From: Deltaproteobacteria bacterium
GTDB taxonomy: Bacteria > Desulfobacterota > Desulfobaccia > Desulfobaccales > 0-14-0-80-60-11
Reading direction: 5' to 3'
NCBI GenBank assembly: GCA_021813445.1
Contig: JAKAKP010000053.1
Location: 1 to 42,644, forward strand
DNA: 42,644 nucleotides
Shown here one piece after another: positions 1 to 42,644 of this stretch. Every line of letters starts with the position of its first letter. Position 1 is the first letter of the stretch. The notes below the pieces were generated by a model that was not told where the DNA came from, did not search any database, and was given only the letters and a program-made list of their open reading frames with translations. Both the position numbers and the translations under genes were made by a program.

Positions 1-61
1 TGATCTTATCCTGAATCTCCTCCTTGGAAAGGTGGGCGATGCACTTGGTAACTTTTCCCAT
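1..61 (-). CDS. Partial gene, N-terminus only (possible IS630-type transposase)
   Basis: A minus-strand reading frame opens at ATG 59-61 and runs off the left edge. It encodes 20 residues beginning MGKVTKCIAHLSKEEIQDKI. A G-rich ribosome-binding stretch (GGGGG) lies just upstream, between this gene and the divergent gene at 111. The pattern 'LSxEEIxxKI' resembles the start of the helix-turn-helix domain of IS630-family transposases, but 20 residues are too few to be sure. If correct, the window begins just inside a mobile element. The alternative is an unrelated gene of unknown function. The start is reasonable; the identity is a guess from memory of the family. Confidence 0.4.
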   Translation of the reverse strand, partial: MGKVTKCIAHLSKEEIQDKI

Positions 62-110
62 GACTGCCCCCTTGAAAATTTTTTGGGCAGTCTACCATAT
101 TACTCATTAG

Positions 111-890
111 ATGGCAACTTGGTATAACGCATTTGCGGACCTGAAGGCTCTGTACCAGGCATTGCCGCCAGTGCCTTGCGAAGGATGCGGCAGTTACTGT
201 GTCACCCCGCATCTGACTTTAGTCGAATTTGTCTACCTGCTGCGCTATTTAGGAGAGAATTTTTCCCGGCCTGAGATGATAACGTTGCTGCAAGCGCCCA
301 TGGTTCCCGCAGCCCGTTTCCCCGGAAATTTTCTCTGTCCCTTGCAGGATCAGAAAGGCCTTTGCCGGGTCTATCCCGCCCGTTCGCTGTCCTGCCGGGC
401 TGAAGGGTTGCCGGTAATCGATGCCATGTCCGGCCGCATGGCCCCGGTGTGCCGACAGGGAAAGCAGAAGCAGCTGGACCTGGAAGTAACGGAAATGACC
501 GTAGGTGACTGGCTCAATCGCGTCGGCGCTATCAGTATGGCTTACCATGCCTTCTATGAAGAACCCTATTTTTTAAACGCCTTAAATATAGAATGCTGGT
601 TTGCCGTGATGCTGGACCCGAAGATCCGCCAGCCGTTTTTCATCAAACTGAGAAATTTGTTGAGGACGGAATTTAATTTTGAATTTTTGGCCCCATACTA
701 TCTGGATCATACCGATTTGGCCGCACAACTTGATTTAATAGATAAGTTTTTCCATGCTTGCCGGCAAAAGCGCCCACGCCAGGCTGTGGCTGCCATGCGC
801 CGCGTCATCGCGGAGTTCCCCCGCACGGGGTCATATTATCAGCACGAAGGACGGGAATCTCTCAAGCATTTGTTTCACCTAGAACCTTGA
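111..890 (+). CDS. YkgJ-family cysteine-cluster protein
   Basis: A 259-residue soluble protein. A cysteine cluster near the N-terminus (CEGCGSYC, about residues 23-30) is followed by FLCPLQ (about residue 75), then GLCRVYPARSLSCR (about residues 84-97). This C-x2-C-x3-C ... CPL ... C-x-VYP-x-R-x-x-x-CR spacing is the signature of the YkgJ/'zinc- or iron-chelating domain' family, whose biochemical role is unknown. The C-terminal two thirds (about residues 110-259) match nothing I recognise. No Shine-Dalgarno is visible before ATG 111, so translation may be leaderless or start elsewhere. The gene is single, divergent from the fragment at the left edge, and followed by a hairpin terminator. Family call good; function unknown. 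Confidence 0.8.
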   Translation: MATWYNAFADLKALYQALPPVPCEGCGSYCVTPHLTLVEFVYLLRYLGENFSRPEMITLLQAPMVPAARFPGNFLCPLQDQKGLCRVYPARSLSCRAEGLPVIDAMSGRMAPVCRQGKQKQLDLEVTEMTVGDWLNRVGAISMAYHAFYEEPYFLNALNIECWFAVMLDPKIRQPFFIKLRNLLRTEFNFEFLAPYYLDHTDLAAQLDLIDKFFHACRQKRPRQAVAAMRRVIAEFPRTGSYYQHEGRESLKHLFHLEP

Positions 891-894
891 AAAA

Positions 895-930
895 CCAAAA
901 AGGGACAGCTGTTTGCCTGCCCCTTTTTTG
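895..930. terminator. Bidirectional intrinsic terminator
   Basis: A hairpin with an A-rich left arm (AAAAAGGG, then CAG) and a right arm of CTG then CCCTTTTTT lies between two convergent genes, the YkgJ-like gene ending at 890 and the minus-strand gene ending at 969. The A-tract on one side and T-tract on the other let it serve both directions. Confidence 0.65.
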
Positions 931-968
931 ATCTTTCTCCGAAAAGATAGTACGCTTGCTTACTCGTC

Positions 969-1262
969 CTATCCCTTTCCTTCCTGGCTTTGATCCGCAG
1001 GACGCCCTTTAGGCTGCTCCACCGTATTCAAGCCGACGGCCAGGCGGGCCACCAGCCAGCCGATGGCCTTGGGCTTCAGGGCCCGGCGCAGGGCGCCTTC
1101 ATAATACCAATCCAGGAAATCAAAGAGATAGGCGCAGCCGACCAGACCTAAGGAGAGTCCCACCAAACCTGCCAGGGTGGCCGCGCCCAGCAGGCGCAAG
1201 AAGAATTGGGCCAGCAGAAAGGCCACCAGCAGCCGGACAAAGAATTTGAAGGGTTTATTCAT
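969..1262 (-). CDS. Small integral membrane protein, unknown function
   Basis: A 97-residue protein if started at ATG 1262 (MNKPFKFFVRLL). A TTG 33 bases upstream would add 11 unconvincing residues. It has two hydrophobic stretches at about residues 8-25 and 27-48, rich in Leu, Ala and Gly, then a basic amphipathic part (RRALKPKAIGWLVARL) and a polar tail. It lies 163 bp downstream of the DsrE-like gene on the same strand, so it could be read from the same promoter. No family is recognised. A two-helix membrane protein with a cytoplasmic basic region is all that can be said. Confidence 0.55.
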   Translation of the reverse strand: MNKPFKFFVRLLVAFLLAQFFLRLLGAATLAGLVGLSLGLVGCAYLFDFLDWYYEGALRRALKPKAIGWLVARLAVGLNTVEQPKGRPADQSQEGKG

Positions 1263-1425
1263 GACTGCGCTTCTCGATTGCTTGGGCCCGATCAAGGGCG
1301 CGGCTACCCCGCACCGCTCCCTTTCCTAGTCAAGCAACCAGGGGGTTGCCTTTGCCAGTATTATACCGGTAATGCCCGGGCAACTCAAGCTGCCACCGGG
1401 ACCTCAGCTAACCTAGAGCCGGCCA

Positions 1426-1878
1426 TTAGGTAAATAAGCAGAGCTTGGCCTCTTTGGCGTATTTCATAAACTCCGCGGCATCCCAGATGGCCACATTCTC
1501 GATCATGTCTGCCTCATGCAGCTCCATCATATCGAAGGTCATCTTGCAGGCGATGAGCTCCACCCCTTCCAGCTGCGCCATTTCCATGAGGTCCGGTAGT
1601 GCGGGAATATGGGCCTTTTCGATCTTCTTTTTCATCATGGCTGTGGCCATGGTGGACATGCCGGGCACCGCGCCCATGACCCCGGGCGGAATGAACTTGG
1701 CCTTTTCAATGCCCCCTTTGCGGACCAGGTTGACGCCCATGAAGGTGTAAAACACCTTGGCCTCCATGCCCAGCCGGGCGGCGTTGATTCCCAGGATCAG
1801 GGCCGGATAAGCCCCATCCATGGTGTCCCGGGAACAGATAAAACAGGCTCTCTCTTTGGGTTGGTTTGGTTCGCTCAT
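1426..1878 (-). CDS. DsrE-family (DsrE/DsrF/DrsH-like) sulfur-relay type protein
   Basis: A 150-residue protein with a DsrE-like alpha/beta fold. The N-terminus reads ACFICSRDTMDGAYPALILG, the middle holds the Gly/Met-rich loop PPGVMGAVPGMSTMATAMM, and Cys111 sits in LIACKMTFDMM. That is where this family carries its persulfide-accepting cysteine. Known relatives carry or sense protein-bound sulfane sulfur; the specific role here is inferred only. GAGGAGG lies a few bases before the ATG. The gene has its own -35/-10 promoter with a palindrome over the -10 box (1980-2018). It sits between that promoter and the small membrane protein gene, just past the hmc terminator, so it is a separate transcription unit from hmc although on the same strand. 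Confidence 0.8.
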   Translation of the reverse strand: MSEPNQPKERACFICSRDTMDGAYPALILGINAARLGMEAKVFYTFMGVNLVRKGGIEKAKFIPPGVMGAVPGMSTMATAMMKKKIEKAHIPALPDLMEMAQLEGVELIACKMTFDMMELHEADMIENVAIWDAAEFMKYAKEAKLCLFT

Positions 1879-1979
1879 TGTTGCCTCCTCTTAAAATACA
1901 ATAAGATTCTTGAAGCCGTTTTCCAGCCAAAATTAGCTTTTCCGGCCAGATTGCTGGACAGCCTATAGCAACTATTTTG

Positions 1980-2018
1980 TATAAGTCATACTTATACCTT
2001 ACCCTGGTATGGTGTCAA
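1980..2018 (-). promoter_or_regulatory. Promoter and operator-like palindrome of the DsrE-family gene
   Basis: On the minus strand, TTGACA (2013-2018) is followed after 16 bp by TATAAG (1991-1996). The -10 box is the left arm of a perfect 17-bp inverted repeat, TATAAGT-CAT-ACTTATA (1980-1996), so a bound dimer would block polymerase. The transcript would start near 1984 and carry a leader of about 105 nt ahead of the ATG at 1878. The regulator is unknown. Confidence 0.6.
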
Positions 2019-2058
2019 GAGGAAAAAATCCCCAAATTGCGGTTTCCAACATCCGCGC

Positions 2059-2095
2059 AAAAAAAAGCGCCTTGCTCCCCGGGGAAGCAAGGCGC
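2059..2095 (-). terminator. Intrinsic terminator of the hmc operon
   Basis: A 10-bp perfect stem (GCGCCTTGCT paired with AGCAAGGCGC) with a CCCCGGGGA apex is followed on the minus strand by a run of eight T (the A-run at 2059-2066). It lies 27 bp past the hmcF stop and ends the six-gene operon before the DsrE-family gene. Confidence 0.9.
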
Positions 2096-2121
2096 CTGGG
2101 GTTACCTGCCCTTTGGGCTTA

Positions 2122-3519
2122 CTATTCTTCTTCTTCTTTGGGTTTGAGGTGCTCGGGGACGAGGGCCATCTCGATGAGCAGGGGCTTCAAGAAGGTCTGC
2201 TTGATCCCCAGTTCGTAGACCTCCTCCAGGTCCCGGATGGCGTCCCAGCAGTTATGGCAGGGGCTGACGATCAGCTTGCAGCCGGTGGCCAGGATCTGGT
2301 CCCGTTTGACCTTGAGGCCCACGTTGCGCTGCTGCCGGTAAATACCCAGGCCGTTGATGCCGCCGCCGCCGCCGCAGCAGAAGTTGTGCTCCTTGTTGGG
2401 GCACATTTCCACGAAATAACCGGGCTCCACCAGGTAGCTCATGATTTCCCGGGTGACGTCCTTGAGGCCGTAGTTGCGGATGTAGTTGCAGGAATCTTGT
2501 AAGGTTACCGGGACCTTGATTCTTTTAGCAGGATCAATTTTGATCTTGCCGGTGCGCAGGGCCTCGGCCACCCACTCGGTGTAGTGCAGGTAAGGCACCG
2601 GGGGCCTGCCGTCTTTGCGGCCCACCCAATAGGGGCCTTCGATCACCGTGGCCCGGTGGGCGTGGCCGCATTCCGTGCCCAAGACCCGTTTGGGTTTGAG
2701 GCGGTCAATTGCGGCATAGACGTTTTGCACCATCATTTTGCAGCCTTCCCAGTCCCCGGCGAACATGGTGAGGGAGGTCTGCTCCCAGCCCTGGCTGGGC
2801 ACGGTCCAGTTTTCCCCGGCCAGGTGAAAGAGGATGGCGGCTTCGGCGATGTCCTCCGGGTAGTGCTTGGGCTCCCGGGCGTTGCAGGTGTACATGATGT
2901 CTGCGCCCACCTTGTCCACGGGGATTTCCAGACCCGGCCATTCATCCTGCTGTTCTTCAGCCATCCACTCGCAGGTCTCAACCCAGTCTTCCGAGGTCAC
3001 GTCCATCTGGGCCCGGAAGATCCGGTGCATACCCGAACCGATCTTCAGTTCCCAGGGCACGAAGCCTTGGGAGAAGCACAGCCCCCGCAGGTAGCCGAAC
3101 ATGATGCCCATGTCGATACCGTAGGGGCAGAAACTGCCGCAGCGGTTGCAGCAGGTGCATTTGGACCAGGCCACGTCCATGCAGTAGCGCATGTGGGCGT
3201 TGTCCACCTTGCCGTTGTTCTTGACGATTTTGCCCAGGGTGGAGAGTATTTTATACGAAGGCACCTGGGTCGGGTCCTTGCGGTTGGCCAGGTAGAAAAA
3301 GCAGGTGTCCGCACACAACCCGCAATGGGCGCACATCTCCAGCCAGGTGCGCATCCTGGACTTGAAACCGGCTTGCAAGGATTTTTGAAGCTTCTCCACG
3401 TCGATATCGAGATGCTTCATTTCTTCGTAATATTGTTTGCCGCCCTTATCCGCCAGCACCGCATCGAGCTGCTCTTTGGTGTTGACGGGGGTTTTATTGC
3501 AGAGGATTCCTTCCGGCAT
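2122..3519 (-). CDS. hmcF: HmcF, cytoplasmic HdrD-like iron-sulfur subunit of the Hmc complex
   Basis: A 465-residue soluble protein and last gene of the operon. Two 4Fe-4S motifs lie near the N-terminus: [11 protein letters not shown] (residues 63-73) and [12 protein letters not shown] (residues 121-132). The C-terminal half carries one clear CCG-type cluster, with [10 protein letters not shown] and then SPCHNCWD, plus a weaker upstream counterpart (TECGHAH, QDSCNYI). This matches HmcF/HdrD-like subunits, which pass electrons between the membrane module and the cytoplasm. Length and order after HmcE fit the Desulfovibrio complex. GAGGAG precedes the ATG. The rrf1-rrf2 regulatory genes that follow hmcF in Desulfovibrio vulgaris are absent; a terminator follows instead. 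The acidic tail (PKEEEE) is probably unstructured. Confidence 0.9.
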
Positions 3520-3601
3520 AGCTCCTCACTCCTTTATCCTGCTATCCCTGATGCCTTGGCGAGCAAGGCATTTACTTGCACATTATTTAGTATATACGAA
3601 A

Positions 3602-4294
3602 CTACCAGGCAAAACCACCTTTCGCCTTAAAGGCGCGCTTGATGCCGAAGTCCATGCCCAGTTGCCCCCGGGAGAGAAAGTAGCCCACCACGTGGAAGAG
3701 CTTGGTGAAGGGGATGGCCACCAGCAGGAGTTCACCGCTGAGGATATGGGCATAAATCCAGAAATCGGCGATGCCACCCGGGTTCGGAGCCTGATACACG
3801 CTCAAAAAGCCGGTGGCAAAGGGGGTAACGGTGATCAGAAGCAGGAAGTAATCATAGGCCGTGGTAACAATGCGCACTTCGGGAAGAGCAAAGCGCCGGA
3901 TGGCAATGCACACCGCAGTGACCATGACCCCGATGGTCAGGAGGTCGGCCAGGGGCATGGGGATGGTCGGCCAGTTGATGCCCCAGCGCTCTTTCAGCAG
4001 GACCGCATGGCCTTGCAGGAACAGCGGGGTGACCACCAGCCCGATATGGAAAACAAAAAAGATGGTGGTATACAGGGGCTTGGCGCGCCAGCCCACGGAC
4101 CAGAAAGGCACCAGCCAGTGGACGATGGATTGCAGCGCCCCTTTGAGCCCCATACCCAGGTGCGTCCGGTACGCCACCCGGTCGGCCTGCCAGTCCAGGC
4201 CGCGGATGTAGTTCACCACCCGCACGGTGAGCCCGATGAAGAAGATCCCGAAGGACAGCCACAGCAAGGGGCCGGTGATAAATTGATAAAACAT
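3602..4294 (-). CDS. hmcE: HmcE, NarI-like membrane subunit of the Hmc complex
   Basis: A 230-residue integral membrane protein with about five hydrophobic segments, starting FYQFITGPLLWLSFGIFFIGL. It resembles the gamma subunit of nitrate reductase (NarI/DsrM-like), which usually binds b-type haem through histidines in its helices. Candidate ligands are seen in LQSIVHWLVP, FHIGLVV, IYAHILSGE and KLFHVVGYF. In Hmc it would contact menaquinone and pass electrons to or from HmcF. It follows hmcD by 39 bp and precedes hmcF by 82 bp, all on one strand. The family call is firm; haem ligation is inferred from the position of the histidines. Confidence 0.88.
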   Translation of the reverse strand: MFYQFITGPLLWLSFGIFFIGLTVRVVNYIRGLDWQADRVAYRTHLGMGLKGALQSIVHWLVPFWSVGWRAKPLYTTIFFVFHIGLVVTPLFLQGHAVLLKERWGINWPTIPMPLADLLTIGVMVTAVCIAIRRFALPEVRIVTTAYDYFLLLITVTPFATGFLSVYQAPNPGGIADFWIYAHILSGELLLVAIPFTKLFHVVGYFLSRGQLGMDFGIKRAFKAKGGFAW

Positions 4295-4333
4295 AGAGAC
4301 TCCTCCACAAGCCGCCAGCCGCGGCCCTCTTCC

Positions 4334-4474
4334 CTATTTAATGTACGTATCCTCGTCCCTGCCGGTGATAAACAGCCAGAATCCCAGGATGCCCAGGAGG
4401 ATCACCCCCATCAAAATATAGGCGGCACCCTTGGTATAGACCAAAAAGTCGTGGAGCGTATAGAAAGTGTCCAT
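4334..4474 (-). CDS. hmcD: HmcD, small single-span membrane subunit of the Hmc complex
   Basis: A 46-residue protein starting MDTFYTLHDFLVYTKG, with one hydrophobic helix (AAYILMGVILLGILGFWLFI) and a charged tail (TGRDEDTYIK). It begins 10 bp after hmcC stops and ends 39 bp before hmcE begins. Desulfovibrio HmcD has the same size, topology and operon position, so context makes the call secure. It is short enough to be missed by automatic gene finders. Its role in Hmc is not established; a structural part of the membrane module is likely. Confidence 0.88.
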   Translation of the reverse strand: MDTFYTLHDFLVYTKGAAYILMGVILLGILGFWLFITGRDEDTYIK

Positions 4475-4484
4475 AGTCCCTTCC

Positions 4485-5735
4485 TCAGTGTCCAAAGGTT
4501 TGGGGGTGGGGTTTAAGTTCGTGCTCCGTCAACTCCGGGGCCTCTTCCTCCTCCCCCTCATGGGGCGCGTGTTCCCGGAAATCGGGGTGCTCATAGAAAA
4601 TGGGCATGTGCGTGGAGATGAAGCGGAAAACCAGCAGCCCCACGGTGACGATAAAGATGGAAATGGCGATTTCCATCCAGCTGGGGAAGTAGCGGTCGGC
4701 CGGAGCCAGCTGCCAGTTGAAGGCTACCAGGGAGACATTAAAGCGGTTGAGAACGATGCCCAGCACCGTGAGGACTGCGGTCCAGCGGATGAGCTTCAAA
4801 TTTCTCTCACGCACGCCCAAGGCATAAAGGAGCGCAGGAAGAGCTACGAAACCCAGGAGTTCCACGAGGAACCAGGCCCCGTAGCCGGTCAGGAGGTAGT
4901 GCCAGTTGTTGTCCATGGTGAGGCCTATCACTTTGATAAAGAAATAAACCACCAGCACCATGGCCGCGCCCTTGGCAAAACCCAGGGTCACGCCGTCATG
5001 TTCGCGCAGGTAGGTCTTGTCCATTTTGCCATGCAGGTAGTGGTGCGACAGCGTCCCTTCGAAGATGACCATGGACAGGCCCGCGACAATGGCGGAAACG
5101 AAGAAGAAAAGCGGCAGAAACATGGAGTACCAGAGCGGGTGCAGCTTGGAGGGGGCGATCAGGTACAGGGCTCCCAGGGAACTCTGGTGCATGGTGGACA
5201 GAACTACGCCGAAGATGGTTAAGGCCAGGGTCATTCTGACGATGACGTTCCGGGGTTTCTTGAGGCCCAGCCATTCCAGCGCCGACGGCGCCCATTCGAT
5301 GAAAAGGGTGATCAGGTAGAGAAAGACGCATAAGCCCACTTCGAAGAGCACCGAGGTGGGGCCGGACTGCACGAAGAAGGGGTACGGCAGCCGCCAGGGC
5401 CGGCCTACGTCGTAATGCAGGGCAAAGACCACCAGGGAGTAGCCCAGGAACGCGGTGAGGATCGCGGGCCGCACCGCGGAATGGTAGCGCTTCAGGCCGA
5501 AGACATAGCAGGCGGCAGAGGTGGTAAAGCCGCCCGCGGCCAGGGCCACTCCGCAGAGGAGGTCGAAGGAGATCCAGATGCCCCAGGGGTTGTTGTCCGA
5601 CAGGTTGGTAACCCCGGCCAGGCCCTTGGTGAAGCGCACCACGGTGAGGATCGCGCCCACCACCAAGATGATGCCCACCACGATATTAAACGGCGTGAGC
5701 AGCTTTTTCTTGATCGCAGCAGAGTCGGTGGCCAT
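4485..5735 (-). CDS. hmcC: HmcC, NrfD-like quinone-interacting membrane subunit
   Basis: A 416-residue polytopic protein with about ten transmembrane stretches and the NrfD/PsrC/DsrP pattern. Landmarks are FNIVVGIILVVGAILTVVRF at the start, NNPWGIWISFDLLCGVALAAGGF (about residues 49-71), and a central MHQSSLGALYLIAPSKLHPLW loop, which is a family hallmark. The C-terminus is a soluble His/Glu-rich tail (HAPHEGEEEEAPELTEHELKPHP). NrfD-like proteins exchange electrons between quinol and a periplasmic ferredoxin-like partner, here HmcB. The ATG shares one base with the hmcB stop codon (TAATG at 5733-5737), a typical sign of translational coupling. Confidence 0.9.
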   Translation of the reverse strand: MATDSAAIKKKLLTPFNIVVGIILVVGAILTVVRFTKGLAGVTNLSDNNPWGIWISFDLLCGVALAAGGFTTSAACYVFGLKRYHSAVRPAILTAFLGYSLVVFALHYDVGRPWRLPYPFFVQSGPTSVLFEVGLCVFLYLITLFIEWAPSALEWLGLKKPRNVIVRMTLALTIFGVVLSTMHQSSLGALYLIAPSKLHPLWYSMFLPLFFFVSAIVAGLSMVIFEGTLSHHYLHGKMDKTYLREHDGVTLGFAKGAAMVLVVYFFIKVIGLTMDNNWHYLLTGYGAWFLVELLGFVALPALLYALGVRERNLKLIRWTAVLTVLGIVLNRFNVSLVAFNWQLAPADRYFPSWMEIAISIFIVTVGLLVFRFISTHMPIFYEHPDFREHAPHEGEEEEAPELTEHELKPHPQTFGH

Positions 5736-6790
5736 TACGAGCCCTCCTCGGTTTGCCCCTTGGCAGCCTCTTCCAGGGCCTTTTTGACTTCGCGCTCGAT
5801 GGCGGACTTCTTGTCAGCCTCGGCGTCAGCCTTGACCTTGGCGAGTTTGGCCCCGGCCTCGGCCTGGGTCTGGGCCACGGCCCGGGCGACAGCCTGCACG
5901 GTTTCTTCGTGGGCCACCTTGTCCCGGCGCTTGTTAATGGCATAAATTCCCACCAGGAGCGCCGGCCAGATGGTGGCGATGGCCGGCACCACGGCCAGGG
6001 CCCCGGCGGTCAGTTTTGGCGCCGCCGTCGTGCCCAGGTCCTCCCGCAGGCCGATATCCTTGAAGGGCACGCCCGAGATGTACAACCAGTTGGTGCCGCC
6101 CATCTCGTGTTCACCGTAGATGTGATCCAGGTACCGGCTCGGGAAGGCCTGGATGCGGCCCCGGGCGATCTTCAGCAGATCATCGCGTTTGCCGTAGACC
6201 AGGGCCTCCACGGGACAGGCCGCCACGCAGCCGGGCACCTTGAGTTTGCCGGTGGTGATTTGCGGCCAGCACATGGTGCACTTCATGATCCGGGGGGTCA
6301 GGGGTTCCCAGTATTCGAAAGTGGGGATATCGAAGGGGCAGGCGATCATGCAGTAGCGGCAGCCCACGCAAACCGAACCGTCCCAGATAACGGCGCCTTG
6401 GGGAGTTTTGGTGAAGGCCCGGACGAAACAGGCCGAGGCGCATGCCGGCTCCAGGCAGTGCTGGCATTGGTTCTTGCGGAAGACCGGGCCCGCCGCCCCC
6501 GGAATATTATCGTAGCGATTGACAACGGTATAGGTCTTGGCGTTGGTGCGGCGCTTATGGTCCAGGACGCTCAGGTCGTCGAAAGGCTGGGGTGGAGCCG
6601 GGAGGCCGTTGACTTGGTTGCAACCGGCCTCGCAGCGGCGGCAACCGATGCAGCGGGTGGCGTCGAACAATACCCCGTGGCTCCCGGGATACCCTGGAAA
6701 CTCTTTGGTTCCCGCGGCCTGGGCCGATTGCCCCAGGACGCAAGCAGCACCTCCGGCTCCCAGCAGGCCGAGAAACGTTCTTCGTTTCAT
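5735..6790 (-). CDS. hmcB: HmcB, periplasmic four-cluster ferredoxin-like subunit
   Basis: A 351-residue protein from ATG 6788-6790, chosen over a GTG six bases upstream because AGAGGAG lies eight bases before the ATG. It begins [20 protein letters not shown], a twin-arginine signal, so it is exported folded. Four 4Fe-4S motifs follow: [11 protein letters not shown] (residues 47-57), [25 protein letters not shown] and CTMCW...CVAACP. A single membrane helix (about residues 255-280) anchors it. Unusually, about 60 further residues form an Ala/Lys/Glu-rich, coiled-coil-like tail. It sits 33 bp after hmcA and links the HmcA haems to quinone through HmcC. Confidence 0.92.
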
Positions 6791-6823
6791 GAACACACTC
6801 CTCTTCTTACAGCCCTAGGCCGG

Positions 6824-8488
6824 TTACTTCTTTCTTTCCAGATGACAGGCGGTGCAAGCCGTGGCCTCGGGCTTGACCTTCATTTCCTGGTGACAGCTCA
6901 TGCACTGGCCATGCAGCGCCGCCAGCAGACCGGGACGGGTTGCTTCCACCGCAGTTGATGCCTGGCCGCGGGTTTGCGGGTGGCAATTGGCGCACTGGGG
7001 CGGCTCTTTGCTCGGCGGGCTGTGGTGGTGGCAGCCCTGGCAAAGGGTGCCCGGATCCCGATGGAAATACTGGGCCAGCTTGCTGTCCTTCATACCCTTC
7101 AGCAGCGCTTCCACATGCTTGCGGTGCTCCAACTCCACCGGCTGGTATTTGTCCGCCAGATCCTTGATCACCACTTTATCCGGGATGTCATCCAGAGGAT
7201 AAGTCCCGCTGGTGGGGGTCCGGCGCTTGAGCAGGGTCTCGGCCATGCCGGCTTTCTGCTCGGGGCTTAAGACTCCTTTGACAGGAGAACTCCCGGAAAA
7301 AGCCATATGGCATTGACGGCAGGAGGCCTCATCTTTTTTCCAGGCGTCCACGAGGTTGCGATGGCAGCCGAAGCAATTGGGCGCGGCCTGCTGCTCGGCA
7401 TGGCAGCCGATGCAGCTGTGCTTGCTCGTCGGCGAATGCAGCGCCTGCTCGAAGGTCACGAAATTCCCGTCTTTGCTGCCCCCCAACGTATGGCAGTTGC
7501 TGCAGGCCTCAATGGTGGTGTGATGGCAGACCTTGCAGGAGTTACTGGATATCTCGTGGTCCAGGTGATTGAAGGGCACCGGGTTCATCAAATTGCCTTT
7601 GCCGGGCTTCTCTTCCAGGGGACCCTGGTAGGTGATCATGGTGGCGTCGGGTTGTCCCCTCTTAATCCGCAGGAGGTCCGGGGTCTTCAGCTTGGCCGCC
7701 ACCGCCTGGTTATCCTTGGCAATCTGCGCCTGCGCCTTGGCCCCGTGGCAATCAGCGCAACGGACCGGGACCTTCTCCTTCACCCCCTTGTGGGCGAGGT
7801 CCAGATGGCAGAGCACACACTCCTGATGGGACGCCTGCTCCAGGCTCTTCACACCCTTATGCGGCTGGGCTTCATGGCAATAGCCGCAAGTGCTCTCCTG
7901 ACCCTTAACGTAGATAACCTTCTTGGCTTTCTGGTCATAGACATGATGACAGACCGCGCAGTTGTCTTTAGACGAGGCCGGTGCGGGGATGTCCTTGGAG
8001 GCCACATGGCGGAAGTGCAATACCTTGTTCAGGCCGGCAACCAATCTGGCTGCCGGGGCCTGGGGCTCGGCGTTGTGGCAGGAACGGCACAAACCGTCCG
8101 GCGGCCCGCTTACTTTGCCGGCTGCGGCCATGTCCATATGGCAGCCTATGCAGTTTTTGTGGTAGATGTCTTTGATCTCTCCGGGCTTTGTACCCCTCTT
8201 GCGCAGATAAGTGAGGGATAGCTTGTTGCCCTCAACCATATGGCAGGTCTCGCAGCCTTTCTTCTCCTTCAGCAGCGCGTCGGTGTGCTGATCGTGGTGG
8301 AAGATGACCGGAGGCAACTCCAGCTTTTGATACGCGGCCAGGGTGTCAATTTTGAGGCGATCCGGTCGCCCTGAAGCTGGGGCCTGCACCGCCTCCTTCT
8401 CACCCCGGGCCTCGATGCCCATGAATGAGACGGCGGCAATTACCAGCAGGATTCCAGCCCAGCGAAGCAGAGGTCTTCCTTTCTCCAT
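6824..8488 (-). CDS. hmcA: HmcA, 16-haem periplasmic cytochrome c
   Basis: A 554-residue exported cytochrome and first gene of the operon. A signal peptide (about residues 1-28, LLRWAGILLVIAAVSFMG) precedes exactly sixteen CXXCH motifs: CETCH, CIGCH, CRSCH, CAVCH, CGYCH, CVLCH, CADCH, CKVCH, CSNCH, CIGCH, CFGCH, CRQCH, CQGCH, CANCH, CMSCH and CTACH. Gaps of about 70-90 residues separate motif groups 7/8 and 12/13, consistent with the cytochrome c3-like repeats of HmcA. The haem count, length and following hmcBCDEF genes make this secure. In sulfate reducers it takes electrons from periplasmic cytochrome c3/hydrogenases for delivery across the membrane. AAGGA lies upstream of the ATG. A leader of about 215 nt separates the gene from its predicted promoter. 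Confidence 0.95.
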   Translation of the reverse strand: MEKGRPLLRWAGILLVIAAVSFMGIEARGEKEAVQAPASGRPDRLKIDTLAAYQKLELPPVIFHHDQHTDALLKEKKGCETCHMVEGNKLSLTYLRKRGTKPGEIKDIYHKNCIGCHMDMAAAGKVSGPPDGLCRSCHNAEPQAPAARLVAGLNKVLHFRHVASKDIPAPASSKDNCAVCHHVYDQKAKKVIYVKGQESTCGYCHEAQPHKGVKSLEQASHQECVLCHLDLAHKGVKEKVPVRCADCHGAKAQAQIAKDNQAVAAKLKTPDLLRIKRGQPDATMITYQGPLEEKPGKGNLMNPVPFNHLDHEISSNSCKVCHHTTIEACSNCHTLGGSKDGNFVTFEQALHSPTSKHSCIGCHAEQQAAPNCFGCHRNLVDAWKKDEASCRQCHMAFSGSSPVKGVLSPEQKAGMAETLLKRRTPTSGTYPLDDIPDKVVIKDLADKYQPVELEHRKHVEALLKGMKDSKLAQYFHRDPGTLCQGCHHHSPPSKEPPQCANCHPQTRGQASTAVEATRPGLLAALHGQCMSCHQEMKVKPEATACTACHLERKK

Positions 8489-8520
8489 AATTCCGGTCCT
8501 TAGCTGAGATGAAGACTGAA

Positions 8521-8690
8521 AAAATCCATTTGAGAAACCCTTCGAGGGTAAGCCTATGAGGATTTTCAGAAAAAATTATTACAAATGCAGGGAGTTTCGG
8601 CCCCAGGGCGAGGTCGAAACATCTCCCACTTTCGAAAACCTAACGGGTTTTGTGTTTTTAAGCTCTTAATATCCTGGAAAAATATCCAGG
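8521..8690 (-). other. Structured 5' leader of the hmc transcript
   Basis: The predicted hmcA untranslated leader (about 8489-8703) holds several self-complementary stretches. They are CCTGGA-N6-TCCAGG (8673-8690); a 10-bp stem with a 3-nt bulge (8590-8599 with 8615-8627); and AAAATCC/GGATTTT (8521-8527 with 8560-8566) enclosing ACCCT-tcg-AGGGT. The last ends on the minus strand in a run of T, so it could act as a weak attenuator or mRNA-stability element. No known riboswitch class is recognised. Together with the promoter entry this accounts for most of the 500-bp gap between hmcA and the hemerythrin gene; I see nothing else in 8740-8848. Confidence 0.4.
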
Positions 8691-8703
8691 TTAATGCAAA
8701 TCT

Positions 8704-8737
8704 TTGTGCATCATAGCACAATTAACTGCTCTGTCAA
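8704..8737 (-). promoter_or_regulatory. hmc promoter with operator-like palindrome over the -10 box
   Basis: On the minus strand TTGACA (8732-8737), a 16-bp spacer and TATGAT (8710-8715) form a near-consensus sigma-70 promoter. The -10 box is the central 6 bp of a perfect 18-bp inverted repeat, TTGTGC-ATCATA-GCACAA (8704-8721). Half-sites of the TTGTG type with this spacing are used by Rex (NADH-sensing repressor) and Crp/Fnr-family regulators. The position on the -10 box favours repression and hence a Rex-like control, which is inference. Transcription would start near 8703. Confidence 0.65.
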
Positions 8738-8989
8738 CCGAATCCTGTCCAGAAAAACAACACCACCAAGATTTATTTTAGATCTGTACAATTTATAAAC
8801 AATATCACAAAAATGTCCTTTAGCCCACCCCGGGGCTTGCCCTGGCAATTGCCTTTTTGAACCTGGAATTTCTAGATTATTGCCTGATATTACCGGTCGT
8901 TAGGCCCGGCAGACTCCGTTCAAATTTCCGCCAGGTTTCCACCTTGTCTTTATTTAATGATGAATTACCTTTCATGCAAGGAGAGAGCC

Positions 8990-9679
8990 ATGAAAATTCT
9001 CGATTCCCCGGAGAGCAGGCGCAGTTTTTTGAGACGCGGCGGCAGCCTCATCGGCCTGACCGCGCTCAGCAGCCCCTTGGTGCTGTCGGGTTGCCGGGAA
9101 CAGGAAGAAAAAGCCGGGGAGGTAACGGCCCCCGAGGACCTGATGCGGGAGCACGGGGTGTTGCGCCGCGTCTTTCTCATCTTTGACAACCTGGAGGCCA
9201 GGCTGAAGCAGGGGCAAGGATTTCCGCCCCCGGTGCTCCCCGACGCCGCGGGCATGATCCGCCGCTTTATCGAAGACTACCACGAGAAACTGGAGGAAGA
9301 CTACGTCTTCCCACGCTTTGAAAAAGCCGGGAAGCTGGTGGAGCTGGTGCAGACCCTGCGCCGCCAGCACCAGGCGGGGCGGAAAATCACCGATTTTCTC
9401 CTCTCCCCCGGGGCAGCCGCTGACAGCCAAAAATTGGCGGCCTCCCTCCAGGCTTTCACCAGGATGTACCGCCCCCACGCAGCCCGGGAAGACACGGTGC
9501 TCTTTCCGGCCTTCCGTTCCGTGGTCTCCCCCAAGGAGTTCTTGGAATTGGGGGATAAATTCGAAGACCAGGAAGAGGCCCGGTTCGGCAAAGGGGGTTA
9601 TGAAAAGATCGTGTCCCAGGTGGCGGATCTAGAGAAGACCTTGGGCATTGAAGACCTGGCCCAATTCACTCCAGTTTAA
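8990..9679 (+). CDS. Tat-exported hemerythrin-like lipoprotein
   Basis: A 229-residue protein from ATG 8990, supported by AAGGAGAG seven bases upstream. Residues 7-31 (SRRSFLRRGGSLIGLT..., ending LSGC) combine a twin-arginine motif with a lipobox, so it is probably a lipid-anchored protein facing the periplasm. The mature part has the four-helix hemerythrin pattern of di-iron ligands: MREHGVLRRVF, YHEKLEEDYVFPRF, LRRQHQAG and RPHAAREDTVLFPAF. Such proteins bind oxygen or nitric oxide, or repair iron centres. It diverges from hmcA across a 500-bp gap, so the two may share control, and an oxygen-protective role for the periplasmic redox proteins is plausible. A weak -35/-10 pair (TTGCCT 8849, TAGATT 8873) could drive it. 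Confidence 0.85.
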   Translation: MKILDSPESRRSFLRRGGSLIGLTALSSPLVLSGCREQEEKAGEVTAPEDLMREHGVLRRVFLIFDNLEARLKQGQGFPPPVLPDAAGMIRRFIEDYHEKLEEDYVFPRFEKAGKLVELVQTLRRQHQAGRKITDFLLSPGAAADSQKLAASLQAFTRMYRPHAAREDTVLFPAFRSVVSPKEFLELGDKFEDQEEARFGKGGYEKIVSQVADLEKTLGIEDLAQFTPV

Positions 9680-9744
9680 TACCGTTTTTCGTTAAAAAAA
9701 GGGTGAGGGGGGGCAGAGGCAGGCGCGGGCCAAAGTTCAACCGC

Positions 9745-10533
9745 TTACTCCTTCCAGGCCGCCACTGCCAGGCGGCGGCTGAGTGCGCCCCGCTCCCCGG
9801 CTGCACCCGGTTCCCTGCCTGGCATCACCGCCACCCGGGCAAAGCCCGCGTCTTTGAGATGTGCTTCCAGGTCTTGGGGTTCATAAAGCCGCACCTGGTA
9901 GACGCAATCCCGGACAAGACCTTTTTGGAAGGAAAGGACCAACTCCCGGCAGACAAGATGCTCCGGGGTGAGCCAGCGGCGGCGGCAGACCACCAGGTCC
10001 CCGGGCGCTTCGTGCCAGGTTTGGGGCGGCAGATGGGCCCGCACGTACCCGGGATCTGCCACTTCCAGGAAAAGCCGGCCCCCGGGTGGCAGCAGACGGC
10101 AGGCTTCCTCCAGAATCCGCAGATCATCCCCCCGGGTGGCCCCATAGCCGAAGGAATTGGCCAGGCACAAGACCGCCTGAAAGCTTCCCCCGCCAAAAGG
10201 CAGGTTGCGGGCGTCCCCCCGGACAAAGGCCACCGCGCCGCCCTCCCTCCGGGCCTGGGCCCGGCCCCAGGAGAGCAGCGGCAGGGAGAAATCCAACACC
10301 AGCACCCGGCCGTAACCGCGCCGGGCCATTTCCAGGGCATGCCGCCCCTGGCCGCCGCAAAGGTCCAGGATGGCTTCATCCGGGCCCAAATCCAGGGCCT
10401 GGATGGCCGCATCCACCTCCCGCCGCGTCTGTTCCGGATCCAGGACGCTCCGGGCATCAGTCTGGAGATAGGTCTCATCGAAGAGGGTGCGCCACCAATC
10501 AGGGGGAACGGGGGGGATGGAAAGATTATTCAT
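9745..10533 (-). CDS. Class I SAM-dependent methyltransferase
   Basis: A 262-residue protein from ATG 10533; an in-frame TTG further upstream lies inside a heptamer repeat and is rejected. The Rossmann core shows motif I, AILDLCGGQGRHALEMARRGYGRVLVLDFS (about residues 54-83), then FVRGDARNLPFGGGSFQAVLCLANSFGY (motifs II-IV) and LLPPGGRLFLEVADPGYV. This is the usual layout of class I methyltransferases; relatives with a 'LCGGxGRH' motif I are mostly uncharacterised small-molecule or quinone-type enzymes. The substrate cannot be told. The gene is monocistronic by spacing, convergent with the hemerythrin gene and separated from the next minus-strand gene by a 145-bp inverted heptamer repeat. Confidence 0.82.
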   Translation of the reverse strand: MNNLSIPPVPPDWWRTLFDETYLQTDARSVLDPEQTRREVDAAIQALDLGPDEAILDLCGGQGRHALEMARRGYGRVLVLDFSLPLLSWGRAQARREGGAVAFVRGDARNLPFGGGSFQAVLCLANSFGYGATRGDDLRILEEACRLLPPGGRLFLEVADPGYVRAHLPPQTWHEAPGDLVVCRRRWLTPEHLVCRELVLSFQKGLVRDCVYQVRLYEPQDLEAHLKDAGFARVAVMPGREPGAAGERGALSRRLAVAAWKE

Positions 10534-10547
10534 AGCTGCCTTGAATA

Positions 10548-10692
10548 GTTCAAAGTTCAACGTTCAAGGTTCAAGGTTTCTGTGGGATGCATCCAACACC
10601 CGGTCAACTCACCGGCTTTTCATATCTTACGAGTGGGCTAGAAGATTATGAAGGACCGACCAACTTTGAACTTTGAACTTTGAACCTTGAAC
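10548..10692. repeat. Inverted pair of heptamer tandem repeats
   Basis: Four copies of GTTCAAN (10548-10575: GTTCAAA, GTTCAAC, GTTCAAG, GTTCAAG) face four copies of the complementary NTTGAAC heptamer (10665-10692: TTTGAAC three times, CTTGAAC once), about 90 bp apart. The unit matches the short tandemly repeated type known from cyanobacteria. The pair can fold into a long stem between two minus-strand genes. The rest of the gap holds nothing recognised. Confidence 0.8.
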
Positions 10693-10721
10693 TTTTAGGC
10701 CCAAGCTAAGAATTCTTAGAT

Positions 10722-12152
10722 TCAAAACCCCGCGCCCCGGAAATTATACAGCCCGTCAGAGACCATCAGGGCCGGCCGGCCTTCCCAGGGGGCCAGGCGG
10801 GCCAGGGCCTTTTCCTCCGGGGTAATGGGAGCCACATCCTCCAGCTTCCCCTGCCGCCACCATTTCTCCAGGATCTGGGCATCCCGCCAGAGGTGCTGGG
10901 CATAGTGCCGCAGGCCGGCCAGATGCTGCCATTTCAGCAGCCGGGGCTTCAGGCTGGTGGGGATGGGACCCGGGAGGTAGGTAAAACCCATCTCCACGGC
11001 CCGGTGGTTCACTTCCTCCTGGATTTCCAGAAAAAGCCGGGGAGAAAACTTTTCCAAGGCCCGGTTAAAGAGGTCGTCGGCCTCCTGGAGGTGCAGGTCG
11101 CTTTGCAGCAGGGCGAAAGACTGGGTGCCGCCCCCGGAGCCGACATTGGTGGGAATGTCTCCAAACCGGCCCAGGAAGCCGATCAGGCCCTGGTCGGTGA
11201 TGAAACAACGGAAATCGGTCTGGCGGGGTTCGAGGCGGATCTGTTCCGGGGCGGCGTCCACCGTGGGATATTCCTCCTGCCAGGTCTCCAGGGGCACCAG
11301 GGACTGGACGATGTAGCCGCCGTGGGCCAGGGCGTCCTGGATGGCCGCCTCCGGGTCCATGATCCTGGCCCCCACCATGATGCCCTGGCCGGAATAGCCT
11401 TGCACGGCTTTGAGGATCAACTGCGGCAGATGCCAAAGGGTCCACTCCAGCAGGTCGGCAATCTTTTCCCCGTCAGGCCCGGTGGTGCTCCGGGGGTAAA
11501 GCAGCCGGGTCCAGGGGGTGCGGCGCACCGTGCTGGCCGACAAATGCAGCCGGTGATGGCCGGTGATGGCCTCGAACACGCTTTTGACCCCCACTGGCTC
11601 CATGCCCCGGGGATTGACCAGGAGGCCGTGGCGGATCGCGGCCTTGACCGGATTGATATTGATTTCCCGGCCTATCTTGAGCAAGGTGTCGTTGTTGAAG
11701 TCCATGTAGATGAGGGTGACCGCGCGGCCCTTGAGCCGCACCCGGCCCCGATAAAGGGTCAGGTGCTCCGGCGCGGCCAGCGCCGCTTCCACCCCCTCCA
11801 GGGAATTCAGGTACTGCACCAGGCGCTGGTTCTCAACCACCTGGTCCAGGGTCTCGATTTCGGCCAGGAGCACGATAAAAGGGGGAACTTCCCGGCCATG
11901 GCGGGCGATATGGGCCCTAAGCAGCATCTGGGCAAAGGGCCGCGCCGGATGGAAATAGGGGGAGCGGTAATTCAGGCCAAAGGGGAGGCCGAGGTGCGGC
12001 CGCAGCCGCTCCCAGGCCAGATGTCCCAAATGCTGGGCCATCTCCTGGTAATACCAGCCCCCGGGGCTCCCCAGGTTCCATTCGCAATGAAACCCCGGGA
12101 GCCGCTCTTCAAACCACCCCTGGATTTTTTGTTGGAGTTTGAGCAATTTCAT
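10722..12152 (-). CDS. ATP-grasp-like protein, unknown substrate
   Basis: A 476-residue protein if started at ATG 12152 (MKLLKLQQKIQGWF). An upstream in-frame start exists, but its 16 extra residues (NENRKPKTKNQRP) are encoded by a heptamer repeat and are probably not translated. The C-terminal half has ATP-grasp-like features: LILKAVQGYSGQGIMVGARI (about residues 246-265, a glycine-rich phosphate-binding loop with Lys), GGYIVQSLVPLE, DFRCFI and GDIPTNVGSGGGTQSF. The N-terminal half (PFIVLLAEIETLDQVVENQR) resembles the pre-ATP-grasp region of glutathionylspermidine-synthase-like proteins. It would join a carboxylate to an amine or thiol at the cost of ATP; the substrate is unknown. It lies 54 bp downstream of the DUF885 gene and may be co-transcribed. 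Confidence 0.6.
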   Translation of the reverse strand: MKLLKLQQKIQGWFEERLPGFHCEWNLGSPGGWYYQEMAQHLGHLAWERLRPHLGLPFGLNYRSPYFHPARPFAQMLLRAHIARHGREVPPFIVLLAEIETLDQVVENQRLVQYLNSLEGVEAALAAPEHLTLYRGRVRLKGRAVTLIYMDFNNDTLLKIGREININPVKAAIRHGLLVNPRGMEPVGVKSVFEAITGHHRLHLSASTVRRTPWTRLLYPRSTTGPDGEKIADLLEWTLWHLPQLILKAVQGYSGQGIMVGARIMDPEAAIQDALAHGGYIVQSLVPLETWQEEYPTVDAAPEQIRLEPRQTDFRCFITDQGLIGFLGRFGDIPTNVGSGGGTQSFALLQSDLHLQEADDLFNRALEKFSPRLFLEIQEEVNHRAVEMGFTYLPGPIPTSLKPRLLKWQHLAGLRHYAQHLWRDAQILEKWWRQGKLEDVAPITPEEKALARLAPWEGRPALMVSDGLYNFRGAGF

Positions 12153-12160
12153 AGATGGTC

Positions 12161-12195
12161 TTTGGTTTTTGGTTTTCGGTTTTCGGTTTTCGTTT
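12161..12195. repeat. Heptamer tandem repeat (TTyGGTT)
   Basis: Five consecutive 7-bp units: TTTGGTT, TTTGGTT, TTCGGTT, TTCGGTT, TTCGTTT. They fill the 54-bp gap between two minus-strand genes and extend an open frame upstream of the ATP-grasp-like gene. The reverse complement of the same unit recurs at 30780-30805. Confidence 0.8.
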
Positions 12196-12206
12196 ACCAA
12201 TCTAAT

Positions 12207-13847
12207 TTACCCGGCTGCCTCTTTCAACCTTTTTTCCACCCAGGTTAAGGGGAGTTGGCCGCCTCTGAGGAGGAGGTCGTGGAACCGGCCCAGGCCCAAG
12301 GCGGGAGCGTACTCCTCCCGGAGCCGCAGGATTTCCCGCAACCCCAGGGTGTAGCACAGCTGGTAGCCGGGGTTGAGGGCCAGTTGCAGCACCTGGAGCC
12401 GGGCGCTTGCCTCCGGGTAGCCGGCCTGGGCCAGGCGGCGGCAGCCCTCCTCCAAATCCCAGCGGCCCCGGTGCAGCTCCAGGTCCACCTGCCCCCGCAG
12501 GGCCCGCCAGAGGCGGCGCTGCCACCCCACCAGGAGATGCCCCGGGGTTTTCTCCAGATAACCCTCGCTCAAGAGCAGGGTTTCGGCATAACAGGCCCAG
12601 CCCTCATAGTATAAGGGAGATTCATAATGCCGGGCCACCGCGCCGGTCAGCGACAGCCGCAGGGTGTCCAGGAAATGGTGGCCGGGCACGGTCTCATGGG
12701 CGCTCAAGAAAGGGCAGTGGCGCTGGTGGTGCGCCCGGTCTTCCAGGTCCGGGCTGACATAGAAATATCCCGGCGCCTCCTCCGGCGGCCCCCAGGCCGC
12801 GGCATAGGAGGCCGAGGACCGCAGGCTCCGGAGATAGAGGGGAGTGGCCGCCACTGCCACCCGTCCCCGGGGGGGCGGCAGGACCGGGGAATCCTCCCAG
12901 AAGGCCCACAGGCACTCAATCTCCCGGCGGTAGAGGTCAAGAAGATCCCCGGGGGGCTCCGGGAGGGGAATTTTTTCCAGGGCCGCAGTCCAGGAGAGAC
13001 CGGGGCTGAGGTCCTGGGCCGCGGCCGCCAGCGCAGTCTGGCTGGCGGCGATTTCCTCCTCCAGGATGAGAGCGGCCGCGTCCAGCCCCTGGTCCCAACC
13101 CCAGGACTGTGTCAAAATTTCCAACAGTCCTGTCGCACCCCGGCTGTAAGGGGCTTTGGCGGGCAGGGCCGAGACTTTCTCCCATAGTCGCTGCAGCGCC
13201 TCAGAAACCTCGGACAACCGCGACCGCAGCGACTTTCCCGTAAATCCCCGGGCCGTAAAAAACCCCGGCAACACCTCGTCAAAAAACCGACGCGCGTCGG
13301 CAAAAGCTCCGGCGGCCAGCAACTGGGTGGGAAGGTTAAGGGACTGAATCTGCTGTTTAGCGCAGGCAAGTAACTGGCTTACCTGGAATAAAAGCTCTGT
13401 TAGTTTTTTTTCATCCCCCTTGGCCAACTGGGGAGTCCCCGCCAAGATCGGAGCCCAGACCAGGGACGCGACCTTCAGATAGAAGAAGGGGTCTCTGGCC
13501 CACGGGCCAGCGGGACCCAACTCCCGGAGCACGCTGCCCAGGGAGTGGCGGAGGAGCACGGCCTCCGCGGCCAACGCCGGAGCCTTGATTTCCGGGAGAA
13601 GCGCCGCCAGCCGGGCCTGCCACTCCGCCACCTGCGCGGCTGCCTCCTGGACGGCGGCAGCCTCCAGCACCGGGGCCTGCCACCAATCTGCCGGAGGCAC
13701 CGGGGCCCGGGGAAAGAAGATGAATTCGTCGTGGCGGCATAAGGTGGGAAATTTCCGGGCCAGATAGCGAAAATAATCTCCGGCCAACCCGGTCAGAGCC
13801 GGGCCGGCCGGTTCTGAGGGACCCAGGGAGCCGGAGATAAGAGACAA
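12207..13847 (-). CDS. DUF885 family protein, metallopeptidase-like
   Basis: About 546 residues. The zinc-peptidase-like motif HETVPGHHFLD (about residues 376-386) is followed by YYEGWACYAETLLL (about residues 410-423), the paired HExxPGH and EGWAxYxE motifs of DUF885 proteins. The C-terminus (NPGYQLCYTLGLREILRLREE) is also typical. Members are thought to be metal-dependent peptidases or esterases; most are untested. No signal peptide is visible, although many relatives are exported. The start is uncertain: the longest frame opens with TTG 13847, 17 bp after the upstream lipoprotein gene stops, without a clear ribosome-binding site, and an internal start would shorten the N-terminus. Likely co-transcribed with the lipoprotein upstream. 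Confidence 0.78.
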   Translation of the reverse strand: MSLISGSLGPSEPAGPALTGLAGDYFRYLARKFPTLCRHDEFIFFPRAPVPPADWWQAPVLEAAAVQEAAAQVAEWQARLAALLPEIKAPALAAEAVLLRHSLGSVLRELGPAGPWARDPFFYLKVASLVWAPILAGTPQLAKGDEKKLTELLFQVSQLLACAKQQIQSLNLPTQLLAAGAFADARRFFDEVLPGFFTARGFTGKSLRSRLSEVSEALQRLWEKVSALPAKAPYSRGATGLLEILTQSWGWDQGLDAAALILEEEIAASQTALAAAAQDLSPGLSWTAALEKIPLPEPPGDLLDLYRREIECLWAFWEDSPVLPPPRGRVAVAATPLYLRSLRSSASYAAAWGPPEEAPGYFYVSPDLEDRAHHQRHCPFLSAHETVPGHHFLDTLRLSLTGAVARHYESPLYYEGWACYAETLLLSEGYLEKTPGHLLVGWQRRLWRALRGQVDLELHRGRWDLEEGCRRLAQAGYPEASARLQVLQLALNPGYQLCYTLGLREILRLREEYAPALGLGRFHDLLLRGGQLPLTWVEKRLKEAAG

Positions 13848-13864
13848 GAGAAGAGCAGCCGCGC

Positions 13865-14278
13865 TTAGTGAGACGCGGGGCCGGGGTTGTCTTGCACCGG
13901 AATCATGAGATTATCCCAGCCCTGGCGGCGGCTGAGCCCTGCGGCATGATTGGTGAGGGCAGTCAAAAACCACTGCTGCCGGCCGTCAGGGCGCTGGAGC
14001 AGTTGGAACCGGGCCTCATAAATCGTCTGCTTTTGTGATTGTTCCCCGGGGTTCACTAATAATACATAGGCTATCCGGGAATGGCCGCCGTCATCTCCGG
14101 GTTGATAAAATCCATAGAATTCCACCACCTTACAATAGGCGGGGTTCCAGTTATCCAGGGTGTATTGGGCCGCGGCGGCGCTCAGCGAAGGGGCCGGAGC
14201 GGCAAAGGAAGAGCACCCCATCAGGATTACCAGAGCCAACCAGACCATGGATTGATAGCGCCAGGCGACGGGCTTCAT
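13865..14278 (-). CDS. Small lipoprotein, unknown function
   Basis: A 137-residue protein with an N-terminal hydrophobic helix ending in a lipobox (VWLALVILMGCSS, Cys at about residue 22), then a linker rich in Ala, Ser and Pro. The mature part (YTLDNWNPAYCKVVEFYGFY ... IAYVLLVNPGEQSQKQTIYEARFQLLQRPDGRQQWFLTAL) looks like a beta-rich periplasmic domain. No family is recognised. AAAGGAG precedes the ATG. It is followed after 17 bp by the DUF885 gene, suggesting one transcript. Confidence 0.65.
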   Translation of the reverse strand: MKPVAWRYQSMVWLALVILMGCSSFAAPAPSLSAAAAQYTLDNWNPAYCKVVEFYGFYQPGDDGGHSRIAYVLLVNPGEQSQKQTIYEARFQLLQRPDGRQQWFLTALTNHAAGLSRRQGWDNLMIPVQDNPGPASH

Positions 14279-14358
14279 CTTCTATCACTCCTTTCAGGTT
14301 GAAGGCACAGCCGGGGAGAACCCGATCCTGCCGGTTACGGCTAATAAAGTTTACAGAT

Positions 14359-14844
14359 TTAATTCCCCAGCCCGGCTTTCTGCAGCCAGCCCTTGATCAG
14401 CCGGTGAGCCGCCGGGCCTTCGGCCACCAGCTTGCCCCGGGGGTCGAAGATCATGAAATAAGGCACTGATCTGATATGGTATTGCTGCACCAGCGGGGAT
14501 TGCCAATCAATGCCCCGCACCGCCGGGCGGTTGATATTCAATCTGATAAACTGCACCTCCGGCATGCGGGCCGCCAGCTTCTCCAGGAGCGGAGCCATCT
14601 TTACGCAGGGATAGCAATATGGACTGTAGAAGTCGATGGCCGTGGTGCGATCCCGGCTTAGAAGAGACTGGATTGCCAGCGTCTCTCCACCCCGGCCGGA
14701 ATTACCCTCCTGCACCTGGGCCGCGGCCGGGTAGGCCCCTACTCCTAAGAGGGCCCAGACCACAGCTGCCCCAATGATCCAGTTGCACCCATGGTGCCCA
14801 GTTCTAGACCCTTCATAATCACGCGTCTTATTCTTGTCAATCAT
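14359..14844 (-). CDS. Exported thioredoxin-like protein (CYPC active site)
   Basis: A 161-residue protein. A charged start and a hydrophobic helix (WIIGAAVVWALLGVGAYPAAAQ, about residues 22-43) indicate export. The thioredoxin fold follows, with TTAIDFYSPYCYPCVKMAPLLEKLA carrying a C-Y-P-C redox motif (about residues 77-80) and the cis-proline loop RSVPYFMIFDPRGKLV. It would act in the periplasm in thiol-disulfide exchange, possibly in cytochrome c maturation or disulfide reduction; the partner cannot be told. It is 80 bp upstream of the lipoprotein gene on the same strand. It is unrelated by sequence to the selenocysteine-containing thioredoxin-like protein at 36724-37302. Confidence 0.8.
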   Translation of the reverse strand: MIDKNKTRDYEGSRTGHHGCNWIIGAAVVWALLGVGAYPAAAQVQEGNSGRGGETLAIQSLLSRDRTTAIDFYSPYCYPCVKMAPLLEKLAARMPEVQFIRLNINRPAVRGIDWQSPLVQQYHIRSVPYFMIFDPRGKLVAEGPAAHRLIKGWLQKAGLGN

Positions 14845-15116
14845 TCTTCCGGGTCTCCGGGGCCGGTGTCCAGAATTGAGGGCAGGCCGTTCCGTTTACC
14901 TTCCAACTTACTCTTTTCCCAGAATTTTTTCTACCGCCCCACCCCAATTTAAACCATAATCATCCTTTTTGATAATCCCGGTGCAATTTTTGCATAAACA
15001 TATCCCAGATGACAAAAAAAGGGCAATTCTTGCCTGGCGCGCCCTGCAGCCCCGGGCCTCCTGAAAGGCAGGGAAGTTTCTGGCGCCGCCTGGAGAATGC
15101 AAAAACCTCTTGATTG

Positions 15117-15866
15117 ATGGACAAGGCCATGATTTCTCAGAAAAGATGGTGGAAAAAATTCTTCCTGGCGTTGGGTTTTGGGGCCATTATCCTGGCCGGA
15201 ACCCCAGGTTGCGAAGCTGTGTGGGACCATGAACCCTACCTGAGCCAACCCAAGATTCACGCCGGGCCTCAGGAAGTCTTTCTCAAAACCGAGAATCCGA
15301 GCCTCCGCGGCCTGCGCCTGGCGCTGTTGCCTTTCCGCGTCCCGGCCCAGGTGACGGATGTGAGCTATTCCATCACCGAAGTCTTCCACCGCCAGCTTCT
15401 GGAAAAAAGGCCTTTTCTGGGCGTGGTCCGGATCCATCAGTATTACAATTCCATAGCCGAGGCGCAAAAACTGGCCAAGGAACAGGGTGCGCAACTCATG
15501 GTGCTGGGAGAGGTGCCGTATTTCATCGACAGCGGCACCGCTGGCAAATCCGGGATACAGGTGGATTTACGGGTCGTAGACGTCAGCACCGGCCAAACCG
15601 TCTGGTATCTCTCGGATAATATCCTGGCCCAACCCGCGCCCATGATGGACCTCTGGGTCACGGAAACCAAGCCCAAGCCCAGTCCCAGCGTTTATTTCCT
15701 GGTGGATACCCTGGCGGCCCGGATGACTTTGGCCCTGGTCAGGGACCTGCAGCCGACGGAGGCCAAGGCCATGGCCCAGAGCACCCGTTCTGGCAGTCAG
15801 AAGCCAGCCTCCCAAGGGATTTGCAATCCCAATGAAGGGGATCTCCCGGAGATTTGCCGTCCGTAG
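15117..15866 (+). CDS. Envelope lipoprotein with a CsgG/TolB-N-like domain
   Basis: About 249 residues. ATG 15117 or ATG 15129 (MISQKRWWKK, with AAGG just upstream) are both possible starts. A basic stretch and hydrophobic helix (FFLALGFGAIILAGTPGC) end in a lipobox cysteine near residue 33. The mature part reads LRLALLPFRVPAQVTDVSYSITEVFHRQLLEKR, then LAKEQGAQLMVLGEVPYFIDSG and GIQVDLRVVDVSTGQTVWYLSDNI. This order (a 'LPF' strand, a helix, 'A...G...vlGev', 'V.lRvvD..tG') is that of CsgG/LpoB/GNA1162-type lipoproteins, which act at the outer membrane. The exact role is unknown. It is a single gene, convergent with the next one. Confidence 0.65.
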   Translation: MDKAMISQKRWWKKFFLALGFGAIILAGTPGCEAVWDHEPYLSQPKIHAGPQEVFLKTENPSLRGLRLALLPFRVPAQVTDVSYSITEVFHRQLLEKRPFLGVVRIHQYYNSIAEAQKLAKEQGAQLMVLGEVPYFIDSGTAGKSGIQVDLRVVDVSTGQTVWYLSDNILAQPAPMMDLWVTETKPKPSPSVYFLVDTLAARMTLALVRDLQPTEAKAMAQSTRSGSQKPASQGICNPNEGDLPEICRP

Positions 15867-15894
15867 ACCGGGCGTCCCCCCGGGGCCGCAGAGG

Positions 15895-16530
15895 TTAACG
15901 GGGCGCGAGCAAGCTGCTCCGGGAGCGGCCCACGTTCTGAAAAACGGCCTGAAAATCCCGGAAAAGCCTTTTGTTATCACGCTGCCGGTGGCATTTCTTC
16001 AGAAAGACCTTCGGATCGGGATTCTCCGCTAAAAGATCAATTCCTTCCCATCCTTGCCGCCGGGGATAGGCATAATAAGGATAGGCCTTGGGCACCCCCC
16101 GGATGTAGGCCACCTGGGGCACCACCCACTCCAGCCGGGCCAGATAGAGGCGGTGCATACCGTCATTAATGACCAGGGCCAGCGTGCCGTCGGCCTCCAC
16201 CGACTCCTCCACTATGGGCGGATAGAGGTCGTAGACCTCCTCCGTGCCGTCCTCCTGCCGCACCGTATAGGTGACATAACCCTCCAGCCGGAACAGGTCC
16301 ACCCCGTAGGCCGCCAGGGACCAGCGCAGTTCCTGGGTTTTCCGCAGCTCCTGCAGCCAGATGTAATTCTGGGCCGGATGCAGGCAGTCCGTGCGGATCT
16401 GCTCCAGAGTGATCAGGGCCTGGCGGTAGACGAAGACGTCCGGTTGCTTCAGGAGGGGGACCTCCTTGAGTTTGGCGATCAAGGCCGCCGCGTCATGACG
16501 TTCAAGGGCAACGATATCCATTTTTAACAT
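15895..16530 (-). CDS. Conserved-looking protein of unknown function with a ParB-like patch
   Basis: About 211 residues from ATG 16530 (MLKMDIVALERHD); ATG 16578 and ATG 16521 are alternatives and none has a good ribosome-binding site. The middle reads QNYIWLQELRKTQELRWSLAAYGVDLFRLEGYVTY. A central patch, LALVINDGMHRLYLARLEW, recalls the 'DGxHRLxAA' box of ParB/sulfiredoxin-like folds. The end has KAYPYYAYPRRQGWEGIDLL and a basic tail. There is no signal peptide or membrane helix. I cannot assign a function; a nucleotide-binding ParB-like fold is only a suggestion. It ends 28 bp past the stop of the convergent lipoprotein gene. Confidence 0.5.
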   Translation of the reverse strand: MLKMDIVALERHDAAALIAKLKEVPLLKQPDVFVYRQALITLEQIRTDCLHPAQNYIWLQELRKTQELRWSLAAYGVDLFRLEGYVTYTVRQEDGTEEVYDLYPPIVEESVEADGTLALVINDGMHRLYLARLEWVVPQVAYIRGVPKAYPYYAYPRRQGWEGIDLLAENPDPKVFLKKCHRQRDNKRLFRDFQAVFQNVGRSRSSLLAPR

Positions 16531-16700
16531 GACCCGATTAACAAGATTAACTGCGGTGGAGCGGTATGATCTTACCATCAATCCAGGGTGGAGGGGGAAA
16601 AATCTCTAAGAGAAACGGTGAGGGTTGGACGGGAGAAGCCATGAGGGGGCAGGATCAGCGGCCCCGGCCCAATTCTCAATACCGTGGAGAGGAAAAGTTA

Positions 16701-16728
16701 AGGGGGAGCTTTTCGCTCCCCCTTTTTT
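16701..16728 (+). terminator. Strong plus-strand intrinsic terminator without an obvious gene
   Basis: AGGGGGAGC pairs with GCTCCCCCT around a TTTTC loop and is followed by six T on the plus strand. No convincing plus-strand gene lies upstream in the 337-bp gap between 16531 and 16867, so it may end an unrecognised small RNA. It may also serve the minus strand weakly (TTAACTTTT after the hairpin). Nothing else is recognised in this gap. Confidence 0.6.
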
Positions 16729-16867
16729 GGATCCATCCCACGTCAGATTCCGACCACTATTAGTCGGCCGACCGGGAGGTCAGGGGCCAAGAGATCATCC
16801 CGCCCCCTCAATTCTACTCAAAACCCGCAACTTGAGATGCGGCTGCCCGGCTCCCGGCTGGGCCGGT

Positions 16868-17080
16868 TTAACAGCGGCCCCGTAAGAAGCGGGTGGGAGG
16901 GCCCAAGAGAAAAGGCCCGAACCAGTCTTGAATGATAAAGCCCCGAGAAGGCTCCGAAGCCATGGGGTCCGGCTCCTCTTCTGCACTGAGCAGTTGGACA
17001 CCGCTGTTGGCCAGCACGTCCGCCGGCAGATCCTCGGGTAACCACATGGGTAGATAGTCTTCTTTGCCGATGTATGCCAT
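16868..17080 (-). CDS. Small hypothetical protein (70 residues)
   Basis: A 70-residue frame starting MAYIGKEDYLPMWLPEDLPA, with AGGAAGG nine bases before the ATG. It lies 64 bp downstream of the endonuclease III-like gene on the same strand. Composition is acidic in the first half, with aromatic residues and prolines (IIQDWFGPFLLGPPTRF) at the end. No family is recognised. The good ribosome-binding site and operon-like position support it, but it competes with an overlapping frame (16795-17163) with cysteine- and serine-rich translation that looks spurious. Confidence 0.4.
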   Translation of the reverse strand: MAYIGKEDYLPMWLPEDLPADVLANSGVQLLSAEEEPDPMASEPSRGFIIQDWFGPFLLGPPTRFLRGRC

Positions 17081-17144
17081 GATAGTGAACCTTCCTGGCC
17101 AACTAGGAATGCAATATCCGGGCCAAGACCAGGAGAGGGATTCA

Positions 17145-17807
17145 CTATCCGGAAATCGGCCATTCATGCAGGGGACAGCCGGGGCACCGGGGACGGGGCC
17201 GGCAGAAATCCTTGCCCACCTTGACCAACAGGGCATGAAATTCCTGGTACCGGGGCACATCTGCCGGGAGGTGGTCCATGAACAGGGCTTGTAATTCCTC
17301 ATAGGAGGGGGCCTCGGGCGCCAGGTTATGGCGGCTCAGGACCCGGTAGGTATAGGCGTCCACTACAAAGGTGGGTTGGTTCAGGGCGTAAAGCAGGATA
17401 CTGTCTGCAGTTTCCGGGCCGATGCCCTTGACCGTGAGCAGCGCCGCCCGCATGGTCCCCAGGTCTTCCTGGGCCATCTCCTCCAGGGAGTCGTGGAACT
17501 GCCGGTAAAAGAAGTCTAGGAAATTTTTTACCCGCTGCGTTTTGATATTGAAGTAGCCCGCAGGCCGCAGCCGCTGGGCCAGCTCCGCGTCAGGCATGGC
17601 CCGGAGCACCTGGGGGTCGAGGAGGCCCTCCGCTTTCAGGTCCGTCAGGGCCAGGGCCACGTTCTTCCAATTGGTGTTCTGGGTCAAAATCGCGCCCAGG
17701 ATGACCTCAAAGGGGGTCTCCCCGGGCCACCAGCCCTGGGGCCCGAACGCGTCATACAACTTCTGATATAATTCCTGGAGCAACTCACCCAGCCGGGCCG
17801 CGGCCAT
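17145..17807 (-). CDS. Endonuclease III-like DNA glycosylase (HhH-GPD)
   Basis: A 220-residue HhH-GPD protein. The helix-hairpin-helix reads LLTVKGIGPETADSILLYAL and the catalytic aspartate lies in FVVDAYTYRVLSRH. The N-terminal FEVILGAILTQNTNW matches the Nth 'iLSqqt' helix. Compared with E. coli Nth, the lysine needed for AP-lyase chemistry is replaced by Glu (GPET instead of GRKT), which suggests a monofunctional glycosylase such as the archaeal/Helicobacter relatives. Only three cysteines of the C-terminal 4Fe-4S loop are present (CRPRPRCPGC) before the protein ends PLHEWPISG, so the cluster may be absent or ligated differently. Role: base-excision repair, lesion unknown. No clear Shine-Dalgarno is seen. 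Confidence 0.8.
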   Translation of the reverse strand: MAAARLGELLQELYQKLYDAFGPQGWWPGETPFEVILGAILTQNTNWKNVALALTDLKAEGLLDPQVLRAMPDAELAQRLRPAGYFNIKTQRVKNFLDFFYRQFHDSLEEMAQEDLGTMRAALLTVKGIGPETADSILLYALNQPTFVVDAYTYRVLSRHNLAPEAPSYEELQALFMDHLPADVPRYQEFHALLVKVGKDFCRPRPRCPGCPLHEWPISG

Positions 17808-18006
17808 ATCGCCTCCGGAGATTAATTCGGGGGGAGGAAGCCGATGCCGCCGGTTCTTTCAGGGCAATCTCCTCCCCCTTGGGCTAATCCCCCCTACTTT
17901 AACATTTTTTTTGCCCTTTTCTTGTGATAGAATGCGCATTGCCGACCTTGGCTGCCGGCACAAGCCGAACTTTCTGTATTATCGCGGTCTTCGAAGATAA
18001 AAAATC

Positions 18007-19941
18007 GTGACTAAAAAAATCACTTTCAATCCCTATGGCCTTACCGTGGAGGTGGCGGAGGGGGAAAATCTACTGCGGGCCGCGCTGCAGGCGGGGGTGC
18101 ATATCAACGCCTCCTGCGGGGGGGAAGGGGTCTGCGGCAAATGCCGGATCATTCTGGAATCCGGTGAGGTGGACTGTCCCAAGTCCGGCCTGTTGAGCGA
18201 CGAGGATTGGGACCTGGGCTATCGCCAGGCCTGCCAGTGCCGGATCATCACCGACGTGGTGGTGCGCATCCCCCCCGAATCCCTGCTGGACCGCCGCACC
18301 CTGACCCGCCGGCGCGCCGGTATCGGGCTTAGACCCAGCCCCATCGACATCGCCGCGTTAAAGGCGGAGGGCCTCTATAACCCGGCTTTCAAGAAGCGCT
18401 TTGTCAAGCTGTCCCCCCCCACCCTGACGGATAACGTCAACGACCTGTCCCGCCTGGAATCCGGTCTGGCTCACCAGCACGCGGTGGAGAGCCTCACCCT
18501 GGATTTCTTTCTGCTGCGGAAGATGGCCCGGGTGATGCGGGAGCAGAATTTTGAGGTCACCGCCACCCTGGATTTCTCCCGGCGCCGTTTCCGTTCCCCC
18601 CATATGATCAATATAGAAGCCGGCGACACCACCCGCCGCCATTTTGCGCTGGCGGTGGACATCGGCACCACCACCGTCTGGGTGCAGCTCCTGGACCTGG
18701 CCAAGGGCGAGATTCTGGGCCATGCCGCGGATTACAATTCCCAGATGAGCTACGGAGACGACGTCATCACCCGCATCCTCTTCAGCCAGAAGGATCAGGG
18801 TCTGCAAAAATTGCAGCGGTCCGTGGTCTCCACGATCAATCATGTGCTGCACCGGCTCCTGAAGCAACACAAGCTGGCGGTGGATGAAATCTCCCACATG
18901 ACCGTGGCCGCCAACACCACCATGACCCACCTGTTCTACGGCATCGACCCCAAGCACATCCGCCTGGCCCCCTACACGCCCACCGCGGGCAGCTTCCCTT
19001 TGATGCGGGCCCGGGATCTGGGCCTGGAGGTGCCGGATCACGTCTTCATCTACAGCGTCAGCTCCGTGTCCAGCTACGTGGGGGGCGATATTGTCTCCGG
19101 CGTCCTGGCCTCCGGCCTTTATAAAGAACCCAAGCTGACCCTGTTCATCGATATCGGCACCAACGGCGAGATCGTCATCGGCAACCACCAGTGGCTGGCC
19201 TGTGCGGCCTGCTCCGCAGGCCCGGCCTTCGAAGGCGGGGGCATCCGCTTCGGCATGCGGGCCACCGAAGGGGCCATCGAGGAAGTAAGCGTCAATCCCG
19301 AGACCTTTGAGCCCATGGTTCTCACCATCGGCATGGTCAAACCCAAGGGCATCTGCGGCTCGGGGTTGATCAACCTGCTGGCGGCCCTGATGGACGCCGG
19401 CCTGGTGCTCCCCAACGGCAAGTTCCGGGACGACCTGAACACCCCCCGGGTGCGCCTGGGGGACAGCGGCCGGGAATACGTGTTAGCCTTTGCCGAAAAC
19501 ACCCAGGGAGACCAGGATCTTATCCTGAGCGAAGCGGATATCGATAACCTAATGCGGGCCAAGGGCGCGATGTTCGCGGGTTATGTCACTTTGCTGGAAA
19601 ACGTGGGCCTACGCCTCCAGGACCTGGAACAGGTCATCCTGGCCGGCGCGTTCGGCAATTTTGTCAATATCGACAACGCCATCGCCATCGGCCTGCTCCC
19701 GGACCTGCCCCGGGACCGCTACCAGTTCGTGGGCAACTCCTCACTCCTGGGGGCCAGCCTGCTGGCCTTCTCCCGGGAGATGCTGGCCGAAGAACGCCGG
19801 GTGGCGGAGATGATGACCAATTTCGAGCTCTCCGAAACCCCGGGTTACATGAACCAATACATCGCCGCCCTGTTCCTGCCCCACACCCAGGAAGAATACT
19901 TCCCCAGCGTCGCCGAACGTCTCCGGGCAGCGAAGGGGTAA
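18007..19941 (+). CDS. RACo-like ASKHA protein with N-terminal 2Fe-2S ferredoxin domain
   Basis: A 644-residue protein starting at GTG 18007. Residues 1-90 are a plant-type ferredoxin domain with 2Fe-2S ligands Cys37, Cys43, Cys46 and Cys76 or Cys78. A linker (about residues 100-200) leads to an ASKHA ATPase region: FALAVDIGTTTVWVQLLDL, TVAANTTMTHLFYG, LFIDIGTNGEIVIG, CSAGPAFEGGGIRFGM and VILAGAFGNFVNIDNAIAIG. This is the architecture of RACo, which uses ATP to reactivate oxidised Co(II) corrinoid proteins of the Wood-Ljungdahl and methyltransferase pathways. No corrinoid protein or methyltransferase gene lies nearby, so the partner is elsewhere. A CAP-domain gene follows after 7 bp. Confidence 0.85.
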   Translation: MTKKITFNPYGLTVEVAEGENLLRAALQAGVHINASCGGEGVCGKCRIILESGEVDCPKSGLLSDEDWDLGYRQACQCRIITDVVVRIPPESLLDRRTLTRRRAGIGLRPSPIDIAALKAEGLYNPAFKKRFVKLSPPTLTDNVNDLSRLESGLAHQHAVESLTLDFFLLRKMARVMREQNFEVTATLDFSRRRFRSPHMINIEAGDTTRRHFALAVDIGTTTVWVQLLDLAKGEILGHAADYNSQMSYGDDVITRILFSQKDQGLQKLQRSVVSTINHVLHRLLKQHKLAVDEISHMTVAANTTMTHLFYGIDPKHIRLAPYTPTAGSFPLMRARDLGLEVPDHVFIYSVSSVSSYVGGDIVSGVLASGLYKEPKLTLFIDIGTNGEIVIGNHQWLACAACSAGPAFEGGGIRFGMRATEGAIEEVSVNPETFEPMVLTIGMVKPKGICGSGLINLLAALMDAGLVLPNGKFRDDLNTPRVRLGDSGREYVLAFAENTQGDQDLILSEADIDNLMRAKGAMFAGYVTLLENVGLRLQDLEQVILAGAFGNFVNIDNAIAIGLLPDLPRDRYQFVGNSSLLGASLLAFSREMLAEERRVAEMMTNFELSETPGYMNQYIAALFLPHTQEEYFPSVAERLRAAKG

Positions 19942-19948
19942 GATTGGG

Positions 19949-20563
19949 GTGAAACTGAGGAGTGGGGGCTGGGGCCCCAAACTGATCTGGACCTTGGGGG
20001 CAGCCATCTTGGTGGTTGCCCTTTTTCCATGGCACCGGGGCTGGAGCGGGCCTCTCGCGCCCTCCGGGACTTTTGCGTCCGGGCCGGGCCTGGCCGGCAT
20101 CCAGCCCCTGCCTGCTGTGGAACGGGAGGTGCTGCGGCTCACCAATGACACCCGGCGCCAACACGGCCTGCCCCCCCTGACGGCCGACCCGGGCCTGGCG
20201 GCTGTGGCCCGGCAACACAGCCTGGATATGCTGCGGCGGCGCTTCTTCAGCCACCTCAACCCGGAAGGCCGGTCCCTCCAGGAGCGTCTGCCTCCGGCCT
20301 CTGCCGCCCGCCTTTCCCGGTGGGGGGAGAACATCTGGACCGGCTCGGGCTATAATCCCGGGGATGTCCCAGCCCTGGCCCGGGTGATCATGGATAGCTG
20401 GCTGTCGAGTCCGGGACACCGGCGCAATATTCTCACCCCCGGTTTTACCTGCCTGGGGGTAGGGGTGGCCGGGGCCGGCCGGGAGGTCCGGGCCACCCAG
20501 GTTTTCGCGACCGTCGGCCCCGGGGGGTCCCCATCACCCATAGCCCCGCAATCCAGGCCATGA
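19949..20563 (+). CDS. CAP-domain (SCP/PR1-like, YkwD-type) exported protein
   Basis: A 204-residue protein from GTG 19949, seven bases after the RACo-like gene. An N-terminal helix (LIWTLGAAILVVALFP) acts as signal or anchor. The CAP domain follows: VLRLTNDTRRQHGLPPLTADPGLAAVARQHSLDM, FFSHLNPEGRSLQERL, GENIWTG and MDSWLSSPGHRRNILTPGFTCLGVGV. The paired histidines (SHLNP and PGHRRN) and glutamate (GEN) of the CAP cavity are present. Bacterial members are secreted or envelope proteins of mostly unknown activity. Its stop overlaps the start of the next gene (ATGA at 20560-20563). Confidence 0.85.
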   Translation: MKLRSGGWGPKLIWTLGAAILVVALFPWHRGWSGPLAPSGTFASGPGLAGIQPLPAVEREVLRLTNDTRRQHGLPPLTADPGLAAVARQHSLDMLRRRFFSHLNPEGRSLQERLPPASAARLSRWGENIWTGSGYNPGDVPALARVIMDSWLSSPGHRRNILTPGFTCLGVGVAGAGREVRATQVFATVGPGGSPSPIAPQSRP

Positions 20564-21147
20564 AAACCCTCTTGCCCGCCCCGCAATTTTACTGCCTGCG
20601 CCACGCCCCCCTGGCCGCGGTGGCAGTGCTGTGGACGCTCCAGAGAGATCAGCCCAAAATTGTGCGGGTGTTAATTGCGCCTCCGGGAACCCCCGACGCA
20701 GACGCGGCCCAAAGCGAGGTATTTAAGGCCCAACCGGCCGGCTGTCCGGAAATCGACCAGATCGCCGATCAGCTGGAGGCCTTTCTCCGAGGCGAGGCTC
20801 TGCGCTTTTCCCTGGACAGCATTCTGCTCGACCTCTGCCCGGACTTCCAGCAGCGGGTCCTCAGGGCCGAACACGACATCCCCAGGGGCCAGGTGAGCAC
20901 CTACGGGCTGCTGGCCGGCTTTATCGGCAAGCCCGGCGCGGCCCGGGCCGTGGGTGCCGCCTTGGCTGCCAATCCCTTCCCTATCGTCATCCCCTGTCAT
21001 CGGGCCATCAGAGCAGACCGCACCCTGGGCGGATTTCAGGGGGGCCTGCAGATGAAACGGGCTTTGCTGGCCGCAGAAGGCATCCCCTTTGACCCCCTAG
21101 GGCGGGTGGCGGTGGCGGATTTCTTTTACTCCCCTGGCACCCCTTGA
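20560..21147 (+). CDS. ogt: Methylated-DNA--protein-cysteine methyltransferase
   Basis: A 195-residue suicide repair protein that moves alkyl groups from O6-alkylguanine to its own cysteine. The C-terminal domain is complete: VSTYGLLAGFIGKPGAARAVGAALAANPF (helix-turn-helix with the nucleotide-flipping arginine), the active-site box IPCHRAI, and LGGFQGGLQMKRALLAAEGI. The N-terminal domain (about residues 1-80) is weakly conserved and lacks zinc-ligand cysteines, as in Ogt/AGT-type proteins other than Ada. The ATG overlaps the CAP gene stop by four bases, implying coupled translation, although no functional link is known. Confidence 0.88.
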   Translation: MKTLLPAPQFYCLRHAPLAAVAVLWTLQRDQPKIVRVLIAPPGTPDADAAQSEVFKAQPAGCPEIDQIADQLEAFLRGEALRFSLDSILLDLCPDFQQRVLRAEHDIPRGQVSTYGLLAGFIGKPGAARAVGAALAANPFPIVIPCHRAIRADRTLGGFQGGLQMKRALLAAEGIPFDPLGRVAVADFFYSPGTP

Positions 21148-21160
21148 CTGCAGCGGGCCT

Positions 21161-21727
21161 TTACCGCAGCTTCTGCAGCAGCCAGGCCAGGTTCTCCGCC
21201 AGGGTGGTGACGGTCTTCATGCCTTCGCCGTCCTGGGCCACTTCCCCGGGTTTGAGGCCGTAGGCGATGGGCCAGTAAGTGGAGCCGGGCACAAACATGC
21301 CCATTATGACAAACCACAACTGCAGTTGGGCATAGGTGAAGTTGACCCCGGCCCGGCGGGCCACCACGATGGGGCTGCCCGCCTTGCGGTAAAAGGGATT
21401 GTCCCCCTGGCGGGCCACGTAGCCGGCCCGGTCCAGCAGGGCCATGAGGTTGGGGGTGGCGGAGCCGAAGTAGACCGGGGAGCCCACCAGCAAGCCGTCA
21501 GCCGCGGCCATGGCCTCATAAACCGGCATAAAATCGTCTTCCTGGGCGCAGCGGTTCTTGTCTTTGGCGCACTTGAGACAGGCCTTGCAGGGCAGGATTT
21601 GCTTGTCATGTAAGGACACATACTCCGTGTCCAGGCCCTGTTGGGCGCAAACCTTCAGGGCCTCGGTGAGCAAATGATAGGTGTTCCCCTGGGGGCGGGG
21701 CGATCCGGAAATGGCCAGTACCTTCAA
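21161..21727 (-). CDS. Iron-sulfur flavoprotein (NADPH-dependent FMN reductase-like)
   Basis: A 188-residue flavodoxin-fold protein starting at TTG 21727 with an excellent ribosome-binding site (AAGGAGG). The FMN-phosphate loop is LAISGSPRPQGNTYHLL (about residues 4-20). A compact cysteine motif, CKACLKCAKDKNRC (C-x2-C-x2-C-x6-C, about residues 47-60), is that of the archaeal/clostridial iron-sulfur flavoprotein family, which carries a 4Fe-4S cluster next to FMN. SPVYFGSATPNLMALLDR and the end (GMKTVTTLAENLAWLL) match the same family. These proteins shuttle electrons from ferredoxin and may detoxify oxygen or peroxide in anaerobes. It is convergent with ogt and divergent from the TetR gene. 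Confidence 0.87.
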   Translation of the reverse strand: MKVLAISGSPRPQGNTYHLLTEALKVCAQQGLDTEYVSLHDKQILPCKACLKCAKDKNRCAQEDDFMPVYEAMAAADGLLVGSPVYFGSATPNLMALLDRAGYVARQGDNPFYRKAGSPIVVARRAGVNFTYAQLQLWFVIMGMFVPGSTYWPIAYGLKPGEVAQDGEGMKTVTTLAENLAWLLQKLR

Positions 21728-21794
21728 GGCGCTTCCTCCTTGCTTCGTTGATGCGCCTACAATATCACAAATCGAACCGCGGATTAACGGAGAT

Positions 21795-21876
21795 TATCGG
21801 CGTTCCTCCGCGTGTATCGGCGTGCATCAGCGGTTAAATTTTACCGCCGATTAACACCAATTAACGCCGATTAAAG
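21795..21876. repeat. Dispersed inverted repeat, CGGCGT...GCGGTTAA family
   Basis: An inverted-repeat region in which ATCGGCGT/CGGTTAAAT on the left is mirrored by ACCGCCGATTAAC and AACGCCGATTAA on the right. A second member lies at 39118-39186 with the shared core CGGCGTGCATC followed by CGGTTAAAT. It fills most of the 208-bp divergent gap between the flavoprotein and TetR genes and runs up to the TetR -35 box. Confidence 0.7.
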
Positions 21877-21878
21877 GC

Positions 21879-21922
21879 TTGACAGGCGGCCACAAATTTC
21901 TTAATAAATGAGTGAACACTCA
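21879..21922 (+). promoter_or_regulatory. TetR-gene promoter with palindromic operator
   Basis: TTGACA (21879-21884), a 17-bp spacer and TAATAA (21902-21907) form a near-consensus promoter. Directly after the -10 box lies the perfect 14-bp palindrome TGAGTG-AA-CACTCA (21909-21922), covering the expected transcription start, 13 bp before the ATG. This is the usual place for a TetR-family autoregulator to bind. Confidence 0.8.
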
Positions 21923-21935
21923 CATTAGGATAGCC

Positions 21936-22514
21936 ATGCGCGACGGCTCCAAAACCAAAGAATTGATTGCCCGTACTGCTCTCCAACTCTTCGTGGACAA
22001 GGGCGTCACCGCCACCACCATCCGGGACATCGCCGGGGTCGCGGGCATTGCCGAAGGCACCCTTTACCGCCACTATGAGAGCAAAGACCAGCTGGCCTGG
22101 GAGCTATTCTCCACCAATTACCTGGCCTTTGCTGAAGAACTGGACTGCCTGCAGGAAGGGTATGACAATTTAAAAGACAAATTGACCGCCATGATCCGGC
22201 AGTTTTGCACCTTTTTCGACCGGGACCCGGTGCTGTTCAGCTATCTGCTCCTGGCCCAGCACGGTCAGCTCAAAAAAGTGACCCCGGAGATGGAAACCGC
22301 GGTGACGGTGCTGCAAAAGGTCATTGCCCAGGGCATGGCCCGGGGGGAAGTGCCGGAAATGGAAGTGGAACTGGCCGCGGCCATGGTCCTGGGGGTGGTC
22401 CTGGAGGTGGCGGTTTTTAAGGCTTACAGCCGCATTACCCAGGACCTGGCGCCATTGAGCGAGAAGCTGGCGGCCGCGTGCTGGTGCGTTTTGGCCGGGA
22501 ATGGGACCCATTGA
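21936..22514 (+). CDS. TetR-family transcriptional regulator
   Basis: A 192-residue protein from ATG 21936, preceded by AGGA; a GTG 24 bp upstream lies inside the operator and is rejected. The helix-turn-helix is at residues 5-50: IARTALQLFVDKGVTATTIRDIAGVAGIAEGTLYRHYESKDQL compresses to the classic TetR signature ending GTLYRHYESKDQL. The C-terminal ligand domain (FAEELDCLQEGYDNLKDKL...) is divergent and gives no ligand hint. It probably represses itself through the palindrome at 21909-21922. Possible targets are the divergent iron-sulfur flavoprotein or the small protein/radical SAM pair downstream. Confidence 0.87.
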   Translation: MRDGSKTKELIARTALQLFVDKGVTATTIRDIAGVAGIAEGTLYRHYESKDQLAWELFSTNYLAFAEELDCLQEGYDNLKDKLTAMIRQFCTFFDRDPVLFSYLLLAQHGQLKKVTPEMETAVTVLQKVIAQGMARGEVPEMEVELAAAMVLGVVLEVAVFKAYSRITQDLAPLSEKLAAACWCVLAGNGTH

Positions 22515-22559
22515 TATCCCCCCCCTGCTTAGCTACATTAAATAATTGGTAAACAAAAT

Positions 22560-22733
22560 ATGGGCCAAGAAGAGATCAAAGCCAAAATCAGAGCCGCTGC
22601 CCCGGAGAGCAGGATCCCCTGCGCCGCGGCCATGAATCTGGCCAAGGAATTGGGAATCTCCCGGAAGGAAATGGGAGAGTTGCTCAACGAACTGCGCATC
22701 AAGATCATCCAGTGCCAGTTGGGATGTTTTTAA
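22560..22733 (+). CDS. Small 57-residue protein paired with a radical SAM gene
   Basis: Starts MGQEEIKAKIRAAAPESRIP and ends IIQCQLGCF. It contains RIPCAAAMNLAKELGISRKEMGELLNELRIK in its middle, which looks like a short helix-turn-helix (a winged-helix-like motif), and it has three cysteines (residue 21 and the pair near the end, CQLGC). It stops 9 bp before the radical SAM gene, so the two are surely co-transcribed. It resembles small conserved proteins I recall beside radical SAM genes in Desulfobacterota, but I cannot name a family. No strong Shine-Dalgarno is seen. A DNA- or metal-binding regulator is one possibility, inferred only. Confidence 0.6.
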   Translation: MGQEEIKAKIRAAAPESRIPCAAAMNLAKELGISRKEMGELLNELRIKIIQCQLGCF

Positions 22734-22742
22734 TCCCTTACT

Positions 22743-23657
22743 ATGACTTATCTTTTCGGTCCGGTTCCCTCCCGGCGTTTGGGACGCTCCCTGGGGGTCG
22801 ATCTGATCCCCCGGAAGACCTGCCCCTACGATTGCATTTATTGTGAAGTAGGGCCCACTACCCGCAAGACCCTGAGGCGCCGGGACTATCACACCGAAGC
22901 CATCATCCGGGAGTTGACGGAGTATCTGCGCGGTCCCAAAGCGGCACTGGATTACCTCACCCTGGCCGGCTCCGGGGAACCCACCCTGAACCTGGGCCTG
23001 GCCCGGATCATCCAGGCCACTAAAGGGTTGACGGAGACGCCGGTGGCGGTGCTGACCAACGGGGCCCTGCTCCATCTCCCGGAAGTGCGCCGGGACCTGG
23101 CCGCTGCCGACGTCATCCTTCCCTCCCTGGACGCGGCCACGGAGAAAACCTGGCGCCGTATCAACCGGCCCCTGCCGGAGCAGTCCCTGGCCCAGCTCCT
23201 CGAAGGACTGGTAGCCCTGCGCCGGGAATACCAGGGGCAAATCTGGCTGGAGATCATGATCTTGAAGGGCCTGAACGACACGGAGAAAGAGCTCAGCGCC
23301 TTAAAACGAACAATAAAGCCCCTGGCCCTGGATAAAGTGCAGCTCAACACCGCGGTGCGCCCGGGGGTGAAGGCCTCGGCCCGGCCCCTGGACCCGGAGG
23401 AAATGCAGGCCGTGGCCGACTTCTTCGGAGAGGGCGCGGAGGTCATCGCCTCCAGCCCCCGGCCCGCCAATGCCGAGACCGCGGTGAGCGACGCCCGTTT
23501 CATCGAAATGCTGGCCCGGCGGCCCATGACCGCCGCGGACGTGGCTGAGGTTTTGGGATTGCCGTTGGACCTGGTGCAGAAGAGATTGAAGCATCTTTGT
23601 AAGACCGGAGCGATTTCATATAGCCGCTATCAAGATCAAGGGTTTTACCGACAGTAA
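22743..23657 (+). CDS. Radical SAM protein with C-terminal winged-helix segment
   Basis: A 304-residue protein. FGPVPSRRLGRSLGVDLIP precedes the radical SAM cluster motif CPYDCIYC (residues 28-35, C-x3-C-x2-C). YLTLAGSGEPTL (SAM-binding GGE-like motif), VAVLTNGALL and LDAATEKTWRRINRP follow in the order of the COG0731-type radical SAM family, whose reactions are mostly unknown. After about residue 245, RRPMTAADVAEVLGLPLDLVQKRLKHLCKTGAI looks like a winged helix, so a nucleic-acid-binding or regulatory role is possible. It is preceded at 9 bp by the 57-residue gene. Fold secure, substrate unknown. Confidence 0.85.
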   Translation: MTYLFGPVPSRRLGRSLGVDLIPRKTCPYDCIYCEVGPTTRKTLRRRDYHTEAIIRELTEYLRGPKAALDYLTLAGSGEPTLNLGLARIIQATKGLTETPVAVLTNGALLHLPEVRRDLAAADVILPSLDAATEKTWRRINRPLPEQSLAQLLEGLVALRREYQGQIWLEIMILKGLNDTEKELSALKRTIKPLALDKVQLNTAVRPGVKASARPLDPEEMQAVADFFGEGAEVIASSPRPANAETAVSDARFIEMLARRPMTAADVAEVLGLPLDLVQKRLKHLCKTGAISYSRYQDQGFYRQ

Positions 23658-23772
23658 TTAGGGCCTGGCACGAAGTTTCTTAACTACTCTGAAAGTGATC
23701 CTGGCGCAGGCTGGAAAGCCTGCGCCACCATCCTTTCTTGGTTTTGGGTGGACCGGAAGCTCATGAATGGCT

Positions 23773-23858
23773 CGTTCCCAAGCTGGGCTTGGGAACGCAC
23801 TTACACGGCAAGCTCAGCTTGCCGGCCAGTTTCCGTTCCCAAGTGCAATTTGGGAACG
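23773..23858. repeat. REP-like palindrome cluster (CGTTCCCAAG family)
   Basis: Three successive hairpins: CGTTCCCAAG-N5-CTTGGGAACG (23773-23797), GGCAAGC-TCA-GCTTGCC (23807-23823), and CGTTCCCAA-N7-TTGGGAACG (23834-23858). The first and third are the same unit; a further copy is at 28743-28767. They lie in the 377-bp gap before the giant activase gene. Confidence 0.85.
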
Positions 23859-23869
23859 AGGGGAAAGTC

Positions 23870-23940
23870 CCCCGGGGATTTAGGGGGATTATCAGGCGCT
23901 GATATAATCCCCCCTGCCCCCCTTTAGAAAAGGGGGGAAA
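23870..23940. repeat. CCCCCCTTTTCTAAAGGGGGG-family repeat, copy 1
   Basis: An inverted-repeat element with a GGGGATTTAGGGGGATTAT arm and an ATAATCCCCCCTGCCCCCC arm, ending in CCTTTAGAAAAGG. The copy at 30573-30660 shares the CCCTTTTCTAAAGGG hairpin and the AGGGGGGATTAT segment in the other orientation. From 23941 to 24034 nothing is recognised except the G-rich ribosome-binding site of the next gene. Confidence 0.75.
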
Positions 23941-24034
23941 TAACACCTGCTTTTCAATCCTTTTGCTTTAAATGGAAATCAACTCTATCGATCTAATAAT
24001 CTCATTCTAAGACCAACTGCCCAGCATTCGGGGG

Positions 24035-27000
24035 ATGCGAATTATGCCTGACAAGTTCGATGTGGGAATGGATGTGGGTTCGGTGAGTGTCAATCTGGCG
24101 GTGTTATCTCCTGAAGGGGAGGTCCTGCGGGAAGAATACCGCCGCCACCATGGGACGCCCTCCCGGGTGGCCCTGCAACTGATAGAATCCCTGGAACCGG
24201 ATTTTCCCTTGCAAAACTGCCGCCTGATCGCCTTCACCGGCCTTGGGGGCAAGGTCCTGGCCGAGCTTCTAGGGGGCGTCTTCGTCAACGAAGTCATCGC
24301 CCAGGCCCGGGGCACCTATCATTTCCACCCGGAAGCCCACGCCATCATCGATATGGGGGGCGAAGACGCCAAGCTCCTCCTGGTGATGGACGAAGACGGC
24401 CACCAGGTAATACAAGATTTCGCCATGAACACCATGTGCGCCGCGGGCACCGGCTCGTTTCTGGACCAGCAGGCCCATCGCCTGGGCTACACCATCGAGC
24501 AGTTCAGCGAGCTGTCGCTGAAATCCACCACCCCGCCCCGCATCGCCGGGCGCTGCACCGTCTTCGCCAAAACGGACATGATCCACCTGCAGCAGGGCGC
24601 CACCCCGGACTTCGAGATCATTGCCGGCCTCTGCCAGGCCATGGCCCGGAACCTCAAGAGCAACATCGCCAAGGGCAAGACCATCAATCCGCCGGTGGCC
24701 TTCCAGGGGGGCGTAGCCCACAACCTGGGGGTGCGCCAGGCCTTCCGCCAGGTCTTTGACCTGGATGACGCCACCCTCATTATCCCCCCCCATTTCTGCG
24801 CCCTGGGGGCCATCGGCGCGGTCCTGACGGCCCGGGAGCAACTGCCGGAGGCCTTCACCCTCGACCTCCAGCCCCTGAGAGATTACACCAACCGGAAAAA
24901 GGAGGCCCACCGCGCCCTGGACCCCCTCGTTCCCCCGAAAGAGCTGGGGCCGGAGGCCTACGCGGTGGCCCCCCTGCCCCCCATGGGCAGCAACACCGAG
25001 GCCTACCTGGGCATCGACGTGGGCTCCATCAGCACCAACGTGGTGGTCATTGACAGGGAGATGCGGGTCCTGGCCCGGGAATATCTCCTGACCGCGGGCC
25101 GGCCCCTGGAGGCCATCACCGAGGGCCTGAAACGCGTGGGCGGCAAGCTGGCGGGCCGGGTGCGGATCATGGGCGCGGCCACCACCGGCTCGGGCCGCTA
25201 TCTCACCGGGGACTTCATCGGCGCGGACGTGGTCCGCAACGAAATCACCGCCCAGGCCACCGCGGCCGCGGCCATCGACCCCACGGTGGACACCATCTTC
25301 GAGATCGGCGGCCAGGACTCCAAGTTCATCAGCCTGGAGCACGGGGCCATCGTGGATTTCATGATGAACAAGGTCTGCGCCGCGGGCACCGGCTCCTTCC
25401 TGGAGGAGCAGGCGGAAAAGCTGGGCATCTCCATCAAGGAAGAGTTCGGCAAACTGGCCCTGGACAGCACCAAGCCCGTGCCCCTGGGGGAGCGCTGCAC
25501 CGTGTTCATGGAATCGGACCTGGTGCACCACCAGCAGCGGGGCGCACTCAAGGAAGACCTGGTTTCCGGCCTCTCCTACTCCATCGTCCAGAACTATCTG
25601 AACAAGGTGGTGGAAGACCGGCGGGTGGGCAATAACGTCTTCTATCAAGGGGCCACTGCGGCCAACCGGGGCATCGTGGCCGCGTTCGAGAAAGTGACGG
25701 GCCAGACCATCACCGTGCCCCCCCACCACGACGTCACCGGGGCCATCGGCGCCGCGCTCTTAGCCATGCGGGAGCGGGATTGGGAGAACTCCAGGTTCAA
25801 GGGTTTCGATCTGAGCGAACGCCAATACAATATCAGTTCCTTTGAATGCCAGGCCTGCCCCAACCGCTGCGAGATCCGCCAGGTGCAGATCGAAGGCGAA
25901 AAACCCCTGTTTTACGGCAGCCGCTGCGAGAAGTACGAAGTGGGCCAGACCCAAAAGAAGGTGGACCTGCCGGACCTGGTCAAAGAACGGGAAGATTTTT
26001 TGTATGGCTCCGAGAAGCCTAAGGCGGGAACCCGGGGGGCCATCGGCATCCCCCGGGCCATGTTCTTCCAGGAGCTCATGCCCTTTTTCCGGGCCTTTTT
26101 CGAGGACCTGGGCTTTTCCGTGGTCTATTCCCAGAAGACCAACAAGCAGGTGATCCGCAAGGGCGTGGAATGCCTGGCCGCGGAGCCCTGCTACCCGGTG
26201 AAGGTGGCCCACGGCCATATCCTGGATCTGCTGGAGGCCGGAGTGAAGCGCATCTTTCTTCCCAGCATCATCGACATGGCCAATCCCCACCCGGAAATCC
26301 GCCAGGGCGTGGTCTGTCCCATGGCCCAGACCCTGGCCTCCGTGGCCCCGTCCACCATCGATTTCAGCCGCTACGGCGCCAAAATCCTGAGTCCGGTCCT
26401 CTACTTCGGCCGGGGCCGCCAGGAACTGCGCCGGGGCCTGAAAGACCTGGCCCGGCAACTGGGGGTCTCTTCTTTCCGGGTGGACCGGGCCCTGCGCCGG
26501 GGCGAAGCCGCGCAGCAGGCCCATTACCAGGCTCTGGAAGCCCGGGGCCGGGAGATCATGGAGTCCCTGCCCGCAGACGGCCGCCTCATGGTCCTCATCG
26601 GCCGCCCCTACAACGCCCTGGACCCCGGCATGAACCTCAACCTCCACCGCAAGCTGCGGACTTTGGGGGTCCAGGCCCTGCCCATGGATTTCCTGCCCCT
26701 GGATCAGGTGGCGGACCTGGAGGAAATCAAGCCCATGTACTGGCGTTTCGGCCAGAAGATCCTGGGCGCGGCCTCGCTGATCCGCCGGGACCCCCGGCTT
26801 TACGGCATCTATATCACCAACTTCGGCTGCGGGCCGGATTCCTTCATCCAGCACTTCTTCAGGGATAAGATGCGGGGCAAGCCTTATTTAGAGATCGAAA
26901 TCGACGAGCACTCCGCGGACGTGGGGGCTATCACCCGGCTGGAGGCCTTCCTGGACAGCCTGAAAAACGTCACCCCCCAACCCCAGGAAGCGCGGCTCTC

Positions 27001-28219
27001 GCCGTTTAAACACCGGGTGGTGGAGGCCCAGCGGCGCAAGGTCTTTCTGCCCCACATGACCGACCACGCCCTGGCCCTGGTGGCCGCGTTCGAGGCCTGC
27101 GGCGGCGAAGCCGAGCTGCTGCCCGAGTCGAACGAAGAGACCCTGGAACTGGGCCGCCGCCTCACCTCCGGCAAGGAGTGCTATCCCCTGATCCTCACCA
27201 CCGGGGACCTGGCCAAGCTGGTGCAGCGGCCGGACTTCGACCCGGACAAAAGCGCGTTCTTCATGCCCTCCGGCGACGGCCCCTGCCGCTTCGGCCAGTA
27301 CCACCGCTTCCACCGCCTGGTTCTGGATGAGTTGGGCTATCCCCAGATGCCGGTGTACTCCCCGGACCAGAGCGAGACCATGTACCAGGAGCTGGGTATG
27401 GTGGGAGGCGATTACACCCGCATCGCCTGGCGGGGGGTGCTGGCCATTGATCTCCTGGAGAAAAAGCTGCGGGAAACCCGGCCCTACGAGCGCAACCCCG
27501 GGGATACGGACGAAGTCTACCGGCATTATCTCCAGAAGGTCCATCACACCTTGCGGGACCGGAAGGACCTGCCCGCCACCCTGCGGGAAGCCCGGCGGGC
27601 TTTGGATGACGTGGCCTTAAACGGCAGCGGCCAAAAACCCCTGGTGGGCATCATCGGTGAAATCTATACCCGGGCCAACCGCTTCGCCAACGAAAACGCG
27701 GTCCGGGAGATCGAGGCCCTGGGCGGCGAAGTCTGGATGCCGCCCATCGCCGAGTGGCTCATCTACGTCAATTACACCTCCAAGCGCCGGGCCCGGGTCT
27801 ACAAGCGCTACCGCCACCTCTTGCAGATCCTGTTTAAAGAGTACTTCCAGACCAAAGATGAACATATGCTGGAAGATATTTTTAAAGGCAGCATCAAGAA
27901 TCTCAAAGAGCCGACCATTCCCGAGACCCTGGCACTGGCCCGAGGCTACCTGGACCCCTCCTTCGAAGGGGAGGCGATACTGTCCATCGGCAAATCCCGG
28001 GACTTCATCCGCAAGGGCGTCTCCGGGCTGGTGAACATCATGCCCTTCACCTGCATGCCGGGCACCGTGGTCAATTCGCTGTTTAGGCGCTTCCAGGAAG
28101 AGCACGACCATATCCCCTTTCTGAACCTGGCCTACGACGGCCAGGAACAGACCCACACCCGCACCCGCCTGGAGGCCTTCATGTACCAGGTGCGGCAGTT
28201 TAAGGAGAGGCGGCGGTAG
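24035..28219 (+). CDS. Giant acyl-CoA dehydratase activase-like protein (double ASKHA + DUF2229)
   Basis: A 1394-residue protein. The first ASKHA/BcrAD-BadFG domain (about residues 1-285) has FDVGMDVGSVSVNLAVL, IDMGGEDAKLL, MCAAGTGSFLDQQA and GRCTVFAKTD. The second (about residues 325-585) repeats these as LGIDVGSISTNVVVID, FEIGGQDSKF, VCAAGTGSFLEEQA and ERCTVFMESD. Both keep the two cysteines that ligate a 4Fe-4S cluster between two subunits in the HgdC dimer, so one chain could hold an internal dimer. A DUF2229 part (about residue 600 on: CQACPNRCEI, AEPCYPVKVAHGH) and a dehydratase-like C-terminal part follow. HgdC proteins pass an electron at very low potential using ATP. The partner enzyme is not in the window. 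Confidence 0.88.
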   Translation: MRIMPDKFDVGMDVGSVSVNLAVLSPEGEVLREEYRRHHGTPSRVALQLIESLEPDFPLQNCRLIAFTGLGGKVLAELLGGVFVNEVIAQARGTYHFHPEAHAIIDMGGEDAKLLLVMDEDGHQVIQDFAMNTMCAAGTGSFLDQQAHRLGYTIEQFSELSLKSTTPPRIAGRCTVFAKTDMIHLQQGATPDFEIIAGLCQAMARNLKSNIAKGKTINPPVAFQGGVAHNLGVRQAFRQVFDLDDATLIIPPHFCALGAIGAVLTAREQLPEAFTLDLQPLRDYTNRKKEAHRALDPLVPPKELGPEAYAVAPLPPMGSNTEAYLGIDVGSISTNVVVIDREMRVLAREYLLTAGRPLEAITEGLKRVGGKLAGRVRIMGAATTGSGRYLTGDFIGADVVRNEITAQATAAAAIDPTVDTIFEIGGQDSKFISLEHGAIVDFMMNKVCAAGTGSFLEEQAEKLGISIKEEFGKLALDSTKPVPLGERCTVFMESDLVHHQQRGALKEDLVSGLSYSIVQNYLNKVVEDRRVGNNVFYQGATAANRGIVAAFEKVTGQTITVPPHHDVTGAIGAALLAMRERDWENSRFKGFDLSERQYNISSFECQACPNRCEIRQVQIEGEKPLFYGSRCEKYEVGQTQKKVDLPDLVKEREDFLYGSEKPKAGTRGAIGIPRAMFFQELMPFFRAFFEDLGFSVVYSQKTNKQVIRKGVECLAAEPCYPVKVAHGHILDLLEAGVKRIFLPSIIDMANPHPEIRQGVVCPMAQTLASVAPSTIDFSRYGAKILSPVLYFGRGRQELRRGLKDLARQLGVSSFRVDRALRRGEAAQQAHYQALEARGREIMESLPADGRLMVLIGRPYNALDPGMNLNLHRKLRTLGVQALPMDFLPLDQVADLEEIKPMYWRFGQKILGAASLIRRDPRLYGIYITNFGCGPDSFIQHFFRDKMRGKPYLEIEIDEHSADVGAITRLEAFLDSLKNVTPQPQEARLSPFKHRVVEAQRRKVFLPHMTDHALALVAAFEACGGEAELLPESNEETLELGRRLTSGKECYPLILTTGDLAKLVQRPDFDPDKSAFFMPSGDGPCRFGQYHRFHRLVLDELGYPQMPVYSPDQSETMYQELGMVGGDYTRIAWRGVLAIDLLEKKLRETRPYERNPGDTDEVYRHYLQKVHHTLRDRKDLPATLREARRALDDVALNGSGQKPLVGIIGEIYTRANRFANENAVREIEALGGEVWMPPIAEWLIYVNYTSKRRARVYKRYRHLLQILFKEYFQTKDEHMLEDIFKGSIKNLKEPTIPETLALARGYLDPSFEGEAILSIGKSRDFIRKGVSGLVNIMPFTCMPGTVVNSLFRRFQEEHDHIPFLNLAYDGQEQTHTRTRLEAFMYQVRQFKERRR

Positions 28220-28303
28220 AAAATATTCTCACGCTAAGACGCCAAGGCGCGGGGGGTGATACGGAAAAATTCTTTGTAAATTGTCCAGTAGCCGGAGGAA
28301 CAC

Positions 28304-28621
28304 ATGAACAATTGGGGTATCCCTGACTGGCTTGAAAAAGAGGTGCGAGAGCGAGATAAGGCTTGTGTGTATTGTGGTATCCTGATGATTGAGAAGATGC
28401 CTCAGCGTGGCCCCCGGAATGCTGTGGCAACGTGGGAACACATTATAAACGACGCAAGCATTATCAGTCGTGAGAATATTGCCCGATGTTGTGTGGCATG
28501 CAATTCCAGCAAAGGGACAAAGAAGCTCTCCGATTGGATTCGGTCCAGCTATTGTAAGAAGCGCGGCATCAACAGAGACACAGTTGCACAAATAGTGAAA
28601 GAAGCCCTGCGGTTGTTGTAG
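28304..28621 (+). CDS. HNH endonuclease
   Basis: A 105-residue protein with GGAGG seven bases before the ATG. The zinc-finger-like HNH motif reads CVYCGI (residues 21-26), then TWEHIINDA (catalytic His) and NIARCCVACNSSKGTKKLSDW (second Cys pair, Asn), matching single-domain HNH proteins. Such proteins are often phage-, intron- or restriction-linked nucleases, or stand alone. GC content is lower than in neighbouring genes and repeats flank it on both sides, which suggests acquired DNA. Its stop codon (TAG 28619-28621) lies inside the left arm of the 61-bp inverted repeat, so the repeat supplies the end of the gene. Confidence 0.85.
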   Translation: MNNWGIPDWLEKEVRERDKACVYCGILMIEKMPQRGPRNAVATWEHIINDASIISRENIARCCVACNSSKGTKKLSDWIRSSYCKKRGINRDTVAQIVKEALRLL

Positions 28622-28678
28622 GGGCGAACCTTGTGTTCGCCCAGCCCATTTCCGGGCGAACACAAGGTTCGCCCCTAC
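28618..28678. repeat. Perfect 25-bp inverted repeat (GTAGGGGCGAAC family)
   Basis: Two 25-bp arms (28618-28642 and 28654-28678) starting GTAGGGGCGAACCTTGTGTT are perfectly complementary around an 11-bp loop. A degenerate second copy is at 31574-31630. The repeat overlaps the stop codon of the HNH gene and could also act as a transcription-ending or RNA-stabilising hairpin. Confidence 0.9.
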
Positions 28679-28742
28679 GGGAAAACGTCCTCTGAGGGCG
28701 GATTAGTATCAAACTTGCGACGCCAGTTTCTTTTTTTTGACT

Positions 28743-28843
28743 CGTTCCCAAGCTCTGCTTGGGAACGCCCGTGGCCGCCAAGCTCCAGCTTGGCGAAATC
28801 TTGCTGGCCTTGCGCGAGTCAGGCAAAGCAGGAGCTTTGCCTG
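28743..28843. repeat. REP-like palindrome mosaic (CGTTCCCAAG family), second cluster
   Basis: CGTTCCCAAG-N5-CTTGGGAACG (28743-28767), GCCAAGCT-CC-AGCTTGGC (28777-28794) and CAGGCAAAGC-AGGA-GCTTTGCCTG (28820-28843) follow one another, the same kind of mosaic as 23773-23858. They fill the gap between the HNH gene and the frameshifted gene. Confidence 0.85.
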
Positions 28844-28905
28844 AAAATCAGGTTCCCGCTGGAGCTTGAGAGCCAGGATCAAATCGTTAAGCTAAAGAAG
28901 GAATC

Positions 28906-29348
28906 ATGGCCACCATCCTTCAGTACAAAGAAATTGTAGTTGCATTGATTGCCGTTTTCGGAGTTGTCATTCCTTATCTATTTCAAAGAAATAAGGAGTA
29001 CAAGCTGAAACTTAAAGAACAAAAAATCGCCGCCTACTCCGAGTTTTTGCGAGACTTCACCGAAAAGAAACATCCGTTCTCATAGAACACGGTGAAGAGG
29101 TTGAGGGCAAGGATGCAGACCGACAGAGAATACTGGCAAGGAACCAAATTTTGCTGTACGGAAGTGATGACGTCATAAGAGCATATGATAGATGGGTGAA
29201 ATTTACAGACAATGGCGGAAAGGCTGGGAGCGATGAAGACGTTGCTCTTTTTGGAAGTCTATTGTTGAAAATTCGGCAAGACATCGTAACTAAAACTAAA
29301 ATTACCGTGAAAGAAATCAGTAACCTGAACCCTTTTGAGCGCGGATAA
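28906..29348 (+). pseudogene. Frameshifted membrane-anchored protein gene
   Basis: A frame opens at ATG 28906 with AAGGA upstream and reads MATILQYKEIVVALIAVFGV, then a polar stretch, stopping at 29084. A shift of one base around the A-rich run at 29059-29066 (coding for the FTE-K position) restores a frame to TAA 29346-29348. That frame encodes LIEHGEEVEGK and then RNQILLYGSDDVIRAYDRWV. The joined product would be about 147 residues: one N-terminal membrane helix (residues 8-25) then a soluble domain. No other start with a ribosome-binding site serves the second part. A single missing A is the simplest explanation; sequencing error or programmed slippage is possible. Low GC suggests recent acquisition. 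Function unknown. Confidence 0.7.
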
Positions 29349-29358
29349 GCGTGGAAAT

Positions 29359-29616
29359 TTAGGATCTTATTAGTTTGGTATACTTCGCTTCCAGCCGGGA
29401 AAACACCTCCTCAGCCGGGACGCCGGGGCCGCTGTTGACGCCTTCCTGAACCTTCTCCCGCAGACTTCTAATCTGAGCCGCCCGCAACTCTTCCTGTTCT
29501 TCCAAGAGCCGCAAGGCATCTCTAATGACTTCACTGGCGCTGCTATAACGCCCGCTTTCAATCTGCTTTTTTACGAAGCGCTCAAAATGTGAGCCGATGG
29601 CATAGCTGGATGGCAT
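29359..29616 (-). CDS. ParD-family antitoxin, apparently orphan
   Basis: An 85-residue protein typical of type II ParD antitoxins. The N-terminal ribbon-helix-helix reads YAIGSHFERFVKKQIESGRY then SSASEVIRDALRLLEEQEE, and a flexible tail (GVNSGPGVPAEEVFSRLEAKY) would wrap a ParE toxin. A ParE gene normally overlaps or follows ParD, but none is found downstream: a frameshifted plus-strand gene lies 10 bp away. A 17-bp palindrome 31 bp upstream of the start (29647-29663) is a good autoregulatory operator. Start: ATG 29616 with GGGAG upstream. Loss of the toxin or action on a distant toxin are both possible. Confidence 0.82.
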   Translation of the reverse strand: MPSSYAIGSHFERFVKKQIESGRYSSASEVIRDALRLLEEQEELRAAQIRSLREKVQEGVNSGPGVPAEEVFSRLEAKYTKLIRS

Positions 29617-29646
29617 GGCAAAATCTCCCGGCTGCGTTATCGGTCT

Positions 29647-29663
29647 TTATCAATAATTGATAA
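29647..29663 (-). promoter_or_regulatory. Putative ParD operator (17-bp palindrome)
   Basis: TTATCAA-TAA-TTGATAA is a perfect inverted repeat with 7-bp arms, 31 bp upstream of the parD-like start. Ribbon-helix-helix antitoxins bind such sites to repress their own operon. A promoter would overlap it; boxes are not clear. Confidence 0.5.
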
Positions 29664-29729
29664 CAAAAACAAAGGCGTGGGGCAAGACTTTACCAAATAT
29701 CAGAGCGTACCTGACCTAATCCCTGGAGG

Positions 29730-30509
29730 CTATTGCCCTTTAAACTCCGGTTTCCTTTTCTCCAAAAAAGCCTTTTGGCCTTCCAGGTAATCCTTGCTAT
29801 CATAGACTTGGCGGCGCAAGCCCTGGATGCGTTCGAAGGTCTCCGGGTTCAAGGGCAGGGCGTTTCCCAGGAGGCGCAGCTGCTCTTTGATCACCGCGAT
29901 GCTGGTGGGGGAATTGGCCGCGATTTGCCGGGCCTTCTCCAGGGTGAAAGCCTCCAGTTCCGCCGCGGGCACCACGTGGTTGAGCACCCCCAGGCTGAAG
30001 CAGCGCTCCGCGCTCAAGGGCTGGGCGGTGAAGAACATCTCCTTGGCCACGGCCATGCCCAGGACGTTGAGGACGTGGAGGATGCCCGAGGGGTTGTAGG
30101 GGATGCCGATCTTGGCCTGGGGGAGTGCGAACGCGGCGGTGGGCGCGCCGATGAGGAGGTCGCAGACCAGGGCCAGCTCAACCGCGCCCCCCCAGACGCT
30201 GCCCTCGATCATGGCCAGGACCGGTGCGGGACAGCGTTGAATGGCGCGGATGGCCTTTTCCAGGGGGTCGAAATAAGACAGGGGGTCCCGGCCGGGCTGG
30301 GGCAGTTCGGTGATGTCAAAGCCCGCGGACCAGACCTTGGCCCCGGGATTGGCCCGGATGATCACCACCCGGGCCTTTTGGTGGATCAGCCCGTTTAAGG
30401 CCTGGATCAGCTCCTTGATCAGGGCCTTGCCCAGGGCGTTGCGTTTCCGGTCGTTATTGAGGGTAATGATGCCGGTATGGTCCCGTAGCTCCGATAGAAT
30501 GAACTCCAC
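29730..30509 (-). CDS. scpB: Methylmalonyl-CoA decarboxylase-like crotonase
   Basis: A 259-residue crotonase-fold protein from GTG 30509 with AGGGAG upstream. Long stretches match E. coli ScpB (YgfG): KVWSAGFDITELP, RDPLSYFDPL, MIEGSVWGGAVE, IGIPYNPSGI, LGVLNHVV, IAVIKEQLRLLG and FERIQGLRRQVYDSKDYLEG. ScpB converts methylmalonyl-CoA to propionyl-CoA in the succinate-to-propionate route. The tyrosine of the IPYN motif (Tyr138) is kept. The residue equivalent to YgfG His66 is phenylalanine here (AGFDI for AGHDI), so activity or substrate may differ. It has no neighbours from the propionate pathway in this window and stands alone. Confidence 0.82.
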   Translation of the reverse strand: MEFILSELRDHTGIITLNNDRKRNALGKALIKELIQALNGLIHQKARVVIIRANPGAKVWSAGFDITELPQPGRDPLSYFDPLEKAIRAIQRCPAPVLAMIEGSVWGGAVELALVCDLLIGAPTAAFALPQAKIGIPYNPSGILHVLNVLGMAVAKEMFFTAQPLSAERCFSLGVLNHVVPAAELEAFTLEKARQIAANSPTSIAVIKEQLRLLGNALPLNPETFERIQGLRRQVYDSKDYLEGQKAFLEKRKPEFKGQ

Positions 30510-30572
30510 TGGTCTTCTCCCTGTCGCCCGGTGGGCGTCCCTTTATATAACAGCATGAAACTGCGAGGTTTT

Positions 30573-30660
30573 ATTCCCCCCCTTTTCTAAAGGGGGGTTA
30601 GGGGGGATTATCTAAGCACTTTAAAATTCCCCTAAATCCTCCTTTATAAAGGAGGACTTA
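30573..30660. repeat. CCCCCCTTTTCTAAAGGGGGG-family repeat, copy 2
   Basis: CCCCCCCTTTT-CT-AAAGGGGGG, then TTAGGGGGGATTAT, then the mirrored AATTCCCCTAAATCC and CCTCCTTTATAAAGGAGG hairpin. Same family as 23870-23940. It occupies the start of the 313-bp divergent gap between scpB and the zinc-ribbon membrane protein gene; 30661-30779 holds nothing recognised. Confidence 0.8.
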
Positions 30661-30779
30661 ACAGGCCGCTGGCAAAAGCCTGATGGGCGCTGCCGCATTG
30701 CGACCGCATCGAGGGCGGACACCTAGGTCCGCTACATGCAAATTGTCACTTGTTTGATTAAATTATTTGCATCTTTTTA

Positions 30780-30805
30780 AACCGAAAACCGAAAACTGAA
30801 AACTG
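30780..30805. repeat. Heptamer tandem repeat (AACCGAA)
   Basis: AACCGAA, AACCGAA, AACTGAA and AACTG follow one another, 18 bp upstream of the next start codon. It is the reverse complement of the heptamer at 12161-12195 and of the same general type as 10548-10692. Confidence 0.75.
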
Positions 30806-30822
30806 TTTTTCAGGAGGCGTCC

Positions 30823-31542
30823 ATGGCTCAATGTCCCCATTGTCGCGAGGAAGTGGCGGGAATCCCTGAGATTTGCCCCAGTTGCGGTAAGGCTTGGTCG
30901 GCCCCGGAGCCAGCCATGCCCCGGTTCCAGGTGCAGCCGGGCAAATATCTCCGGGAGGGCTGGGAATTGTTCAAACAAAATCCCGGGGGCTTCATCGGCT
31001 TTGCCGTCGTCTTTCTTTTAGCCCAGGGAATGTTGGGGTATCTCCCCAGGATCGGCGGTTTGATCAGCCTGGCCCTTACCGGTCCCATATACGGGGGCTT
31101 TTTCATCGTCTGCGCCAAGCTGATGCAGCGCCGCGCCCCGGTCTTCCAAGACTTCTTCACCGGGTTTCAGTTTTTTGTGCCCCTGTTGTTGTTGTCCCTG
31201 GTCAGCGCCATCTTGATCATTTTGGGGTTTATCTTATTGATCTTGCCCGGGATCTTCCTCATGGTCTGCTACCTCTTTCCGTCCATGCTCATCATCGACC
31301 GGGGCCTGGACTTCTGGCCGGCCATGGAACTGAGCCGGCGCACGGTGCAGGGCCAGTGGTTCGGGTTTTTCGTCTTTGTCTTGCTCCTGATCCTCGTCAA
31401 TTTAGGGGGAGTGCTGCTCCTGGGCGTCGGCCTGCTGGTCTCCCTGCCGGTGAGCACCTGTGCGGTGGCCGCGGCGTATGCCGATATTTTCGGGTTGCAG
31501 TCGGATTATTCGGGGAGCGTGCCCCAATTAAGGCAGCAATAA
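30823..31542 (+). CDS. Zinc-ribbon membrane protein
   Basis: A 239-residue protein with AGGAGG seven bases before the ATG. The N-terminus carries a zinc ribbon (CPHCREEVAGIPEICPSCGKAW; cysteine pairs near residues 4/7 and 18/21). A membrane domain with about five to six hydrophobic segments follows: FIGFAVVFLLAQGMLGYL, LTGPIYGGFFIVCAKLM, LLLLSLVSAILIILGFILLI, LPGIFLMVCYLFPSMLIID and FFVFVLLLILVNLGGVLLL. The latter part resembles DUF975/'glycerophosphodiesterase membrane domain'-like proteins of unknown role. It stands alone upstream of priA, from which a repeat separates it. Confidence 0.75.
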   Translation: MAQCPHCREEVAGIPEICPSCGKAWSAPEPAMPRFQVQPGKYLREGWELFKQNPGGFIGFAVVFLLAQGMLGYLPRIGGLISLALTGPIYGGFFIVCAKLMQRRAPVFQDFFTGFQFFVPLLLLSLVSAILIILGFILLILPGIFLMVCYLFPSMLIIDRGLDFWPAMELSRRTVQGQWFGFFVFVLLLILVNLGGVLLLGVGLLVSLPVSTCAVAAAYADIFGLQSDYSGSVPQLRQQ

Positions 31543-31573
31543 AATCATTTCATATCCAAACAAAATCACATGG

Positions 31574-31630
31574 AGGGGCAAACCTTGCGTTCGCCCTATC
31601 TAGCTGGGGCGGATACAAGATTCGCCCCTA
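31574..31630. repeat. Degenerate copy of the GTAGGGGCGAAC-family inverted repeat
   Basis: Arms AGGGGCAAACCTTGCGTTCG and its imperfect mirror (GGGCGGATACAAGATTCGCC) flank a short loop. Clear resemblance to 28618-28678, with several mismatches. It lies in the gap upstream of priA. Confidence 0.75.
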
Positions 31631-31666
31631 CGGGAAAAATCCATTATTGATGGCGAATTAATGTAA

Positions 31667-33925
31667 ATGGCTCAAACCTCAACCGCAAGACCTCCAGTCG
31701 ACTCCGACGACCTCTGGGAAGTGGCCGCGGCCCTGCCCATTTTTCACACCCTTACTTACCGGCTTCCCGAAGCCTTACAAAAAAAGGCCCGGGTGGGCTG
31801 CCTGGTGCGGGTCCCGGCCCAAAGGCGGGTGGTCATGGGCTACCTGTTGGGCCCGGCCCATGAGATACCGAAAGCGGCCATCCGTCCCATCCAGGCAGTG
31901 GCGGACCCCCTGCCCCGCTTCGGGCCGGAGCTGGTGCCGCTGTTTCGCTGGCTGGCAGACTATTACCAGTACCCCCTGGGGGAGGCATTGGCTCACTTGA
32001 TCCCCGGCGGCGCCGCCTCTGCCGCCCCCAGGACCGAGCGCTGGGCCGCGTGGCAGCCGCAGCCGTCAAGCATCGAGCCGCCCCGCCGCTTGAGCCCCAA
32101 GGCCCAAGGCATTCTCGAGTATTTGCAGGAAAACGGTCCCGCCTCCTGTAAGGCCTTGAACGCCATTTTTCCGAATTGCTCCCCCATCCTCAAGCGCCTG
32201 GAGGCCCGGGGCCTGATTACCCTGGAAAACCGGGAGGCCTGGCGGGACCCCCTGGCCGGACACCCCCTGGCTCCCACCGAACCGCCCCTCCCACTCAGCC
32301 CCGACCAGGAGGAGGCCCGGGCCGCGGTGGTGGAGGGTATTGAAAGCCGGACTTTTGCCCCCTTTCTCCTGCACGGCGTCACTGCCAGCGGCAAGACTGA
32401 AGTCTATCTCGCGGCCGCCCAGGCCACCCTGGACCAGGGCCGCCAGGTCCTGGTGCTGCTCCCGGAGATCGCCCTGACCCACCCGGTGGCCGTGGCCTTC
32501 CGGCGGCGCTTCGGCGACCGGGTGGCCCTGCTGCACAGCGGCATCTCCCCGGCCGCCCGTCTGGAGCAGTGGCAGCGCCTGGCCGCGGGCCGGGTGGATA
32601 TCGCGGTGGGCGCCCGCTCCGCGGTCTTTGCGCCCCTGCCCCGCCTGGGCCTCCTGGTGGTGGACGAGGAGCACGACCCCGCGTACAAACAGGAGGGGGG
32701 CCTCCTTTATCAGGCCCGGGACGTGGCCCTGTACCGGGGGAAATTGGCGGCCGCGGCCGTGGTCCTGGTCTCCGCCACCCCGGCGGTGGCCACCTATTAC
32801 CGGGCCCAGGAAGGGACCTACCGCTACCTCAATCTCAGCCGCCGGGTCACCCCCCAGGCCCTGCCGGACATTCACCTCATTTCCCTCAAAGACCACCGGG
32901 CCGGGCGGGGCCTGCCGGTGATCTCGACACCTCTATCTGCGGCCCTGGAGCAAACCCTGGCCCGGGGGGAACAGGCTTTGCTCTTTCTCAACCGCCGGGG
33001 CTTTGCGGCCGCGGTCTTTTGCCTGGTTTGCGGCCAGGTTATCCAATGCTGCCAGTGCAGCGTGGCCCTGACCTATCACCAGTCCCGGGACCGGCTCACC
33101 TGCCATTATTGCGGCTATGAAGAAAGCGTGCCGGAGCGCTGCCCCCAGTGCCAGTCCACCGCGCTGAAGCGTTACGGCCTGGGGACCGAGAGAGTGGAAG
33201 CGGAATTACAAAAGCTTTTGCCCCAGGCCCGGGTGGCCCGCCTGGACCGGGACACCGCGCCCCACAGCGGCCGGGCCCTGAAGGTCCTAGAAAACTTCGC
33301 GCAAGGAAACTTTGATATCCTGGTGGGCACCCAGATGATCAGCAAAGGCCACCATTTCCCCCGGGTCACCCTGGTGGGGGTGATCAATGCGGATCAACAC
33401 CTCTTTTTCCCGGAATACCACGCGGGGGAGCGCACCTTCCAGCTGCTTTCCCAGGTGGCGGGCCGGGCGGGCCGGGGGGAGGCCCCGGGGAGGGTGCTGA
33501 TCCAGACCTTCCAGCCGGAGCATTATGTCTTCCAGGCGGTCAAGTCCCAGGACTACCAGGGGTTTGTGCAGCAGGAACTCCGCATCCGCCGGCAGTCGGG
33601 CTATCCCCCTTTCACTCGCCTGGCGTTAGCCCGTTTGAGCGGCACCCCCGCGGACACAGTGGCCCGGGCCGCGGCCCGCCTCACTGCGGCCTTGAAAAAG
33701 GCCATTGCCCGGGAGGAAAATCTGGCTTCGCTGATCCGGGTCCTGGGACCCGCCCCCCCCGGCCTGGCGAAGTTGCAGGGCCGCTTCCGCTGGCAACTGC
33801 TCCTGAAAAGCTATGGCCGCCCGCCCCTGCTCCAGGCCCTGAGGCTGCTGCGGCAGCTCTGGAGCCCGCCGCCCCGGAGCAAAATTGATCTTACCTTGGA
33901 TATTGACCCGATGAGTTTGTTTTAA
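31667..33925 (+). CDS. priA: Primosomal protein N' (PriA), replication-restart helicase
   Basis: A 752-residue superfamily 2 helicase that reloads the replicative helicase at stalled forks. An N-terminal 3'-DNA-binding region is followed by a winged-helix segment, then Walker A GVTASGKTEVYL (about residue 238), the DEEH box VVDEEHDPAYKQ (about residue 331) and LVSATPAVATYY. The PriA zinc-binding block starts near residue 450 and reads CLVCGQVIQCCQCSVAL, then LTCHYCGYEESVPERCPQC, with all expected cysteines. Motifs V-VI follow in ILVGTQMISKGHHFPRV and LLSQVAGRAGRG. Its stop overlaps that of the convergent hisI by four bases. Confidence 0.95.
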   Translation: MAQTSTARPPVDSDDLWEVAAALPIFHTLTYRLPEALQKKARVGCLVRVPAQRRVVMGYLLGPAHEIPKAAIRPIQAVADPLPRFGPELVPLFRWLADYYQYPLGEALAHLIPGGAASAAPRTERWAAWQPQPSSIEPPRRLSPKAQGILEYLQENGPASCKALNAIFPNCSPILKRLEARGLITLENREAWRDPLAGHPLAPTEPPLPLSPDQEEARAAVVEGIESRTFAPFLLHGVTASGKTEVYLAAAQATLDQGRQVLVLLPEIALTHPVAVAFRRRFGDRVALLHSGISPAARLEQWQRLAAGRVDIAVGARSAVFAPLPRLGLLVVDEEHDPAYKQEGGLLYQARDVALYRGKLAAAAVVLVSATPAVATYYRAQEGTYRYLNLSRRVTPQALPDIHLISLKDHRAGRGLPVISTPLSAALEQTLARGEQALLFLNRRGFAAAVFCLVCGQVIQCCQCSVALTYHQSRDRLTCHYCGYEESVPERCPQCQSTALKRYGLGTERVEAELQKLLPQARVARLDRDTAPHSGRALKVLENFAQGNFDILVGTQMISKGHHFPRVTLVGVINADQHLFFPEYHAGERTFQLLSQVAGRAGRGEAPGRVLIQTFQPEHYVFQAVKSQDYQGFVQQELRIRRQSGYPPFTRLALARLSGTPADTVARAAARLTAALKKAIAREENLASLIRVLGPAPPGLAKLQGRFRWQLLLKSYGRPPLLQALRLLRQLWSPPPRSKIDLTLDIDPMSLF

Positions 33926-34335
33926 TGCGAAAACGCAAACTCCGGATAAACCTCCTCCGGATCGAAAACCCGCGGGTCGGCGGTCTGCCAGCCGTCTTCC
34001 CCCAGGCGGCGGAAGAAGCAGGAGTGATAGCCCCATTCGCAGGCCCCGCCCCGGGGCTGGACGCGCAGCAGGAGTTGATCGCCCCCGCAGCTTAAGCGGA
34101 TCTCCACTACTTCCTGAAAATGACCCGAGCTTTCGCCTTTGAGGACCACCTTGCGTTTGTGCGGATGGTAGTAATGCACGCGGCCGGTGGCGGCGATACG
34201 CTGTAAGGCTTCCTGGTTCAAGGTTACCAACATCAGCACCGCCTGGGAGGCGGCGTCTTGGATGACTGCCGGAATAACTGCCGCCGCTGGCAGGATCATC
34301 CATTCCGGGAGGTTGGCCCACTTTGCGGTCATCAT
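33922..34335 (-). CDS. hisI: HisI-like phosphoribosyl-AMP cyclohydrolase, diverged
   Basis: A 137-residue protein. AVLMLVTLNQEALQRIAATG, LKGESSGHFQEVVEI and GACEWGYHSCFFR match HisI, which opens the ring of phosphoribosyl-AMP in histidine synthesis. The zinc cysteines are present: Cys83, Cys99 and Cys106. However, the magnesium-binding D-C-D-x-D motif is S-C-G-G-D here (residues 82-86), so two of three acidic residues are lost, and the usual substrate-side pattern (SR-x-R-x-x-LWxKGE) is HPHKRKVVLKGE. Either the enzyme has drifted or it is a paralogue with another job. ATG 34335 is preceded by GAGGGAG. It is convergent with priA; no other his genes are nearby. Confidence 0.75.
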   Translation of the reverse strand: MMTAKWANLPEWMILPAAAVIPAVIQDAASQAVLMLVTLNQEALQRIAATGRVHYYHPHKRKVVLKGESSGHFQEVVEIRLSCGGDQLLLRVQPRGGACEWGYHSCFFRRLGEDGWQTADPRVFDPEEVYPEFAFSH

Positions 34336-34468
34336 TTTTCTCCCTCAGGAATTCCCGTTTATCTTAATGCAGCGCCGGTATGACTGGCAATTTTTTATCA
34401 AGGCCTGTCGGATTTTCCATCTTTTCCCCTCTATTTTTGATTTACTCACAGCCCAACCAGAAAAAATC

Positions 34469-34498
34469 TTGACATCGACAAGCAAGGGATGGTATTTA
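34469..34498 (+). promoter_or_regulatory. Promoter of the 34562 gene
   Basis: TTGACA (34469-34474) and TATTTA (34493-34498) with an 18-bp spacer, about 60 bp ahead of the ATG. It is the only convincing promoter in the 226-bp gap after hisI. Confidence 0.55.
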
Positions 34499-34561
34499 GG
34501 GGAAAATCGTGAAAGTGTGCACAATTAATCCTAATCTGTCTGAACAGGGAGGAGGCTAAAC

Positions 34562-34984
34562 ATGGCGCGGCTTGGTTACATAGAATTTTATTACAGCACC
34601 AAACACAAACCTGAAGATAAATATAAATGCGATAATGCAAACGTCTTAAATCTTCTGAAGAGCCTTGAGGCCAAGGGCGTGGAGACCGCCGCCATTGATA
34701 TCGGGGATGTGGCCGACCCCTTCCGGCAATATCATAAAGCCTCCAGCGGCCCGGACTCCAAGTACCGCCCCATCTTCGGCGAGGTGCGCGGTTCTGATTA
34801 TAAAGAATATTTCGGGAAAACCATTCCCGCTCTCTGCTGCTACGGCAAGAAAGGCGACCGGGCGCCGGTCGAGGTCTTCCCCCGGATGGACCATAAATTA
34901 GGGCGGGTCTATCTGATTGAAGAGTGGATCGAAAACTACATCGGTGAGCTGGAAGGCCGGTCAGAAGCCGAAGAAGCCCGTTAA
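34562..34984 (+). CDS. Conserved-looking hypothetical protein, single-gene unit
   Basis: A 140-residue soluble protein starting MARLGYIEFYYSTKHKPEDK. GGGAGGAGG lies directly before the ATG and a strong terminator ends the unit. A central stretch, GVETAAIDIGDVADPFRQYHKA, then GKTIPALCCYGKKGDRAPVEVFP and GRVYLIEEWIENYIGELEG. The layout (an N-terminal strand with charged loop, a middle helix, a 'IPALxCYG' strand, then a C-terminal helix) suggests a thioredoxin-like or small alpha/beta fold, but there is no clear CxxC redox motif. The Cys pair in LCCYG may matter. I do not recognise the family. The own promoter, good ribosome-binding site and terminator indicate a real, probably well expressed gene. 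Confidence 0.75.
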   Translation: MARLGYIEFYYSTKHKPEDKYKCDNANVLNLLKSLEAKGVETAAIDIGDVADPFRQYHKASSGPDSKYRPIFGEVRGSDYKEYFGKTIPALCCYGKKGDRAPVEVFPRMDHKLGRVYLIEEWIENYIGELEGRSEAEEAR

Positions 34985-34995
34985 CGCATGCTCTT

Positions 34996-35028
34996 AAGGC
35001 CCCACCTGCCAGGGTGGGGCCTTTTTTT
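34996..35028 (+). terminator. Intrinsic terminator
   Basis: AAGGCCCCACC (34996-35006) pairs with GGTGGGGCCTT (35013-35023) around a 6-nt loop and runs into a T-tract. It closes the single-gene unit at 34562-34984. Confidence 0.92.
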
Positions 35029-35044
35029 GTCGTTTATTCCCTCA

Positions 35045-36190
35045 ATGGCTGCAATCTGTTGCCGCAGTTGCCACCGGCGTCTGCCGTTATCCAGCCCTTA
35101 CTGCTCCATCTGCGGCCAGCGCCTCTGGCCCCTGACCCCTGGAACATCAATCAGCCCGGCAGCCGCCGGCAGCCGTTTCCTGCCGATGGGGCCGGAGCTG
35201 GTGCAGGAGCAGGAGACCGGCCTCTGCTGGCAGCGCTCCGGTTCCTCAAAACCCCTGAGCCAGAGGGCGGCTCCGGCCTACGTGGCGGAGCTGAACCGCC
35301 AGGTCTGGGGCGGCCGCCGGGACTGGCGCCTGCCCCTGCTTCCCGAACTCATCAGTCTTTTCACCCGGGAGAAAAGCGCACTGGGCCTTTACATCGATCC
35401 CGTGTTCGACAGCCGCCAGCCCTTTTGTTGGAGCGACACCGCCAGTCCCGCCGGAGGTGTTTACGGCGTGCTGTTCTTCCCCGGCTCGGTGCAGGTCCAG
35501 TACCGGGACCAACGGGCCTTTATCCGGGCGGTGGCCGGGGAGAGTCCAAACCTGCCAGGCTGTGCTTCTTCCCCGGAGTTAATTAAGCAAGGCCGGGAGA
35601 TCTTGTATTGTCGCGGCCGGCGGCGGGTGCCCAGCCGCGGGGAAGTAGAAGACTTTCTCCAGAGAGGCGGAGTTTTCTCGGAGGTGTCCCTGGCGGCCAA
35701 GACGCAGCTCTATTTTGTGCCCACGGTCGAGTTTCTCCGGGCCTTGATCAGACTTTTCCGGCATTTGGGCGTCAAACAGGTGGTGGAAATCGGCGCGGCT
35801 GAGGGGTTTATGGCTGCGGCTTTGGCAGAGCTGGGGGTTCCGGTAATGGCTACCGACTTGGAGGCCATGCCGGGTGCGCCTTACGGGGTCCAGGTCCACC
35901 GGGTGAGCCACCTGGAGGCAGTGGCTGCTTTTCAACCGGAGCTGGCCTTCTGGTGCTGGCCGCCCCTGGGCTCCCGGGCTCCCCAGGAACTCTTGCAGGC
36001 TCCCGGCTTAAAATACTATCTGGACATAGGGGACGGCGGCTGCGCCACCGGCCTCCCCAACCTGGTGCCCCAATTCCGGGGTCGCTACCTCAATACCCTA
36101 TCCCGGCTGGGCTATACCCGGCTGGACTGGGGGCCTTTCCGCCATAACCGCTGTTTTTTGTTTTATAACCCCTTCAATGCCGTCTCATAG
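35045..36190 (+). CDS. Zinc-ribbon protein with C-terminal methyltransferase-like domain
   Basis: About 381 residues from ATG 35045 (MAAICCRSCHRRLP); an upstream in-frame start would lie in the preceding terminator. The N-terminal zinc ribbon pairs CRSC with CSIC (about residues 6-24). A middle part (LPELISLFTREKSALGLYIDP, GVYGVLFFPGSVQVQYRDQRAFIRAVAG) is unfamiliar. The C-terminal third has a Rossmann-like start, VKQVVEIGAAEGFMAAALAELG (about residues 239-260), then VPVMATDLEA, as in class I methyltransferases, but later motifs are degenerate. The end reads GYTRLDWGPFRHNRCFLFYNPFN. Substrate and activity unknown. It overlaps the convergent macro-domain gene by 28 bp. Confidence 0.7.
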   Translation: MAAICCRSCHRRLPLSSPYCSICGQRLWPLTPGTSISPAAAGSRFLPMGPELVQEQETGLCWQRSGSSKPLSQRAAPAYVAELNRQVWGGRRDWRLPLLPELISLFTREKSALGLYIDPVFDSRQPFCWSDTASPAGGVYGVLFFPGSVQVQYRDQRAFIRAVAGESPNLPGCASSPELIKQGREILYCRGRRRVPSRGEVEDFLQRGGVFSEVSLAAKTQLYFVPTVEFLRALIRLFRHLGVKQVVEIGAAEGFMAAALAELGVPVMATDLEAMPGAPYGVQVHRVSHLEAVAAFQPELAFWCWPPLGSRAPQELLQAPGLKYYLDIGDGGCATGLPNLVPQFRGRYLNTLSRLGYTRLDWGPFRHNRCFLFYNPFNAVS

Positions 36191-36690
36191 GCCGCATACG
36201 CGGCCCTGCCGAAGAGCACGAAGCGCACCCGCTCGATCTCCGGGTGCTCCGCCAGGTAGGCCTTGACGGTCTGCAAAGCGATGCGGGCCGCGGCCGCCAG
36301 GGGATAGCCGTAAGCCCCGGTGGAAATGGAGGGAAAGGCCACGGTCTTGATGCCTTTGGCAGTGGCCAGCTTCAGGCTCTCCCGGTAGCAGGAGGCCAGC
36401 AGCTCCGGCTCGCGGTGCAGCCCGTCCCGGTATACCGGGCCCACGGTGTGGATGACGTACCGGGCCTGGAGGTTGCCGCCCGTGGTGATCCGGGCCTCGC
36501 CGGTGGGGCAGCCGCCCAACTGGCGGCATTCTTCCAGGATTTTCGGCCCCCCGGCCCGGTGGATGGCGCCGTCCACCCCGCCTCCACCCAGCAGGGAGGT
36601 ATTGGCGGCGTTAACAATGGCCTCCGTGTCCTGGCGGGTGATGTCCCCTTCCTCCAACTCCAACACCGACTGTCCCACCTGGATTTCCAT
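36163..36690 (-). CDS. Macro-domain protein, ADP-ribose-binding (MacroD/YmdB-like)
   Basis: A 175-residue macro domain from ATG 36690, with GGAG upstream. Signature parts: GDITRQDTEAIVNAANTSLLGGGGVDGAIHRAGG (residues 15-48, ADP-ribose and catalytic loop), GCPTGEARITTGG, YVIHTVGPVY and VAFPSISTGAYGYPL (phosphate-binding loop). This matches MacroD-type O-acetyl-ADP-ribose deacetylases, which also remove mono-ADP-ribose from glutamate. In bacteria they may clear ADP-ribose signals or NAD breakdown products. Its 3' end runs 28 bp into the 3' end of the convergent zinc-ribbon gene. The selenoprotein gene lies 33 bp beyond its start on the same strand, upstream, so co-transcription is likely. Confidence 0.88.
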   Translation of the reverse strand: MEIQVGQSVLELEEGDITRQDTEAIVNAANTSLLGGGGVDGAIHRAGGPKILEECRQLGGCPTGEARITTGGNLQARYVIHTVGPVYRDGLHREPELLASCYRESLKLATAKGIKTVAFPSISTGAYGYPLAAAARIALQTVKAYLAEHPEIERVRFVLFGRAAYAAYETALKGL

Positions 36691-36723
36691 GCTCCGGCCT
36701 CCGGTCAAGTTTCGCTCATCATA

Positions 36724-37302
36724 TCACAGGCTGATCTGGACGTAGGGCTCGGCGCGCCTGAACCATTCGCTGTCAGGATACTTGGCCTTTAGTTCCTCAT
36801 AAACCGTGCGCAAGGGCTTGGGATCGTGGGTCATCTTGTATTTGGCCACTCCCAGGAAATAGATGGCTTCCGCCGCGGCCCGGGGATGGGGACACCGGCT
36901 CAGCATTTCTTCCAAGATGGCCCGGGCCTCGGCAAACTGTTCGATATCCAGGGCCCAACGGGCCTTGCCCACCATGAACAGGGGGATGAACTCCTCCGGC
37001 GGGACGTAGCCCACAGTCCGGTAATGCTCCTTGCCGTCGGCATCCAAAACCAGGATGGTGGGAGTCCAGGACACCCCGTATTTATCCATCAGGGCTTTGT
37101 CGGATACCTCTACTTGCACCGGGATGAAATTCAGGTCCACGAAACTGCCCACGCCTTCCGTAGGGTACGTAACCGCACCCATTTTCTGGCACCCCAGTCA
37201 CTGGGGGTTGAAGAAATCCAGGAGGATGGGCTTGTTAGTTTTCCTGGCGGTTTCCTGGGCTAAAGCCAAATCCTTGCCCCAACAAACTTGCAGCTTAGCC
37301 AT
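36724..37302 (-). CDS. Thioredoxin-like selenoprotein (U-x-x-C) with helical repeat tail
   Basis: Full length is 192 residues from ATG 37302 (AAGGAG eight bases upstream) if the in-frame TGA at 37198-37200 (codon 35) is read as selenocysteine. Residues 25-41 read PILLDFFNPQ-U-LGCQKM, placing U where thioredoxin-like relatives have the first cysteine of C-x-x-C. The frame continues without a break through VDLNFIPVQVEVSDKALMDKYGVSWTPTILVLDADGK in sequence, with the cis-proline loop SWTPTILVL. From about residue 110 a helical, TPR-like tail follows (FAEARAILEEMLSRCPHP, AIYFLGVAKYK). No signal peptide, so probably cytoplasmic. It should reduce disulfides or peroxides. A hairpin of bacterial SECIS type follows the TGA. 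Ordinary gene calling would start at 37182 and lose the active site. Confidence 0.8.
37173..37200 (-). promoter_or_regulatory. UGA (Sec) codon with SECIS-like hairpin
   Basis: Read on the minus strand, UGA (37200-37198) is followed after 23 nt by a hairpin loop: stem GGGUGC (37190-37185), loop GGUUAC, stem GUACCC (37178-37173), with one G-U pair. A G-starting apical loop 16-37 nt after UGA is the rule for bacterial SECIS elements bound by SelB. In addition CCCCAG and CUGGGG flank the UGA itself as a 6-bp inverted repeat. Confidence 0.65.
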
Positions 37303-37461
37303 AGTTTTACTCCTTGCTATCTTGGCGTTTCCAGTTGTATTTTAAATTAATCATCAAGCTCACATAAGCAAGGCAAAGACCGGTGGCGTCTCCCTGTGGG
37401 GTCTGACCCTGAATCGCATGGATTTTTCCACAGAAAATTAACGACTTAAGGGTGAAGCGGA

Positions 37462-37490
37462 TTGCCTCTTGCCTTAGTCGTGATTATTTT
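37462..37490 (+). promoter_or_regulatory. Possible promoter of the duplicated-domain gene
   Basis: TTGCCT (37462-37467), 17-bp spacer, TATTTT (37485-37490), about 30 bp before the ATG at 37519. It is weaker than consensus, but nothing better is visible in the 216-bp divergent gap. Confidence 0.35.
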
Positions 37491-37518
37491 ATGACAAAAA
37501 TGCAAGGAGGGCGGCGTT

Positions 37519-38385
37519 ATGGGGGCAAAATGCCTGGTTGAAGAGATGGAAAGGCGTGATCTCGATTCTTACGATCTGATAACCGTCCTCGGACTCTTAA
37601 AGGAGTATGATTGGAAGGAAATCTGCAAGCGTTACGGCACGGGCATGCATGGACAGGGCAAAATTAATTTCATGCTTAGCACCGACGACTATTACGTGGA
37701 AATGACTGTAGAAAGTCTGACTTCTCTGGCCGTGTCAGCCAAATATCAAGCCAGCCCCAACCTGATGCAGGCCTTGATCCGCCGCCTGCTGTGCGGCCAT
37801 CACCACCGCCTCATCCTGGAAAAAATCCGGAGTTACGGGGTGCCCATCGAAGACCCGAACCAGTTAAATCTCTCCTGTTCCGTGGGCATATTAGGCGCGG
37901 ACCTGGTGGTCAACCGCTCTGCCAATGCCCTGGAGTACCAATTCCGCAAGTTCGGCACCAGCCGGGCCGAGCAAGAAGAGCAACGCCCCCTGGACCACTA
38001 CGATGCAGTCTCCATCCTCTACCTGGCCCAGCAGAACCAGACCGAGCGTATCTTAAACCGCTATGTGCCCCAGGAAATCCTCAATGAGGGAGAGGAAGGG
38101 GAAAAAGTGGTGCGGTTTGCCAGCCAGGCCGGGGAATACCAGGTGGACTTCTTTTTCCAGCGGATCCACAACGACGTGCCCCGGGGGGTGCCGGAACGGG
38201 GCAACGTCTCTTCGGCCACCATGCACCAGGTGCTGCGCCGTATCTTTGCCGGCCACGGCCCGGAGCTGACCGCCAGGGAGCTGACGGAAAAGGGCATCCT
38301 CATCTCTCCGGAAGAGGTTAACCGAGAATTCACCCTGGCCCGCGTCCTCAACGACAACTACATCGAGATCAGCTTCAAGCGGTAA
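37519..38385 (+). CDS. Protein with two diverged tandem copies of an unknown domain
   Basis: A 288-residue soluble protein with AGGAGGG upstream of the ATG. The first half starts LDSYDLITVLGLLKEYDWKE and the second LDHYDAVSILYLAQQNQTER. Each half continues with a strand-rich segment ending in 'YYVEM' or 'YQVDFFF', a helix with LMQALIRRLLCGHHHRLI or TMHQVLRRIFAGHGPELT, then YGVPIEDPNQLN or KGILISPEEVNRE, and a final ILGADLVVN or VLNDNYIEISF. The motif order is the same, so the protein arose by duplication of a module of about 130 residues. The family is unknown to me; no catalytic motif stands out. The halves probably pack as a pseudo-dimer. It is a single gene followed by a repeat and the convergent usp gene. 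Confidence 0.75.
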   Translation: MGAKCLVEEMERRDLDSYDLITVLGLLKEYDWKEICKRYGTGMHGQGKINFMLSTDDYYVEMTVESLTSLAVSAKYQASPNLMQALIRRLLCGHHHRLILEKIRSYGVPIEDPNQLNLSCSVGILGADLVVNRSANALEYQFRKFGTSRAEQEEQRPLDHYDAVSILYLAQQNQTERILNRYVPQEILNEGEEGEKVVRFASQAGEYQVDFFFQRIHNDVPRGVPERGNVSSATMHQVLRRIFAGHGPELTARELTEKGILISPEEVNREFTLARVLNDNYIEISFKR

Positions 38386-38391
38386 AAAGAT

Positions 38392-38513
38392 TTCACCGCA
38401 GAGGCGCAGAGGACGCGGAGATTCACAGAGAAGTCTTCTTTTCATCAGGCGGTTTCCCCGCCTGATGAAAATATCTCTGTGGTACTCTGCGCTCTCTGCG
38501 CCTCTGCGGTGAA
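38392..38513. repeat. Nested inverted repeat (CACCGCAGAGGCGCAGAG family)
   Basis: Perfect 20-bp outer arms (38392-38411 and 38494-38513) enclose a second perfect 14-bp hairpin (38439-38452 with 38458-38471, core CATCAGGCGG). The element of about 122 bp sits exactly between two convergent genes, looks like a miniature inverted-repeat element and could end transcription from both sides. Confidence 0.88.
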
Positions 38514-38528
38514 GTATTTTTTCTTTCG

Positions 38529-39011
38529 TTATTCCACCACGGTTACGGCCACGCCTTTGGCAGTTTGCACCACTTTGTTGGTAACACTGCCCAGGAGCAG
38601 GGCCTTGGCCTTGCCCAGACCGCGGCGGCCCATGACGATGGTGGAGCACTTCTCGCTCGCGGCTTCGCTGAGGATATCTTCGGCCACGTCATAGTACCTG
38701 GCTCTGAATTTGGCCCGCACCGCGGCCGCGGGGATGCCTGCAGCCTCCAGACGCTCCTTGGCCTTGGCCACCAGGTGCTGCCAGCCCTTTTCCTGTTCCT
38801 TCTGCCAGGAGGCCACCAGGCGCTGCCGGGCCTCCCGTTCCTCGTCCTGCAAAATATGGCCGTCATCCCAGAGGGCCGGGGGCAGGCCGGAGAGGATATG
38901 CAGCAGGGTGACTTCCACCCCGGGGGTCGGTCCAAAGGTCCGGGCTACATATTCCACAGCGTGCCAGGCCCCGTCCGAGCTGTCCAGAGGTACCAGAATC
39001 TTTTGGGCCAT
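38529..39011 (-). CDS. Universal stress protein (UspA family)
   Basis: A 160-residue protein from ATG 39011, with AAAGGAGAG upstream; a longer frame adds 14 unlikely residues. It begins MAQKILVPLDSSDGAWHAVEYVAR and ends CSTIVMGRRGLGKAKALLLGSVTNKVVQTAKGVAVTVVE when read in pieces. The G-x2-G-x9-GS ATP-binding motif (GRRGLGKAKALLLGS region) is intact, so it is an ATP-binding UspA-like protein, expected in the cytoplasm under stress or energy limitation. A slightly acidic insertion (LPPALWDDGHILQDEE) sits between beta-2 and alpha-2. Single gene. Confidence 0.9.
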   Translation of the reverse strand: MAQKILVPLDSSDGAWHAVEYVARTFGPTPGVEVTLLHILSGLPPALWDDGHILQDEEREARQRLVASWQKEQEKGWQHLVAKAKERLEAAGIPAAAVRAKFRARYYDVAEDILSEAASEKCSTIVMGRRGLGKAKALLLGSVTNKVVQTAKGVAVTVVE

Positions 39012-39117
39012 GCTCTCTCCTTTCCCGGAAATAAGGTTCAAGGTAATCACCATTCCCTAAGGAATCAATCCGCGCCGGCGCATGTGCATAAATACTTGAA
39101 GGTCAGCCCCCCGCAGG

Positions 39118-39186
39118 CGTCGGCGTGCATCGGCGTTTATCGGCGGTTAAATATTAACCGTCGAGGCACGCCAATAGACGCCGATG
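39118..39186. repeat. Dispersed inverted repeat, CGGCGT...GCGGTTAA family, copy 2
   Basis: CGGCGTGCATCGGCGTTTAT, CGGCGGTTAAATATTAACCG and GCACGCCAATAGACGCCG make an imperfect inverted repeat, sharing its core with 21795-21876. It lies in the gap between the usp gene and the lipoprotein gene. Confidence 0.7.
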
Positions 39187-39229
39187 CTGCCGTTACCCCG
39201 ATTTGTCACTCAGAAAAGCTGTTTTGGCA

Positions 39230-39832
39230 TTATTCCACCAGATTTCTGCCTTTTTCATGGGCCCGCTCCCAGGCGGCCACCCGGCTCCGCAACTCCGGGG
39301 TATAGGGAACGGCCAGAGGTTCGACTTTCAGCAGGAGATGACGGTTTTTCATTTCATCCCAGTCGGGCCGGAGAAAATAGCACTTGCCGGGCTCCAGGTT
39401 CAGCCGGGTGGTTTCCGTGACCTTTTCTTGCCCCCAGGAGCCATACAGATCCAGTCTGACCGCCAACTGCCGGGAGCCGGGCCGCACTTCGCAGACATAG
39501 GTAGGGGTAGTATCCATACACAAGCCCTGATAAACCACCCTGCCGTCCACACTATCCACCGACAGATGATAGACGTCGCTCTCGTAATTCGGCCGTTCAT
39601 CGGCCCAGGCGCCCGCCGGGCCGGTATAACTGCCGGGCATTACCGCCTGCACCAGGTTCGGGTCGGTAACCAATAAGGCCATATTGGTCGGCGACTGAGC
39701 CTTTTCGGGCGTGTCCCGGTAAATGGCCAGACGCTTGGTGCACAGGTTCGAACAACCAACCAGTAACCCAGATCCCGCCAAAAGAGCGGTTAGAATCAAC
39801 CATATTCTGTGGCGCCTCACTTGTCGCAGCAT
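39230..39832 (-). CDS. Lipoprotein, unknown function
   Basis: A 200-residue protein from ATG 39832 (MLRQVRRHRIWLILTALLAG), with AGAGGAG upstream; longer frames extend into the repeat region and are rejected. The hydrophobic helix ends in the lipobox LLVGCSN (Cys at about residue 27). The mature part reads CTKRLAIYRDTPEKAQSPTNMALLVTDPNLVQA, then YESDVYHLSVDSVDG, EVRPGSRQLAVRLDLYGSWG and LNLEPGKCYFLRPDW, a beta-rich pattern typical of small periplasmic immunoglobulin-like or 'DUF'-type lipoproteins. No family is named. Single gene. Confidence 0.7.
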   Translation of the reverse strand: MLRQVRRHRIWLILTALLAGSGLLVGCSNLCTKRLAIYRDTPEKAQSPTNMALLVTDPNLVQAVMPGSYTGPAGAWADERPNYESDVYHLSVDSVDGRVVYQGLCMDTTPTYVCEVRPGSRQLAVRLDLYGSWGQEKVTETTRLNLEPGKCYFLRPDWDEMKNRHLLLKVEPLAVPYTPELRSRVAAWERAHEKGRNLVE

Positions 39833-39918
39833 CTTTTTTCTCCTCTTCGCTTGCTGAACGCGGCGATCAATTCCGGAATGGCCCTGGATCATAGCAGATT
39901 TTCTCAGAATAACAACGC

Positions 39919-40047
39919 GAAGCCATTTCAAAACCTCTCTTTCTGTCATCCTGAACGCAGTGGAGGATCTCAACGCCTCGAAAATACGAGATTCTTAGCT
40001 TCGCTCAGAATGACAAATTAGGATAATTGAGGTTTTGAAATGGCTTC
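39919..40047. repeat. MITE-like element with 19-bp terminal inverted repeats
   Basis: Perfect 19-bp inverted ends (39919-39937 GAAGCCATTTCAAAACCTC and its complement at 40029-40047) enclose an inner segment of the CTGTCATCCTGAACGCAGTG / CTTCGCTCAGAATGACA type, which is itself a dispersed repeat known from several phyla. No coding capacity. No clear target-site duplication. It accounts for much of the 419-bp gap between the lipoprotein and kinase-like genes; 39833-39918 holds nothing recognised. Confidence 0.8.
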
Positions 40048-40070
40048 TTAAGACCTGGAGGCCGGGCATT

Positions 40071-40127
40071 TATCAGGGAAGTGCAGAAGACCGCAAAGTC
40101 CCCTGACTCCGCGGTCAGACCTTGATA
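40071..40127 (+). other. Possible structured RNA upstream of the kinase-like gene
   Basis: Outer arms TATCAGGG and CCTTGATA (one mismatch) enclose the perfect stem GACCGC/GCGGTC (40089-40094 with 40111-40116). It lies 125 bp upstream of the next ATG, in AT-rich surroundings. The fold and position suggest a leader or small RNA; no known class matches. Confidence 0.3.
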
Positions 40128-40251
40128 ATTCCGGAGGGAAGAATTAGATTTAATGAATAAACAAATTGCTTATTTCTCTTGGATTTAGGAGTTCCCCGCC
40201 CCTTTCCGGGGTCGGGAACAGATTGCCACTCACAGAAAGGAGCGAACTCGC

Positions 40252-41046
40252 ATGTCCATTGTTACCATCTCCAGAGGATCTTACAGCCGAGGAAAGGAGG
40301 TGGCCGAGAAGCTGGCGGAAGCCCTGGGATACAAATGCCTTTCCAGGGACATCCTGCTTAAGGCTTCGCAGCAATTCGACACCCCGGAGGTCAAACTGAT
40401 CCGGGCCATTCATGATGCCCCGTCCATCCTGGATCGCTTCACCTTCGGGAAAGAAAGGTACGTGGCTTATATCCGTTCCGCGCTTTTGCAGCAGGTGCAG
40501 AAAGACAATGTGGTTTATCACGGCCTGGCCGGCCATTATTTTCTCCAAGGCATTCCCCACGTACTCAAGGTGCGGATTATCGCCGACTTCGAAGACCGGG
40601 TGAAAGAAGAGATGCGCCGGGAGAACATTGGAGAGAAGGAAGCCGCGGATGTCCTGAGGAAAGATGATAACGAGCGCCGCAAATGGGGCCTCCATCTCTA
40701 CGGCATCGATACCTGGGACTGCAATCTCTATGATCTCGTCCTCCACATCCAAACCCTGAGAGTGGCCGACGCCGTGGACATCATCCGCTGTGCGCTGGAA
40801 CGACCTTGTTTTCAGACTACCCCCGAATCCCAAAAGATCCTGGACGACCTGGCCCTGGCGGCCCAAGTGAAGGCGGCGCTGTCGGAGGACTTTCCCACGG
40901 CTCAGGTTACCGCCAAGGACGGAGAAGTCCTGGTGGGATTGAAGGTCGGCCAGTATGATAATAGCGAAGTGGCCGAACGCGTCCACTTCCTGGCCCGGAA
41001 AGCGGTGGGTTTTGATGTCAAGGTAGACTTCACGCTGGCTGCGTGA
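40252..41046 (+). CDS. Cytidylate kinase-like protein with C-terminal BON-like domain
   Basis: A 264-residue protein with AAAGGAG upstream. Residues 1-190 match the cytidylate-kinase-like family: MSIVTISRGSYSRGKEVAEKLAE (P-loop variant with S-R-G), LGYKCLSRDILLKA, VVYHGLAGHYFLQGIPHVLKVRI and DNERRKWGLHLYGIDTWD. The P-loop lacks the standard GxxxxGK[ST], and such proteins are often pseudokinases or of unknown substrate. Residues 195-264 (LAAQVKAALSEDFPTAQVTA, DGEVLVGLKVG, VDFTLAA) look like a BON domain, seen in phospholipid- or signal-binding proteins. The fusion is unusual. It is followed by the diguanylate cyclase gene after 164 bp with no promoter seen in between. Confidence 0.75.
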   Translation: MSIVTISRGSYSRGKEVAEKLAEALGYKCLSRDILLKASQQFDTPEVKLIRAIHDAPSILDRFTFGKERYVAYIRSALLQQVQKDNVVYHGLAGHYFLQGIPHVLKVRIIADFEDRVKEEMRRENIGEKEAADVLRKDDNERRKWGLHLYGIDTWDCNLYDLVLHIQTLRVADAVDIIRCALERPCFQTTPESQKILDDLALAAQVKAALSEDFPTAQVTAKDGEVLVGLKVGQYDNSEVAERVHFLARKAVGFDVKVDFTLAA

Positions 41047-41210
41047 TCATTCCACCGGGCCCGGGCCTGCCTGGCGGCAGACCCCGGGCCCGGATCATCT
41101 CCCGGGTGGGGCCGCGACCGCGCCCCACCCGGTTCTTCCGCGCCTCCACCCATAAACTCCTTGCAATCCCAGGCGGTTGCCCATAGAATTTTTCCGTGAG
41201 GTAGCTCTCC

Positions 41211-42290
41211 ATGTGGAACGAAGAAGATTTTCTGGAAGTCCCCATGGCCGACCCCGGGCAGGTGGAGCGGTTGCTGACCTGCATCGAGTTCTCCAAGGCC
41301 CTGTTGAGCGCCTATGATATGGAAACCCTGCTCACCGCGGTCCTGGAACGCATCAAGGCCCTGATTCCCGCGGACAACTGGTCTCTGCTCCTGGTAGACC
41401 ATAAGACCCAGGAACTCTACTTCGCGGTGGCGGTGGGAGTGGACCCGGAATCTCTGAAGGGCATCCGCCTGAAAATGGGGGAAGGCGTCGCCGGCAGTGT
41501 GGCTCGCACCGCCGAACCCGTTTTCATCCCGGACGTGGACCAGGACCCCCGCTTTTCCGCCCGGGCCGATTCCGCCACCGGCTTCAACACCCGGTCCATC
41601 ATCGCCTTTCCCCTGCTGGTGCGGGGGGAAGTGATCGGCGTCTTTGAAGTGGTCAACGTGGAGGACGAAAAATACTTCCGGGAGAAATACCTGCCCCTCC
41701 TCACCATCCTGGCGGATTACGTGGCCATTGCCGTGGATAACGTCTATAACCTGCAGAAACTCCAGGCCCGGACCTTCATCGATGAGGTCACCGGCTTCTA
41801 CAACCCCCGTTACCTGGCCTGCAAGCTGGATCACCTTCTGCCCCTGGTTCTGGAAAAAAAAGAGTTTTTCTCCGTGGTCTTTATGGACCTGGACGACTTT
41901 AAACACGTGGTGGATACGCACGGCCATCTCCTGGGCTCCCAGATCCTGGGGGAGGTGGCCCGGGTGATCCATGCCGTGCTGCGGCCGGATGACAGCCTGG
42001 TGCGCTACGGCGGCGATGAGTTCATCATCCTTCTGCCACAGACCTCCCAGGAAGAGGCCCTGGCGGTGGTGCGGGCCATGCGCCGGGCCATCAACAGCAC
42101 TCCCTTTCTCCAGAAGGAAGGGATCAATCTGCGGGTCACCGCCAGTTACGGCATTGCCACCCTGCCCCAGGACGCCCAGGACCGGGAGGAACTGCTCAGG
42201 ATCGCGGACCGGGCCATGTTTCGCAGCAAAGGCCGGGGCAAGGACGGCATCATGGTGGGCCGGGACCTGACCCCCGCCGCGCTGGATTGA
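41211..42290 (+). CDS. GAF-GGDEF diguanylate cyclase
   Basis: A 359-residue protein from ATG 41211. A GAF domain (about residues 25-180) holds FSKALLSAYDMETLLTAVLERI, DNWSLLLVDHKTQELYFAVA and GEGVAGSVARTAEPVFIPDV. The GGDEF domain (about residues 187-350) has DEVTGFYNPRYLACKLD, VVFMDLDDFKHVVDTHGHLLG and an intact active site, RYGGDEFIILLP. The inhibitory I-site RxxD (RPDD) lies five residues before GGDEF, so product inhibition by c-di-GMP is expected. It should make c-di-GMP in response to a small molecule or cofactor in the GAF pocket. The gene ends 9 bp before kdsD, so both are probably one transcript. Confidence 0.93.
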   Translation: MWNEEDFLEVPMADPGQVERLLTCIEFSKALLSAYDMETLLTAVLERIKALIPADNWSLLLVDHKTQELYFAVAVGVDPESLKGIRLKMGEGVAGSVARTAEPVFIPDVDQDPRFSARADSATGFNTRSIIAFPLLVRGEVIGVFEVVNVEDEKYFREKYLPLLTILADYVAIAVDNVYNLQKLQARTFIDEVTGFYNPRYLACKLDHLLPLVLEKKEFFSVVFMDLDDFKHVVDTHGHLLGSQILGEVARVIHAVLRPDDSLVRYGGDEFIILLPQTSQEEALAVVRAMRRAINSTPFLQKEGINLRVTASYGIATLPQDAQDREELLRIADRAMFRSKGRGKDGIMVGRDLTPAALD

Positions 42291-42299
42291 AAGGTCGCC

Positions 42300-42644
42300 A
42301 TGGCTGCTAATCTTTTGGATCTGGCCCGGGAAGTCCTGACCATCGAAACTGAAGGCATCGCCTCGCTTATCACCAAGCTGGACGCCAGTTTCATCCAGGC
42401 GGTGGACCTGATCTACCGGGCCAAAGGCCGGGTGATCATCACCGGCGTGGGCAAATCCGGACTGGTGGCCCGGAAGATGGTGGCCACCTTCAACTCCACC
42501 GGCACCCCGGCCCTCTTTCTCCATCCGGTGGAGGCCATGCATGGGGACCTGGGCATGGTCTCCAAGGAAGACGTGGTCCTGGCCCTGTCCAACAGCGGCG
42601 AAACCAAGGAGCTGACCATCCTCCTGCCCAGTTTCCAGCGCCTG
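42300..42644 (+). CDS. kdsD: Arabinose-5-phosphate isomerase, 5' part (KdsD/KpsF)
   Basis: The frame opens at ATG 42300 and runs off the right edge after 115 codons. The start MAANLLDLAREVLTIETEGI is followed by the SIS-domain signature: RVIITGVGKSGLVARKMVATF, LHPVEAMHGDLGMVSKEDV and LALSNSGETKEL. This is the N-terminal SIS domain of KdsD/KpsF, which makes arabinose 5-phosphate for Kdo in lipopolysaccharide, so the organism is expected to have a Kdo-containing outer membrane. CBS domains should follow outside the window. Only 9 bp separate it from the diguanylate cyclase gene, so they are probably co-transcribed. Confidence 0.92.
   Translation, partial: MAANLLDLAREVLTIETEGIASLITKLDASFIQAVDLIYRAKGRVIITGVGKSGLVARKMVATFNSTGTPALFLHPVEAMHGDLGMVSKEDVVLALSNSGETKELTILLPSFQRL

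Follow-up and report, generated by a model that had tools for sequence, protein, structure and literature searches.

The question raised by this locus is whether a TGA codon within an otherwise open thioredoxin-like frame ends translation or is read as selenocysteine (Sec). In the window, which is the entire stretch of 42,644 nucleotides that was analysed, the frame lies on the minus strand, as do all window features given below, and runs from an ATG at 37302-37300 to a terminal TGA at 36726-36724; the TGA at 37200-37198 is the sole in-frame stop between the two. The start is preceded, at a spacing of 7 nt, by an AAGGAG ribosome-binding site (37310-37315), and an AAGGAG- or GGAG-like site was found before the start of most homologues whose upstream region was read. 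Mechanical ORF calling picks the ATG at 37182 and reports a truncated frame of 152 amino acids (36724-37182) that lacks residues 1-40. Reading through the TGA yields a product of 192 residues (36724-37302) that contains the stretch ...DFFNPQ-U-LGCQKMGAVTYP... as well as, nearer to the C-terminus, the W-T-P motif with the cis-proline (Pro81, 37060-37062). The predicted Sec35 (37198-37200) takes the first redox position of a U-L-G-C motif, with Cys38 (37189-37191) as its resolving partner. The start codon, the single TGA and the start that a caller would choose had all been placed at these positions in a preliminary description of the locus, which also noted the AAGGAG site and proposed an unannotated selenoprotein; the selenocysteine machinery, the Sec/Cys homologues and a conserved hairpin support that proposal. 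Given the conservation of the UGA, the machinery, the hairpin and the fold, we consider it very highly probable that 36724-37302 codes for a full-length selenoprotein with Sec at the active site.

A first search of 59 related genomes recovered 25 full-length homologues, the window gene included. Exactly one in-frame TGA was present in 24 of these, at the same codon, and the homologue L033 carried a TGC. The closest relatives, 88-91% identical over residues 1-192, occurred in three congeneric genomes and each contained one TGA. Among 120 distinct genes the codon at the Sec column was TGA in 106, Cys in 12 and another sense codon in 2, and TAA or TAG was not found at all. This agrees with the earlier suggestions that the TGA falls on the first redox position with homologous sequence on either side, that homologues should carry Cys or Sec there, and that a chance nonsense mutation would hardly have hit this codon. 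Invariant within the homologue alignment were Ala19, Asp29, Phe30, Pro33, Gly37, Cys38 and W79-T80-P81, and the residues of the C-terminal TPR (tetratricopeptide) part were conserved as well. In the phylum sample the thioredoxin-TPR family was recovered from 86 of 395 genomes (about a fifth), and a scan of genome contigs added members from Geobacter (including L110 of Geobacter sp. OR-1, which is in culture), Candidatus Brocadia, Jettenia, other Planctomycetota, Gemmatimonadetes, Acidobacteria and a Thermomicrobium MAG, so that the hosts include Desulfobacterota, Planctomycetota, Gemmatimonadota, Acidobacteriota and others; the plasmid records that were scanned contained no full-length homologue. 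That the TGA is a nonsense mutation in a pseudogene, or a TGC or TGT miscalled in a draft genome of 166 contigs where this single codon breaks the frame, is effectively refuted by the comparative data and deserves practically no weight, as 106 distinct genes, drawn from several phyla and from numerous separate assemblies, share the same TGA, the protein is conserved on both sides of it, and TAA and TAG never occupy the codon.

The same alignment bears on the reading in which the UGA is a true stop and the real product of 152 amino acids starts at the internal ATG 37182. This ATG lies just 15 nt past the UGA and is the start picked by the caller. Against its use, residues 1-40 are conserved and contain the invariant Ala19, Asp29, Phe30, Pro33, Gly37 and Cys38, 14 of the 90 subtype-I homologues have a Leu codon (CTG or TTG) instead of the ATG, and the product would miss both the redox motif and the strands with which the fold begins. 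An internal start is, considering these data, exceedingly improbable.

The Cys forms are scattered over the homologue tree, with 7 label changes, and several of them are found on long branches beside Sec relatives. The pattern suggests that Sec was repeatedly replaced by Cys. One long-branch Cys form among close Sec relatives (L134) comes from a genome (G305) that gave no selB match and where Sec and its machinery have apparently been lost together. Two distant paralogs that belong to one family (f58; L137 and L142 in genomes G337 and G240) have Val or Glu in place of Sec and are apparently redox-inactive.

The genes that were to be looked for according to the preliminary description (selA, selB, selD and tRNA-Sec) are all present in the genome itself. 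We found a tRNA-Sec with anticodon TCA (76.2 bits, above the Rfam cut-off), a full-length selB (364 bits), a selA (598 bits) and a selD (371 bits; G000:C72:13215-14132, L044). The last of these itself contains a UGA, within the active-site sequence AGUASK, and is a positive control inside the genome. A selB match was obtained for 72 of the 75 genomes with a UGA form and for 5 of the 9 with only Cys or other forms (Fisher p=0.002), an association that is supportive and not decisive, since selB occurs in 353 of the 395 genomes of the phylum; three draft genomes with UGA forms gave no selB match.

A further reading accepts that the UGA is translated and holds that the inserted residue is not Sec: a suppressor tRNA would insert Cys, or UGA would stand for Trp in this lineage. 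In its favor, reassignment of UGA occurs in other lineages, and 12 homologues have Cys at the UGA position. On the other hand, the single tRNA with a UCA anticodon that was seen is a bona fide tRNA-Sec that scores above the Rfam cut-off, SelA, SelB and SelD are all present, and the hairpin described below is conserved in the UGA genes and lost in the Cys homologues. Moreover, the ordinary genes of the window end in TGA, and UGA is thus not a general sense codon here. We therefore judge the insertion of another residue very improbable and return to the selenoprotein as the preferred reading.

The search for a bacterial SECIS element, likewise suggested earlier, led to a conserved SECIS-type hairpin downstream of the UGA. 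The preliminary description had put a hairpin with a G-starting loop 23 nt after the TGA; such a hairpin is present, and the distance refers to the loop. In the window the element reads GGGUGCG-GUUA-CGUACCC (37180-37163; 7 bp), with a stem that starts 17 nt past the UGA and a loop, GUUA, that begins with a G at 24 nt. The surrounding RNA (37155-37200) folds at -18 kcal/mol (z -2.75). A covariance model, in which the window sequence was included, gave 37.8 bits for the window hairpin and no other match in the genome, and it gave no match when run on 11 Cys homologues. A second candidate, CUGG-GGUG-CCAG (37197-37186), directly follows the UGA and was rejected as SECIS, its stem not being kept in most homologues.

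Minimum-free-energy comparison with synonymous-codon resampling gave modest support, with 51 of the 106 UGA genes at 5% or lower, and for that reason the case for the hairpin is built on covariation and codon choice. Within 56 distinct homologous stretches one base pair swaps A-U (25) for G-C (18) and another U-A for A-U. Cells with both sides changed numbered 24 versus 10.9 in shuffles, none of the 500 reaching as high, although the controls remove relatedness only in part. Sliding the register by -2 columns resulted in a higher covariation score, yet fewer cells were then paired (70% versus 86%). The innermost pair is absent (A.C or C.C) in about half of the sequences, which gives a loop of six. 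With respect to codon choice, Thr at +10 is encoded by ACG in 75 of 77 cases, compared to 23% elsewhere in the same genes, and Gly at +7 by GGT in 33 of 33, compared to 14% elsewhere, which shows selection on the RNA. Of the 106 UGA genes, 100 have a stem of at least 6 pairs with a G among the first two loop bases, compared to 2 of the 12 Cys genes.

Beyond the subtype of the window, homologues form the stem from a different sequence that encodes different amino acids: the NTGPY subtype has GAAUACG-GGUC-CGUAUUC, the DAVAY subtype has ACGC-GGUC-GCGU, and Gemmatimonadetes and Acidobacteria have CUCGGC-UGGAU-GCCGAG, which lies nearer to the UGA. The subtypes with differently rebuilt SECIS stems (NTGPY, DAVAY and DAEVW; L094-L098, L110, L116-L123, L161 and L165) constitute a natural series for the evolution of SECIS elements within coding sequence.

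The best Pfam match of the protein is PF13098, Thioredoxin_2 (56.7 bits against a cut-off of 27), in which U-L-G-C is the UxxC motif. The AlphaFold model, obtained with 22 homologues (pLDDT 95.9, pTM 0.90), displays a DsbD-gamma-like thioredoxin fold (about residues 1-104; 36991-37302) followed by a short TPR tail (about residues 105-192; 36727-36990). Residue 35 opens the helix that follows the second strand, and tail helices span 102-119, 123-136, 140-158 and 162-174. Among solved structures, DsbD-gamma, DsbH-like and related thioredoxins come nearest, with Z 13-15 over residues 1-120. For the tail, a profile match was obtained with the TPR of CpoB (6g5s, E 9e-9), next to a weak match with TPR_14. 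The tail had been called unusual, which is not borne out: it is common to the members and characterizes the family.

Inspection by eye of the N-terminus revealed no signal peptide, and a cytosolic location is therefore suggested. The invariant Asp29 precedes Sec35 by six residues, and in E. coli thioredoxin Asp26 likewise lies six residues before Cys32, a spacing that would be in keeping with reductase chemistry. Based on fold and motif, the most likely role is that of a cytosolic disulfide reductase, to which we grant about an even chance of being correct. We infer the insertion of Sec itself, the cytosolic place, the direction of the reaction and the binding of a partner or client by the TPR tail according to the following scheme. 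SelB with Sec-tRNA(UCA) would bind the mRNA hairpin at 37180-37163 and direct Sec insertion at the UGA (37200-37198) instead of termination, whereas the same codon at 36726-36724 would terminate the protein. The selenolate at position 35 could then attack a substrate disulfide, making for a fast disulfide reductase, Cys38 would resolve the selenenylsulfide, and the TPR tail may hold a partner protein.

A macro-domain (PF01661) gene (36163-36708) is located on the same strand, 15 nt past the stop codon of the selenoprotein gene, and similar genes are found downstream in several close relatives. On account of this arrangement the two genes may be co-transcribed. Close relatives aside, no neighbor is kept family-wide, and the gene neighborhood thus provides no functional clue.

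Considering the combination of domains, the same selenoprotein might also be a CnoX-like chaperedoxin, a redox-active holdase that hands clients to GroEL, instead of a plain reductase. The protein shares with CnoX/YbbN an N-terminal thioredoxin domain and a C-terminal TPR part, and the Foldseek matches include YbbN/CnoX from E. coli (3qou) and the homologue from Salmonella (3qdn); E. coli CnoX was not among the matches listed by VIA-align, which excludes nothing. There is a precedent in Caulobacter CnoX, which is both a reductase and a holdase and exemplifies what a Trx-TPR protein can do (PMC6282202). Nevertheless, superposition of both domains on 3qdn and 3qou gives an rmsd of 11.7-12.0 Å, the tail is shorter and the domains are arranged in another way, the active site is of the UxxC type within NPxUxGC versus WCGPC/SxxC, and the fold is nearer to DsbD-gamma. 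A chaperedoxin role is conceivable on these grounds, and we rate it as rather unlikely.

Thioredoxin-fold selenoproteins are a well-known kind, and the protein identified here can be compared to several of them as well as to the Dsb proteins. The DsbD gamma domain and the DsbH-like thioredoxins are closest to residues 1-120 in both fold and sequence, whereas in the window protein no N-terminal signal or membrane domain was seen, Sec replaces the first Cys, and a TPR tail is present. The model for DsbD (NF001419), the membrane electron-transfer protein with alpha, beta and gamma parts, scored 38 bits against a cut-off of 330, with the gamma part alone matched. Three NCBIfam models of thioredoxin-like selenoproteins gave weak matches at the level of the domain and differ in motif and architecture: TsoB (NF045694), a rhodanese/DsbD fusion, of which the C-terminal thioredoxin part alone was matched (44.1 bits versus a cut-off of 805), VPGUxxT (NF041383; 28 versus 275 bits) and Trx7/PDZ (NF041199; 17 versus 300 bits). 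In the NCBIfam search the window protein was not seen to attain the cut-off of any model, and its relatives match the same models. As no curated NCBIfam model covers the thioredoxin-TPR family, current annotation probably lists many copies as truncated thioredoxin-like or TPR proteins without the catalytic residue, and a model of the NCBIfam type would mend the annotation across many genomes.

A second, smaller thioredoxin-like family was observed alongside, of around 115 amino acids and without a TPR tail, with the motif EG-U-PHC-xRxVRETH (L174-L179, L182 and L184). In six related genomes, of which one is congeneric, its catalytic position is an in-frame TGA; the genome studied here (contig C62) and one other encode Cys there (GCPHC). 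A member of this family yielded no NCBIfam model above cut-off.

We put forward only tentatively that the thioredoxin-TPR proteins, with their UxxC motif, form an uncatalogued selenoprotein family that acts in the cytosol as a Sec-dependent chaperedoxin or disulfide reductase, extends to several phyla, anammox Planctomycetota and Gemmatimonadota among them, and shows alternative SECIS stems and several independent Sec/Cys exchanges. Together, the Sec and Cys orthologs with known selB status present a clean case for Sec/Cys exchange and for the evolution of SECIS stems in coding sequence. A known system close to the family is a predicted selenoprotein named 'thiol:disulfide interchange protein', which originates from the survey by Kryukov and Gladyshev in 2004 (via PMC1794560 and PMC13188914). 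The latter, a 2026 review, gives it as PF13098 with UxxC (WP_011366075.1), and in 2006 it was placed in Syntrophus aciditrophicus, Geobacter metallireducens and G. uraniumreducens (PMC1794560). A TPR tail is mentioned in neither of two reviews, PMC13188914 being one. The window protein resembles it in the best match to PF13098, the UxxC motif and the deltaproteobacterial hosts, which include Geobacter and a Syntrophaceae MAG. Since domain, motif and hosts agree, the family of the window, as compared by description only, is probably the same as, or close to, the one predicted in 2004.
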